The notes under the pieces were generated by a model. The model had not been told where the DNA came from, searched no databases, and saw nothing but the letters and a program-made list of their open reading frames with translations. A program made the translations under genes and the position numbers. From NCBI GenBank assembly GCA_029378245.1, contig JARKIF010000001.1:4506464-4570463 (forward strand): DNA of 64,000 nt, read 5' to 3'. Origin of the DNA: Roridomyces roridus. Its lineage: Eukaryota > Basidiomycota > Agaricomycetes > Agaricales > Mycenaceae. Positions 1 to 64,000 of this stretch are shown piece by piece (within the stretch, counting starts at the first letter, position 1; each line of letters starts with the position of its first letter).

Positions 1-2
1 CG

Positions 3-779
3 GTCGCCGCACCCGTGGACCAGCCTGGTTGGTACACCTCCGGAGTGCGGGACACTGCTTATCACATGTTCTACATCAGCCGCTGCGTCCTCGACGTGTG
101 GAACGTCACAATTTCCTACACTGCTCCCGCAGATGGAAGCACAGCGCCAAGTTTCACGATAGCCTCCGACTATCCAGTGGCTCGTACTAATTTCAACACC
201 ACATCGGCGCTCCTCGGCGCCCTCGACGCGGCATATTCGGTCGTACTGGCCTCTCGCTTGAGCACTAGCCTCCAGGGCTCTTTGAACGTCAGTTCTGACG
301 ACTTCAGTCAGATACTGGCGGGAAACTTGTCGCAGGGTATATTGGCCCTCGCAGCGCCCCTGACCGAGCGAACCAGGTCTGTTCAGGGTGAGGCGGTAAC
401 CTCTGCCACTGTGAGCCGATACCCGCTCGCACCACTATGTGTGGTCCTTGCCCTCATATACGGGTATTCGGCGCTGGCGCTGGGTGTTGGGGTCGCTGCC
501 TGTTTGTTACCTTCTCGCGTGATAAGCGACCGGGAGATGGACGGTGGCGGGGAGGGCAAATCAACTCGAGAACTCGACCTGGTACATTCACGCCTGACGA
601 AACCTCGGATGTGCATCGCTGATCGCTTTGATGACGATTCGGCGGTTGAGGAGGTCCAGCGGCTGGGGGTTGGGTTGACGAATAGTGGCAGAGATACGGA
701 TGGTTGCAATGACAAGATTTTCAGGCGCAACTCGCGGCGGTTCAAAGTGGATACGGTGGGCAATTTGGAGGACATTTGA
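3..779 (+). CDS. C-terminal part of a membrane protein, 5' end outside window
   Basis: The reading frame is open from the first bases (phase 3, beginning V-A-A-P-V-D-Q) to a TGA at 777-779, so only the C-terminal part (about 258 residues) is present. The first 130 residues have an extracellular look: two NTT/NVT/NVS-type N-glycosylation sites, few charges and many Ser/Thr. A hydrophobic helix follows at about residues 140-165 (starting YPLAPLCVVLALIYGYS), then a charged, probably cytosolic tail of roughly 85 residues. This arrangement (ectodomain, last membrane helix, polar tail) is common in uncharacterised Agaricomycete integral membrane proteins. I do not recognise a named family and assign no function. 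Confidence 0.6.
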   Translation, partial: VAAPVDQPGWYTSGVRDTAYHMFYISRCVLDVWNVTISYTAPADGSTAPSFTIASDYPVARTNFNTTSALLGALDAAYSVVLASRLSTSLQGSLNVSSDDFSQILAGNLSQGILALAAPLTERTRSVQGEAVTSATVSRYPLAPLCVVLALIYGYSALALGVGVAACLLPSRVISDREMDGGGEGKSTRELDLVHSRLTKPRMCIADRFDDDSAVEEVQRLGVGLTNSGRDTDGCNDKIFRRNSRRFKVDTVGNLEDI

Positions 780-1090
780 TCTTAGTTGGAATCTACATGA
801 GAAGTCCGAAGTGCTATTCAAATCTCTACAATGAAATTCGTCCAATTAGAGGTTGAAGCTGTATTCATTCCGCGTTCAAGTTTATACAAGTACTGCGCCT
901 CAAAAAATAGTATGAGTGGCGCTTAGCTTCGTCATGTGTCGTTGATCATGTGATCGCGTCAGTGTTTACATTTCCCATGCACTGCCATTGGTGCCTTGCT
1001 TTCTACCACCACAACAACTCGTCCATCTTTCGTACGTGCATACCATCTTCCCGTCATCCGTCATTGAGATACATACCCAGCGCGCGGTGC
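780..1090. promoter_or_regulatory. Upstream region and 5' UTR of F-box copy 1, with probable 5' UTR intron
   Basis: No gene fits here. A candidate intron (GTACGTG at 1032, ending ACCCAG at 1080) lies just before the start codon. The same donor and acceptor arrangement sits upstream of the two paralogs at 25.9 and 28.8 kb, so a spliced 5' leader seems to be a conserved trait of this subfamily. Confidence 0.4.
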
Positions 1091-2498
1091 ATGCTTCACC
1101 AGCAAAGTGCTCTGGAGACCCCGGAGCTTTTGGATCAGGTCTTGAGCTTCGTCGATGCGACCAAGGATCTCTGCGCGTCCGCACTGGTGCATAGCTCGTG
1201 GGCTCATGCGGCACAGGCTATACTATTCTCGGACATCGGGGGCCTATCTGTGGAGGCCCAGAGACTACTCAGTCTGCTGTTGCCAATACTGGAGGAATCA
1301 CCTCGCCTCCCCCGACTCGTGAGGAAGCTCTACCTCGTGCGACCCTCATCGACGGATCTGGGACGGCTTGCAAACATTCAATTCCCTTGTCTTGCCACTC
1401 TGTTCCTCACCGCTATTTCAATCTCCAGCGAGGCGGACACTGTCGGGACACAGAAATTGCTCCAGAACCCGTGTCTTCTGTCGATTAGCGTCAACGGCGA
1501 CTTTGTACGCGAGGAGCATTTCCTGAGGATCTGGCACGGGTGCACTGAAACCATCAAACATCTTTCGTATTACTCATCGGGCAACCGTGAGTTTGCTTTT
1601 GTACCCAGTGAAACACATAGACCTCCGAGACGAATCAAGCTCGAGTCTGTTGGATTATGAAGCATTCAGCCACATGCCCGAGCCTCGGAGAATATTCGGG
1701 GCTGTGTTGGGCTGCGCTCGACTACGGATTACAGACCAAGGACTGCGGCGCAGCATGGGGATTAGTATATATACAGTAGCTAGAGAGGGAGATTCCTCAC
1801 GAGCTTGGGACCCCCCGGCTTCACCGCCATCGTGTAAATCTTATTCTTTGAAGCAGAATTATTAGGGATCGAACTCCCTTGCATCAGAAACTACAACAGA
1901 GTCCTTCCACCCCGCAGATGAAAAGACCGAGCAAACCCGACTGTGGCTGCAGCATCCCAGTTGTCCATTCGATGTCTCCTCTCTCAAAGCGTTCCAAACT
2001 GGGGACAGGACCGGTGATTTTCTCGAAACCGTCCTGGCTCCTGCACTTGGAACAATAGAGGTATTTTCCACCACTGTATGTGACGATTTTTCGCCTCTTG
2101 TTGTTCAAAAGTGCTGATATCATCTTAGCATTGGTGGTACACGAATTTCGAGCTCCCTCATCATCTCCGCCCATCCCAGATCAGTATAGCCATGCCCTTC
2201 TCCGTCGACGCCGGCTTTGGATTCATCCGTACCATACACCCAGAAAATAGGCATCACCTCAAGGCGGCTCGGTTGATTTTCGGAGGTACGTAGCGGACAT
2301 CGCAACGCGGAAAGGTTGAACGAATTCCACTTTTACAGGTCCAACTCTCCGCAGATTGCGAAAACCCGACGTGCAACAGCTGATTGGCAATCTATCGACT
2401 ATCCGCAACGACTTTCCCAATTGGAGATCGTTTACCTCGCTGTTCCGTTCGAGAGCGAACGGTTGAAGATGAAATTTGGAGAATTGGACGCAGAGTAA
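1091..2498 (+). pseudogene. F-box protein gene, copy 1, broken by insertion and frameshift
   Basis: The protein starts MLHQQSALETPELLDQVLS and continues as a typical basidiomycete F-box (LETPELLDQVLSFVDATKD... ALVHSSWAHAAQ), then a leucine-rich region. F-box proteins recruit substrates to SCF ubiquitin ligases through Skp1. It is very similar along its length to the intact gene at 24602-25877. The frame is broken after ..RRIKLES by a 253-bp insertion (1647-1899) that brings in a stop at 1658-1660. Past the insertion the frame resumes (KTEQTRLWLQHPSCPFDV), with the same two introns as the paralog (GTATGTGACG.. and GTACGTAG..). In the third exon one T is missing in the FPNL stretch (CCCAATTGG against CCCAATTTGG in the paralog), which shifts the frame, and the terminal D-F-S-x-D-W exon of the paralogs is not found. 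It is a clear pseudogene. Confidence 0.85.
1647..1899. mobile_element. 253-bp insertion in F-box copy 1 with short inverted ends
   Basis: Comparison with the intact paralog (empty site CTCGAGTCC) defines the ends exactly. The insert begins CTGTTG and ends CAACAG, a 6-bp perfect inverted repeat, flanked by a 3-bp (AGT) or 4-bp (GAGT) target duplication. On the minus strand it carries GGGAGTTCGATCCC near one end, which resembles the tRNA T-arm or pol III B box. No matching A box was found, so it may be a small MITE or a truncated SINE. It has no coding capacity. Confidence 0.7.
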
Positions 2499-3295
2499 TG
2501 CGTCTTGTCGGTAGGACTCTTCTGATAGTGCATGAATCCATTTCAGGACTCAGTCCTGTTTTGTTCCTCTGATCGAGTCGGACCATCTTACTTGTCTTAT
2601 CTCGTTTTCGGTTCCCGGAAGCGGACTCAAGTGGACGACAAAGATCGAATCGGAGTCGAACCGGGCAAGTCTTAGCGCCTCAAGAGCAGTTGCTGTCCAA
2701 TTGTGCCATATCGTGAGCATGGCTCATTAATTTCGAAGAAAGAAGTGAGTTCCTTCTTTCGTATGGGCCCGAACGGAATCGAACCGAACAAGTGAACCAC
2801 AGGCGACCATTGGCGACATCGGACCAATGAGCGTCGACTACTGCGTGTCCCCCGAGGTTGTTGAAGTAGGAATTATCTCCTTCCCAGCTTGGGACTAGGC
2901 GGAAAGGCAGAGGACATGACACGAAGAATCGCCAAGTGCGAAAATGCTGATGCGGCCAAAATCGGGCTAGATTCAACTTCCTTGCCCTCAGCTATAGCTA
3001 ACGATCCAAGATCCTGACAAGAAAAAGGTCAAATCGATCGGGTGGCAGCATTGTTCAACGAACCACTGGACTGTTTCGGCCGTCATGGATCTAGATCTGC
3101 AAGTCCTGGAGAGCATCCCGGTGTAAGAAATATCCATGTTGTGGTAGCAGATATTAGACGGGAATTATGCATGTAAGCTGCGGTAGCAAGGTTCAAGCTC
3201 GGGTCCATCGACGTTGGACGCTCTCAGTCCAGAAAAGTCATCTTCCACTTGAAATCGACCAAAGAGCAGAGAAGAGAAAAAAAGATTATCATGTC
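2499..3295. repeat. SINE-like tRNA-derived modules of the duplicated block (copy 1)
   Basis: This stretch aligns in reverse orientation with 24.1-24.6 kb and 27.0-27.4 kb (shared CCCCCGAGGTTGTTGA and GAATCGCCAAGTGCG type segments). On the minus strand, 2640-2720 shows a pol III A-box-like TGGCACAATTGG followed by a B-box-like GGTTCGACTCC. A second B-box-like GGTTCGATTCC lies near 2775. The acceptor stems do not pair, so these are not functional tRNA genes. No protein-coding gene is supported. Confidence 0.5.
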
Positions 3296-3304
3296 CTTTC
3301 TAAG
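3296..3304. repeat. Left 9-bp target-site duplication
   Basis: CTTTCTAAG directly abuts the left end of the 3.02-kb element and is repeated exactly at its right end. Confidence 0.85.
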
Positions 3305-3311
3305 GGGCTTA

Positions 3312-3412
3312 CAGAAACTGCCGCACTGCCGCACTGTTGCCGCAGCAGCTACCGCACTGATGTCACACTACCGCAGTGTCACGCCTTTGGTTGCAGCTGC
3401 GGCAGTTTGCAT
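3312..3412. repeat. Left subterminal CCGCA-rich array of the MULE-like element
   Basis: About eight short copies of (T/A)CCGCA or its complement occur in 100 bp directly inside the left inverted repeat (for example TGCCGCACTGCCGCAC). Such clusters usually mark transposase-binding subterminal regions. Confidence 0.6.
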
Positions 3413-5829
3413 AAAGGTAGTACCAAACTAAAAGTGAGATAAATGGCCAAATGTGTAGCCTGCTATCCGAGGATCCTCTCTGTGGTGTCCGTTTTTCAAA
3501 AGAGTAAGTCTATCGTGAGTTAAATCAATTTTAGTCAACATGTGCACAGCTGGGTACTACGAAACAGGACCTGTTTCAATCCACGAAAGTCACCCGATTG
3601 AGTTCCAAAGAAGCCAAGAGATGTCTGGTGAGTGACATTACGTCCGAGACTAGCGCCTGGCACCAGGTTTCCAACTTTCGACTACAAACTCCGGAGTTGC
3701 ATTTGGTTCAATTCCGTGGATCAACTCCGAGTCTCCCTTTGCTGCTGGAAGGAGAGATCGTTTTATTCATGATTTCCCAGCATTGGATGGTAGTGCGACG
3801 CAATGAAGGCTCGCTGTTTCTGCTCTCTCCGGACGTTCGTCCCAAAGTCCGATACACCCCTTTGCTCTCTGGTGGCCTTGCAGCTGTCGACCCACACCAT
3901 TCTCAGCTTCTTCACGGTACTCAAGGCTCTTACCTTTCCCATGCCACGCTCAGCTACACACTATCTCGGAGTTGAAATTTCAGGAGGCAAACGGAACCGT
4001 CGAAGAACCCGGGATTGCCGCTTGGCTGCTGCCGCACCATGCGTGTTTGAAGTTGCAGTTGTTGAAAGTAAATGAACAAATCAATTGATCGTGTACAACA
4101 AGGTACAGCGTCTAGGGGATTGGACTCCCAACCCCTCGTATATATACTACATACTCCATCCTACTCCGGCTGCGCCCGCAGCGTTCTTACCAAGTCCGCA
4201 GTAAGTTACAAAGGATATTACAAAGCCCGCCTTATCCCGACTCAAGTGCGATTGCTCTTCCAACAGCAGTGCTTGAATCGACGGCGCAAGTGCCACTGTG
4301 AACATGGAATGGAGTGTAACAATCCCCAAAATCCGACACTGGGGATCTGGAATAGGTTGCATTCGACACGCGCTGAGATGCGGAGCTAACTTGTTGTGCG
4401 GCGTTCGTTTCACCCGACATCTGGCGGGACGCTGGTTGGGTTCGTTCCGTGATATAAATGTTCATTGATTGGCTTTATCCATGGCGCCGCGTTTGACTCT
4501 CAGAAGACCCTGGAATACTTGACAGACCATCCGAGCATCGCCAATCTGAACTCCGTGAGTAGGTCTTCGTTTGCTTCGTGCGCGAGTTAAGGCTCTTACC
4601 TTGCTCATTCCATGGCGCAATCCGCGCTGCTGTGAATACAGAATTCAGTGGAATAAGCTCGAAAATCGATTGGTGGGTCTCCTGAGGCCCTAACAGACTC
4701 GGAGGCGCTGCCGCGCCGTTGGGACTTGGTTACTTGGAATTGATGTATCTCGGGTTTGAACAATCGTATTTCGAAACGGACACTGATGGGTTGCATGAGG
4801 ATAAATGAGCCATCTAAAGGTGTGTTTGCCTCGAAAAAAATAAAATTTGGGAGAGAAGCGGCAGTTTGAGTGCATCCGGGAGTTGGGACAACCGGAGAAC
4901 CGAAAAACCGAAAAACCGGGATTTTGGTGATGGCGGTGTTTTGCCGTCCGGCACAAACAAATAGATCACTGATCAGATCACTACTCCTGACTCACTCGAC
5001 GACACCCCGCCCGACGCCCGGTGTCTACGCCTGCCCCGCACCTAGCCACCCGACTCCCTCCCGACGTCTGTCGCCTGCGAGGCACACGCGACATGTTGCC
5101 GCCGCACAGCGACGACGGAGACCGACCGTCGTAAATTGTTGCATCAACGGGCCATACTTATTTCAAGACCCACATGTTGCCGCAGGCCCACAACAGCCAT
5201 TCAACTTATTGGAAGAGCAGTGGGACCATTGCAAGGGTTGAGGGAGGAGCACAGAAGAAGAGAAACAATCGTGGGCCATGGCGAGGCTCACCCGCACTCG
5301 TGAGTCGCTATTCTTCGCCCAAGCACGCACACTAGGATCCTTCCCGCCGAGTGCGCCTTCAGGTCCTTTCGCACAGCGTCTCCAACCCCTTCAAGACCCA
5401 CCAGACCTCCTTCACTTCCGTGACTGACGTGCTCCTGGCCCCGCCGTCGCGTCGCGCGCTCTTCAAGTACATACCTTTCCCTCCCCATCAAGTTCCGCCA
5501 TATCCGTTCGCCTTGCACCCACCTCCACGCCCGCTCGGGCCGCTCCCACCATGTCATGTCCAGGCGGCCGACCCCACCCTGCCCTCCCGCCGTTTGCCTG
5601 CTTATTCACACAGTCACACTGGCAGTAGATACGACTCGGACATACTTACATATAATGTGACTATTGTGAATGAAATTACATGGTATTGAGCTTGTATTAA
5701 GCATGCATTAACCAAGGAGAGAGAGAGAGTGAATGGTGACCGTCCGACGAGGGGGCATTGTTGTTGGCCGTGATGGCAGCCGCAGCGGCACATCACCGCA
5801 GCACAGCCATCAAATCGTCGGTGTTACGG

Positions 5830-6040
5830 TTGTTCCAACTCCCGAATTTTGTGGGCAGTTTCACACCTGCCGCTTCTAGTGTCACACTGCCGCAGCGTCA
5901 CGCCGCTTAGGTACCGCACTGCGGTACGGCAGTTACCGCTTTGCCGCAGCTTCCAAAAAGTTGCCGCGACTTTTTCGTTCAGCTGCCGCACTGTAAGTGG
6001 TACTTTGCCGCAGCTGACCGCAAGGTACCGCACTGGACCG
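5830..6040. repeat. Right internal CCGCA-rich array of the MULE-like element
   Basis: A second dense cluster of CCGCA/TGCGG motifs, including the palindromic CCGCACTGCGG. It shares with the left array the order CACACT-CCGCAG-GTCACGCC. It lies about 280 bp inside the right terminus, with a further copy in the terminus itself (6290-6320). Confidence 0.6.
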
Positions 6041-6324
6041 ATTTCAGTATGCAAGTATAGTTGAAAATTTTGATGATTTATGTTCGATTTGGAGTTCTGG
6101 GACTCCAGATACAATACCTTTATCTTGATAGGTCACTCATGGAGAGGGAAGGCTCCAACTAGGCTATAAATCAAGTTCAAAATCGGATGAAACAGGCTTA
6201 ATTACGGATTCTTCGCGACACGAGATACAATGGCTGAACGTACGACAATTCAACATGCTCAGGGAAGTCTTCGACCACATAAAACACCTTGTTGCGGCAG
6301 CAGTGCGGTAGTTTCTGTAGGCCC

Positions 6325-6333
6325 CTTTCTAAG
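6325..6333. repeat. Right 9-bp target-site duplication
   Basis: Exact second copy of CTTTCTAAG at the right end of the element. Confidence 0.85.
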
Positions 6334-6870
6334 CGTGAATCCAACAGGGCAACTTCGAGTCGCAAACAATTTCGCATTTGAATTCATGGCGTAAGATGGG
6401 CTATATGTTCAGTCTTGTGCACACAGTTGAAGAATGGGGCGAGATTTTATCAGCCGCCGACAGGTTCGCCTTCCGTGTCCTCAGCGAAAGATCCAACAAC
6501 CTGGCATTAAAAAGGCGTAGATATAGATCGGCGCGATGGGAACCCAGCCTGAATCGAACAGGGCAAGTCCCAAGAGCTAACGAGTACGAAGCAAGTGGCG
6601 AACTATCCAGGAGTCCAATGCTTCCATTGTTAATCTGGAAAGACCTGGTGAGCATCTCGACGACAAAGACATTTGGGTCGGGCAAAGTTGAGCGCTCAAA
6701 TATCTTGCCAGAGGTCCAGTGGGTCGGGAACAGCGAGTGTGGAGCGTAGTTCGTGCAGGCTGAAACGGTCTTCGACTTGACATAAAATCGGGGGGAGCAG
6801 AGAAGACGGAAAAAAATGTGCGTCTTCAAGCATGAATCGAACAGAGCAACCTCGAGTCTAGATCGTTTCG
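6334..6870 (-). repeat. SINE-like block next to the MFS gene (copy 1, inverted)
   Basis: The minus strand carries CTTGCCCTGTTCGATTCAGG, a B-box-like motif found repeatedly at 23.4-24.4 and 26.5-27.3 kb, with the same surrounding sequence. Shared translated fragments such as HSLFPTHWTSGKIFERSTLP also appear in block A, but no frame is conserved between copies. I read it as non-coding repeat sequence belonging to the segmental duplication. Confidence 0.55.
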
Positions 6871-6900
6871 CATATGTACGAGTTTACGGTAAGTAGACGT

Positions 6901-8503
6901 CTACCCCGTCTTTGCCTTCAACTCCTTCCAGAACGTCATATGCAACAACGCCCCAACACCAACCACACCAATTTGCACCGCAACATAATTCCTCATCCCC
7001 ATACTAACCCCCGCACCACCCAAAATCGCACCAGTCACCCTCCCCGCGTAGTTGCTATACTGGATCGCCAGACTCGTACGCACATTCCACTCGGGGCCCG
7101 AAAACTGCTTGGATAGCAGACTCAGGGTACACGTGCTAGCGAGGTTGAACCCGAGGGCTACGAGGAACCAAGAGATGTAGAGGGACGCAAAGACGATTTT
7201 ATCGGTGAGGAGGCAGATCAGGGTGAGGAAAAGGCCTAGGGAGCCTATTGCCGACCCGACGGCGAGGGTGGTGCGGTCTTGGAAGCGTGGGGAGTAGCGG
7301 ATGCTGCCGAGGAGGAAGGGCACGGTGGCGATCCCGCCGAGGGCGATGAAGTTGCCTGCGGAGTAGGGGCTGTAGTGGAAGGAGGGGTGGGAGGCGGTGA
7401 ATACGGGGATGTTGGATTCCCAGGCACCGAGGATGAAGAAGCAGGTCATGGAGGACCAGCACATCGAGGCGATGATGCCCCATTGCTGGGCTGTGAGCTG
7501 GGTGATGCTGAATTGGGGCTCGGGTTCGGATGTCGTGGGAGGAGGCGCCTCGACGGAGTTGGAGGTGAAGAGGCGGTGTGGTTTTGGGAGGTCGCGGAAG
7601 AGGTAGGTGCTTGCGATGGCGAAAAACACCCAGAATGAGGATGTCACCCAACCGGGGCTAAAACGCATGAGCGAGTGTACGGTGAAATATTTGAGAGAAT
7701 CGTACCTGGTGTACCCGTTGAAGACTTTGTTGGAGAACCCGACTTTGTACAGGAGACCACCGATGAACGGCCCCGCACTGAAGCCAAACGCCTGGCCCAG
7801 CACGAGCCAGGTAGCGAGTGTGGTACGGCGACGAATGCCGACGATACGGGGATCAGAGCAGTAGCGCTTGGTGTACATGAAGCCCGTGAACCCGAGTCCA
7901 GTCACCATGCGACCGATGAGAATGAGGTAGAGGAATTTTGCCTGGTACGCTACAGCGTGGAGGATGTTGCCGAGGATTAGTGAGAACCAGACCATGCGAA
8001 GAGGGCGGGTGTAACGGCCTGAGTGGGATGTCAGACGAAATAACAAGCAAGGATGATTTGCGCACCCTGGTCCAATTTTTTTAGGGGTATGAGCATCAAG
8101 CCGGAGAACACCGTTGGGATACCGATCGTGAGACCAGAAAAGAGGGCAGACCCTCCGAGGGACTCGGCGTATGCGCTGGCCGAGGAGACCGTGACGAAGA
8201 ACGAGAACTATTCGTAATCAGGACGAAATTCACAGTCACTTGCGAGATACGCACTTGCAAGAAAGCGTTCGTCGCTATCATAAGGAACAAGGATGTTCGG
8301 TCGGGAAGCCTGTACTCTGGGTCTTCCGCGGGAGGAGGTGCATCGCGTGGGGTCAGCTCGATTTCGGGCGGTGGATTCTGCGAGGTGGGGAGACTCCGAA
8401 GAGAAGCGGCGGGAGTGACACCCGAAGAGCTCAGATGAGCCCAGGATGGTCGCTTCAGCCCTGGCTCGCGGCGAGAGACATAGTCGACGACCGTGGAGAG
8501 CAT
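6901..8503 (-). CDS. Major facilitator superfamily transporter
   Basis: Four exons, 8503-8255, 8207-8066, 8018-7706 and 7657-6901, joined at consensus GT..AG sites, give a 486-residue protein. After a polar N-terminal region of about 65 residues, roughly twelve membrane segments follow. The family signature loop appears as RMVTGLGFTGFMYTKRYCSD, and GQAFGFSAGPFIGGLLYKVG follows. The central loop between the two halves is rich in Pro and acidic residues (EAPPPTTSEPEPQ). The overall pattern is closest to the MFSD8/SPX-MFS type of organelle or vacuolar transporters, without an SPX domain; the substrate is unknown. It is divergent from the phosphate transporter 515 bp away. Its last 90 bp or so have been copied twice downstream (23.3 and 26.4 kb). 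Confidence 0.85.
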
Positions 8504-9018
8504 GGTGGATGGTGGAAGAGCAGTGGAACTGCGGAGATCGCGGTGAAGTCGTCTGAGTCAGAAGTCGATCAAGTCGCCAATACTTATCTCCTTGCGCTCA
8601 CGGAACTCCTCCACTCCGTGCCCTTTTCAGTGGATTATTGCAGTCTTGTTTTGGACTGAGAAGAGAAATAAAATTCAATTTCCAGCCAGATTCACCGTGG
8701 TTCCAGCCGTAAGGACTTGGAGCGGCGAAGCGTGAGGTACTTTTAGCGTTTACACTACGCACGTTGCTTGTCCCAGATTCGACTTCTTCGACGACAAATT
8801 GACGACGAAGGCCTCCACTAATCAAGCATTCTGTAGAGCAACCCAAGAAGAGTGAGGAGATGAAGTCAAGGCGGGAAATTGACATCAAATCAGGCCGCTT
8901 ACGGGTTACACCCGCTTCGAGACGTCCACTACCTGCTACGCTTGCTTGCCTCGTTGCGCACGTTCCCTAGGACGAGTTCGTACTCCTCGGCTCACTATCT
9001 ACTCGCTGCAGAGCAACC
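8504..9018. promoter_or_regulatory. Shared divergent promoter of the MFS and phosphate transporter genes
   Basis: 515 bp with no gene separate the two start codons. No clear TATA element was identified. The only certain statement is that both genes must be driven from here. Confidence 0.4.
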
Positions 9019-12000
9019 ATGAAGTTCAGGTGCGCTCGCTGCCATCCCTGGTGCCTCGGGCCAAAAAAAAAATCATGAATCTGTCGTCTAGCTCTTCCCT
9101 CAAATTCAACGCCGTCGCCGACTGGTGGGACGAGTACATTGCCTACGACGCTCTCAAGAAGTACATCTACCAACTCGAGAAGTCGCAGCACGTCCAGTCG
9201 TCTTACACCGACCTCGAGACCAACGAGCGCACGGCACTGGTGGATCGGAGTGCTGAGACTGACGCCGTTTTCGTACCCCTCCTCGACGCCGAGCTCGAGA
9301 AGATCTGCAAGTTCTACGAGAAGCAGGAGACAGAGCTGCTGAATGAGGTGACGGAGCTCGAGGAGGCGGTCCAGCAGCAGGAGACTGCGGGTTTCGGGGA
9401 GGACCCGTATGCGGATGTCCCGTACGAAGATGACGAGGATGATGATGACGACGACGACAGTGTCTCACACAGCCCACGGCGGCGAAGGAGAGTGTCGTCC
9501 TCTGGTCATCGCATGTCGCTTTCAGTTTCTGGTATGCTTTCTCCGATCGAGCTGCAGCCGCTGAGACTCTCTGCAGGCGCACGCTCTCGGACGGATGACG
9601 TTCGACGCAGCGTTTCATCCGTCTCATCCGACGGCCATGGAGACTCCCCCACGAGCCCTACAGCTCCAGTAGGCACCCTCGGACGTATCGCCAACAAGCT
9701 CACTCCCGACTTCATGCGCCACAGTGCCACGTCTGAGATGCTCCGTGACACAGTATGGACGTCCAAGACCGAATTCGCGTACGACACCCGTCTGCTCTTC
9801 AAGAGGCGCATTACGACGCTCTACATCTCCATCACCTCCCTCAAGTCGTACGTCGAGGTTAACTACTCTGGCTTCCGCAAGATCCTCAAAAAGTGCGTCC
9901 TCGGCTCTGCTGGCGTTAGCCCCGCCCTAACTGCATTGCTTATTCTTGGCCAGGTACGACAAGGTCACGTACCGCGAGCTGAAAGACACGTACCTCCACA
10001 ACACGGTCGAGACCGCGAATCCCTTCACCGCAGCCTCCCGTGCGACGCTCACGACGCTTACCGCACGTCTCGTCGACCTCTACGCCAAATGCGTCACGCG
10101 GGGTGACCACAGCCTCGCGAAGCAGCAGCTGCGGCTGCATCAACGCGAGAATATCGCCTGGGAGCGTAATACCGTTTGGAGGCAGATGATTGGGAGGGAG
10201 AGGCACGGGGAGGGCGGGGCAACTGTTGCCCTGGAGGAGCTCGCACTTCAGGAGGAGGGGTCCGAGAAGCCTGGGACGCTGTTCCGTGTAGGACGATTAC
10301 GGGTAACGAGGAGCAAAGTGGCTATGGTCGTTGCTGTGGCCATATTCTCTGCGCTGTTGGCGTTCCCCGTCGTGGAGGGTGGGCCGCAGAATCGGTGCTT
10401 TGCGATATTGATCTTTTGTACGGTCCTTTGGGCGACCGAGGTGCGTGTCCGTCTTTTCCTTTCTGGACGGTATTGAGACGACTGCGCAGGCTATCCCGCT
10501 GTTCGTCACGTCCCTGACGGTACCACTACTCATCGTCTGCCTGTCCGTCATCCGCGACGATAACGGCGAGGTGCTGTCTCCGAAAGCCGCCACTTCGTGA
10601 GTCTCTTCTCACTTGACCTCCCGTCCTGCTCATTTACTTCCCTAGCGTCATCTTCTCCTTGATGTTCTCGCCGACGATCATGCTGCTCATTGGTGGCTTT
10701 ACCATCTCCTCCGCGCTCAGCAAGACGAATATCGACCGGGTCTTGATCACGCGGGTGCTCAGTCTGGCGGGGACACGTCCAAGTACGGTCTTGCTCGCGT
10801 TCATGGGCGTGTCGTGCTTTGCGAGTATGTGGATTAGGTGCGTGGCTCGTTTGACGTATGGGATGACCTGCTGACTCGGTATAGTAACGTTGCTGCGCCC
10901 ACGCTCTGCTTCACGCTCATTCGGGTACGGTCCTCCTCCCTTCATGTAGCAGCAGCTTACACTCCTCCAGCCCATCCTACGCACACTGCCGCCCAAGTCC
11001 TCCTTCGCGCCATGTCTTATCGTCAGTCCCTCATTTTCTTCCTCCTCATACTCACAGACGGCACGCAGCTTGCAATCGCCCTTGCGGCCAACATTGGCGG
11101 GCAGAGCTCCCCCATCTCCTCACCGCAGAACCTCATCGCCCTCGCCGCCATGGACCCGCCCGTCTCCTGGGGTGGCTGGTTCGCCGTCGCGCTCCCCGTT
11201 TCCGCCATCTCCCTTGTCCTCATCTGGGGCCTGCTCCTCGTCTCGTACCGCCCCGCGCGCTCGCCAGACGGCGGGCGCGATATCGAGATCAAGGTCATCC
11301 GCCCGACGAGGGAGAGCTTCACGCTGAAGCAGTGGTGGGTGACGTTTGTGTGTCTAGTCACCATCGCTTTGTGGTGCGTCGCGCGTGCGATTGAGGGGTA
11401 TGTCGGGGACATTGGGGTTATCGCCATCATACCCATCGTGGCCTTCTTTGCTACTGGTATCCTCAAGAAGGACGACTTTGAGCAGTTTGCGTGGACGATC
11501 GTGTTCCTCGCTATGGGCGGTATCGCGTTGGGCAAGGGTGTAGAGCGGAGTGGGCTACTTGACGTGCTGGGTGACCTTATCCGGCGGACGCTGCATGGCG
11601 CATCGCTCTACCAGGTCGTCCTCATCCTCTCGCCCATCGTTCTGGTATGTCCTTCTTTGTCCTCCTCCCCTCACGCAGGCTCTGATGACCCGGTGTAGGT
11701 AATCTCGACATTCATCAGCCACACCATCGCGAGCGTGCTGCTCGTCCCGATTGCGAAGGAGATTGGGTCGACGCTCCCGCAGCCGTACCCGAATCTGCTC
11801 ATCTTCATCACGGGGCTTATCTGCTCCGCTGGGATGGGTATGCCTGTCTCTGGGTTCCCGAATCAGACTGCGTGCGTATCTCTCTCGCAAGGTTGTCCGA
11901 GGCTGACGTGCGTGAATGTAGGGCGACGCAGGAGGACGATTTGGGTGTGCTCTATCTCACCAATGTCGATTTTTTGAAGAATGGGGTACCGGCGAGTATC

Positions 12001-12110
12001 ATTGCGACCCTCGTCATTGCCACTATTGGGTACCTTTTGATCCTGGCCACTGGGTACGTTTCCGCATCCATTTGATTTCTTTGCTCACATCTGGTTGTAG
12101 AGTCCACTAA
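9019..12110 (+). CDS. SPX-domain low-affinity phosphate transporter (Pho87/Pho90/Pho91 type, SLC13 fold)
   Basis: Exon 1 is only 11 bp (ATG AAG TTC AG) and joins at 9092 to give MKFSSSLKFNAVADWWDEYI, the classical start of an SPX domain, which senses inositol pyrophosphates and phosphate status. The SPX region (about residues 1-320) is split by an acidic run (DDEDDDDDDD) and an RRRRR stretch, as in the yeast proteins. From about residue 390 a CitT/Na-sulfate symporter-type membrane domain follows, with the signatures AANIGGQSSPISSPQNLI and SAGMGMPVSGFPNQTA. Ten short introns are needed; the last exon is GTC CAC TAA at the end (stop 12108-12110). All junctions I checked keep frame, so the gene looks intact, at around 850 residues. 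Role: low-affinity phosphate uptake or vacuolar phosphate export, inferred from family only. Confidence 0.93.
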
Positions 12111-12980
12111 TGCCCTCGCTCTTTCCTTTGCGGTTATCTACGATGTTCTGCGGATATGTACGACACAAAAATATAATGGCAAAGGCCTAGACCGAGGAGA
12201 AACTGTATTCCGACGAGGTCACAAGACGGGATCGGTTGGTTCCCCGACGGGTCGTGGGATTGCGTTTTCCGGAAATCGACAATGTCCGAAATGGGTTGTA
12301 AGACCGGCTTCCTTTTTGTTCTTGTGGATCCCGATTGAGATATTGACGATTTGGCCAGTTGGCGAGTTGACTCTCGATCACCTCACCCGGTAAACCTCGC
12401 TGGCTTTTTGTTCGACTTGTTATGACGACCGTAAGCCGAGCGAGGGCTGGCTACTGAAATCATATTCGTTGGAGTCGGGATCGGGTAGGATTGAATTGAA
12501 TTGGGGAAGAATGGTTGAGACTAGCTAGCGTGTGTTGGACCGGTGGGGCGGAGCGGGTGAGAACGGGTGGGCGCCAACTAGACCCAACTCAGAACTGCCA
12601 AGCATCGCCCGGCGTCCAGATTCCGGAGAAGCACGGACTTCAAGCGACCCTCTCCTTGACAAGACGTTCTTAAGAATCTTTGGTTTGTAGGCTCCAGCAG
12701 GTCCCGAAAGAAACCAAAGTATTATTTGAATTCCTTTTTTTGTAAAGACAACGACGGTACAAGCGTGGTAGCTACAGACAGACAGACACTTGTGCGATTA
12801 GTACGAGGTATATATTCGGTACTGTAAATGGTGAAGGAGGTATGCTGTGATATGGAGAAGTGTCCGTGTGTATAATACAAAGACAAGACGAACCACAGTG
12901 TGGATAGATAATACAAGAACGAAGGTCGAACGAAGAGGTGTTGTCCAAACCATAGCAGAGCAGAGGGTATAGTATTAGTA
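12111..12980. other. Intergenic region between two convergent genes
   Basis: 870 bp between the stop codons of the phosphate transporter (+) and the APSES factor (-). It must hold both 3' UTRs. I see no further gene, repeat or RNA structure that I can support. Confidence 0.5.
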
Positions 12981-14836
12981 TTACCACGAGGCAAAGGGAG
13001 ACGGAGACGCGCAGCCATTACTCCCATCCGACGCCTCCCTTCCTACTCGCCGGCAATTCGACTCGTCCGAAATCCAGAGACGACTGCTGCTATTCCCAAA
13101 CGCAGCAGGGAGGCAATACGAATTGGGACCAGCATGCCGGCTCTGCTGCTCCTTGAGCACGGACAGCGGTACGAGGGAAAGGTGTTGTGCTTGGTCTCTG
13201 GCTGAGATGGCTGAGCGTGGTGTGGCGGGCGAGGCAGGCGAGGAGGGGGAGGAGCCCGAGGTGTCTGATTCGGATATGGAAAACGCGGAGCCAGAAGGGA
13301 CGCGTAGGCGCAGTGCGGGGCCGGGTATCTGCCCCATGGAACGACGATGGGCATTTGAAATCGCGGTTGGAGGCGAGGGTATCCTGCGATCAACTGTGAT
13401 TAGCGAGGTGATGGGAGGGCGGGAAATATGACGCTCGCAAGTCGCTTACCGTGGAGCAGGCACCGATAGTGCTCGGCGGGCAGGCCTCCGGTGGACGTCG
13501 TCGTCGTCATCGTCCGAATTGAGCCTGCGAAGGACGGCTGCTGCGTCGTGCGTGTCGACGCCACGCAAGTCTTCCAGCGCGGATATTGGTGGCAAGGCGT
13601 AGACCGAGTCGCTGCTGGCTCCCCTCGAAAGATGGGTCTGAATCGCTGGGAGGTGGATGGGCAACCGAGGAGGGGAGGGCATTCGAGGCGAAGGCGGCGG
13701 GAGGGCGGCACGCAGGCCAGGCAAGTCCAGCAGCGAGGAGGCAGAGGACCTTCTCGGCGGGGGCATCATATGCTGCTGGATATCGGATACAGGCGAAATC
13801 GGGTAGGGAGCGTAACGGTGACGTTCCCTCGGCGGGTCACTGAGTGGGGGAAGCGCTCCGTGGCCAAAGGACGGGTGTCGAGCCTGCTGGAATATCGAGG
13901 CGTTACTATGAGTTTCTTGGGCGGGAACGAGGGGCTGGATGTGGCTCCGTCGGGCACGCCGGCGGCCAGCGGACGCGACGACCTGGCCGTAGCCCGGCTG
14001 GTCGGGCGATAGACATGTACTCGGAAATGTAGGCCTAGAAATTCATGAGCTTGGAGTCTTCGAAAACGCGGCATCCACCTACCCGAATAATGGTACCAAA
14101 TCCTCGCGAATATTCCAGGCAACTCTGTAAACGTCTGTGAGTCGAGAACGAGTAGCTACAAGCTATATAGCTGACCGTCGCGCGAGATTCAAAGCCACCT
14201 AAAAGAAATACATTCAGAAATACACCTTCGTCCCGGGAAAGTCGGATACGCACATCGTAAGGCATCCACGTCCCTTGAATTTTCAAATATCCTCCTCGTA
14301 CGCGCCGAATAACGTGAGCAAGGTCGGGCTGCGAGTCGATCATCTTGACAATGTCGGCTGGAAATAAACAACAGTAATGAGACGAGCGCTCCTTCTGCCT
14401 ACAAAAGAACGAAATACCTTTGGAATTGCCCAGCGCTGTAGGACAAAATTAGGACGAGAAAGAGTAGAGCGATGCTTAGGACGTACCTTTCCATATCCCA
14501 GTCCACAGAATATACCCATCGTCAATGTCCATCATAATCCACTGGTTATTCAACGGATATTCGTATACGGGGCTACACCAAAAGTCAGCGCGCGTCAATA
14601 AAAATGGCCGAAGCCGTACATGTACCCGCGCGCATCATTGCTGGTGATATAGCGCCCCTTGGTAACGTGATGTACGGTGCTCGCGTATGGTCGGAATCGC
14701 GCGGGGCCAGGCGCGCCGGGTGCTGCTTGAAAAGTTTGCAGTGAGTCCTATCGGTGGGCACAAAGATAGATGAATGTCTCGAAGGGCACGGAATATGTGG
14801 GCTGCGCACCTGCATTGGCGAAGCGTCCGACATCAT
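12981..14836 (-). CDS. APSES-type DNA-binding transcription factor
   Basis: Nine exons give a protein of about 475 residues starting MMSDASPMQDSLQTF. The APSES/KilA-N DNA-binding domain is built from six small exons: HVTKGRYITSND, then EYPLNNQWIMMDIDDGYILW and TGIWKALGNSKADIVKM, then RRVRGGYLKIQGTWMPYDVA and RRVAWNIREDLVPLFGPTFP. This is the basidiomycete variant related to the StuA/Swi4/Mbp1/Xbp1 group, which controls development and cell-cycle genes. The long C-terminal part (from about residue 140) is disordered, rich in Pro/Ser, with an acidic run (SDDDDDD) and Ser-rich tracts. Start choice: first ATG (14836) of the frame that splices into the domain; an ATG directly after it is an alternative. 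No disruption found. Confidence 0.9.
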
Positions 14837-15530
14837 AATAAGCCAAAGGTGGTGGGGCCCGACTCTCGTTCGTTCGTTCGTTCGCGCGGACAGCAATCGG
14901 AGTCGGAGTCGGGGGAGAAGGAAAAGACAAGAGTGGGATCAAGGAGGAGGAGCGCCTACAAAACCCGAAAAGCAAATTGAGAAATAATAGAATCGCATAG
15001 GTGGAGGGCCTAGAATTTCGGTTTTCCCCAAAATGGATATCGGGAGACCCTGCAGATCGGCATCGCATCTGATGATGGGCGGTTTAGTTTTAGTCGAGAT
15101 TATGATTATAGGCACCGGGCGCCGGCCAAGAAGCAATGACAACATCGACGACGACCCGAGTCCCGTTGTTTTCGCCTTTCTTGTGCGGGCAACCTCGTGG
15201 TACGTAGGGCGTATATACCCCATTCATTCACTTGTGTCCACGCCGTGTCCACGTTTTTTAATCTGTCCAAAGGTATGTAACAGATATACACCTCGACTCG
15301 GGTGTGCCTTTGATCCTCGATCGAGCAGATGGTGGGAACCGGGTCCGACAGCCCGCACGAGTGCGGAACCGAAGCAAATCAAATGTCGACAACCAGTGCC
15401 ACGCTCATCAAAACCTAGTCCTCGGTGCTTCTAAATCGCTTCTACATTTCAATCTATCAAATCTGGATAAAGAATAGAAAAAAAATAAAACGTAAAACAA
15501 AACAAAAAAACAAAAAAGATTTCACGGAGC
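14837..15530. other. Intergenic: APSES factor promoter and ornithine decarboxylase 3' region, with CGTT microsatellite
   Basis: No gene supported. A (CGTT) tetranucleotide run of about four to five units sits at 14867-14886, 30-50 bp upstream of the APSES start codon, so it is in its 5' leader or core promoter. An A-rich tract (15475-15515) lies just downstream of the ornithine decarboxylase stop codon. Confidence 0.5.
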
Positions 15531-17097
15531 TCAAAGTCCATGGGCCTCCTTAGCAAATCTAGCCAGCGCACCCCGCACCTCCGCCGCACCAGCTCCGCCA
15601 CCCGTAGTGTAAACGACCTTGCTGACCTCGAACCCGTTAAACTGGCTCGCAGCGCACGACGTGTAGGCGCCCATATTGTCAAAGCCAAGCCAATCCCCGA
15701 CACGCAGGGCACTCGGCAGCCGGGTATTGACACATACACAGTCGATCGAATCGCACGTCGGGCCCCACACGCTCGCGGCACCAACGGGCTCGGCTTCCGA
15801 CACGTGGAACGAGTTCCCCATCGAGAGAACGTACGGCTGGACGACTTGGTGGTCGAATAGGATACAATTGAATGCACCGTATACACCGTCGTTGATGTAG
15901 TCTGCAGTCGGATCGGATGTTAGCGCTCTCGGAATGTGGAGAGATGTACGTCACGACTCACACATGACGGACGGCCCATCTTCTTGCTCCGCGGTGGGGC
16001 TTGGAGCCAGAGGCGCCCTCCGGGCAATAATATTAGCCGCAAGACTGAAAGCCTTGGATACGTAGAACCGTCCGGGCTCGGCGATAACCCTGATCCCCTT
16101 CCGATCCGCGTCTGGAAAGTACTGCGCTAGCGCCTCAGTCAGGAACGCCGCAGCCTGCTCAAACAGGGCGTCCTCAAACCCGCCCCCGACGTCCAGAAGC
16201 GAGAACGTATAGCCCGCCGCAGCACCCATGTCAAAGGCCTGACGAGCACGCCGGATAGCATCGGTGTATACCGAAGGGTCGTAGCACCCGCTACCGACAT
16301 GGAAGCTCACGCCAATGACGTCGAGCTCCAGCTCGCGAGCCTTGGCGAGCAAGCCAGGTACGTTGTCCAGCGGGGCTCCAAACTTGATACCGAGCTGACA
16401 AAGGCTCTTGGTGTCGTCGGTGAGGATGCGCAGCACGAGCTTGGCACGTGGGTGGGCACGGGCGACCTTGTACAGCTCGTCGACGTTGTCAAAGGTCATC
16501 ATGTCCACCCCGCGTGTGCAGGCGTTGCGAACAAAGGAGACGGCCTTGCATGGGTTGGCGAAGATGATGCGTGAGGGGGAGACACCCAAGGCGAGGACCT
16601 GGGCGATTTCTTGGTTAGACGCGCAGTCGAAACCCGTGCCGAGGGCTGCGAGGAGACGGAGAACGTAGGGGTCGGGGTTACACTTGACCGCTAACACGTC
16701 GTCAGCTGCAGGACCACAAGGAGAGGGAAGACGTACCGTAAAAGGGCTCGACGCCCGGAAGGCACGCCTGCCAGCGCAGGTGCTGTCTGTAGACCTGGCT
16801 CAAGTCACCGACAAAGAAGGCACGCTCGGCGTCTGGCTCGTTGGCGTCTGCGAGACGAGCCGCGTTCATGACGCCGTTGCGTAGATGGATGTCCGGGTGC
16901 CCGTGGAGGAGGGGCGGCAGGGACGGGAATATGTCCTCGTCAGCAGAGCTGATGGTCGGAGTCCCGGTGAGACGGAGCGTAGGGGAGGAGGAGAGGGTGT
17001 CAACTAGGGCACTAGTGGCCCATGACACGCCCTCGTTTCGGTTCCGGGAGACAAAGTTGATAGGAGCGCTTGCTGGGAAGGTTTGTACGCGTGACAT
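15531..17097 (-). CDS. Ornithine decarboxylase
   Basis: Three exons (17097-16737, 16690-15962, 15901-15531) encode 486 residues, the usual fungal size. The enzyme is a PLP-dependent decarboxylase that converts ornithine to putrescine, the first committed step of polyamine synthesis, in the cytosol. Key elements are present: the PLP lysine in FYAVKCNPDP, the phosphate-binding glycines in LLDVGGGF, HVGSGC, EPGRFYV, the MYYINDGVYGAFNCILFDH stretch formed across intron 2, and the catalytic cysteine in WGPTCDSID. The second intron leaves the codon TAC split as T|AC. The N-terminal 100 residues are less conserved in the family and I see no antizyme-related frameshift site here. The gene is followed by the APSES factor on the same strand, 694 bp away; no functional link is implied. 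Confidence 0.95.
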
Positions 17098-17908
17098 TGC
17101 GATTCCTGTTTTTGGAGAAGATGGACGCGTGTGCGGTCGGAGGGTTGAGATGATGGTTTGGGTTATAGACGAGAAGCTGAACCGCCGCGGTCGAGGAGAG
17201 ATCCGGGCGGATAAGGTCGATGGTGGTAGGGTGTATTCAGTCGAGGCGGGTTCCTCGCTCCCTGTGCAGCGAGGAAAGGGCTTGAAGGGCGAAGGTATGG
17301 GGGTTGGGGGAAACAGTTGGGATAGACGGACGGTGGGTGTTCTTTAGAAAAACACCCGGAAGAATGCGCGATGGATCGAGGCCTGTCAGGGAGGTTCCCC
17401 TGGGCACATCGGTGAGGATCCGTGAACGCTACAGAGCTCTGGAATAACGCACCTCTAACGGATGACCACCTGCAAGTGCGCGATGGCCGTTAGATGGCAC
17501 TCTTTTTTTTCGACGGATATAACGTAAAGGACGCACTCAAGGGTCAAGAGACGAAGGTCCTTGTTTCTTTGGTCAGTAATCTTGGATGTGGGGTCTCCAG
17601 CGGGTACGACGCCAGAGGGTGCAGCGAGTTGGGCTGGGAGAGGAGCGGGAGGAGGCCAAGAGCGAAAATTTTGCGCGTGTGATGACCGACTGCACAGCTT
17701 CCTGATCCGGAGTTTCCGCTGGCTCCAACCACATGCATCTCTCTTCTGCGATCCATGACGATGGGAAACAGACCTGGGTGCGTTCGACGGGTGAAATCGC
17801 GGTTTTCGGCGCGTTCTCGGTCTTCTCTTCCACTGGTTCTACCGAGCGAAGATATCTCATCCTCTGGTCGAACACAGTGACTCGGCTTGGCCGCTCCTGA
17901 CTCGATGA
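17098..17908. other. Ornithine decarboxylase upstream region and intergenic sequence
   Basis: The ornithine decarboxylase promoter must lie in the first few hundred bases. Several overlapping open frames here lack conservation or codon bias, and I support none of them. Confidence 0.4.
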
Positions 17909-19650
17909 TTGACCAGTGAGATCCTCACGAAAATCTTCGTCGGCGAATGCCTCAACTTCATCCTACAAATCCACCGGGACACACCATTCTTTTTCCACTT
18001 CGTCTCTTGTTCGAGAGCTCATAGAATCGATATCCTCTCGATTTCCTTCCCTTTACACGCAATATTGACGCAACTCATCTTCTCCGATCGTTCTTTAACC
18101 AGTGAGATCCTTACTCGGTTTCTTGAAAATCTTCGCCGGCGATTCGCTCCACTCAATCCAGCAAGTCCGCCTGGACTCGCAATACTTTTTCCCCGCTTCA
18201 ACGTCTATTGTTCGAGAGCTCATATAATCCTCTCGACTTCCTTCCCTTTAAAGACGCAACTCCTCTCCTCGGATCGTCCTCGGTGGTGCTGCGGTCTTTA
18301 TGATACAGTGGACTCGATGATACAGTGTATGATTAACCAGAGATTCTCACTCGGTTTCTTGGAATTCCTCGTTGGAGAATCCCTAATTTTCATGCAGCAA
18401 ATCCGCCTGGACCTACAATTTTTTGTTCGACAGCGCATGGAATCCTCTCGACTTGCGTCCTTGTACATGCAATATTCCGACGCAACTCCTCTCCTCGGAT
18501 TGTTCTCGGTGGTGCCGCAGTCCTTCTGTGAGAGCACCATGTTGCGTCGTACGATTTCCCGTCCTTCATACTATTTACCCACTCACGGGGTGGACCTTAC
18601 TCCCCCAACTCTCCCCTGGGAGACTTGCCCTTTCGTTAGATTCTTGCCTGTCGTTGTGTTGGTCGCCTCGATTCTCCATTTTCTCTGTCTCGGGCTTCCC
18701 CTCATCATGGCATCTTGCGCGCCACCGCTGGAAACTTTCTCGATCAGTTCTCGGTGCGGAGATGTATCCTTTTGCCAGACTCTTGTGGTCTTCAAGGTCT
18801 CGCGCAGTCTTATACTCCTTGTTCCTAACTTCTCTCTGCTTCGGTCTGGTCTGCAACCGCTGGAACGTTTCACCATCTATCATACGACAGTTCTCGGTGT
18901 CCTCGATGCATCATTGGCACTCATGGCTTTGACGTCCCGAGCAACGGTCCCTGTATTCTCCTGCATCAAATCGAGCTCAACTGCCGCAACAGTCCTGAAA
19001 TACCCCCAACAATCTATATTCACTCCCAAATCCGCACATACGCCTCACCGCTGGCTGAACGGCCAAGATTTCGAAATCGCTACCGAAGAAACCGTTACCG
19101 AGAGATCCTCCTTTGCGCCACGTTCTCTCACGGAGCCGGCAACCTCATTTTTACTTCATGGGCGTCTATTATTGCTGTATGTGCCCCGTTCCTATGTCGG
19201 ACGCTTAATTTACTGCAAAGGTACCTGCGGACCCAACCTAGCGCTAAATTAGACCTACCCCATGGCCTCCTTCCCCAAGGCAGTACTCTCGCTATTTGGA
19301 GTCGATACTTCCCACTTGACCTATTCGGGCTCTCTGCATCTCAGGAGCACCGGTCCGACAAGGGTCCTCCCTCGATCGAGATGTTAACAAACTTGGAAGT
19401 CCTTCTGCCACGGAATGTCAAGGGCAAGAAACAAAAAGATCTTCTGACCCACGGATATTAGATCCCACCGACATTCCCATCTCTTCGTCTCCATGCTTCG
19501 ATCCGTCAATTCCAGGATGTACTTGCTGAATGGCCGAAGAATAGCGAGAAATTCCATGCTTGCAACGTCCGTGTTATCTAGGGAGTAGCTGAGAGTCTTT
19601 CTTCTCGGATCTTCTTCTTCTTCTCCGCTACGTCCGGGTCCCGCAAGCTC
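17909..19650 (+). pseudogene. Decayed F-box/LRR-like sequence with three tandem ~185-bp repeats
   Basis: Three direct, diverged copies of a unit of about 185 bp occupy roughly 17911-18098, 18099-18290 and 18337-18520 (shared GAGATCCT-ACTCGGTTTCTTG, GACGCAACTCCTCTCCTCGG). Translated pieces resemble another class of Agaricomycete F-box protein: EILTKIFVGECLNF like the usual L-P-x-E-I-L-x-x-I-F, and ATPLLGLFSVVPQ like A-P-L-L-L-G-x-V-C-x-x-W. Downstream, LRR-like scraps appear near 19,440-19,560. A single 447-codon open frame runs through the repeats, but its frame does not follow the repeat phase and it has no recognisable domain, so I treat it as chance. Low certainty on the F-box assignment; the tandem repeats themselves are clear. 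Confidence 0.35.
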
Positions 19651-22650
19651 TCAGACATTTTGATTCCCCGCATTAGCAATGGCGTCATCCGAGGGCCGAG
19701 AACAACCCAAGAACAACTCAAGCATTCTCGACATCACAGCTGCCCTTCCGTTCCCTTGGTCACGTTAAACTTGGCCCCCACCCCACTCTCGCAGTTGGCC
19801 GCGCCAAGCCCTGCACGCCTGCCTGCAGGTCTCCGCCATTTTGGCTCAGTCTCCCTGCCTTGAACCTTCCAATCCATGTCAGAGAACCTCGGTCGCCACC
19901 GACCCGAATATATCCTATCTGGGCAGGCGATGGGTCTGTTACACCAGACGCCAGTATGGCTGCGTGTTGCCGGCAGGTCGGTCAAGTCGGTCCCGGTCAG
20001 TCGCACCCAATGTGCAAGTCGACGACGGGAACCTGGTCTCGGGACCGCCCAACGGAGTGCCGCTCCCGCAGCCGCTCTATCTGTCATGTTTATCCAATCC
20101 GTCAAACCCATCCGAGTGGTCCTCGCGTTTTGTACGGCTTCAAACCACGGCATGACAGAGCGGACTGTCGGTCTCGGTTTCGACAACCCGCACCTGCCGA
20201 AACTTTGCGTAATACGAGGGCGACATTCTAAACTGCATGGAAATAAACGCTAAATTGAAGTGTGGGAAACAGCTCACGGCGTTCATCTTTCCTTCCTCGA
20301 CGCCCATCTTTCGCGCGATTCCTCGTGCGAAGCGCACATACGCTTTTGGGTCCAAGTATATTCGGTGGGAAAATCTAGTTGGTTGGGGCTATGGTGGTGC
20401 TCCTCCGGGACAAGATGTGCGTTTTAATTCGTTATGGTGCTTTCCGCTCATCATCAGGATTCTAGCAACGTTCCTCGCTCTCAGGTGGAGTACCCTTCGT
20501 GCGAATCAAGTTGCAAACTTTTGGTTGCGATTTCTTGACGCACGCAGAAATCAGGAATTTCGGCGACGCGGAGGGTGGATTCTATTCTGCATCTGCCAAA
20601 ACAATTTACTCAACATCCTGAATTGGCGCCTAGCCTGCCTCGTTCCTCGTAAACCTTAAAGAAAGCGCCCCACTCAACCCCATCGGAGTCGTTCCGGGAG
20701 GCTTATATCCACCACCAACTTAAAATCATCCTCTCGGGTCCCGCTGTATGTATGTCATCCTCGTCAGCCGACGCAGGCTCCGCCGCTTCGTGTTGCATAT
20801 AATAAAAGAAACGGTCCGTGCTATATACAACGTGGTGATACCCAAGTAACAGCTTTTTCCAAGCTTTTTCGGATTCAGATACGAATCTCAACACGGCGGC
20901 CGCGCTGCCTACGTGGTCCCCGCAGGGTGGGCACTTTCATTCGGAGTACTTCGGACTTCAAAACTGATTTTGAATTTCATTTGTTTCGCAGACTTGTCAA
21001 TGTGAAGTCGAGGCTCAGTCTGGGCGTTTAGTTGGCTCATCCGAGCTCCTTTCCCTCCGCTCAATGTCCATGCACAATCGAGCCGCGGAAGGCCGCGGGT
21101 TCCGGGAGAGTCGACGGAGTCGGACTCGTGTCCTAAGCGAACCTCGCCTATCGTTCTTCTTGGAAAATCATTCCCCGCGCCTCGACTTCTTGGCGACGTC
21201 GAAATCTCTCGAAATCTATCACCGAGGCTCTCCGAGACTACGGAGTTCGTTACCTACTCATTTCTCAGCGCGGACGGGCGGGTCGCCTTGGCTATCCGTG
21301 ACATCGCCGGACCAATCAACGCTGGAGAGCGTCGATGGATTGCCGGACAGTAGCACACTACACACTGCTTGCGGCTGGGGGCGGATGCGGATGTTGTGGC
21401 GTCCTCTGCATCTGAATCCTCAAGTTCCCGAAACTCACTGGATACGACGACTGACCGACTGCTCGTGCGCTTTCAACAGAACGATCAGTTGAAGAGTGCA
21501 AATTCCCATCCGGATCGACCTTGGGTTACTGGATCTCCCTTTGAACTTCACGCGCTTGTCGCACACCGTGGCCACGCCAGGCTTACAAGGTCATTCGGGT
21601 CAATGTTCAAAATACCTTTGTTCGAGGCCAAGGTCCGGGACCGGTTACTTGCTCACGACTGGAACGTGTCGTGCCATCCAGAGCAGTATTCAGATCGAAC
21701 ATAAACAAATTTCTCAGATGTGTCGACTCCCGGCCTCGGGAACTGCTTATTCATGATCAAAGGCGGAGCTTGGAGCTGTCAGATGAACGTCTTGGGAGGG
21801 CAATGGCATTGGCTGGGACTCTTGCTCTTCGGCCGAGGCACCTCAAGGCCGACGCGGAGCCCGAGTGGGATTCTTCTCGACTTCTCTGGCTCGTCGACGT
21901 CGCAAGTACTCCAAACGCCGCCGCCCTCTCGGTGACTGGCTACAAGACAGCGAACTGAACAAGTATCGCCGTGCCTAGATTCGTGCCGAGTTTGACAGAC
22001 TATCGCAGCGCCGGGCCCTGTCTCCCAATTGTCTTTCTTTTGACGCTTTCTCAGCCTTGTTATCCGAGAACTCGCATTATCAACGTCGGCGGCAAACTAA
22101 GACGACGTCTCGGACCTATCACTCACCGCAGGCCGCGGAAAGTAACCCTGTGTACAGAAGTACTTTGCATTGGAGATATCCCTTGTATGTGGTTCATCGA
22201 AACTTGTTGTGATATTTATTGCACGACTTTCAAATTCTAAGCCTGCCTGCAAGAAATCCAGTCCTTCCCATCGAAAGTGGATTCAATCCACTTGACTTGT
22301 ATCTCGGTTGAATATTCGAATCGCCATGACGGGTCACATGTTGATCTGTCGTTTTGCCTCATGAATTTACCGTTAGCACTTACTGACTGAATTACATCCT
22401 CGCGTAAGTACCTTAAACTTATCTAAGCGATCCGTCCTCTGCTCTCTCTCTCTTACTCTCCTCCTCCCCCGCTGCATGATCAACATTAGGCAAACCGAGT
22501 TGCGCGGCGATGTGCGACGACACCAAGCTCGCCATCTGTTCAAACGCCACTTTCTCAATCCCAGCATGATGGAGCCGTCAGTGTCGAACTCCCTGATCTG
22601 TTTGCACTCATGCGTCCGGCTAGTTGCGCCCTTCATGCAGAACTCCAAGA
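19651..22650. other. Three kilobases with no supported gene
   Basis: Many short open frames exist on both strands, none with a recognisable domain, splice structure or paralog in the window. The codon usage and the frequent fragments suggest old, decayed coding or element sequence. I see no inverted terminal repeats here. Confidence 0.4.
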
Positions 22651-23211
22651 ATGCTCACACTGTCACTCCTCGAGTACACCGTACTCACGACGTTGCTCCT
22701 CCTCTTCATCGCCCCGGTGGTCCTCGCCGCCGCTGGATCCTCCGTAGCCACGACATTTCTGTGGGTCGATGACGAGCTCTTGCACGGATACGCAGTGCTC
22801 TGTTTGCTTCTCGGCGTCGTCGTCTACGTTCCCGTTGGGATCACCACGGTATATCGACGACTCACCGTGAGGCCAGTCCCGGAGGACGTCGAGTCGCATA
22901 GTATCCTCGTCGACATGGAAGTCAAGAAGTCGAGCACAAAAACGTTCCTCAAATCCCTCGGCAGATGCTACCACGCGTTGCTCATCATACTCTACGTTTT
23001 CAACAAGGACGTCGTCTCCACACGGAAATCTGCAGTCGAGAACGCGAGGGACGTGGGGTTCTTCGCGCTGCGGGGTCTGCAGGTAGATTTCTTTCTACTG
23101 ATGGCGGTGGAGGCTTTGGCGCGGTGCAGTGCGTGCTTTGCGCGGTGTGAGATGATCGGAGAGGGGGGATGCAAAGGGGGTTCTTCGACGGAGGCGGAGG
23201 TCATGACTTGA
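22651..23211 (+). CDS. Small membrane protein, unknown
   Basis: An uninterrupted frame of 186 codons from ATG 22651 (MLTLSLLEYTVLTTLLLLF). Two strong hydrophobic helices lie at about residues 8-30 and 49-70. A charged middle section (PVPEDVESHSILVDMEVKK) and a Cys-rich C-terminal part with a weaker third hydrophobic stretch follow. No family is recognised. An earlier in-frame ATG at 22624 is possible. The gene stands alone beside the first segmental-duplication unit and could be the remnant of a longer membrane protein. Confidence 0.4.
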   Translation: MLTLSLLEYTVLTTLLLLFIAPVVLAAAGSSVATTFLWVDDELLHGYAVLCLLLGVVVYVPVGITTVYRRLTVRPVPEDVESHSILVDMEVKKSSTKTFLKSLGRCYHALLIILYVFNKDVVSTRKSAVENARDVGFFALRGLQVDFFLLMAVEALARCSACFARCEMIGEGGCKGGSSTEAEVMT

Positions 23212-23269
23212 ACGGCTTTCAGATCAGCAGCTCGCAGTGAGAAGGAAGATTGGAAAGCAAATGGGGGCA

Positions 23270-23371
23270 GTTAAACTGAAATGCCGTGCAATGTGCGATA
23301 CAAATTGGTGTGGTTGGTATTCGAGCGTTGTTGCATATGACGTTCTGGAAGGAGTTGAAAGCAAAGACGGG
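23270..23371 (+). pseudogene. Copied 3' end of the MFS transporter gene (block A)
   Basis: The frame ending at 23371 reads IQIGVVGIRALLHMTFWKEL.. to a TAG, nearly the same as the C-terminus of the MFS gene at 6901 (VQIGVVGVGALLHMTFWKEL..). Nothing of the remaining gene is present, so only the tail travelled with the duplicated block. Confidence 0.8.
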
Positions 23372-23399
23372 ATAGACGGTACATGGGCTCTATTTGCAC

Positions 23400-24440
23400 C
23401 GTCAGCTCGAATGCAAAATGTTTGTGACCAAGTTGCCGTGTTCGATCCACGCTTGGAAGTTGTGGTTCTTTTTTTTTGTCATCTTCTCTTCTCCTCCCCC
23501 GAATTCTCAAGATCTCAAGTCGAAGATCATTTAAATAAACCTCCACAACTTCGGACAACACTCACTGGCAGTCGCCGGCAAGTCGGTTTTCCAAGTCGCT
23601 GGACCTTGGCTGCCTGGCACCTTCGACGCTGGCAACACCTGAGCGCCCAATACCGACGTTAATTCCTGTCTTGCCAAGATGTTAACCAGAACTTGCGGAT
23701 TCATTCACATTGACGACCGACGACTTGGCTGGGATGGTTCGCATCTTGTTTCGTGGAATCCACTTGTGACTTGCCCTGTTCGATTCAGGCTTGGTTCCCA
23801 GGAACTGACCAGCTCCATGTACTCTTTTTCATGCCAGTTTATTGGACCTAACCTAACCCATTCGCTGTTCCCAACCCACTGGACCTCTGGCAAGATATTT
23901 GAGCGCTCAACTTTGCCCGACCAGGTCCTTGCAGATCAACAATGGAAGCATTGGACTCTTGGATAGTTCACCGCTTGCTTCGTACTCATTAGCTCTTGGG
24001 ACTTGCCCTGTTCGATTCAGGCTGGTTTCCCGTTCATCAACCATGGTGGCGTGTACTCTTTTTCCTGCCAAATTTCTGGATCTTCAGGTGAGGACACCGA
24101 AGTTGAACCTGCCTGCTTTTTTGGCCGCTTTGTCATTAGTATTTCCTCACTTGGCGATTAAGTAGCCATTTTTCATCACCTCTGTAAGTTGGGGAAGGGA
24201 TAATCGCGACATCAACAACCTTGGGGGCACTCAGTACTGAATGCTCATTGCATCCTGGTTCTGCTTCTGAGCTCCAACTGTACAAACCCGACGTTATAAA
24301 GTGCTCCCATAGATGTATCGACCTAGCAATGATCATAAGGACTATCCCATCGACGAGTTGCACAATGTATAGACGGGAACTGCTCTTGGGCTGTGGGACT
24401 TGTCCTGTTCGATTCCGGTTCGGTCCCATATGAAAGACAA
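23400..24440 (+). repeat. SINE-like tRNA-derived repeat block (block A)
   Basis: Four copies of a B-box-like motif in the context CTTGCCCTGTTCGATTCAGG occur near 23,437 (weaker), 23,769, 24,001 and 24,398. The last copy is preceded at the correct spacing by TTGCACAATGTATAGACGGG and GAACTGCTCTTGGGCT, so it resembles a complete tRNA-derived promoter head. The arms do not fold into a standard tRNA. The block matches 6334-6870 (inverted) and 26.5-27.3 kb. Confidence 0.55.
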
Positions 24441-24601
24441 GTCGAGCTTTTTATTGGTGTCATCTACTTCAGTACATTTCCAAGAACCGAAAACGACACG
24501 ATACAACTAAGGATTGTCTGACTTGGGCAGAGGAATGCAACAGCACTGAGTACTGCACCCTCGTATCAGATCGGCTTGCCAGTAAGAAAGGTAATCTGCG
24601 T

Positions 24602-25877
24602 CTACTCAATTCTTGCGTACCAGGGGCGCTTCCGCCAATCTGAACTAAAATCTTTGGATGGAACTTATCAGAAATTGGAAGTATGTACTCAAGAAAGAAC
24701 TGGCTCACCCCAACGGATCGTAGGAGCCCTCGGGTCCAATTCTCCAACTTTCATCTTCAACCGTTCGCTCTCAAACGGAAGAGCGAGGTAAACGATCTCC
24801 AAATTGGGAAAGTCGTTACGAATGGTCGATAGGTTGCCAATCAGCTGTTGCACGTCGGGTTTTCGCAATCTGCGGAGAGTTGGACCTGTAATATTAGAGT
24901 TCGTTCAACCTTTCCGCGTTGTGATGTCTGCTACATACCTCCGAAAACCAATCGAACCGCCTTGAGGTGATGCCTATTTTCTGGGCGTATGGTACGGATG
25001 AACCCAGAACCGGCGTCCACCGAGAGGGGCATGGATATGCTGATCTGGGATGGGCGGAGAAGATGAGGGAGCTCGAAGTTCGTGTACCACCAATGCTAAG
25101 AAGATATCAGCACTTTTGAGCAACGAGATGCGAAAAACCGTCACATACAGTGGTGGAAAATACCTCTATTGTTCCAAGTGCAGGAGCCAGGACCGTTTCG
25201 AAAAAATCACCGGTCCTGTCCCCAGTTTTGAACGCTTTGAGAGAGGATACATCGAATGGACAACTGGGATGCTGCAGCCACAGTCGGGTTTGCTCGGGTT
25301 TCTCATTTGCGGGGTGGAAGGACTCGAGCTTGATTCGTCTCGGAGGCCTCTGTGTTTCACTGGGTACAAAAGCAAACTCGCGGTTGCTCGATGAGTAACA
25401 CGAAAGATGTTTGATGGTCTCAGTGCACCCGTCCCAGATCCTCAGGAAATGCTCCTCCCGGACAAAGTCGCCGTGGACGCTAACCGACAGGAGACACGGG
25501 TTCTGGAGCAATTTCTGTGTCGCGACAGTGTCCGCTTCGCTGGAGATCGAAATGGCGGTGAGAAACAGGGTGGCAAGACGAGGGAATTGGATGTTTGCAA
25601 GCCGTCCCAGATCCGCCGATGAGGGTCGTAGGAGGTAGAGCTTCCTCACGAGTCGGGGGAGGCGAGGTGATTCCTCCAGTATTGGCAACATCAGACTGAG
25701 TAGTCTCTGGGCCTCCACAGATAGGCCCCCGATGTCCGAGAATAGTATAGCCTGTGCCGCATGAGCCCACGAGCTATGCACCAGTGCGGACGCGCAGAGA
25801 TCCTTGGTCGCATCGACGAAGCTCAAGACCTGATCCAAAAGCTCCGGGGTCTCCAGAGGACTTTGCTGGTGATGCAT
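24602..25877 (-). CDS. F-box protein, copy 2 (intact)
   Basis: Four exons, starting MHHQQSPLETPELLDQVLSF. The N-terminal F-box (about residues 7-50, ending ALVHSSWAHAAQAILFSD) should bind Skp1 and place the protein in an SCF ubiquitin ligase. A leucine-rich substrate-binding region follows, with RIWDGCTETIKHLS as its most conserved element. Exon 1 ends ..FSTT at 25149, exon 2 begins HWWYTNFELP at 25095, exon 3 begins after a GTATGTAG..TACAG intron (PTLRRLRKPDVQQL). The last small exon encodes DFSSDWRKRPWYARIE and a TAG at 24602-24604. All junctions keep frame. It is the best reference copy of this subfamily in the window; its target is unknown. It sits at the end of duplicated block A. Confidence 0.85.
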
Positions 25878-26389
25878 GCACTGGGTAGCTCAATAGCGGA
25901 TGCAGGGAAGCTCGGATGCACGTACTTGCCGAAAGCCAGCTGTGATGGTGGTCGTGAAGGGCAAGGGGAAAGCAAGGCAGTGTAAGTACTTACGTGCTGA
26001 TTTGGTGCTGATGCGAATTAACAGATCAACGCCAATGCATGTCTTGTGTGCGCGCAATGAATCTTTCAAGGGGTCTGATCCAGACGCCTGCGCTCGCACT
26101 GAAAATTCAAGCGCTCGGCCAGGCATAAATGTATCAAAATGAGTGATGGCGTGTACAAACAACGATCACCACCGAAACGCCCACTTCCAAATAAGGTAAA
26201 TGAGACTCCAGTACGCTCTGAGCTCGTCACAGGCCCTGTGAGCGCCGCAGATCATGCCAGGTTGCTCATGTGCCCGATACCGACCGCAGCATCAGCCGGG
26301 CTAGCCGAGCGTAGTTATTCCCGTGGCGAGCGACTCAATGGACGACGGTGGAAGGCGGCGGGGATGGAGATGGCGTGGATGAGCTGCCG

Positions 26390-26510
26390 ATCTTGGGTAG
26401 TGCGGGGGTCAGTATCGGGGATGAAGAATTATGTTGGGTGCAGATTGGTGTGGTCGGTGTTGGGGTGTGTATGACGCTATGGATGGAGTTGTGGGCAAGG
26501 CGGGCTAGAC
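26390..26510 (+). pseudogene. Copied 3' end of the MFS transporter gene (block B)
   Basis: Translated text ILGSAGVSIG..VQIGVVGVGVCMTLWMELWA parallels ILGGAGVSMG..VQIGVVGVGALLHMTFWKEL of the MFS gene. It is more diverged than the block A copy and has small length changes. Non-functional fragment. Confidence 0.7.
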
Positions 26511-26569
26511 AGTTACTAGAGCCTAAGTACTTGCGCCGTGCACTCGAATGCGAAACGTTGGCGACTCGC

Positions 26570-27300
26570 AGTTGGTCTGTTCGATTCACGCCTACGGGAG
26601 ATGTTTGTCTTTTTTCTGCTCTGGTCTTCTCTTGCCTAATTCTCCATTATTTAACTTCGGTCACTGCGCGGTATTCTCTGATAATACTTGCCGCTCATTC
26701 AATTTGCCCGTTGAGTGAACGTTTGAACCGTCGAGGACCTCCCGGGACGTCGCTCCGTTCTTCAACTGCTTTCCCAACAGCCGAGATGTTAACCAGAACT
26801 TGCAGATTCATTCACAACCACCGAGGACTTGGAAAGGATCGCTCGCATATTTGCGTCGTGGATTTCACTTGGGACTTGCCCTGTTCGATTCAGGCTTGGC
26901 TGCCATGAATCGACCAGCTGCATGCATTCTTGGATCTTCAGCTGAGGTCATCCAAGTTGAACCTGGCCGACGGCCACTTGTTCTTCGGAACTCGTGTGTA
27001 GCCGTTCTTCGTCACCGCTGCTTTCCGCCGACTCGCAACGTTCGTGAGGGGAGGAAGGAGCTAAGTACTTTTTATCTCGACAACCAAGTTGGCGGGTACT
27101 CAGTACGACAATGCATCCTGGTCAGTCCGATGCCGATGGTCGCCTGGATTTCAACTTCCGAGCTCTCACGTACAACCCCACCGACGCTGCCGAGACCTTT
27201 AGAGTGCCCAATATTGACGGTGGCACAATTCAGACCGCAACCGTTCTTGTGCACACTCCTGTTCGATTCCGGTTTGGGCCCATGCATGTTCATGTTGAAA
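26570..27300 (+). repeat. SINE-like tRNA-derived repeat block (block B)
   Basis: B-box-like GTTCGATTC motifs occur near 26,578, 26,881 and 27,263. The last is preceded by GGTGGCACAATTCAGACCGC, an A-box-like sequence at tRNA-like distance. The same order of pieces occurs in block A and in inverted form at 2.6-2.9 and 6.3-6.9 kb. Confidence 0.55.
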
Positions 27301-27483
27301 GATGATTTTTCTTCTTCCTTTTTGGGTCACCTACCTACTTGACTTAATATGTTTCCTTCCACGAACCGGCAACGATACAAGCACAAGTCAAGATCGTCCG
27401 ACTTGCTCGCAGGAATGAAACAGCACTTGGTCCGGGATTCATGTATTAGAGTCCTACTGGCAACAGGACAAATTGATCTGCGT

Positions 27484-28739
27484 CTACTCAATTCTTGCGT
27501 GCCAAGGCCGCTTCCACCAGTCTGGGCTAAAGTCTTTGTAACCAGTCAGAACGAGGAAGTATTTGTAAAGAAGAACTGGCGCACCCCAACGGATTGTAGG
27601 AGCCCTCGGACCCAACAACTCCTCAACTGCAACCTTCACCCGTTCACCCTCGAACGGAAGAGCTAGTGAAACGATTTTCAAGTTGGGAAAGTCGTTGCGG
27701 ATCGTAGAAAGATTGTCGACCAATGCTTGCACGTCGTCCTTTCGCAATATGCGGAGAGTTGGACCTGTAGAATTGGAATTAGTTCAACCTTTTCGGGTTG
27801 CCACGCTTGCTACATACTTCCGAGAACGAATCGCACCGCTTTGAGGTATTGTCTATTTTCTGGGCGTATGGTTCGGAGGAGTTCAAAGGCCGCTTCCATG
27901 GAGAGAGGCATGGATATAGTGAGCTGCGATGTACGGTGAAGATGGGGCAGCTCGCGGTTCGTGTACCACCAATTCTAGGAGTATATGAGTGCCTTTGAAA
28001 GAGGCGCAAAACCGTCACGTACAGCGGTGGAGAATACCTCGATTGTTTCAAGTGCGGGAGCCAGGACGGTTCCGAAAAGATCCCCAGTCGTCTCCCCAGT
28101 CTGTAACGCCTTGAGTGACGAGACATCGAATGGGCAGCTGGGATGCTGCAGCCATAGTCGAGTTTGTTCAGGATTCCGATGCGGGGCGTTGAAGGACTCG
28201 AGCTTGATGCGTCTTGGAGGCGTCTGTGGCTCGATGGGTAGGAAAGCAAACTCGCGGTTGCCCGATGAGTAAGAAAGATGCTTGATGGTTTCACTACATC
28301 CGTCCCAAATCCTCAGAAAATGCTCCTCCAGGACAAAAGCGCCGTGGACGCTGACCGACAGAAGGGACGGGTTTTGGAGCAATTTCTGTACCGAGACGAC
28401 GCCCGCCTCGGCGTAGACCGAGATGTTGTCAATACACAAGGTGGTCAGACGAGGGAATGCAATATTTCCAAGTCGTTCCAGATGCTCCTTTGAGAGTTGT
28501 ACGAGGTCCAACTTTATCACGAGTCGGGCGAAGCGAGGCGATACCTCCAGTATCGGCAACAGCAGACTGAGTAGCCTCTGTACCTCCCCAAATAAGCCCC
28601 CAATTTCGGAAAATAGTGTAGCCTGTGCCGGATGAGCCCACGAGCTATGGACAAGTGCGGACGCGCAGAGATCCTTGGCCGTATCCACGAAGCTCAATAT
28701 CCGATCCAGAAGCTCCGAGGTCTCCAGTGGACTATGCAT
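27484..28739 (-). CDS. F-box protein, copy 3 (intact)
   Basis: Four exons with the same intron positions as copy 2. The protein starts MHSPLETSELLDRILSFVDT; an in-frame upstream ATG (28787) lies inside what looks like the conserved 5' UTR intron, so I prefer 28739. F-box (ALVHSSWAHPAQATLFSEI), LRR-like middle part, RIWDGCSETIKHLSYSS and a last exon DFSPDWWKRPWHARIE with TAG at 27484-27486. No stop or frameshift was found. It has diverged from copy 2 mainly in the LRR-like part (residues 60-110), where target binding is expected. It lies at the end of block B. Function inferred from the F-box family only. Confidence 0.85.
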
Positions 28740-29149
28740 GCACCGCTGAGGTAGCTCAATGACGGATAACAGGAAGCTTGGATGCACTCACTTACCGAAA
28801 CCCGGATGTGATGGTGGTGGAAAGGAAGGCGATAACAAAGATAAGTAGCCTAACGGCGATGCAAATCAACGAACTGAATTGCTGATGCATGATGCACGCC
28901 TTGTGTTCCCACTGTATTTTCTTCGGTACGCTCGAACTGAAACTGTCGAGCCAAGCGTAGTATGTATCAAAACTACACATGAAATCTATCGCGTGCCGAG
29001 TCCCGGCCGGACTACAAACAAGGAGCAACAGATAAACGCCCACTTCCAAATAAGGCAAATAGCCAAGGAAGAGTCGATTGTTGGTAAGATAGACGAGGGT
29101 ACAGCGCGCTGAGCTCGTCAGAGGCGCGCTAAGCGTCATGATCGCAGCG

Positions 29150-30546
29150 ACTTCTCCCCGGCGCCCGTGTCCGCTCACGACCTCGCCACCGACTCCAGCT
29201 AATCGGACACACTCCGGGGAGGATAACTTCAGGTACATGGGTGGGAGAGGGATAGAAGGGCTGCGGGGAGCGACGTGTGAGTTGCGAAAAGCACGGTTCA
29301 TGGTGCACTTGGCACACACAGGGACGGCGCAGGCTGGGCATCCAGGGCAGGTAAGCAGGAGGAGGGCCGACCGAGGCCAGTCACTTCCGTAGCGCATTGG
29401 ACAATGAATCCTGTGCCACCCTAAAGGACAACGAAGGGGGCACCTTCAACGGCCGTCATGCACCATGCTGGAAATGCGATGTCTCCACGCAAGCCTGTGG
29501 ATTGCTGAGCGCCGAAGAGGCCTGGGGACCGAGGAAGGGGTGAACTTTCGACTGCGTCACAAGGCGATGGGGGAGGTCTTTACGTAGCGGCCACAGACAA
29601 GCCCAGCGACGATGTCCTGCACATTCCGTATCACCGAGGGTTAAGTGGAGGAGATGTGAGTGAGCGTCTGCGAGAGCTGGCTGTCTGAGCGATGACCAGG
29701 GACAGAGCCAGGGCTAGCTCGAGCCACGCTCTCAAAGGAGACAAGGCGGGGGCGCCAGCAGATTCCCTCTCAGTCCACGACGTCTTCGTCGGCGAGCACA
29801 AAGATCAAAGATCGATGCCACGTCACAGCGAGCACGACTGCAAGAGACGAGCTGGAGCCTTGAAGTTGTCCGACGGCGGCCAGAATGTGGGCGTCACGAC
29901 GCGAGAAGGGCGAGGACGGGAGCGTCGGCTGGATGCACATGGATAAGGGGACAGCAAGGCATGGGCAGCTGCAGAGGCGTGGAGCTGAGATAGCCCTCCG
30001 TTCGCCGGCGTGCGATGTGGGAATCCGAGGTAGCAGAGCCAGAGTCGCGAATGGGACCTTCCGGGCGAATACGTCTCGTCTTTCTGGCCGGTCAGATCTC
30101 AAAGTGGTGGAAAAAGACATGGGCACGAAGCACTTTGTCGGCCCACATTCACGTCCAGCAGGGAGATGAGTCGTTGGAAAAAGCGGAGCTCGTGAGGGCC
30201 AGCCCTGAAGGGAAGTATTGTCAGGAGGGGAGGGAGCTTGGGCATCCGCCACACGCACCGAGAAAGTCCAAGTCCGTCATCGATCATCGTCCGACCCGAG
30301 TCTTAGCCCTCCTTCTAGATGATATGTTGCTCGCTGGACGAAGTCTTCGTGACCGGCGTTCGATGGGAAAGAACAAGTGGCGGGTGGAAATCGTGCCATG
30401 GTCGAAGACAAAAGAGCGTGGTAAACAATTGATCGACCAGCTCTGTCTCCGACCATCATCTCATCTCGCCGGGCGCGACCTGCAGGTGGTACTTACTGCG
30501 ACTCACTTGAGCTACTCAGGATGCTTATACACTGTGCCAGTATCGC
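29150..30546. other. Intergenic region with no supported gene
   Basis: Block B similarity ends near 29.15 kb. Beyond that, open frames on both strands (up to 200 codons) have no domain, and the longest plus-strand frame runs into the next F-box gene in another frame. It probably contains the promoter of the F-box gene at 30547. Confidence 0.4.
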
Positions 30547-31735
30547 ATGTCGTCAAACCCCCTCGAAATTGCCGAGCTCGTGGACCTCATCTTGGGCTTT
30601 GTCGGTACCGCCAGGGACCTCCAGGCATCCGCACGAGTCAATCGCGTGTGGTGTCGCTCGTCTCAAGCTCACTTGTTCCGCGACCTCAAGCTCCCTGACC
30701 ATCGTCCACCCAGTCAGATTCTTCGATTGTTGCAGACATTACAGCAATCCGGACATCTCGCCCACTTGATTCACAAGCTCGATCTCTTTAATATCCAGGC
30801 ACCTCTGGAATCCCTGGGAAAACTTTCGTTCCCGAGTTTGACCTCCCTTTCCGTTTACGACAGCAGTCAATTCTGCAATGAACCCGTCCTCCGTGCGATC
30901 AACCGATTTGTCGCGAACCCCGCTCTTCGCACGGTCCGCATTTTCTGCACCTTCCGCAACGAGGCAGACACCGCACGGATATGGCACGGGTGCTCTGAGA
31001 ACATCAGGCATCTTTCGTATAGCTTCAACCTGTTAGATCAAACCGGCGAAGCTGTCTTCCGGGAGGGAGGCGCACGGAAACGAATTACATTGGACTCCTT
31101 CAGCGGGCGGGCCAATACCGTGGCAGAGATACTGCGCTGGCTTCAGGACGCCAGTTGTCCGTTTGATCTTTCGGATCTCAAAGCACTCCAGTTGAATGAA
31201 CCCATCGACACGTTGGTCAACGATATCTATGGCCCGGTCTATGGCAATATACAAATCTTTTCGACCGATCCTGTGTGTTAGCTTTCAATCTGGAAGATGA
31301 CCTCGAGTCTGACCCATTTAGGATATGCTCGACCTTTCCCCCTTCCGACTCTTCCAACTGGAGATGGCCATGGAGTCCCCCTCCACCCAGGGCTTCCTTC
31401 TGCTTCGTACTATACGCCCCGAGAATCGCCATCATCTCCGTACTCTCGTTCTCCGCATATTTGATCTAAGCACCGAGGGCGCACAAGAAATGGCAGGTCG
31501 ACTTGCAGAGCTCAGTCGCGACTTTCCCAGCTTGACGTTGGTGCACATTACCGCATTCTCTGTCTCTGACGACGTAGAGATGCACCCAAACGAATATTTT
31601 CGATCCCCAGACCCGAGCATCACGATACGCTGGCGTGCGTAACTCTTCTCGATATCGATATACAATTCACGGCTGACTTGGCTGGTAGATTTCCAGGCGG
31701 CTGATTTTGGGCCGTGGTATAACAAGATCGTATGA
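30547..31735 (+). CDS. F-box protein, copy 4 (intact, divergent subfamily member)
   Basis: Three exons. Exon 1 starts MSSNPLEIAELVDLILGFVG and carries the F-box (ARVNRVWCRSSQAHLFRDL) and LRR-like part with RIWHGCSENIRHLSYS. After a GTGTGTTAG..CATTTAG intron, exon 2 reads DMLDLSPFRLFQLEMAMESP.. and includes LLRTIRPENRHHLRTL, the motif shared with copies 2 and 3. After a GTGCGTAAC..GGTAG intron, exon 3 ends FQAADFGPWYNKIV with TGA at 31733-31735. All frames agree. It is clearly related to copies 1-3 but older, and it is not part of the tandem block. Confidence 0.85.
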
Positions 31736-31892
31736 GCTTGGGGCTTTTGTATTTTGCGGAAACAATATATCAACCGATGGCGATGCGACTGCTGGGATTC
31801 TCGACTGCTAGGATTCTCGGTTCCAGTATCGCTTGCCTTTTGCCTTGCCGCAGACCAAGGATGGCTTTACAACAGCTTACATGTATACCCCC

Positions 31893-32263
31893 ATCTCACT
31901 GCGTTCAGAGGTCTTGTCGGCAACTTGGCTCTGACATGGCCGATGCGTGGCCGACATTAGCCGAGCCATGGGAACAGTGCTGCGGACATCAAACATGCAC
32001 AGCATTGCCGACATGGGCCGACTCAATGCCTGACAGCTGGACCTCGGGAGCAAAAACACTTCCCACGTCAGCTGTTGCCAACGATTTCAGAAGATTTTTG
32101 GCTCCTCGGGGTCGCCCCTACTCCCTCTTGCCCTTGTGCTACATAAAAGATGTGCTAACATGCATTAGCCAAGGCTAAAGACAGGCCGACATCATGTGGC
32201 TCGACACATGTTGGGCAAGCCTGCGCCGACATGTGCCGACAAGACCTCTGAACGCAGTGAGAT
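31893..32263. mobile_element. 371-bp inverted-repeat element (MITE)
   Basis: The ends form a perfect inverted repeat of about 28-30 bp (outer part ATCTCACTGCGTTCAGAGGT). Inside, GCCGACA or its complement occurs at least six times, mostly near the ends, as expected for subterminal transposase-binding sites. CACTG directly inside the first bases and the motif-rich ends suggest a CACTA-type element, but I could not find a convincing target duplication, so the superfamily is open. No coding capacity. Confidence 0.7.
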
Positions 32264-32506
32264 CTGTTAGTTGGCTGACCTTTGCTTTTCAAAACGAAAT
32301 GAGGCGCGTTTCGACTCTCGAGACGTGGTATGCAAACATTATCCAAGGGTGCGCAATACACGACGAAATCAACAAATATGTATAAGTACTGCAGGATACT
32401 CTACGTTTCAATTCAATAATGAAACTAAATAAGACGGGCGGTCAAGCCGGTCAAGTTTCACTAGCAAGACGCGTGTGAGGGCTTGAACCAATTTCAACTA
32501 TGTCGA

Positions 32507-33333
32507 TCAACTCACGATGGAACACATCCAATGCGCTTCAGACTGCGCCTCCTCCTGTTCTTCCCCTTGCTCCTGCTCTCCATCAACTTCCATCGCGGGA
32601 ATGGCGAACCTCAACCGCCGGAGCAACTCCACCTCCACCTCCGCGGGCTCTTGCTCATCTTCAAAGCCCGAGACCGAATCCGTGGCAGTAGATCCAGACT
32701 CGGCCAAAAGCGAGACAACTTCGACCTCCTCCGCCTCACCCCTAGGCTCAACGATCCGAAAGACACGCGTCACCCGCCGGGGCCGTTGAGGTTTCGCGAG
32801 CCGCAAGGCTTGAAGTAGTTTGTCCACCGAGTTTGGAAGCTCCATGGATGGGTATTGGAATTCTGCGAAGATAGTTAGTCCACGGTTGCAATCGAATTCG
32901 ACGACGCACGAATGATCTTCAAATCCCCAACTTTATCGTGATGACTCGTCGGCGTCAAGGTGGGAAAGTCGAACCCGAGGACCGAGTCAACGGGGAGGAA
33001 TGTGGAGGAGCTCGAAGTGGAACTGGTCGAGCCATCTGTCGTGGCTCTGCGCTTGAGGGCAGGCCGCAGAGGAGACGTCTCGGGTCTTGAGCTTGCAACC
33101 CCACTAGGCGTGTCGACCGAATCCTTTCCAAGCGAGCTCTGCTGCGCCGGCTGGGGCTGCGCGTGCGTCATGGCGGCAGGAGCTGTCGTACTCCGCGTGT
33201 TAGGCGGGCGAGGACCTGGGCGTATCCTTCGTCTGCCGGCAAGGTTGGGTGTCCGGACGAAAGACATCTGGCGCAGAGTAGGTCGCTGGGGTATGGTTGG
33301 ACGAGGAGAGGGAGAGCTCTCCCTTTTATACAC
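32507..33333 (-). CDS. Uncharacterised low-complexity protein
   Basis: Two exons (33333-32910 and 32862-32507), joined across a 47-bp intron with GTGCGT donor, CTAAC branch point and CGCAG acceptor. The protein of about 260 residues begins MYKRESSPSPRPTIPQRPTL; MSFVRTPNLAGRRRIRPG is a plausible later start. The N-terminal half is disordered and basic with Ser/Thr/Pro; a short, more conserved-looking helix (MELPNSVDKLLQALRLAKPQ) is followed by an acidic C-terminus. No domain recognised. The acidic tail and basic head are compatible with a nuclear or regulatory protein, but that is only a guess. Confidence 0.6.
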
Positions 33334-33943
33334 TGCGACTCTGTGGAATAAGACTGCGGAAGCTTGAGCAAAATTGAAAGCTCAGCAGGAGCCGAGAGCC
33401 GATCGAGGGCGCGGAGTGAGGATGGGTGTTTCATCCCTGTGCCGCCGCTTCCAGCATGCATTTCGTCAGGTGTTGCCAACCAGCAGAGGTTGCGCTACAG
33501 AATCCTTTGTGAAAGAAGGGTTTTGCAGATGAGCAGGAGTCGACAACACGGTCAGCAGTAAAGTACCGATGAAATCCAAAGAATCCTCTTTCTGCGATGA
33601 TCCGTATCAGCACGTTCGGCGCGTTTTCTTCGCTGAACATGGGTCAAGCGCAGTCCATCAAAAACGTTTACCACGCCAGGGCTGGTCCGATCGTTCTTGA
33701 AATATCGATACATTAATGTCACCCGACGGGCAAGGTGGTGGCACACGACCACTCGATCGAGCCGTAGGTCGAGACGAAGCTGCAGAAGACCAACAGAAAA
33801 TGGGCTCAACTGGACGACCGTACAAAAGCTCGAGCTCGGCCCAGAAATCGGGAGTTGCTCGCATTAATTTCCCCTCATTTCGGCTGCGCATGTAGGATGA
33901 CTCTAGGCATTTCGTTTCGTCAACAAGCGAAAGTGTACAAGTA
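33334..33943. other. Intergenic, no gene seen
   Basis: Promoter of the unknown protein gene (minus strand) and 3' region of the hydrolase pseudogene. Short open frames only, none supportable. Confidence 0.4.
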
Positions 33944-35135
33944 TCATGCAACCAAACGGTCCACAATCAAAGGCGTCAGCATCCCAACCTTCGCACCCAC
34001 ATCGAAATCCAAAAACATATCCTCGTGGAAACCGCCCGGCTGAACAACCACCTCCACTCTCGGATGATTCTTCTCGAGGAGCACACCGAATTGAAGTATA
34101 TCGTCTCGCATGCACTCCGCTTCGCCCACGGTGATGAGCACGGAGCTCACTAGCTTCTCGACGCCGGAGAACCACGCTGCCGGGGCCTTGTAGGGCTCCG
34201 CAAATGTATGACGGTAGATCTCCGGGAAGCCGTCAACGATTTGCCTCCCTAGACCGACCAGGGCGGAGCGCGCCATCCAGTCAATGCCGTCGTTCTCTGC
34301 GTACGAAGGCGTTTCGCCGAGGAGGCCGACCCAGGGTGAAAGCAGGTTTATGGAACGGAAGGGTGCGGAGAGCGTGAGTGGTGCGACGTCAGGGTGCGGA
34401 TGTAGGGCGTGCGAGAGGAGTTAGACGATGAGGTTCCCTCCTGCAGAGTCTCCTGCGAGTTGCAGGTGCGTGGGGTCAACACCTGCATCGAGGAGGAAGG
34501 ACACGGCGCGTTGAAGTTGGGAGAGTGGTTTCGGGAAGGTGGCCGAGGGCCAGAGAGCTGCGAGTATATGAATTCAGACGTCATTTCGCAAGGGGCTTGG
34601 ACTCACAATAGTTGAGCATGACAATGCCAGGCTCTACTCCTTTCTTTTCCATTTCCAAGCGAACGTGTTGCCAGAATAGCAGCCCAGAATTGGGAGGAGG
34701 TAGTGCGAAACCACCGCCTGGACAAATGAGAAGGTATCTGCTACAAGAAGCATGTAAGACGCACCATGATCGAATAGAATGACATGATCCAATCTTTTTG
34801 GCCCGAGCCACAGCAGCCGCGCATCGTCCCCCAGTTCGTCCACCACAACAGGCATCTTGACCTGTTTCGCCCATTTGGTATAGACGTTCAATGTACTGCC
34901 AAACTGGGCTTGAAGCTGAGCAACAGAGAGCGTGCGGATAATGTATCTCAGCGCGGCGTCGCCCATGATGCGTTTCATGCCTCGGTGCTTGTTGTACGGC
35001 GCGTGCGTGGTCGTGAGGACCTTCCATAGCACCACGGCAGCTAGGAGATGTGAGAAGACGATGAGAGAGAGCTGCAAGTGGCTCACGCAGAGGAAGTAGT
35101 GCCGCCAGCTTGGAAATCGATTCGAGGGCCGCCAT
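33944..35135 (-). pseudogene. Alpha/beta hydrolase (GDXG esterase/lipase family) with a single in-frame stop
   Basis: Exons read MAALESISKLAALLPL, then AVVLWKVLTTTHAPYNKHRG (membrane anchor), ..ARLLWLGPKRLDHVILFDHG, GGFALPPPNSGLLFWQHV.., and a long last exon. The family hallmarks are all present: the oxyanion-hole HGGG formed across an intron, the nucleophile elbow LAGDSAGGN, the acid region VGEAECMRDD and the catalytic histidine in PGGFHEDMF. Four residues after GDSAGGN the codon at 34421-34423 is TAA where a Gln codon (CAA or CAG) would be expected; the frame then continues undisturbed for about 160 codons to the natural stop at 33944. Everything else is intact, so this is a very recent pseudogene or a nonsense allele. 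In this family such proteins act as endoplasmic-reticulum esterases or sterol-ester deacetylases. Confidence 0.85.
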
Positions 35136-35729
35136 GGAGTGAGAGAGGAGCCGGAGGAGGAGGTGGGGTGGACTCCTCATATTATGTATGTCTCGATATC
35201 TGTCAACACCTCAGATAGTTCTGCATCCGCGTGTTATACAAGCGGAATATGGAGAGCAGACACGGAGTCGGCGTCGGTGGGCTTCGGGGCTCACAAAGTG
35301 ACAAACCCGGCGAGCATTCATGGCAGCAGAAGGTGATAGCGATCAGATTTGATGCCATCTGAAACAGGCTTTCTCCTCCGCCCGTCATGGCAGAATAGAT
35401 CATCGTCACCAATTTCAGCCTCGCGTTCAGGAGGCTCTGTCGCAATGTCCGCTGCGTGGTGGAAGTATATGCTGGAGACGACACTCAAGTTCAGCACCAA
35501 CTGAACGAGGTCTTTGGGTTTTTTCAAGCGGTGGAACAGGTGCGTCTTCGCCTTCAGCGATGTCAATAACTCGACTAATATTCTTTCAGAATCGGGCCTT
35601 CTTTTCTGTAGACGACTACGCGGCTCTGTCTGAAACCATCCCTGACATGATCCGTACTTTGAACGAAGCACGGTCGGGACCGCCGCCACGGATTGCGTCA
35701 CCAGAGAGCGATCGAGCACCCCGGGAGAT

Positions 35730-36322
35730 GCACCGTTGTCTGCTCATCCCCGAGATTGTGCAGCAAATTGTATCGAATCTCGATATCGACGTAGGGTGGA
35801 ACCACACGGCCAGCGGACAGCTTGCATCTCTCGCGCGGACCAGAATCTTTCACGACGATGCCTTGGATGCCTTATGGAAACACCAGTCGACGATGAGACA
35901 TCTCATCAAGTGCATGCCCGCTGCTTTGTGGCAGTCGGGATATGCTACGGATACACGCCGCCGTACCTTCACGATAGTGAATGCCCATCGTAATCCATTC
36001 AGCTCGTTTAACTCTGAGATGCCAGACCTTCATTCGCCCGATCGAAACGTCGGACTGGGACCGTTTTCTGTACTACTCGAAGCGCGTTCGGGCTTTCACG
36101 CCTCCCTACCTGTGGGCGGAAGACTTGTCGCAAGTCTACGACACCCTCCTGCAGAGCGACATACCTGGCGGACATCTGCTACCCAATCTGCGGAGACTCA
36201 ATTGCGGCTCTTCCTCCGCCACCCCGATGCCATCAACCCACCTAGGGATTGGTTCTGATGTTCAGAACAGGGTTGAAGAAAGTCGGCCGTTCGACAAGTC
36301 GTTGTGGTACCAAATTCGTTGA
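35730..36322 (+). pseudogene. F-box protein relic of a different subfamily
   Basis: Translation starts MHRCLLIPEIVQQIVSNLDI, then LASLART..IFHDDALDALWKHQS and LIKCMPAALWQSGY, a common Agaricomycete F-box arrangement unrelated to copies 1-3. After an intron (GTGAATGCC..GCCAG) comes RPIETSDWDRFLYYSKRVRA and PNLRRLNCG. From there the frame is lost: family-like RLFLRHPDAINPP continues in another frame at 36200-36250 and the protein stops early. It is a truncated, frameshifted gene, roughly 190 residues where relatives usually have about 500. Confidence 0.65.
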
Positions 36323-36511
36323 GGTGCGAGATTAGATTTCCCTCCCTTTCTGCGTATTCTGACCCGGGGTTAATTATAGGATTTGGACTGCTTGGAAACG
36401 AAATTCATACAGCGGGATCTGTTGGTTACAGTTACAGTTACATTCTCACCTCTTACACCCCATGCTCAATATACCAGATCCATTGTTTTCAACCCGCTGA
36501 GAACCCCTAAA

Positions 36512-37559
36512 CTACCAAGCGCACTGGCCCCCGTCGATTATAATACTGACAAACAGTTCAGACTCATCGCTGCAAGAGAAACCAGACAAACGTACTCGCT
36601 CCCAGTGCAAAAAGTCGACGCATCCGATGCCAAAAACAACGCCACGCCGCGGAGCTCGTCAGGGCGTCCAAACCTTCCCATCGGATTCTGAGCGCTCAAT
36701 CTTTCTCCTAGGCCTGGTTTCGACAAGAACGAGACACGCGTCATCCTCGATTCGAATGAGCAAGAATGAACGAGGTGAAGTGCAATTCTCTCACTCAGTG
36801 TTGATATAACCCGGACTGATACTATTCACACGGATGTGTTTAGCAGCGAGCTCACATGCCATGGATCGCGTCATTTGCAAGACAGCCGCTTTGCTCGCGT
36901 TGTACGCCATCGAACGAAGAGTCTAAATTGCGGTTGGGTGGATTTCGGTCGGAGGTATGGACACGCACCGGGTTGGTTATACTTGCACTGATTGAACCCG
37001 TCATAATTATGCTCCCCGGCGTACCCAGTCGCACCATCTGCTTCGCAGCGGCCTGTGCGGTTACCATGGCTCCAAGCGTGTTGACGTCGAACATCTGCAT
37101 CGTTCAAGTAATGTACTGCGAGGAAGGGTATACAGGACACACCTTCCGGAAATCTTCGGCCGGGTACTCAAGACAGTCATCCACGGCGTAAATCCCCGCA
37201 TTGGCAAAGCAGATATCGATCCTTCCCTCTTTCTCAGTGAGTTTTTCCGCTACAGACCACATCGTCTTCTGGTCTGTCACGTCGGCGCTGATGTATTCCA
37301 GCCGCCCTTTCTTGTCTTGGTCCGCCGGAAGCTCAGCCACATACCGCTGAATCGTACGCCACTCGCTATCAGGCTCCGCGGGGAGGTCGAGGCAGTACAC
37401 GATAGCCCCTGCCTCTGCGAGTGCCAGCGCGATTTCCAGCCCAATGCTGCGGTGGCCGCCGGTTACGAGTGCTACGCGGTTGCTGAGTGTGAATAGAGTG
37501 GGGGCTGAGCGGATGGGCGGGCCTCCTGAGAGCGCGGTTTGTACGCCTGGGGCTTGCAT
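36512..37559 (-). CDS. Short-chain dehydrogenase/reductase
   Basis: Five exons give a complete classical SDR of around 300 residues, starting [20 protein letters not shown]. The NAD(P)-binding motif is [12 protein letters not shown], the acidic or neutral loop follows at [14 protein letters not shown] and CFANAGIY are conserved, the catalytic Ser is in MTGSISAS, and Tyr-Lys in [10 protein letters not shown]. The C-terminal half ([34 protein letters not shown]) ends [14 protein letters not shown] with TAG at 36512-36514. Two junctions split codons: GA|G before ATGACGCG and GA|T before ATTATAATC. The substrate is unknown; the nearest named fungal relatives reduce sugars or polyols. A stop appears if the intron after INTE is missed, so automated models could truncate it. 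Confidence 0.85.
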
Positions 37560-38936
37560 AGGGATGGGGTTGGTGGAGTAATACGAAATGCAGGGAGGTA
37601 GGTCGTGGGACTCGGCGGCTTTAGGAAGGACGGAAGCACCACCCCATGGCCAGCGCCTGTGAGAGGCAAGTACTTGGGAGGAGGCTTTGGCGTGCGGCTT
37701 TGAACTTTATGGTGCGTGATACCTCCAGATGGAACTCAACTCTCAAGACGACGAGTCCGAGCTCGCCGACACTCGTTGCCTCGAGGATCAGCTGCGAGCC
37801 GGGGCGTGCGCTGTGAAAGTCGCATCGAGGGCTACCGTCTCACGCCCACGAAGTCGGAGGGCATGATGTCAAGCCGCGCTGTTCGAGACCAACACCGGGT
37901 GCGTATCGTGCTCTATCCGTTACCTGTCTGATACTGTTTGAACAGTAATGTGATGGCCGGCCACAACAACATTTCTTCGCTGACTAATACATGTTCCCGT
38001 CGTGAACAAAACAACCTATCGGGAGGAGATCAATTGGCCTAAGTCCGTGATTCCCTCCCAGAACTTCCAAAGATGATTCTTGAATGCAGGACAATGACAA
38101 GGGCTCCTCCTCCGGCCGAAAGCTAACTTGATCCCTTCCCTTGAAACTGCTATTCGCGACGCAGCTCCCACTCCGAGGTGCTAAGTAAAAGAGTCAAGAC
38201 CAAGCCGTTTAGGTCCGCTACCTATTATATGAACCTTCTGATCCAACTGTCAAAATTCAGATTCCCTCCCGACTCCGAGGCACGGCTCGAGCTTTATTTA
38301 CATTGGAGTTGGACTCCGCGTCGGGTACGCGGGCTTGGCAGGGTGAAGAGACTAGTCAGGCGTCTAAATCCTCGGATTGACAAACAATTCGTAAGTGACT
38401 CGCTGTCCCATGGCCGGCATCGCAACGATGTCCATCCCAGATACTAGACAGGAAATGGAAGAGAAGAGACGAGAAATACATCCCAGAATTGGTAAGCTCC
38501 AACTCCATTTCCGCGACGTGGGAATTGCAATTGATCGAGGCTCGACGGGAGATGACAGATAGATGTTCTCCCGAGTCCCGAGTAAAAGTAGGGCCCTGGT
38601 TTGGAGCCGCGCACCGCAGTACTAATGCTGTGGACCTCTCCGGCCGCTTTCAGCTTAGGGCTGCAGGCCTCTCCCCGCCTCACCACGACCTCGAAGGTCT
38701 ACATGGAAAATGGAGATTGATGCGCTTCTGAGCCCAGAAGCCCACAATTCATTCTATGCAAGACAACGGCCTGTAATTTCACACAGTCCGTGGCATTTCC
38801 ACATCCCACATCGTGGGAATCTGCGTCGAATACGCATTCTCATGGGCTAGCTTATTCCCATTCAGCTGTCGGCAGCAGTCTGCCGATGGCGATTTAAAGA
38901 GGGTGGTCGCGGCGTGGTGTAATCCCCCTTCCTGCG
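37560..38936. other. 1.4-kb intergenic region, nothing supported
   Basis: Dehydrogenase promoter on the left and promoter of the membrane protein gene on the right. Open frames are short and overlapping on both strands. No repeats with clear ends were seen. Confidence 0.4.
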
Positions 38937-40399
38937 ATGTCGTCCTCCAATTCGACGGTCACGGACGAGACCTTGTTCGCATGGGGTCAGTCAATTTGCC
39001 GCATGACTCTCAGTCATGGCAGTGGCTGGCTGTTCTACGGTGCGTACACTGACACAGTCTCGTCTTGGTAACTCACGCGCACACGACAGGAATCTACCTT
39101 CCTATCTTCTTCTCTTACCTCTCACCGTACTTGCCGCTCCTCTCTGGCTTACATGCATTTTTACTAACCTCCGACGTTTGGCAGCCCCCGTCATTCGCGT
39201 TCGTTTACCCTGAACCGTATCCTCCAAACCGCCATGATCCTGCTCTTCCTTTCGTCCACACTCCAATTCATCACAGACTTCATCTTCAGTATCGCGCAGA
39301 TCCAAGGATACATGATGTCGACGAGGTTCCCGTTGGCGGATCGGAAGGACGACTGGGAAAACACCCACTTACCGTTCTATGTCATTCAGAGGTGGCCGCC
39401 TGCGATTAACGTGAGTGTCTTGTAGTGTGATGATCTACACTAGACTGAAGCGCGCATGCAGTTCATAGTATCCGATCTAATCGTCCTGTGGCGTGCGGCC
39501 TCGCTCCGACAGAGTCATCGCTGGCTCAAAGTTGCGATGGGCACTCTCGGCGTGGCTGATGTCGGTATGTAGCCTTGCGCGTCAATTCATTCAACATCGA
39601 GTTCTGAGTAAAGTTCCCAGTCGTGTGGTGTGTAGCAGCGGCTTTCACAAGCCGAGACGCTGCACAACGGAGTTCCAACCGCGCAACGGACCAGGTGGTC
39701 AATACCGTTAGCATCATCACGTCCCTGGCGATTAATGTTATCGGGACGATTGCCATTGCGGTTGTCGCTTGGTGGGTCTTCCTTGCCTTCTCTTTCTGGT
39801 CCAATGAAACAAATAACTGCTTGCAGGAAACACCACCGTACGATGAATCAAGCAGCAATCACACGCTGGCGCGGTGACGTTCCGAGGATTCTTCTCGTGC
39901 TCGTCGAAAGTGGGGTCGTTTGGGCGTTGATCCAGATTCTTTACGTCGTACTCGAAGATGTTGACCTCGTTCCGGGAAGCCCGCTCGATATGGGGACTGG
40001 CGCGCTGCTCAAGATGGCCGTGTACCTTGCTGTGCATGCATCCCCTTGTTCCAGATGGAATTTGCTCAATGAATTCGAGCATAGGCGATCCTACCCACAC
40101 TCACCCTGATTATCATCCGTTCCAAACGGTCCGTCGAGGATCCGGGCATTAGCGAGATTTCTTCGACCGCGGTGTGCTCGAGGTGTTCGAACATCGTTAT
40201 TGTGAGCGGTTCGCGGGCTCAGGGTACGAGGTCGGGGGATGCCGTGAGGTTGACTATGATGCCGAGCAGTCCGAGGGCGGGCGAACATAGCGCTAACTGG
40301 GGCAAGGCGCGATTTGGGAGAGATGCTGGAGTCGATACGATTCAGATGGGGACTCTGGATATCAGGGTGGAGGAAGAGACGCATGTTAGTAAGGATTGA
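38937..40399 (+). CDS. Multi-pass membrane protein, tandem paralog 1
   Basis: About seven short exons starting MSSSNSTVTDETLFAWGQSI. After an N-terminal stretch with two glycosylation-like NST motifs, membrane segments follow: HGSGWLFYG IYLPIFFSYL, TAMILLFLSSTLQFITDFIF, an IVSDLIVLWRA helix, SIITSLAINVIGTIAIAVVA, RILLVLVESGVVWALIQILY and a last helix ending LPTLTLIIIRSKRS. This gives about seven helices and a cytosolic tail of about 90 residues ending ETHVSKD (stop 40397-40399). The last intron (GTGCATGC..GAGCATAG) must be removed to keep the frame. No named family recognised; the topology is receptor-like, as in many Agaricomycete-specific seven-helix proteins of unknown role. Its neighbour at 41192 is a close paralog. 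Confidence 0.75.
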
Positions 40400-41191
40400 A
40401 AAGCGGACCAGGATGATTGTAATATTATGTGCTCTGAATAGGACGGTGCGGTGACATAATGAGCCACGACTCGAGTGGAAGGTATTAGATGAGCTTGGAG
40501 AGGTTGAGTCGGATTTAATCATAGTATCGACTTGCGAGAGGAAGGAGGCCCAGGATAGACGAGTATGTGGCACGGATGTTCTCCGACTTGGATTCGGAGA
40601 GTCTAGAGAGGACAGAACGCAGAGCTGGTGAAGGCTGGATCATGGATGTGGCATGGAACCTCGGCGGTCACTGCGAAAACCCACGGGAAATTGGAATCGA
40701 CATCGGGGAGGGGTAGAGTGCCGCTGGTAAAACCGACGCACTCCGTGTTGATTCCGTGATCTGGATTCGTCACAGCGGCCTTGGCGCATCATCTTGGCAT
40801 CATCACAGCCCCGATCTCTTCCTCCCACTCTCATCCTCCCGCAGACTCTAGAACGCCTCTATTTGATTGTCCCTGAAGATACAGGGAAACTAGTCGGGAA
40901 GCCACCAAGAACTCTTGTTCAAGAGATCCAGCGGATTCCCGCCCAGGGCCACCACGAATGAGAAAGCCTGTGCCCGGATGGCCGGGGCGACCACGGCACA
41001 TCTTTCCCGCCCAATCGAGCCTAGTGACCAGACTGTGGGACCGACCACCCTAATTTCGCCAATATTTCTCAGGTACTGCATTCCACGCCATCTGTATGGA
41101 CGATCAATGCAGTAAATGTGATTTAAAATATCTCGAATCGGGTTGTACTCCCGACATAAAGGTCGCCCTTCGGTGAAGTTGCGCCGCCGCC
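40400..41191. other. Spacer between the tandem membrane paralogs
   Basis: No gene supported. It must hold the terminator of the first paralog and the promoter of the second. Confidence 0.4.
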
Positions 41192-42576
41192 ATGTCCTCG
41201 AATTCCACCGACACGGACGATATCCTCTTCCTCTGGGGCCAGTCGATATGTCGACAGACGATCTCGCATGGCGTTGGCTGGCTCTTCTACGGTATATACC
41301 TCGCGGCCTTCTTTACGTGGACGCTCCGGTCCGTCTCGCCCCCTTCTTTCTTCCTCACCACGACACCCTTATCTCACCCACCCCAGCCCACATCACGCCA
41401 GACAATTCACCTACAACCGAACCCTCCAATGCGCCATGCTCATCCTCTTCATCTCCTGCACGCTTCAATTCCTCACCGACTTCATCTTCAGCATTGCACA
41501 AATCCAAGGCTACCTGATGTCAACGACGTTCTCACTCCCAGACCGCAAGAACTCGTGGCAAGATACGCATCTCGCGTTCTATGTGCTCCAACGGTGGCCA
41601 GCGACCATCAACGTACGTGTGCATTTCGTTTCCGTCCGGCCAATCAGTGCTCATCCGTTGCGTAGTTCGTTATATCTGATATGATTGTGCTTTGGCGGGC
41701 GTGTACACTGCGGCATAGCAACCTCCCTCTCAGAGTTGTGCTGTGGGGTCTCGGGGTGGCCGACGCAGGTTCGTTTTCGTCTTGGCACCATTGTAAATCG
41801 CAACTTCTCATCGGCATCTCCGCAGCCGTCTGGGGTATATCCGCAGGCCTGACGAGTCGAGACGCCGCCGCCCGGAGTGCCAACCGCGGGACTGACCAGA
41901 CGACAAACACCGCCGCCGTTGTTATTTCTCTCGTTATTAATATCGTTGGCACGGTCGCAATTGGTGTCCTGGCTTGGTATGGTGTCCCTTGCCTATATGT
42001 GCCAGTCCGTGACATGATACATCCGTTTGCAGGAAACATCATCGCACGATGAATCAAGCTTCGATGGTGAGATGGACAGGCGACGTCCCGCGGATTCTAC
42101 TAGTCCTGGTCGAAACGGGGATCATCTGGGCTTTCATCCAGGCCGTCTACGTCGTCCTCGAAACAACCAACGTCGTCCCCGGGACCCCACTCGACATGGC
42201 TACCGGGGCTCTAACCAAAGCGGCGCTATACCTTGCTGCAATATTGCCGACTGTTACGCTGATCATAATTCGGTCCAAACGATCGGTTGAAGATGTGCTC
42301 CAAGCTGGTGGATGGGACCCCACGTCATCCAATTGCCCAAGGTGTTCTGGGTCGAGGAGTCATTTGAGTGGGGGAAGGGGAATGGGAACGAGCGACGCGG
42401 TGAGGTTGACGATGCGTTCGGGTCAGCCGAAGGATCTCACTTTCGATCTCGAGCCTCAGCAGCAAAAGTTCTCCTTTGGTGGTAATGCCAGGGAGGTACT
42501 GACGCCGCCGGCGCCTATTGCGATTAGGATGGAGCAAGAGACGGAGGTAGTTGTTGATCATGATAGTAAGATTTGA
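41192..42576 (+). CDS. Multi-pass membrane protein, tandem paralog 2
   Basis: Starts MSSNSTDTDDILFLWGQSIC and keeps the same exon plan and helix order as paralog 1: HGVGWLFYGIYLAAFFTW, CAMLILFISCTLQFLTDFIF, SIAQIQGYLMSTTF, VISDMIVLWRA, VVISLVINIVGTVAIGVLAW, RILLVLVETGIIWAFIQAVY, LPTVTLIIIRSKRS. The C-terminal tail differs strongly from paralog 1 except for the S-D-A-V-R-L-T-M box. The loop GLTSRDAAARSANRGTDQT is the most conserved cytosolic element between the two. No stop or frameshift was found; stop 42574-42576. Function unknown; probably a membrane sensor or transport accessory, but that is inference from topology only. Confidence 0.75.
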
Positions 42577-42627
42577 AACGGTCTTTGTATACCAAAAGGA
42601 GCTGTATTCCATTCACTTTGTTCGGAT

Positions 42628-43100
42628 TCACTGTATCTTGGTGTACCATGGGATCCGATTCTCCCAATCAAAATCTATACGGGGGAAGATTCAGCCGTAC
42701 AACGCAGAGAAGATCCGCGGACTCACTGCACCGCACAGTGATTCGCGCGTCCACGCTCCACTGGAATGTCCTGGCCTTTTCCTTTTACGCTCGGCAGTCT
42801 CTGGAGTCAACGGCTGCCGGCCTTGTCGAAGGTTGATCATCACCCCGATTGTGGCAAGGGAGGATGGGCCTGGATGGCGGCAAGATGGCGGTAGGAGGCA
42901 AAGGACGATTTGATCGATCGCCACCAGTACCACATCATGATTTGATCATGATACACGGATTTCCATCGTTCTTTCCCTCATTCCGACACCCACCGGTACC
43001 TTCGCTAATGGGAGTTCATGAGCCCTCATAGACGCACCTGGCAGATGTGTTGATACCGCTGCTGAATGAATGAGAAAGTCGGGCTTCAAGGCGGCTTCTC
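42628..43100 (-). pseudogene. Solo terminal exons and 5' flank of a deleted F-box gene
   Basis: On the minus strand 42674-42628 reads DFDWENRIPWYTKIQ and a stop, the characteristic last exon of this F-box subfamily (compare DFEWERRIPWYASI at 49.65 kb). The end of the preceding exon (ARITVRCS) is at 42725-42755. Further on, sequence to about 43,090 matches the upstream region of F-box copy 5 at 47.48-47.84 kb (GGAGGATGG, GATTTGATCG, GAGAAAGTCGGGC). The whole F-box and LRR part is missing, so an internal deletion left only the two ends. Confidence 0.65.
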
Positions 43101-43473
43101 GTCCCTGCGGCTGGTCTGTGGCACAAGGTCTGCACCCATCCTCCCGGACGCGCTCGCATTTTCTGTGTCTGATCGTTTCCAAATCCGGCTCGGTCGCCTC
43201 AAACCGTTTAACCCGGGTGCCAGAGTCTGAGAAGTAAGTATTTCAATCATATGATTTTGGCATATCCGTTCAGCCTCCACTTCAATCATGCTTTCAACGT
43301 ACCGTGTATCCGATTCCCAGAGAACCGCAGCGGGGAAGTCCCAAATAAGTGCTGTAAGTTTACTCTCCAATAGCATTGAAGTTACGCTGAATCAGCCGTC
43401 GGATTCCGGGCCGAGTATCACATATAAGTAGAACGTCCGCTACAGTTACGCCTTACCTCCGATTTGAGGCTCG

Positions 43474-45749
43474 ATGATGCCTGTCGACCCATCTACTGCC
43501 AGCTCTCTGTTTACCTGGTCCTTGGCGACCACTCTGGCCGTGATAATTCTCTATAGAATCTCCACGAGACGCGATCGCTCCAGACTGCCTCTCCCTCCTG
43601 GTCCCAAGAAGCTGCCTGTCATCGGCAATTTGTTCGATATACCATCTGACCGCCCATGGGAGACCTACGCCAAGTGGAGTAGTGAATTTGGTTCGTCTGT
43701 ACTTTGGTGGTATCAATATCGTGGGCTATCACTGAATACTGCGTTCAAGACTCTGATATCATTCATCTTGACGCCGGCGGAACTTCCATCATCATTTTGA
43801 ACTCCATGGAAGCGGTCAAAGACCTTTTCGAAAAGCGGGGCACGATCTATTCTGACCGGTACGTGGCCCACACTGGCTGTCATATCCAATGAATCTAATA
43901 AACAGACCGCGAGCGGTGATGCTCAACGAGTTGATGGGGTGGGGAGAGATGTCATTTGGTGCGCAGAAAGTTTGTGTTGATACAATCTGTTGACGGTGCA
44001 ACCTGAGTAGCAATGATGAACCATGGTGCGTTCCGATTGGCGTCCGCGCTGTCCTCGAACCTTGACAGAAATTTCCGAAGGTGCACGCTGGTGAGTTTCA
44101 CTCGTATTTCTTTCGAGAACCCAAGATGGAAAGCTTCAGGCGATCCCATCGCAAGATGTTTCATGAAACCTTCGAAATCGGAGCAGCGAAACAGTTTCAC
44201 TCGCAAGTACGAGCATCAGCTCATGGCCTACTTCGGCGCATCCTGTCGGCATCCCGGGACATACTTGTCGATATCAGGTAGTGAGTAGAATTCTTCTCAG
44301 CATACAGCCCACTGGATTTCACGCATGTAGTACGGCGGGAGCGTTGATCCTGAAAATAACATACGGAATTGATGTCCTCCCGCGCGACGATCCTTACATC
44401 AAGACTGCAGAGGAAGCAATGCATGCCTTTGGCATCGCCTTCGTCCCAGGGACTTTCCTAGTCGTCAGTTGCTTATTTGAACCACTGATGAGAAGCTCAC
44501 GCGGACATATACACCAGGACAGTATTCCCGTGCTGAGATATATTCCAAGTTGGTTTCCTGGGGCGGATTTCCAACGGAAAGCGAAGCATTGGAGGAAAGT
44601 GAACCAGGATCTTGCGGAAAGGCCATTCACCGAGGCGAAGAGGAAAATAGTTGAGAATTCCCCGAGCAGCTGCTGACATTTCGACTCATATTGCTTAGGC
44701 AGCTGGAACCGTTTCCCCGTCATTCATTTCATTAAATCTCAGTCCAGACCAGGATGGAGGCAATTCCAAAGCCAGGGAGGCACCTGAGAGTGAACTCAAA
44801 AATATCGCGGTGACAGCGTATGCCGCCGGCGCGGATACCACAGTGGCGATCTTGGGAACTTTTATTTTGGCCATGCTCAAGTATCCGGAGGCCCAAAAGA
44901 AGGCACAAGCCGAAATCGACTCCGTTGTTGGGTTCGGCAACTTGCCTCATTTTGAAGACAAAGAAGCATTGCCGTACACAGGTGCTCTGGTGAGGGAGCT
45001 CCTGCGATGGAAGCCTGTCACCCCGATTGGTTCGTGCTCTGCATGCAGTGGCTATTAGCCTTTCATTACCTTGTAGCGCTTCCGCATAGTCTGACAAATA
45101 ACGCGGACGATGAATACAAAGGTCATCGAATCCCGGCAGGTTCGATTGTCCTCGCAAATATCTGGTTTGTCTCGCCTGTTTGCCACCTGATTGATCTCAT
45201 TGCCCAAATCTCTAGGTCCCTCATGCACGACCCAGTTCAGTCTTTGCACCCTGTTCGTTCGAAACTGTTTACTAATATGATGATGAAGGAGATGTACGAG
45301 GATCCCCGATCTTTCAAGCCAGAGCGATTCTTCTGCGACGGTAAGCTGAACACCGAGATGAGAGATCCAGAGCTCGTGTCGTTTGGAATTGGTAGACGGT
45401 ACGAGATCTGTGCACAGTAGGAATCAGACTGGTACTGACAATCGACGGGACCTTCCAGCACATGCGCGGCAAGGAATCTAGCCTTATCCTTCCTGTGGAT
45501 GACTGTGGCCTCTATCCTCGCTACTATGGACATCAAGAAGGCAGTGGATGCAGAAGGAAGGGAGATTGAACCAACATATGAATATTCCTCGTTCTTGGTG
45601 CCGTGAGCTCGCTCCCAGATATCAGAGTGCCAATATTTCTGACCACTTCTCTGTAGGTTGCCTCATCCATTCGAATGCTCCATTACCCCGCGGTCGAAAC
45701 ACCTTGAACAAGTCGTCAACGCTACAGCGCCGAGCTCGTCTGTCGGGTA
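43474..45749 (+). CDS. Cytochrome P450 monooxygenase with altered heme-binding motif
   Basis: A gene of about a dozen small exons. It starts MMPVDPSTASSLFTWSLATT (N-terminal membrane anchor) followed by the hinge LPLPPGPKKLPVIGN. Helix C appears as SFRRSHRKMFHETFE. The I-helix is AVTAYAAGADTTVAILG, the K-helix ELLR in ALVRELLRWKPVTP, and the PERF region is DPRSFKPERFF. The heme-binding loop, formed across an intron, is FGIGRRTCAARNLAL: the cysteine ligand is kept but the usual C-P-G-R is C-A-A-R. The C-terminus is CSITPRSKHLEQVVNATAP (stop 45747-45749). Frame is kept across all junctions I could read; the region 43.93-44.12 kb (before helix C) is the least certain. It is an ER-bound monooxygenase of the large Agaricomycete families used in secondary metabolism and detoxification; substrate unknown. 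Confidence 0.75.
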
Positions 45750-46399
45750 AAGGGGGGAAAAGTGGCCGCGTTATTTGTCAAACATGTATGTCCATCGAAA
45801 ATGTTCAGGCTGAGTCCCGAATTCGACGGAAGCGCTGGAACTTCGTTGAAAGAGGCGAATCGCACTTCAAGGTTCCATCGATTGAAAAAACGAGATACCC
45901 AGCAATTCCAAAATTCTCGGCGTGTACCCATTGGGACCAGTAGGGGTGAAACATGCTCGCTGAATTCAAAAATTGACCTTGCCCGAAAACCCTCACTCTC
46001 CCGCAGAACGAAATTTTTGTACATCGGCCGCGTCGGCCAACGCTCAATCATCCCGAGCCCGCTCGCCTGTACCGCAGTAAGTAGGTACATACAAAACATG
46101 TCCATTCGCCGCCCAGGTCCAGGTCGTCTTGTTATTCGTAGCGCGCCAAGGGCGTCAACCGGCCAAACGAGGGTGATGAATTTTACAACACAGCATTTCT
46201 ATTCGATGCTCCAGAACGATTTGGCTATGAGCGTACAAACGAACGATACCCATGTCGCGGCGACGGTCGCCCCTAGCGCCCTCGAGTCCACTCTTGGGGT
46301 TGGCGAATAGAGGGTGAGTCGAAACGCCCCCATCGAGAACCCCAGATGATCCTCGTATACCACGGTGTTCCCGCGATGGTATTGAAGGTCTACGTCCAG
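45750..46399. other. Intergenic sequence, no gene supported
   Basis: Overlapping frames on both strands of up to 180 codons mirror each other and have no domain. Probably decayed sequence. Confidence 0.35.
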
Positions 46400-47433
46400 C
46401 CAGTCAGTATTCAGGCAGATTCAAAGACCAACGGCGCACCCCAATGTAGATCTACTTTCAGTTCCAACTGCTCAAAGTAACTTGCCGCATTCATCTGCAC
46501 CTCCAGACTTGCGACTATGCACCGTCTTGATATTTGGGGAGCCGCTGTGGAGCTGAAGTAGCTGGCGAGCTAGTGCTTGTGCATCTGCCAGTTCCAGCTG
46601 CCAGACGTGTAGTCGCAGGGCTGTGAGGAGATGTCGATTTTCGGGCAGGATGGTGTAGAATCTAGATGACGCCTAAATCCTGTTCGTAAGGGAAGGTCAC
46701 GTCGAGTTCGAGCTGGTGGAGACGGTGACAGCGGGATATGTTCTTGGTTTTGAGCGGCTAAATTATTTGATCAGCGCGAGTGACGATCCCATAAGGTCGA
46801 CGTACATCGGAGAGAGATAATAATTCGATATTGGGAATTGCAGAAGCGATACCAATTTACCAAAGAACCCTTCGATCGAATCGCTGGACTGAAAAGATTT
46901 GAGGCCCGAGATGTCGAACGGGCAGCTAGGGTCTTGCAGCCAATACCGGATGTCATTCAACGATCCGGTACAGCCGAACGACTCGAGCTTAATTCGCCCG
47001 GATCCGCCAGGCCCAGGCTCCGGTGAGTCAGCTAGGTCAAAAACGCGGCCTGGATTGAATGAGAGATTCTTGATCGTGTGCGAGCAGCCGTCCCAGATTC
47101 GCAGAAAGTTTTCCCTGCGGGGGAAACTCCAGTAAATGCCGACGGAGTGGAGGGCGGGGCTCCTGAGCAATGTCCGAATGGTGTCCACTGCACCGCGGTC
47201 AAAGTTACGGCCGTCGCGCAAACTGAGGGTGCGTAGACCGGAGAAGGAGATACCAGCGTATATCTTGAGCACACAAGGTTCCACGCCGATGAGATTGAGC
47301 GTCTTTATGAAAGGCACCAGGTGCGGCGAAAATGTTGATGGCAGGAGTTTTAGACGAGGTTCACTATGCAAGACTCAAGTACTTGCGAAACAATGGGGTC
47401 TAAGAGCTCCGGGATTGTCAGGGGATGCACCAT
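46400..47433 (-). pseudogene. F-box protein, copy 5 (F-box partly deleted, second half frameshifted)
   Basis: The start MVHPLTIPELLDPIVSQVLE is the beginning of an F-box, but an in-frame TAG follows and the rest of the box is missing. The LRR part resumes at 47370 (PRLKLLPSTFSPHLVPFIKT) and runs through RRENFLRIWDGCSHTIKNLS and IRYWLQDPSCPFDISGLKSF. The second exon is recognisable around 46,560-46,700 (TILPENRHLLTALRLHVWQL) but contains a frame break and stop codons. The gene has lost its Skp1-binding box and is a pseudogene. Confidence 0.7.
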
Positions 47434-49390
47434 GTAAAGCTAGGAGCGTGTTTCAGTAAGACAGAGACGATTGCTTGCTGTCAATTACCGACTGTGGCAC
47501 GGGAGGATGGCGGCAGGACGCAGGGAAGATTTGATCGCTTACCAATCTCTCTCTTCTCCGACCACCATGATGCACGCACGAGTACCACGAGTCGTTCTTT
47601 CACTGGGATATCCGACAACACTATACCAATGGTAGCTCAAGCCAGCGCTGAAAACGAGTCTAGAAGGAGCTGGGCATGATCTTTGACCGGGCTTTCTGAA
47701 TCTCAGTGCGTTCTGACTTCTGCTCTCCTTCGTTTCTAACGATCTGATTCTCCACAAGGCCTAGCCACTCAACGCGAGCTGCTTCACCGGAAGTATTGGT
47801 ATCGGTGCTGAACGAGAAAGTCGGGCATCAAGGTGCGTCTTGAGTCCTTTTTCCATTGTCTGCCAAGCTGACGAGTCACTCGTCAGTCTACATCGACATT
47901 GTCTCCTTCTTGAAGTTCTTCGTCCCCAGCCGACCGGGTACTCGTCTCCTCAGCTCGTCTTGACGCCCGCCGTCGAGAATCATTGCCTTCCATCCGGGCC
48001 ATACTTATCTGCCATCGCATACGCCATCTTCGTGAGGAATAGGCGACCCCAGAATTCTCGCATCCACTTGCGTCTCGTCGCATTTGGAGAGCGAACGCCA
48101 CTATCCGCTGCAGCGCAGACTGCACATGGGCTGGATCGTCCCAAGTCGCTCTGTCCGATGCTCGTCATGACGTGGCATCGACAACGTGTCCATCTTCTTC
48201 GCCCTCCCCGCACTCTCGCCTTCCCTTTGGTCACTGTTCGGACGCGAGTCCCTCGTCGCTCATAGAGACATGCAGTGGCATACATACCCACGTCCCGATC
48301 GGACAGGGCAGCACTTGGGCTCCGAGTCGTCTCGGCCACTCACGGACGCTCGCTTCCTAGACAACGGTCCCTCTTCCCACGACGGCCACGCTGCTTAGGT
48401 GGCCAAATGGAACCCCATCTACACCCTATGTCCCTATCCGACACGGCGCCTGTATTCGCCTTTGGAGCCAGTGCATGAGGACCTCGACCTCACGGGCAGA
48501 CGTGTCCTTCCGCCGTCCATGCCGCCTGTCCTGCCGTCCCGGTGCTTCGTTCTCTCCCCTCGCCTCGCTCGCCCTTGGTTATGTCTTCCCCGCCCAGGGT
48601 CATTTCGGCACATCCCCGCTCAGCATCTCCGTCTCCATCAGCCGCTGCCCGTGCCCCGTTATCGTTTTGATCAATACCACGAGGCACGGGCGATCCTTGG
48701 ACACAACCTCCTTCTGCTTTGCATGGCGACGCTCGCTCCCCACGTCTGGCCGTGCGGCAATGGGTGTCCAATACGCCTCAGTGCTGGTCGATCTCCGGGT
48801 CCTCGCTGCCTCTCTTGTGGTCAGCGTGTCGTCGCCCAGGACGCTATGGTGTCCCGCTGCGATTTGGCATACAAGCCGCACCTTTCTTCTATGCGGTCTC
48901 CGGCCAGCCATTTTTGCTGATGGGCGATACGGATGCCATTGCTTGCGGTCTTGCCACCCCTTTCAATGGACCTGCCCCTCGCGCCCGCAGGCACGTGAGG
49001 GTAGGGCACGGATGGATTGCGTCCGTCTCTCCTCTCCTCGGCCTGCTGCGCCCCTCGTCTGCGTGTGTCCGCTGACCGCCGTGAAAACTGCTTGTGATGG
49101 TCGCTCTCAGCTTTCCGCGGCTCGATACCACGTTTCTTACTACCTCTGTGGTGTTTATTCTTTCGTACATTTTGTTCTATGTTGCCCACAAATCGCTTTT
49201 TTACTTCCTGGCGGTGAATTGCCTCATTGGGAATTGGGCGTTTAGTTAGGTGTTTGTCGTTATTGTTGCCGTGTGATCTCGTGCCTATCCGTCGCACTCC
49301 GTTCCTGGATCCAGGGAATCTTTGTGTGCTGAGTCTCACGTACTCGCTCGAGTTCAATCATGCACTTATGTATTTGTCTTTTCCACGGTG
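47434..49390. other. About 2 kb without a supported gene
   Basis: The first 400 bp resemble the flank at 42.84-43.09 kb and are probably the old promoter of F-box copy 5. From about 47.85 to 49.25 kb, long open frames exist on both strands (up to 256 codons) that look like codon-composition artefacts of a C- and T-rich plus strand; none has a domain. It may be a separate insertion, but I could not define ends. Confidence 0.35.
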
Positions 49391-49472
49391 AGCTGAGGTG
49401 GATGGACATCGGCTCGCCGAATCCGCAACTGAGCTCAGCATCCTCACATTGATGATTCGAAGGCATCTGACG

Positions 49473-49590
49473 AGTATTCCAGACAACGACATCGTCGCTT
49501 GTGGGATGGCCCTAGGGTATCCGGGACGTGAAGGAACATTACGATTCGCCGAGAAAGGTGCCGCTGGACGAGGTGTTGGAGATTGGGTAG
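49473..49590 (+). pseudogene. Nitroreductase-family C-terminal relic, frameshifted
   Basis: The frame reads IPDNDIVACGMALGYP and then needs a one-base shift to continue VKEHYDSPRKVPLDEVLEIG and a TAG at 49588-49590. Both parts are typical of the C-terminus of FMN-dependent nitroreductases. Some upstream codons in the same frame (from about 49,400) may belong to it. The catalytic body is absent. It is similar to the tail of the second nitroreductase fragment at 63716-63832. Confidence 0.75.
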
Positions 49591-49638
49591 TGAAAAAAGA
49601 TCGCAAGAAGATTATTCGATTTATCAAATTCATTCAGT

Positions 49639-51300
49639 CTACAGGATGCTAGCATACCACGGGATTCGGCGCTCCCATTCAAAATCTAAGTGACGATGGA
49701 GTCAGCTAACAGAGTGTCAGAGACAGAAGAATACTCACTGTGCAGCACAGTGATTCGTGGGCCCACACTCAAACTTAAAGACTTGATTTTAGCCCGAAAT
49801 AGCCTGATGTCGTGCTCCAGATCAATCGAGTGCTTGCCGCTTCCTCCAAAGTTGACCATCACGATCTTCAATTGCGGAAAACGCTCGTGAAGGTCGGGGA
49901 GTTGTGTATCCCAATAGCCTATTTTGCGCTCCTGGGTGTGCAGTCGAATGCCCAAGATAGTACCAGTGATGCTGATAGGGCCCCTAAATCGACCCCCGCC
50001 GACCGATAGGGCCCTATGAGGCCCTAATCCCCTATAAATAGGGCCCCGCGATAAGGCCCTATCGAGGCGGGTGGCCAAAAAAGGAAATAGGTCCGTGATG
50101 GGTTTGATTCTCTGATATGCTCTGATATGTTGATTTCTGCGGCTCCATCTACTCTGCAGTTGCATTGATGGCTGTGAGTTCTTGCTCCTCTGTTACCTCC
50201 CCGTTTCCAAGGTGTCTCAGAGGCTCCTGGCCTCTGTAATGTCACGTGAAGATAAGATAAGATAAGATTTAGGACCTCAATAGGGCCTATGACTTGACCC
50301 CAGACTCGATAGGGCCCTAATTTAGGGCCAGATAGGGCCCCTATCGCTTGAGGCCCTATCGCCCCTCAAGCATCACTGCAAGATACGACCTCGGACGACG
50401 GAAGGAAGCTGTCGAATCCTGTCCAAGATGCGGTTGCTCAGTATGTCTTGGATATCGAGCTGAGTGACAGAGTGGAAACGGGGAGTTAACGGATGGACTG
50501 CATCGCATGCCTGGAAAAGGTTATATGCTAGGCCAAAGGAGAAACAAAGGACACACCCTGAGCGAAAGTAATTCGACGCTTTCAAGAGATCCACCGAGGC
50601 AATCAAGAACGCTTTCGGACATCTGCATGTCCATCTGAAAAGCCCAAAGATCCGACACATCGAATGGGCATCTGGAATCCTGCAACCACGCGACAATGGC
50701 GTGAGCTGGAGCGCTAAAGTCGAGGGATGTCAACTTGATTCGCGCAGGCGGTGTCGACGTGGAGCCGCTCGAATTCCGTGACCAGTCTTGCATGCGGAAA
50801 GAGAAGGACAGATTACGGATGCTCGTGGAACAACTATGTCAGATCTGCGATAATCTGCTCCATCCTTGGAATTGTGCGTTTATGCTGACATCAGTGAGGG
50901 TGGGGGTTTTGAGCAGGGCTCGGAGGTCCAGCTGCTCTGCGAAGGACAATATGTCGTGATACGCGGCGACTCGGATGACCAAAGTCTTGAGACGAGTCAA
51001 CGGGAGAGCCACGAGTCGGCACAAATATCCTTCATTCCGGTTCCTGCGTGGGAGGTCGAATATTGTCAGTCTTAACACATGATCGACAAGATGTCTGCTG
51101 CCCTCCAATGCAGCGAGTATTTGAGATATTTGGGGATTGCCTCGGAACAGCTCGATGGACGAGAAGATGCGTGACTGAGAGGGATAGACCCAGGAGCGAC
51201 TCACAAGCGCGGATGCGCAGATCTCGCTGGGAGTGGAGAAAGCTCTTTTGTGAGAGCAAGAACAGATAATGTATTCGACGAGAAGGACTGGTACTTATAC
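49639..51300 (-). pseudogene. F-box protein, copy 6: nonsense codon plus MITE insertion
   Basis: The F-box tail reads SEICASALVSRSWVYPSQSR, followed by LRR-like sequence. The invariant R-I-W-x-G-C element is present as QI-stop-HSCSTSIRNLSFSF: the Trp codon TGG is TGA at 50839-50841. Further on come PARIKLTSLDFSAPAHAIVA and WLQDSRCPFDVSDLWAF. In the next exon, RGRIL and GIRLHTQERKIG are separated by a 415-bp element (49964-50378). The remaining sequence (LPDLHERFPQLKIVMVNF, GPRITVLHS and last exon DFEWERRIPWYASIL) is otherwise in frame. Two independent lesions, each sufficient to inactivate it. Confidence 0.8.
49964..50378. mobile_element. 415-bp hAT-type MITE with GGGCCCTA subterminal repeats
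   Basis: The ends are CAGTGATGCT and its exact complement AGCATCACTG. CAGTG starts and 8-bp target duplications are typical of hAT elements. Flanks CAAGATAG (49953-49960) and CAAGATAC (50379-50386) match 7 of 8, with three extra bases at the left. The host frame ..RGRIL|GIRLH.. is restored when the element and one duplication are removed. Both halves are packed with about ten copies of TAGGGCCCTA or parts of it, and a (GATAA)4 run lies near 50,257. No coding capacity. Confidence 0.8.
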
Positions 51301-51917
51301 AGGTCACTTATCTAGAATTGGAAATAAGAGAAAAAAGTCCATGTGCTCCTACTGAGTCAGCCACTGAGTAAGCCAGCAATCCCATGTGCTTGAGGGATGA
51401 AACAAGGGAGAGCACATGGCATGAAACAAGGGATAGGAAAAATATAGAGGAAGAGGTGTTCAGGCAATTGGGATTGAACACGGTCACGTTGTCCGAGGCT
51501 GCCGGATCTCCTACAACAAGCTCAAGGTGTGGTCCAAAAGCTCCGAAACGCCGAGGGGGCTTGGCAAAGAGGACATCGGGAGGCGTCAGATGGGATGCCT
51601 GTGGAATCTGTACTGCGATGGAGCCTGAGTGAGATCGAGTCGAGGTTTGAAGAAATCACGAGCACGCACTGCACGAACTCACAGCACAGTCGTTTTCTTT
51701 CAAAATAATGGCATCCGGGCTTGAAAGCCGACTTGAATAGGTTCGTCGTGACGTCTCGGATGGCAAAGGATGGCGGCGGTGGTGGTCTAAGTCAAGATGT
51801 GACTGTGACCGTGACTAACTATTCACGCCTCTTGACCATCACCACCACCATCGTTCCTTGCCCTCTCGTTGTGAATACACGCTCTGTCCAAGGCTCACTA
51901 GGCTGCCTCCGCACTAC

Positions 51918-52620
51918 ATGTACTCCCACCGAAGTCCACTGGACGCACTGGAGCTTCTCGAGCACACATTGGGCTTCGTTGATGCAGCCAGAGATCTGCG
52001 CGCATGCGCGCTCGTTCATAGCTCATGGGCCCATCCGGCACAGGGTCTGATATTCTCGGATACCAGGACCCCATTTGTGGAGACTCATGCAACCAGGCCT
52101 GCTGCCGATACTGCAAGAATCGCCTCGCCTCGCACGACTCCTACCGAGGCTGGATCTGCCAAAGGTCGCACCGAGCCATCTGCACCAGCTCTGCGATATC
52201 CCATTTCCTCGTCTGACTACCATCCGGTGCGAAACCCGTCGCTGGATCCACAACAGGGGAATGTTGCACACGACGCAGAAGTTGCTCCAAAACTCGTGCC
52301 TTGTGTCGGTCAGCATCGACGGCATTTTTATCCGGGGAGGAGAGTTCATGGGGATCTGAGACGGTTGCTGAAACCATCAAGCATCTCGTACTCAACGGGC
52401 GACCACCTTTTGCCTGACGTGGTCGACACATAGAGGCCTAAGCGAATCAAACTCGAGTCCCTCCACAGCGGGCCTCCCAACCTTGACAATGAACAAACCC
52501 GGCGGTTTTTACAGCACCCGCGCCGCCCCTTCGCTGTGTCGTCTCTCCTTCGGCTGCCGTTCATCGAGCAAAAGGTGGAGATGAACTTTGAACGCTTGAG
52601 CCCAAGCATTCAGATTAGGG
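51918..52620 (+). pseudogene. F-box protein, copy 7 (frameshifted)
   Basis: Starts MYSHRSPLDALELLEHTLGF with a complete F-box (ARDLRACALVHSSWAHPAQG) and then shifts frame near 52,075. The LRR part continues in the next frame (LLPILQESPRLARLLPRLDL, KLLQNSCLVSVSIDG) to about 52,350 and further pieces follow with several stops. The last exons of the family were not found. It is most similar to copies 1-3. Confidence 0.75.
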
Positions 52621-53200
52621 CTGCGTCATTTCCCCGTTCCTTTTTTTCTGATTTGGTTTGAAGACTTTGGTCCTCACGGGCAGAGGCCGTGGTATTGTTT
52701 AGGAGCCTGTAACTAGGTAGGCAAACTCCACGCTGGCACAACGATTCTGATCTAAGCACAGCGCGCGCTGTCTACTTTCTTGTCCTTGTGAACGATGGTG
52801 CATTCGTCTTGACCCTGTTTTGAACCAAGTTGATATCCCGCCATTTGATCAAGTTCCGAGTCCACAGACGAACAATTCGGTCGGTTTGATTTCCTCTCTA
52901 AGAATCCATTACCGCTTTTCAGTGCGAAAAAGGCAAGCCGCCGCATTTCAACGAGTTACATGAGCGTTGACAGATCGCAGACCCGGCTGAGTAAAGCCCG
53001 ACGTCGATTGGAAAGCGACTTCTACTCACCATCGCCGTGTACGCCTTCCCCACATCTGACAACTCAATTCTACGGCGTGCGGAACGTGGCGCACATCATG
53101 CCGTCAACGCGGCGAACACGGGTATCGATATCTGGATTCCTCAGCTCACGCTGTTCAAAGCCGTTCGCGTCGAACGGATCTTAGCACATACTGGCGAGGA
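52621..53200. other. Intergenic sequence upstream of a secreted-protein gene
   Basis: No gene supported. A fragment translating as NTGIDIWIPQLTLFKAVRVE (53,110-53,170) looks protein-like but I cannot place it. Confidence 0.35.
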
Positions 53201-53202
53201 TG

Positions 53203-53210
53203 CGTATAAA
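53203..53210 (+). promoter_or_regulatory. Candidate TATA box
   Basis: TATAAATA lies 33 bp upstream of the signal-peptide coding region at 53243, a sensible distance for a core promoter with a very short leader. Confidence 0.4.
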
Positions 53211-53242
53211 TAACAAGCTGGTTGGAACTTGGCTCGAAGGTC

Positions 53243-54364
53243 TCGCTCAACAGGAACCTCCCCTCTGTTGCGTTTGCGCTCGCTCTGCTATCCCAGGTCG
53301 TCGCCGCTGTGTCTACCACCCGTCTACAGCCTGTTCAACATGCTGCCTCGACTTCGGGGCCGCCTGTAGCGTCTTCCCCTCCCGGGACTCTTACCTCCGT
53401 GGACAGCTTCGTTGCCACCCCTCGGGTTCGGGCTTCCAGCTTCGCCAAACGCGCGGCAATTCCAGCCTGCCTCAGCAACGTGGAGCTCTCCTGCTTGAAT
53501 ATGGCTGCCAACTGTATCGATTCTGTCGGCATGGATGTTCGTTTTTGTCTCGAAGTCGCTGACTGATTGAGGGTTGACGTCTCGCCCCAGACGTCTTTCA
53601 TCAACAACCTTTGGGGCGTCCAATCCTGCGTGGCTGCGGCTACTTGCTATGGTGTACGCACATCTTGAACCGTTTGTCCTTTACTCAGTTTCTTGGCAGG
53701 TCGGAGATTTGATCACTAGCGTTGAATGCCAGACGGGTCTCAGCACGACCAACACGGCTCAAGCCTCGCTCGATTATGACAACGTACGCTGACTGCGAGT
53801 CAGATGTCCTCCAGAGGCTGACATCCTCGTAGATCTACGCTGGTATCGTCGGCAGTTGTGCATTCGCTCCTGGAGGATGGTACGCAGCTCTCGGTGTCCT
53901 AGCATCAGCTAATGAAACTCTCCTAGCCCAATTACACAACAAAACTACATCGACTTTTACTACGGCGAGCTCACGGCCATCAACAGCGCCAACTTCCCGG
54001 TGTAAGTCCAGCATATCTTTCGTTGATTTGTTGGTTTGATCCTGCGCAGCTCGAACGACGTGGTAATCGCGTGGTGGAATGCTATCACTGCGTGGGCAGC
54101 TACAGGTCCGACCGTTCCGTATTTGAAGTGGGTGTACAAGCGAGCATGTTCTGTCTTCCGTCATCTCACGGATTTCCAGCTTCAACGATTGGTTGCATTT
54201 TTCATCGGCCCCCTCGACCACGGTGAGTTCATTACTCGGAGGTTCCTGCTGCACCATTGATTTAATTTTTGCGCTAGACGACTGTTCCTCCGCCCGTCCC
54301 GTCTTTCACTCAGATTGAATGGTCTTGGCGCAGTTTACTTTGGAAGATGAATCGAGACGGGTAA
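53243..54364 (+). pseudogene. N-terminal half of a large secreted protein, start codon apparently lost
   Basis: A signal peptide (NLPSVAFALALLSQVVAAVS) is followed by a Cys-containing domain assembled from several short exons: PACLSNVELSCLNMAANCID, TSFINNLWGVQSCVAAATCY, VGDLITSVECQTGL.., IYAGIVGSCAFAPGG, ITQQNYIDFYYGELTAINSA, SNDVVIAWWNAITAWAATG and FNDWLHFSSAPSTT. A Thr/Pro-rich piece then stops at 54362-54364. No ATG precedes the signal peptide in frame; the codon where it should be is AGG (53243-53245), one base from ATG. The domain has the look of the N-terminus of large Agaricomycete secreted proteins that continue with a Ser/Thr/Pro stalk and a C-terminal half like the one at 59.6-62.2 kb. 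I infer that both halves were once one gene. Confidence 0.55.
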
Positions 54365-54581
54365 GCGTCTCACTAATCACACAGTAGTTGGTTGGGTTCA
54401 ATAGAATGTAGATAGTTCATAGTGCATAATACAGGGCTTTATATACCTAAGGACGAACAGCCTCCTGAGTCACAATGAGTCAAGTCCGAGTCAGAAATTA
54501 GTAAGGCTGGCGGCTTGCCTGAGTAATCCCGAGGCTACGGGGCCGACGTATTCCCGAGGTTCATCCTACTCCAACAAATGG

Positions 54582-54741
54582 GTGTAGTACTGACGAGCGT
54601 GCGAAGGCAGTACTGATTCTTGTGACAGCGGAGTGACATGTGATCCGTGCCTCTGTCATCACACCACGACAATCGCCAGCACTTCATGCAATGCAGCGCC
54701 TATGTCGACGAATCCACCCTCCAGCATCTCCAAAATCTTTC
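54582..54741 (+). repeat. 160-bp exact direct repeat, R2 copy A
   Basis: Identical over 160 bp to 59197-59356, beginning GTGTAGTACTGACGAGCGTG and ending CTCCAAAATCTTTC. Identity over this length, 4.6 kb apart, means a recent duplication or gene-conversion event, or an assembly effect. Confidence 0.9.
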
Positions 54742-55189
54742 TCTGGTCATACCTGCTCGTCTTTCTTCCGTTTTTATCGCCCGTAACACCTGTCTCGCCT
54801 CGTTTTCGTTCTGGATACACTTGCTTCACCTCGGCGTCGGCTTTCAATGGAACTGCGTAGATGAGTGGCGGCTGGCACTCAGGTGTGTTTTCCATTGGTC
54901 CTATCATCCTCCATCTGTTCCCTCCACTATCTGTCTCTCAATTACGAGCCCCGTATGCTACCACGGCTATCGCCCATCGCTCGTTGTCGACTTGCGCCAC
55001 AACTCAGTAGATCTCTGGCTATGGTCGCGCTCATTCCTCCTGGCTGGCAATGCTTCACCACCAAATCCTTTCTATGATACCTCATGCTTTTGCCTTCCCC
55101 GATCATCAAGTGCCCATTCATATCTCGCATCTACGGCCTCGGATATGTTTCTTCCTCCCTGGTAGTTACTGCATTACACAGCTATGGAA

Positions 55190-55940
55190 CATGTCCAGCC
55201 TCCGGACGTTTACTCCTCTTCATTCATTTGCGCCTATGTCAAGCGCTGGGCACTTCATTCCTCCGGTCTCGACCACGTCAAGCTGTTATTTTGGGCATCC
55301 AGTTCCCATCCATTCATACGCACCTATGTCATCCAGCGCTGGGTTACTCCATTCCTCCGCGATCGAACGTGTTCACCTGTTATTTTGGGCATCCAGTTCC
55401 CATTTCATTCACATGCACCTATGTCCTCCACCGCTAGGTTGCCTCGTCCGCTATCGTCCGCGTCGAGTTCTTTTGGGTATCCAGTTCCCATTCATACGCA
55501 CCTATGTCTTCCAGCACTGGGTTGCTTCCTCCGCTATCGAACGCGTCGGGATGTTCTTTCGAGCATCCAGTTCCCATTCTCATACGCACCTATGTCCTCG
55601 AGCACTGGGTCGCCTCGTTTGCTATCGAACCCGTCGAGTTCTTTCGGGCATCCAGTTCCCATTCATACGCATCTATGTCTTCCAGCGCTGGGTTGCTTCC
55701 TCCGCTATCACATGTGTCGAGTTGTTCTTTTGGGCATTCAGTTCCCATTCTCATATGCACCATGTCCTCGAGCACTGGGTTGCTTCTCCGCTATCGAACG
55801 TGTTGAGTTGTTCTGTCGGGCATCCAGTTCCCATCCTCCCAGCCACCTATGTCCTCGAGCGCTGGGTTGCTTCCTCCGCGATCAAACACGTGGAGCTGAT
55901 CTTTTGGGCATCCAGTTCCCGTCACATTCGGGCATCCAGT
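55190..55940 (+). repeat. Minisatellite of ~80-88-bp units
   Basis: About nine imperfect units, each containing GGGCATCCAGTTCCCATTC, then CACCTATGTC, CACTGGGTTGC and CCGCTATCGAACG. Units vary in length by a few bases, so all three frames stay open over long distances and give misleading repetitive ORFs. Confidence 0.85.
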
Positions 55941-58900
55941 CCCATAGCATTCGAACATCTAGTTCCCAAGAAAATCGGGCATCGCTCTCCTGTCGAGCAC
56001 CGTATCACTTCTTTGGATTTTCTGGGCATCAATTTTACATTCACTCACATGCGTCTCTATTACTCCTGAGCTCTCAGATGGTTGGTTTCCTTCCGACACT
56101 ATTGAAAACGGCGACTTCCCTCTTCCTGGCCATTGTAATGTACATCCACCTCAAGAACAATCTTTAGGCTATAACTTCGGGTCTTCTGAAACGGTTACAA
56201 CTACGGCTGGAAAGTGAATAGAACACGGACGAATCAATCAACCAGTACTCAATTCTGGCTTGCCTTGTACCTTGCCCTCTTGAGCCTGAATCATGCAAGA
56301 CAACTATCGTGGCCTTATGGATCTTCAGGATTTGGGATGCCCTCTGCTGTAAGCCCGGCCCTTCGACCATGGCCGGATCTGATCTTCAGTACACTCACGC
56401 CGACACCACTTTCGACACATCAACAACCAGTTTACTCTGAACTACCTAGTTACCTGTTCTCTCGCTATCGAAAGCATCGATTCCATTATTTTTTAGGCCA
56501 TCGAGTGCCCTTCGGAATACGGGTCCATGTCCGTTTGAGCACTGGATTACCCTGTAGCTCTGTCCGCTATCGAAAGCGGCGGGCTTGCCTCTTCCTTCAT
56601 TATCGACGGGTTTCCTGTATCTTGCCATCGCAGATGTGCTTCCTCATCGGCGGTTTTGGTTTTGAACGTTGTCATTGAAGACATTCTTTGCCATCGAAGG
56701 CGTCCGGATCCTTTGATTGCTGGAATTCTTGTCATTCTTGCCATCAAAGGCATTCACATCCATATTCTCAAGCGCTCGAGTTGCTCAGCGGCTGTTGATC
56801 ATCCTCGCTATGTCCACCTAACGGAGGCGCAATCGGCTGCACCATTGACTAACAGGGCAGGTCTGAGTGTGCCTCCCAATGAGCGTAAGCTCCATCGTTC
56901 AGTGATGAGTGTCTTGTACCTTGTCATCGGAGACGTCCTCTGTCATCGAACGCATCCCGTTCCGTATCTTCGATTACTGGAGTCCTGATTCTTGCCATCG
57001 AAGGCATTCTGTTTTCATTTCGTCGAATCCTGGTTGATATAATCGATCCATCTCTCTGAGCACTGGTAAGGACTGGAATCATCGGGTCATCGGAATATCC
57101 TGATGTTGATATGCACACTATGGGCATTCAACTCCTGTTGGAATTGTACTCATCTGTTTACTTTCAATGCCGCCTCGAGGCCTCATTCTCTTTCCGCCCT
57201 TATCGAGGCTATACTTTCCCTGTCTTGTTTTATCGCAAGGGTCCTTCTGTCCCTCGAGCGTCATCTACTGCGATCGAGGTCGCGCTAGTCTCAGGCCATC
57301 GAGAGGAAGATTTCGCCGCTATCGAGAGCGTGCCTTCATTGTGCTACCAAAATCAATGATCTCCACTGTGATCCAAAAGGTGCATATATACCGCCGCATG
57401 CTTTCGAGACCGCGACGTCTGCTTAGACCATTTGAAGTGTGCAATCGAGAGTGCATTATTGTTGATATCAAGATTCGAGAACATCCCCTGGGCGACCATC
57501 GAGAGCCTGCATATCTTCCTTTTCCGAAGGCAACCTTGCGCTATGGAGAGCGCACCTTTGTCGCTATGGGATCCCGGGAGTGCGCGGAGTACCTTGTGCT
57601 TGAGAAGGTGTCCATGTCGGCGGCTTTGATCTGCCGCCATCAGGTCCTGCACTATTGCGAGCGTTATTTCATCTGCTGTCTGCTGCTATCAAGAGCACAA
57701 TTTCATTTCATTCAGCCCACTGGAAATAACTGGCAATTCAAATCAACCAATACTTCACATTCATGGTAGTGGATGTTCCAAATTTAAATGGGACACGCTG
57801 TCGTTCGTGTCCTGCTCGTTGGCAATCTCTACTGCACTTGATTCCGCCTTGTTTTGTGGATAATTCTCTCCACGACATCCATAATTCTTTCCACTGCACC
57901 CAACGCAGGCCTCTTCGACTGCACCATCCAACCACAGGGCAGTTCTTAGTGTGCTTCGAATTCTGAGTCGCTGTGGGCTCAATCCTGTCCCATCCAATTC
58001 CTTTCGTGCATGGTCGGGGATGTCCAATTCCCTTATTATTATCTTCGCTGGCTGCTTTAGGGCCGTGTTCGAATGAGTTCATTTCTGCGCCGAATTGCCG
58101 GCGCTAACCAATTTCCTTCATCTTTCGTTCGTTCAATGTCCCTGCTCCAAGAACCGGTGGGGCTGGCTCTTCAACGCCTTGTCTTGCACACGAGTGTCTA
58201 CTTTCACAACTTTCTGGGAAACCCTCTCCCCTCATTTCTTCTATTCACTACTATCATACTATCGCTTTCCAATCGACCGCTTGCTCTTAATCGGTGTCCT
58301 GCTCAAGTGCCTAATGACACGGCGGCCTTGGGCCATGTTTTTCAAGTTCTCTATTGGGCGAGGCACACAAACAAAACTTCCCCGAACGATCTTTTGAAGC
58401 CCTGGCCGTCCGAATGTTCAATTGCCTGATTCGAACGACGACTTCACACCGCCTTCGCATTCGCTGCGGCAGTTACCAGAAAACTCTCGTGGCGTCTGGG
58501 TCTCCTGCACCCATTCCACAACAACGGGACTCGTCTCTCTAGCACCCAAGCTCAATGATTGAACGTTAAACCCCCAATCTCAGCGTAATTGAATTCCAAC
58601 ACATTCTGCCGTGCTTCTATCCAGTCTGCACGACTTCGACGTCGACCTGTGCCCAACTACCTCTTTTGTTTCTCCTTTGCACCGTGGTGGCTCTGCCATG
58701 TTGATGTGATATTCGATCACCTTACTCATGGCCATTCGATCCACGTTGTCGTTTCATGTGGTTTGCCGGGACTTGGATCGCTCTGCCTGCGGGTTAACTT
58801 GCAGGAAAACTTCACGAGGCCAACATCGGACACTTATAATTCATTCTTCATCATCACGGCCCGCACTCAGGCTTCAGATCGGCATTTATTCAACTTCAAG

Positions 58901-59031
58901 CCAGGATTCCTTCATGTGCCAGTTGCTTCCACCAAGGACTTAATCCAGGGATCTTCGATCAATTGAGGAGCCGCTGATTCGTTGGGTTAGCCGTGGGCGT
59001 TGGTGATGCCCTCGTCTGGCGTCTCCGTTCT
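55941..59031. other. Gene-free segment with decayed minisatellite-like motifs
   Basis: Between 56.4 and 57.7 kb the piece (C/G)CTATCGAA(A/G)GC or CCATCGAAGGC recurs many times at irregular spacing, like very diverged relatives of the 55.2-55.9 kb unit. No transposase, terminal inverted repeat or coding gene is visible. Confidence 0.5.
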
Positions 59032-59196
59032 GGGTTCATTCTCATGCCTCACCATCGCCCTACAACCTGGAGATCAGCGGTTCGAGAAGTCGAATCTTCC
59101 GCTGCTCCTCCACCCCCAGCAAATCTCTGTGGCTGCCCCTATTGAATTCGATTTGGATTTCCAATTTTCCAGACGCAAACGAAGCGCAGAACAAGA
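59032..59196 (+). repeat. 165-bp exact direct repeat, R1 copy A
   Basis: Identical to 59442-59606 (begins GGGTTCATTCTCATGCCTCA). Copy A directly abuts R2 copy B at 59196/59197. Confidence 0.9.
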
Positions 59197-59356
59197 GTGT
59201 AGTACTGACGAGCGTGCGAAGGCAGTACTGATTCTTGTGACAGCGGAGTGACATGTGATCCGTGCCTCTGTCATCACACCACGACAATCGCCAGCACTTC
59301 ATGCAATGCAGCGCCTATGTCGACGAATCCACCCTCCAGCATCTCCAAAATCTTTC
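59197..59356 (+). repeat. 160-bp exact direct repeat, R2 copy B
   Basis: Second, identical copy of 54582-54741. Followed after 85 bp by R1 copy B. Confidence 0.9.
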
Positions 59357-59441
59357 CCCGCCCACCCTCGCCTTCAATTAGATTCTTTGTTTACTTAACT
59401 CCTCATGGTATGTGGGGCAGTACTCAGGTAGGGTGGTGTTG

Positions 59442-59606
59442 GGGTTCATTCTCATGCCTCACCATCGCCCTACAACCTGGAGATCAGCGGTTCGAGAAGT
59501 CGAATCTTCCGCTGCTCCTCCACCCCCAGCAAATCTCTGTGGCTGCCCCTATTGAATTCGATTTGGATTTCCAATTTTCCAGACGCAAACGAAGCGCAGA
59601 ACAAGA
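59442..59606 (+). repeat. 165-bp exact direct repeat, R1 copy B
   Basis: Second, identical copy of 59032-59196. Its last bases run into the Ser/Thr/Pro stalk coding sequence of the secreted protein (RRKRSAEQE before VSPTPSEKPADQ). Confidence 0.9.
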
Positions 59607-62212
59607 AGTAAGCCCAACACCGAGTGAAAAGCCCGCTGATCAAATTGTTGTAGATCCCAATCCTGTACCTCCTCCTGGCGCTGTATCGGAGACATTCGTC
59701 ACCGGCACGAGTACCGTGATTGTTCCTGTACCTTCCACAACAACCGCTGTGGTCATAGCTACTGCAACGATCACACTTGCGCCGGGAGGTACGCCCGTCA
59801 ATGGACCAGTTCCTTCCGGAATATCTCAACCTGGCGCGACGACGCCAACGTGGAGTAAATTTCATTGTTCCTGCTCTCATTCCTGCCTGATCACGTATCG
59901 CAGACCCAAACATCGTTCCCCCAACCTCCGTTTCGAGTGTCACCTTCACCTCTCCTCCTTCCTACACGACAGTAGTCGCCGTCCCAACCGCGTCCAACTC
60001 TCCGCCCAAGAACATCACGGGTCCGCCGGGCGATACGAACAGCAACGGCGACGACTGGTGGCTCCTAGTATTCCCCGGCATCATCGGCGGTCTACTCCCG
60101 CCTGATATCGGCATCCCCGGCGGGACGACACCCACTGCGGCACCGCCGGCTGATTGGACTGGCAGTTGGGTTGATCCGGATCCTACTTCTACGAGCACTG
60201 CGAGTCAGAGCAGTACGAGCGGGGCTGCTTGTTCACAGCCGACGGCGGGGTACTCGTTGCCGGATGATCCGGAGAACGCCGATTGGGAAGACGAGGGGAC
60301 TGATCCGGACCGGAAGAAGAGAGGAGTCAATAACGAATTCAACCCAGTCGTTCGATCGAGTTTGGAGCGTCGTGCCGACCCGCGTTGTACGTTCATATAT
60401 TTGCCCCTCGGTTTTTGTTTGACCTCTCACCCAGCTATCGGTGTTAACGTCTGCAGCATCGTGCTGGTTAATTCGGTCTCTGTGAGCTTGGTAGCAGGGC
60501 AGTATTGGAGTATTGGAACGAAGTTGCCTATTGGGACGGGAAGCAGACTTTCGGTTACGCAGGTCAACTCGCGGCCTGTCGGGAATGGAGCGAACACCGT
60601 GGCTCGTGAGTCGTTTCCTCGCTCTTTCTATACCACGAGGCTCACAATTTTCGCGCAGAGGAGCACATCTTCGAGTACGGGCTCTTCCAAGTCAACATTG
60701 ACTGCCCTCACGTGCCCGTACAGGTTGGGATACATCAACCAATTCTTCCAGGTCGCCAGAACGGCGGGTGTATCATGCGATTGGTGCGATTTGTCCAGCT
60801 CTCTTCTTCGGCGTGACTCACATCCAGCCCACAGGATCCAGGCTAACGTCTTCAGCTTCACTCGGCGGGATGGAAGTAACCTCGGAGTCGCGTTGTTGAA
60901 CGCGATTGATACGGCAAGCCGTCTCGTTTTTATTTCCCCAGGAAACTAATCTTAAACAGGTGGCGAACATGGTTTGGGTGAGTTGCCTCCCTCCCTATTC
61001 CCAATGAACCTTACCTATATGCTTCAGGTAGACACACCGCTCAACCAAGCCAAGTCCAATGTAGTCAACCAGAACAAAGCGAGCCCGAACAGCCCTCCAC
61101 AAAGCAACTCCATCGACGCTATCATAGATTTCAAGACGTCGTTGAATCAAATCCAGAATATTGAATACTTTATCCGAAATTTTGGAGCGCTGGGAGCTTG
61201 TACGGCTGTTTTCTCCTTTCATGAGATTGAATCTGCTTAATTAGGAAACACAGACTTCGGTAACACCGCTGCGATCTTCCAAGCCACTGCGTTGCGCGTT
61301 CAGAATCTCTTGGCTGAGATCACGCCCGACACTCCCGACGCCAACCTGCCCGTCGAATTCAACGCGTGGTTGCGCAGTCTCGTGGCCACGTACCCAGATG
61401 GGTGCACGTATGTTTCTCCATCCATACAGAGATGTTCCATTAACGTCGGTGCAGATCCCGGGCCACCAACACCTACAACTACTACGTGGCCAAGATGAAC
61501 ACGATCAAAACATCTGCGAATCCAGTACCTGATTGCGACTTACCGCTCTACAATGCTGGTATTGCGCCTCAAAGCTTTACTTTTGGGGTACGCGACGGTG
61601 TCCCTCGTCTGAATTCTTTGTCTGACTATCGGTTACAGAACCTCATCCCTCCTGCGCCGACCTTGCCGGCATGTGACGTTCCTGGGACACAGGGAAACAT
61701 AATTCTCGGGCAAGACTCGCAAGGCAACGACGTTGTTGAGGCTGGTGTGTTTAGGACTATGGGATCTGGGAACGGGGTGCGTATGAAAGCCAAGCGCAGA
61801 AACTCGCTGACAGCGGTCTTTTCAGCAATTTTACGCACTTGGTAGCGGCACCTCCCTCGCCGGCATCCACTGGGTTGCCCAAGATCTGTCTGCTGTATAC
61901 CCCAACTGCGGCGGTGCCTTCCAAATCCAACTCCAAGATCCCAGCGCAAACTTCCCCGACGCCAACATCGCACTCAACTGCAACGGGCAGAGCGGCAACA
62001 ACATCCGCGCACCGTTCAACTTTGTGTTCAACAACCAGATATTGCAGTGCCTTCTGCTCAACCACAACGACGGCACGAGCCAGTTTGATACCATTTGCGC
62101 TTCGTCGACTGCGGCGGCGGGGACGTGTGGGAATTCGGCAATTCAGGCACAGGCGGGGACGTTCCCGCTTGCGACGTTGTCGACGACGAATTATGCGTTC
62201 CGGCCGATGTAA
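59607..62212 (+). pseudogene. C-terminal part of a large secreted protein
   Basis: A Pro/Ser/Thr-rich stalk (PVPPPGAVSETFVTGTSTVI) is followed by AACSQPTAGYSLPDDPENAD, WEDEGTDPDRKKRG with a Kex2-like KKR site, and LERRADPRC. A long globular region assembled from many short exons follows: VCSIVLVNSVSVSLVAGQYW, EHIFEYGLFQVNIDCPHVPV, VDTPLNQAKSNVVNQNK, FQATALRVQNLLAEITPD, LPACDVPGTQGNIILGQDSQ, HWVAQDLSAVYPNCGGAFQI and the end NYAFRPM (stop 62210-62212). The exon order and motifs match a family of secreted or wall-attached Agaricomycete proteins I remember but cannot name. No start or signal peptide lies upstream. Some exon joins between 60.8 and 61.3 kb do not give a clean frame, so it is probably decaying. 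Its missing N-terminus is most likely the half at 53.2-54.4 kb. Confidence 0.55.
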
Positions 62213-62582
62213 TACTAATTTCATCCCCCATTTGTCGTTTGTTTTTTTTGGTATCAGTGCTGTTCAATGTGATCTTCCTCCTGAAACTTGGACGTAGATC
62301 GGGCGAACGGGTCACGTCGTTACATTGAGCTGGACCATCGATTCGGGCTGCAGCCTGCGCTGCTCCTGCAGGCTGCCAATGGTGCTCGACTAATATTTCC
62401 AATCGGGCTCCTGTGTATTGCCACTGCGAACACGGTATACGGTCCATCTGCCGAGGTTGAAATTAGAACGTGGGTTTGCTCTGCGTGGTACTGGTCATTT
62501 GAATGTACCGAATGCATTTCGCATGTCAATGCGGTGGAGCATGCGGCGAATCGTGATTACACGACTCTCACCTCTGACTCTC

Positions 62583-63376
62583 ATGTCCTCTTGGATTTCT
62601 GAGTTCGTAAAAAGTGTCCAGGCTCTCAACCACGCGGTTCTTGTGACCTCGCAGCGTTCACCAAGGACCGGAAGCCCCCAGGGGTGGGACAGCTTTAAAG
62701 GTCAAGCTGGGAATCTCACCTGGGGATCGACCATTGTGAGTCGGGAGCTGGATCCAGCGCCCAGCACATCTGATAACACATCCAGGCAACGTTTTTGGCG
62801 AGCGTTCAGGCAAACATCATTGCTTTATCATACCAAGACAACTCCACGTCGCTCAAAAGGGCCACGAACGCATTTGGATTCGTGGGTGTTACGCTTGACG
62901 TGCTCGCCGCCTGCTTTGGCCTCATGGCAGCTTCCGGTCTGGAGCGCCGAATCTCCGCTGTCGAGACACAGGTCAAGGCCATCGACCACGCTTCTATCGC
63001 TAAGCTGGAGGACGCGAAAAAATTTCTGACCGAAAGAGAAAATCGTCGCGCCCATGAAGACATTCTGCCGTTGTTCGGCGACGCCAACGATTTCACAGAT
63101 CTCCTGATTAGCGTAGCCACCAAATGCCGGGACCGCGCAGAGGTTCTGGCAAAAGGCACGACCGAGAGCGAGCAACCGGCACGGGCGGCTATAGTGGGAC
63201 AGCTGCCTGGTGTACTTCAAATGCCGAGGTTGCTACACGAAATCCAAGCGTCGGCCGTCATTGGAAAGGCATCCACGGTTGCCTTGATCCTTGGCATCAT
63301 TTGTTTCTTTTTATCGGTGCTCCTTCTCGCTGCGTCTACTCAGCCGCGTGCAGTCTGGATTGCGGTGACAGTGTAA
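62583..63376 (+). CDS. Fungal membrane protein with two helices and a coiled-coil-like loop
   Basis: Two exons: 62583-62735 (MSSWISEFVKSVQALNHAVL) and 62786-63376, joined by a 50-bp GTGAGT..TCCAG intron, giving 247 residues. Exon 2 carries ATFLASVQANIIALSYQDN, a helix at NAFGFVGVTLDVLAACFGLM, a charged helical region (LERRISAVETQVKAIDHASI, KLEDAKKFLTEREN) and a second helix KASTVALILGIICFFLSVLL near the C-terminus. This layout (soluble N-terminus, helix, coiled loop, helix) is common in uncharacterised Agaricomycete proteins. The intron boundaries and stop are unambiguous. Function unknown. Confidence 0.75.
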
Positions 63377-63715
63377 TTACACTTTCACTGGCGTATCCGG
63401 GGGTCCTCATGGTTTTCGTGATAGATGAGGATAAGGAGCCCGCCGCGGTGAGAATTATTCCCACTGTCTGATGACTCGTCAGTTGACAAGGGAAATGCTT
63501 TGTAGGGGCCATTGCTGGGGCGTGGAAATTCGAATCCATAGGTTGTAGAGATAGTTCGTCTTCCGTTGCGTGCGACAGTGGAAATGGTTGTCGAGTGCCG
63601 GTATTTAGAAACTTACAGGCTGGAAAAACGAACGAACCCGTGAGCCAACGGATGCCGTAACAAGGCACCTACGCCTTAGTATTTTCGTTTCTACAAACGA
63701 GGACTTTGCAACGTT
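63377..63715. other. Spacer between the membrane protein and the truncated nitroreductase
   Basis: 339 bp with the two 3' ends facing each other (convergent). Nothing else seen. Confidence 0.45.
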
Positions 63716-63832
63716 TTACATCCCATAAATCTCCAACACCTCGCCCAACTGCAGCTTCTTCGGGAACACATAATTCTTCTTCACCTTCTCCAGATCAGGA
63801 TACCCCAGCGCCATCCCACAAGCGACGATGTC
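63716..63832 (-). pseudogene. Nitroreductase 3' end, cut off by the TTAGG array
   Basis: Read on the minus strand from the repeat boundary, the frame is DIVACGMALGYPDLEKVKKN then YVFPKKLQLGEVLEIYGM and a TAA at 63716-63718. This is the C-terminus of an FMN-dependent nitroreductase-family protein, in good frame with no stop. The rest of the gene (about 180-200 codons expected upstream) is replaced abruptly by repeats at 63832/63833. Confidence 0.8.
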
Positions 63833-64000
63833 TAGGTTAGGTTAGGTTAGGTTAGGTTAGGTTAGGTTAGGTTAGGTTAGGTTAGGTTAGGTTAGGTTAG
63901 GTTAGGTTAGGTTAGGTTAGGTTAGGTTAGGTTAGGTTAGGTTAGGTTAGGTTAGGTTAGGTTAGGTTAGGTTAGGTTAGGTTAGGTTAGGTTAGGTTAG
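63833..64000. repeat. (TTAGG)n array, probable telomere
   Basis: 168 bp of perfect pentamer reaching the end of the window, about 33 units, with no variant repeat. The G-rich strand reads 5' to 3' toward the window end, as expected for a right-hand chromosome terminus. The pentamer TTAGG differs from TTAGGG, the usual repeat in filamentous fungi. Confidence 0.8.

Follow-up and report, generated by a model that had tools for sequence, protein, structure and literature searches.

A nitroreductase coding sequence ended by a telomere in Roridomyces roridus: probable terminal truncation followed by new telomere formation

Introduction

How does a telomere come to lie directly against protein-coding sequence? 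The right end of contig C1 of the mushroom Roridomyces roridus raises this question. We analyzed a stretch of 64,000 nucleotides (the window), the final base of which, base 4,570,463, is the last base of the contig (4,570,463 bp). An earlier note on this DNA had described a chromosome end fused directly to a nitroreductase coding sequence and proposed that a break had been healed by adding a new telomere. For Magnaporthe (Pyricularia) oryzae, sections of PMC7367193 and PMC8381367 describe simple terminal truncations to which telomeres were added de novo. Limited searches of the literature on the genomes of R. roridus and Mycena and on telomere addition yielded no publication of the junction analyzed here.

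Results

The terminal (TTAGG)n array of C1 comprises 168 bp of perfect repeats, is terminal in the assembly and has its G-rich strand pointing outward (Table 1). The window contains 30 matches to (TTAGG)3, compared with 0 in each of 100 dinucleotide-preserving shuffles; outside the array, TTAGG units stand two or more in a row at one site alone, over 10 bp at 23847. On the inner side, the array abuts non-telomeric sequence at a single base, as expected of de novo telomere addition. The minus-strand codon GAC starts at 63832 and adjoins TAGG, confirming that the repeat begins exactly where coding sequence stops (63832/63833). Read into the array, the nitroreductase frame remains open for only 3 more codons (41 in all). 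The last chromosomal base before the array is C, with no evident seed; on the plus strand, both paralogues described below have G next, after GATGTC/GATAT, from which we infer that the seed at C1 probably amounts to 0 bases. Further inward, ~8 kb from the telomere, the window holds a degenerate tandem array (55258-55920; period 88, 7.6 copies, 78% matches).

Table 1. Features at and near the right end of contig C1 (window coordinates).
Feature	Coordinates	Strand	Remarks
Telomere array (TAGG + 32 x TTAGG + TTAG)	63833..64000	+	Reaches the end of contig C1
Nitroreductase-type gene, final 38 codons with stop; 5' part missing, telomere in its place	63716..63832	-	Homology to the C423 copy and P0039
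3' flank of the terminal nitroreductase gene	63477..63715	-	Homology to the C423 copy, running past the stop codon and ending at ~63477
Diverged partial copy of this gene type (3' part), 14 kb inward	49410..49584	+ (opposite to the terminal copy)	P0039 residues 216-273, 46%

The minus strand from 63832 to 63716 translates as DIVACGMALGYPDLEKVKKNYVFPKKLQLGEVLEIYGM followed by a stop codon. This 38-residue tail is 92% identical over residues 2-38 to a translated segment of contig C423 (C423:368601-368711), and its best match among homologous proteins is the C-terminus of a Mycena filopes nitroreductase (P0039; 68% over 38/38 residues). More generally, it aligns with the C-termini of nitroreductases from Mycena and relatives. 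Alone, the tail gave no Pfam match; a related open frame in the same genome, on C48, matched PF00881 (4.8e-09). No Rfam family was found across the window at gathering scores. The terminal piece is thus recognizable as coding sequence by homology and not by openness alone. The 39 codons without decay counted in the earlier note correspond to these 38 codons plus the stop; the frame is indeed open, but with so few codons left the absence of decay is a weak point.

Comparison of the terminal copy with the C423 copy revealed 5 substitutions at 114 coding sites and 0 indel events, as against 25 substitutions at 193 sites and 12 indel events in the aligned 3' flank. The coding part is thus better conserved than the flank (Fisher p = 0.016 for substituted sites), as expected for a once-functional gene. 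Three of the five coding differences change the residue. Inspection by eye of the C-termini of three Mycena homologues (P0039, P0033 and P0038) showed that the terminal copy keeps the commonest residue at K19 (2/3) and I35 (3/3) and departs from it at Y36, where all three have H. The tail therefore appears to have spent much of its history as part of a gene under constraint, but with three altered residues, one of them departing from all three homologues, constraint at this end is not proven. Thirty-eight codons are too few to date the truncation event.

The closest relative of the terminal copy in the genome, the C423 copy, lies 4.1 kb from the C423 telomere. It matches P0039 in four pieces (residues 53-280), one of which has two internal stops, and it contains an inverted repeat with 60-nt arms that are 90% complementary; because of this piecemeal match and the inverted repeat, it looks broken as well. 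The partial copy 14 kb inward of the C1 telomere is 74% identical in DNA to the terminal copy and carries several indels relative to C423. Both copies extend upstream beyond the point homologous to the junction, and the interrupted gene continues past the junction in these paralogues and in homologous proteins. A second nitroreductase type is present at C48 and C480. A protein search of the genome with P0039 found no orphan 5' half of the gene; other loci matching before residue 190 were C423 and C48 only. When the genome was searched with the DNA of the C1 end (62206-63832; 1,627 bp), we obtained the query itself, the 75% piece at C423 and the 74% piece within the window, and nothing else, so that this search, which skips simple and very common words, found no second copy of the C1-end locus in the assembly.

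These copies bear on an alternative in which no full gene ever resided at this end: a failed end would have been repaired with a small nitroreductase piece, through break-induced replication or end-joining, and then capped. The C423 homology spans just 355 bp (63477-63832) and stops on the inner side, as a captured piece might, although this stop could equally stem from a change in C423. The second partial copy indicates that pieces of the gene do move, and parts of PMC8381367 describe the capture of internal sequence onto chromosome ends in Pyricularia. Against this, the assembly contains no near-identical donor: its best DNA match reaches 75% identity overall, with 95.6% over the coding part and 87% at those flank sites that align. 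The age of the C423 match and the missing donor argue against recent capture, and we consider this alternative unlikely.

A search of the assembly for comparable ends identified TTAGG arrays at the ends of at least 12 contigs (C1, C7, C13, C24, C113, C135, C212, C334, C335, C423, C442 and C469), a lower bound, since the search covered junctions at which the five bases ahead of the first complete repeat start with letters other than TT. Every one of these contigs terminates in a single array, 159-189 bp long, that points outward and is preceded by a flank of its own. The six-unit TTAGG pattern occurs 14 times genome-wide, always within 200 bp of a contig end and never in the interior. The arrays account for 327 of 356 forward 20-mer matches; the remainder (29 forward and 22 reverse) lie inside contigs among the matches listed. 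All 12 arrays sit at the right end of their contig; no left end was found to bear one, and CCTAA is absent from the opening 300 bases of 11 contigs. This one-sidedness, itself unexplained, is probably an effect of assembly or orientation. It is also what lends some credit to a misjoining of telomere reads to an internal contig end, which we regard as very improbable given the single outward array with its own flank on each of the 12 contigs, the six-unit pattern that never falls inside a contig, and the sequence that several telomeric ends share with other contig ends, like real subtelomeres. The left ends of C13, C57 and C458 share sequence with telomeric ends.

Telomere-like units also occur internally in a dispersed repeat family: among the interstitial (TTAGG)4 sites listed, 10 of 12 lie in related dispersed repeats (L001-L006, L053-L055 and L057), and five of the copies bearing such a site share ~600-790 bp at 98.7-99.7% identity. 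We considered interstitial TTAGG as the seed of telomeric ends; no link was found.

Next to the telomere of an ordinary subtelomere, one would expect sequence that is present at other ends. At C1 this was not observed in the sequence tested: blastn of window positions 1-63832 gave no match to the C469 end (8.3 kb), to the flanks of 11 other telomeres or to six short segments of other ends. The C423 piece that matches the C1 end by the genome search itself lies near a telomere, at a distance of 4.1 kb. The claim that a subtelomeric spacer is lacking holds insofar as no shared sequence was found at this end, but it does not set C1 apart, as the sequence beside the telomere is single-copy, or almost, at 8 of the 12 ends, where single-copy denotes a flank with no match in DNA searches that skip simple and very common words. 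Since other ends likewise have no shared subtelomere, a junction without a shared spacer appears by these searches to be common in this genome, and the C1 end would be one of a class and no oddity.

The flanks were searched with the last 150 bases of nine ends jointly and with C1 (1,627 bp), C113 (602 bp) and C423 (604 bp) singly. Eight ends (C1, C13, C113, C135, C212, C335, C442 and C469) match themselves only, with the 74-75% pieces in addition at C1. At the four others (C334, C24, C7 and C423), the sequence beside the telomere has a second copy (92-100% identity) that extends beyond the junction. The last 150 bases of C334 are found unchanged at C335, 20 kb inside the telomere, and near the left end of C13 (C13:4028-4177); the last 148 bases of C24 are identical at C469, 9 kb inside; and the last 74 bases of C7 are part of a repeat with 10 further occurrences, of which 9 lie no more than 25 kb from a contig end. 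This C7-type repeat, which starts at about CTAACATATTATCCGCC (L095, L096 and L097, and the last 75 bp of L032), is enriched near contig ends and is possibly a transposon.

The uncut copies allow the seed bases to be read directly (the slash marks the junction). At C334, uncut ACTT/CCCAC compares with ACTT/GGTTAGG, and at C24, uncut CTCG/CAAGC compares with CTCG/GGGGTTAGG, which has two extra G; the in-register match is 0 bases in both cases. At C7, uncut GGAT/GGGAT and GGAT/AGGTTAGG, compared by eye, match in register at 1 base. At C423, uncut GGTGG/CTAAG and GGTGG/TTAGG match at 2 bases.

Three of the 12 telomeres lie inside reading frames (C1, C113 and C423). At the right end of C113 (L036:440-1501), a 354-residue open frame with a PF00270 match (3.7e-12) enters the telomere. 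Its PF00271 match, which is below the curated cut-off, breaks off at profile position 90 of 110; the helicase frame is cut by the telomere within the C-terminal helicase domain. Homologues, some of which are named RecQ, continue past the cut for 45 (P0049, Mycena metata) and 310 residues (P0050). Telomere-linked helicases occur in other fungi, as noted in part of PMC8381367. At C423, a frame of 488 residues, with tetratricopeptide matches that are sub-threshold only, enters the telomere. An internal copy on the same contig is identical at 1398 of 1511 aligned bases, the last few of which fall within the array, and its open frame, 970 residues long, extends across the position of the junction. 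As a control, an adjoining open frame of at least 354 codons was found at 1.1% of positions in the C1 window and one of at least 488 codons at none; neighbouring positions are non-independent here, and the two thresholds were set after the frames had been seen.

At the nine other ends, the frames of seven were submitted to Pfam (all but C24 and C334), and none gave a match above cut-off. The junction frames of C7, C13, C135, C212, C335 and C469 (71 residues) matched no Pfam family, even with E values up to 1 allowed. The frames of C442 and C469 (146 residues) had Pfam matches only below the curated cut-off. None of these frames was counted as a cut gene.

Discussion

We interpret the right end of C1 as a terminal truncation inside a subterminal nitroreductase gene, by break or erosion, that was capped by new TTAGG repeats, most likely through telomerase; we assign this reading a probability of about 75%. 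An intact nitroreductase gene would once have resided near this end. The tip would then have been lost, together with everything further out, and the exposed end capped with new repeats. What is left beside the telomere would be the coding remnant seen today, 38 codons with their stop, and the 3' flank behind it. New telomere addition is the best explanation of the junction, as the earlier note had proposed, and it is also backed by the uncut copies at four other ends. It is weakened by the fact that the uncut sequence of C1 is known from paralogues only, within one assembly. The break in that proposal is less secure: a double-strand break and erosion after telomere failure are indistinguishable here.

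The closest known parallel is M. oryzae. According to the portions of PMC7367193 concerned with truncated elements, 17 of 23 carried seeds of 1-7 nt and 5 of the 6 others ended in C. As far as these sources go, the two systems share repeats joined straight to truncated sequence after a seed of at most a few bases, differences among ends in what lies beside the telomere, and the loss of tip-proximal genes; at C1, too, the last base before the repeats is C and no seed is evident. By the same accounts the systems differ in that truncation in M. oryzae was demonstrated through cloned new ends and strain comparisons, whereas one assembly is available here, and in that its repeat is TTAGGG and many of its cases involve telomeric retrotransposons, as opposed to TTAGG and a nitroreductase gene. 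The TTAGG repeat is reported at chromosome or scaffold ends of the Agaricomycetes Boletus edulis (PMC12134998) and Rhizoctonia (PMC7884421) in the relevant parts of those papers; in an excerpt of PMC10100673, most of the 21 Basidiomycota examined had TTAGGG. Terminal truncation with new telomere formation is already established in fungi, and the C1 end is a clean new instance of it.

The chromosome ends of this mushroom might turn over generally by repeated terminal truncation and recapping, making the telomere a moving, gene-deleting boundary. This broader proposal, for which we see even odds, draws on the 3 of 12 telomeres that lie inside frames (C1, C113 and C423) and on three that cut sequence continuing elsewhere near contig ends (C334, C24 and C7).

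Taken together, the C1 case illustrates how chromosome tips can lose genes. More interesting than this case alone is that a whole set of healed ends can be read in a single mushroom genome, in which five candidate healed junctions are defined to the base, four of them with the uncut sequence in the same assembly. With this set, existing reads could serve to test the rule by which telomere addition is seeded in an organism with TTAGG repeats.
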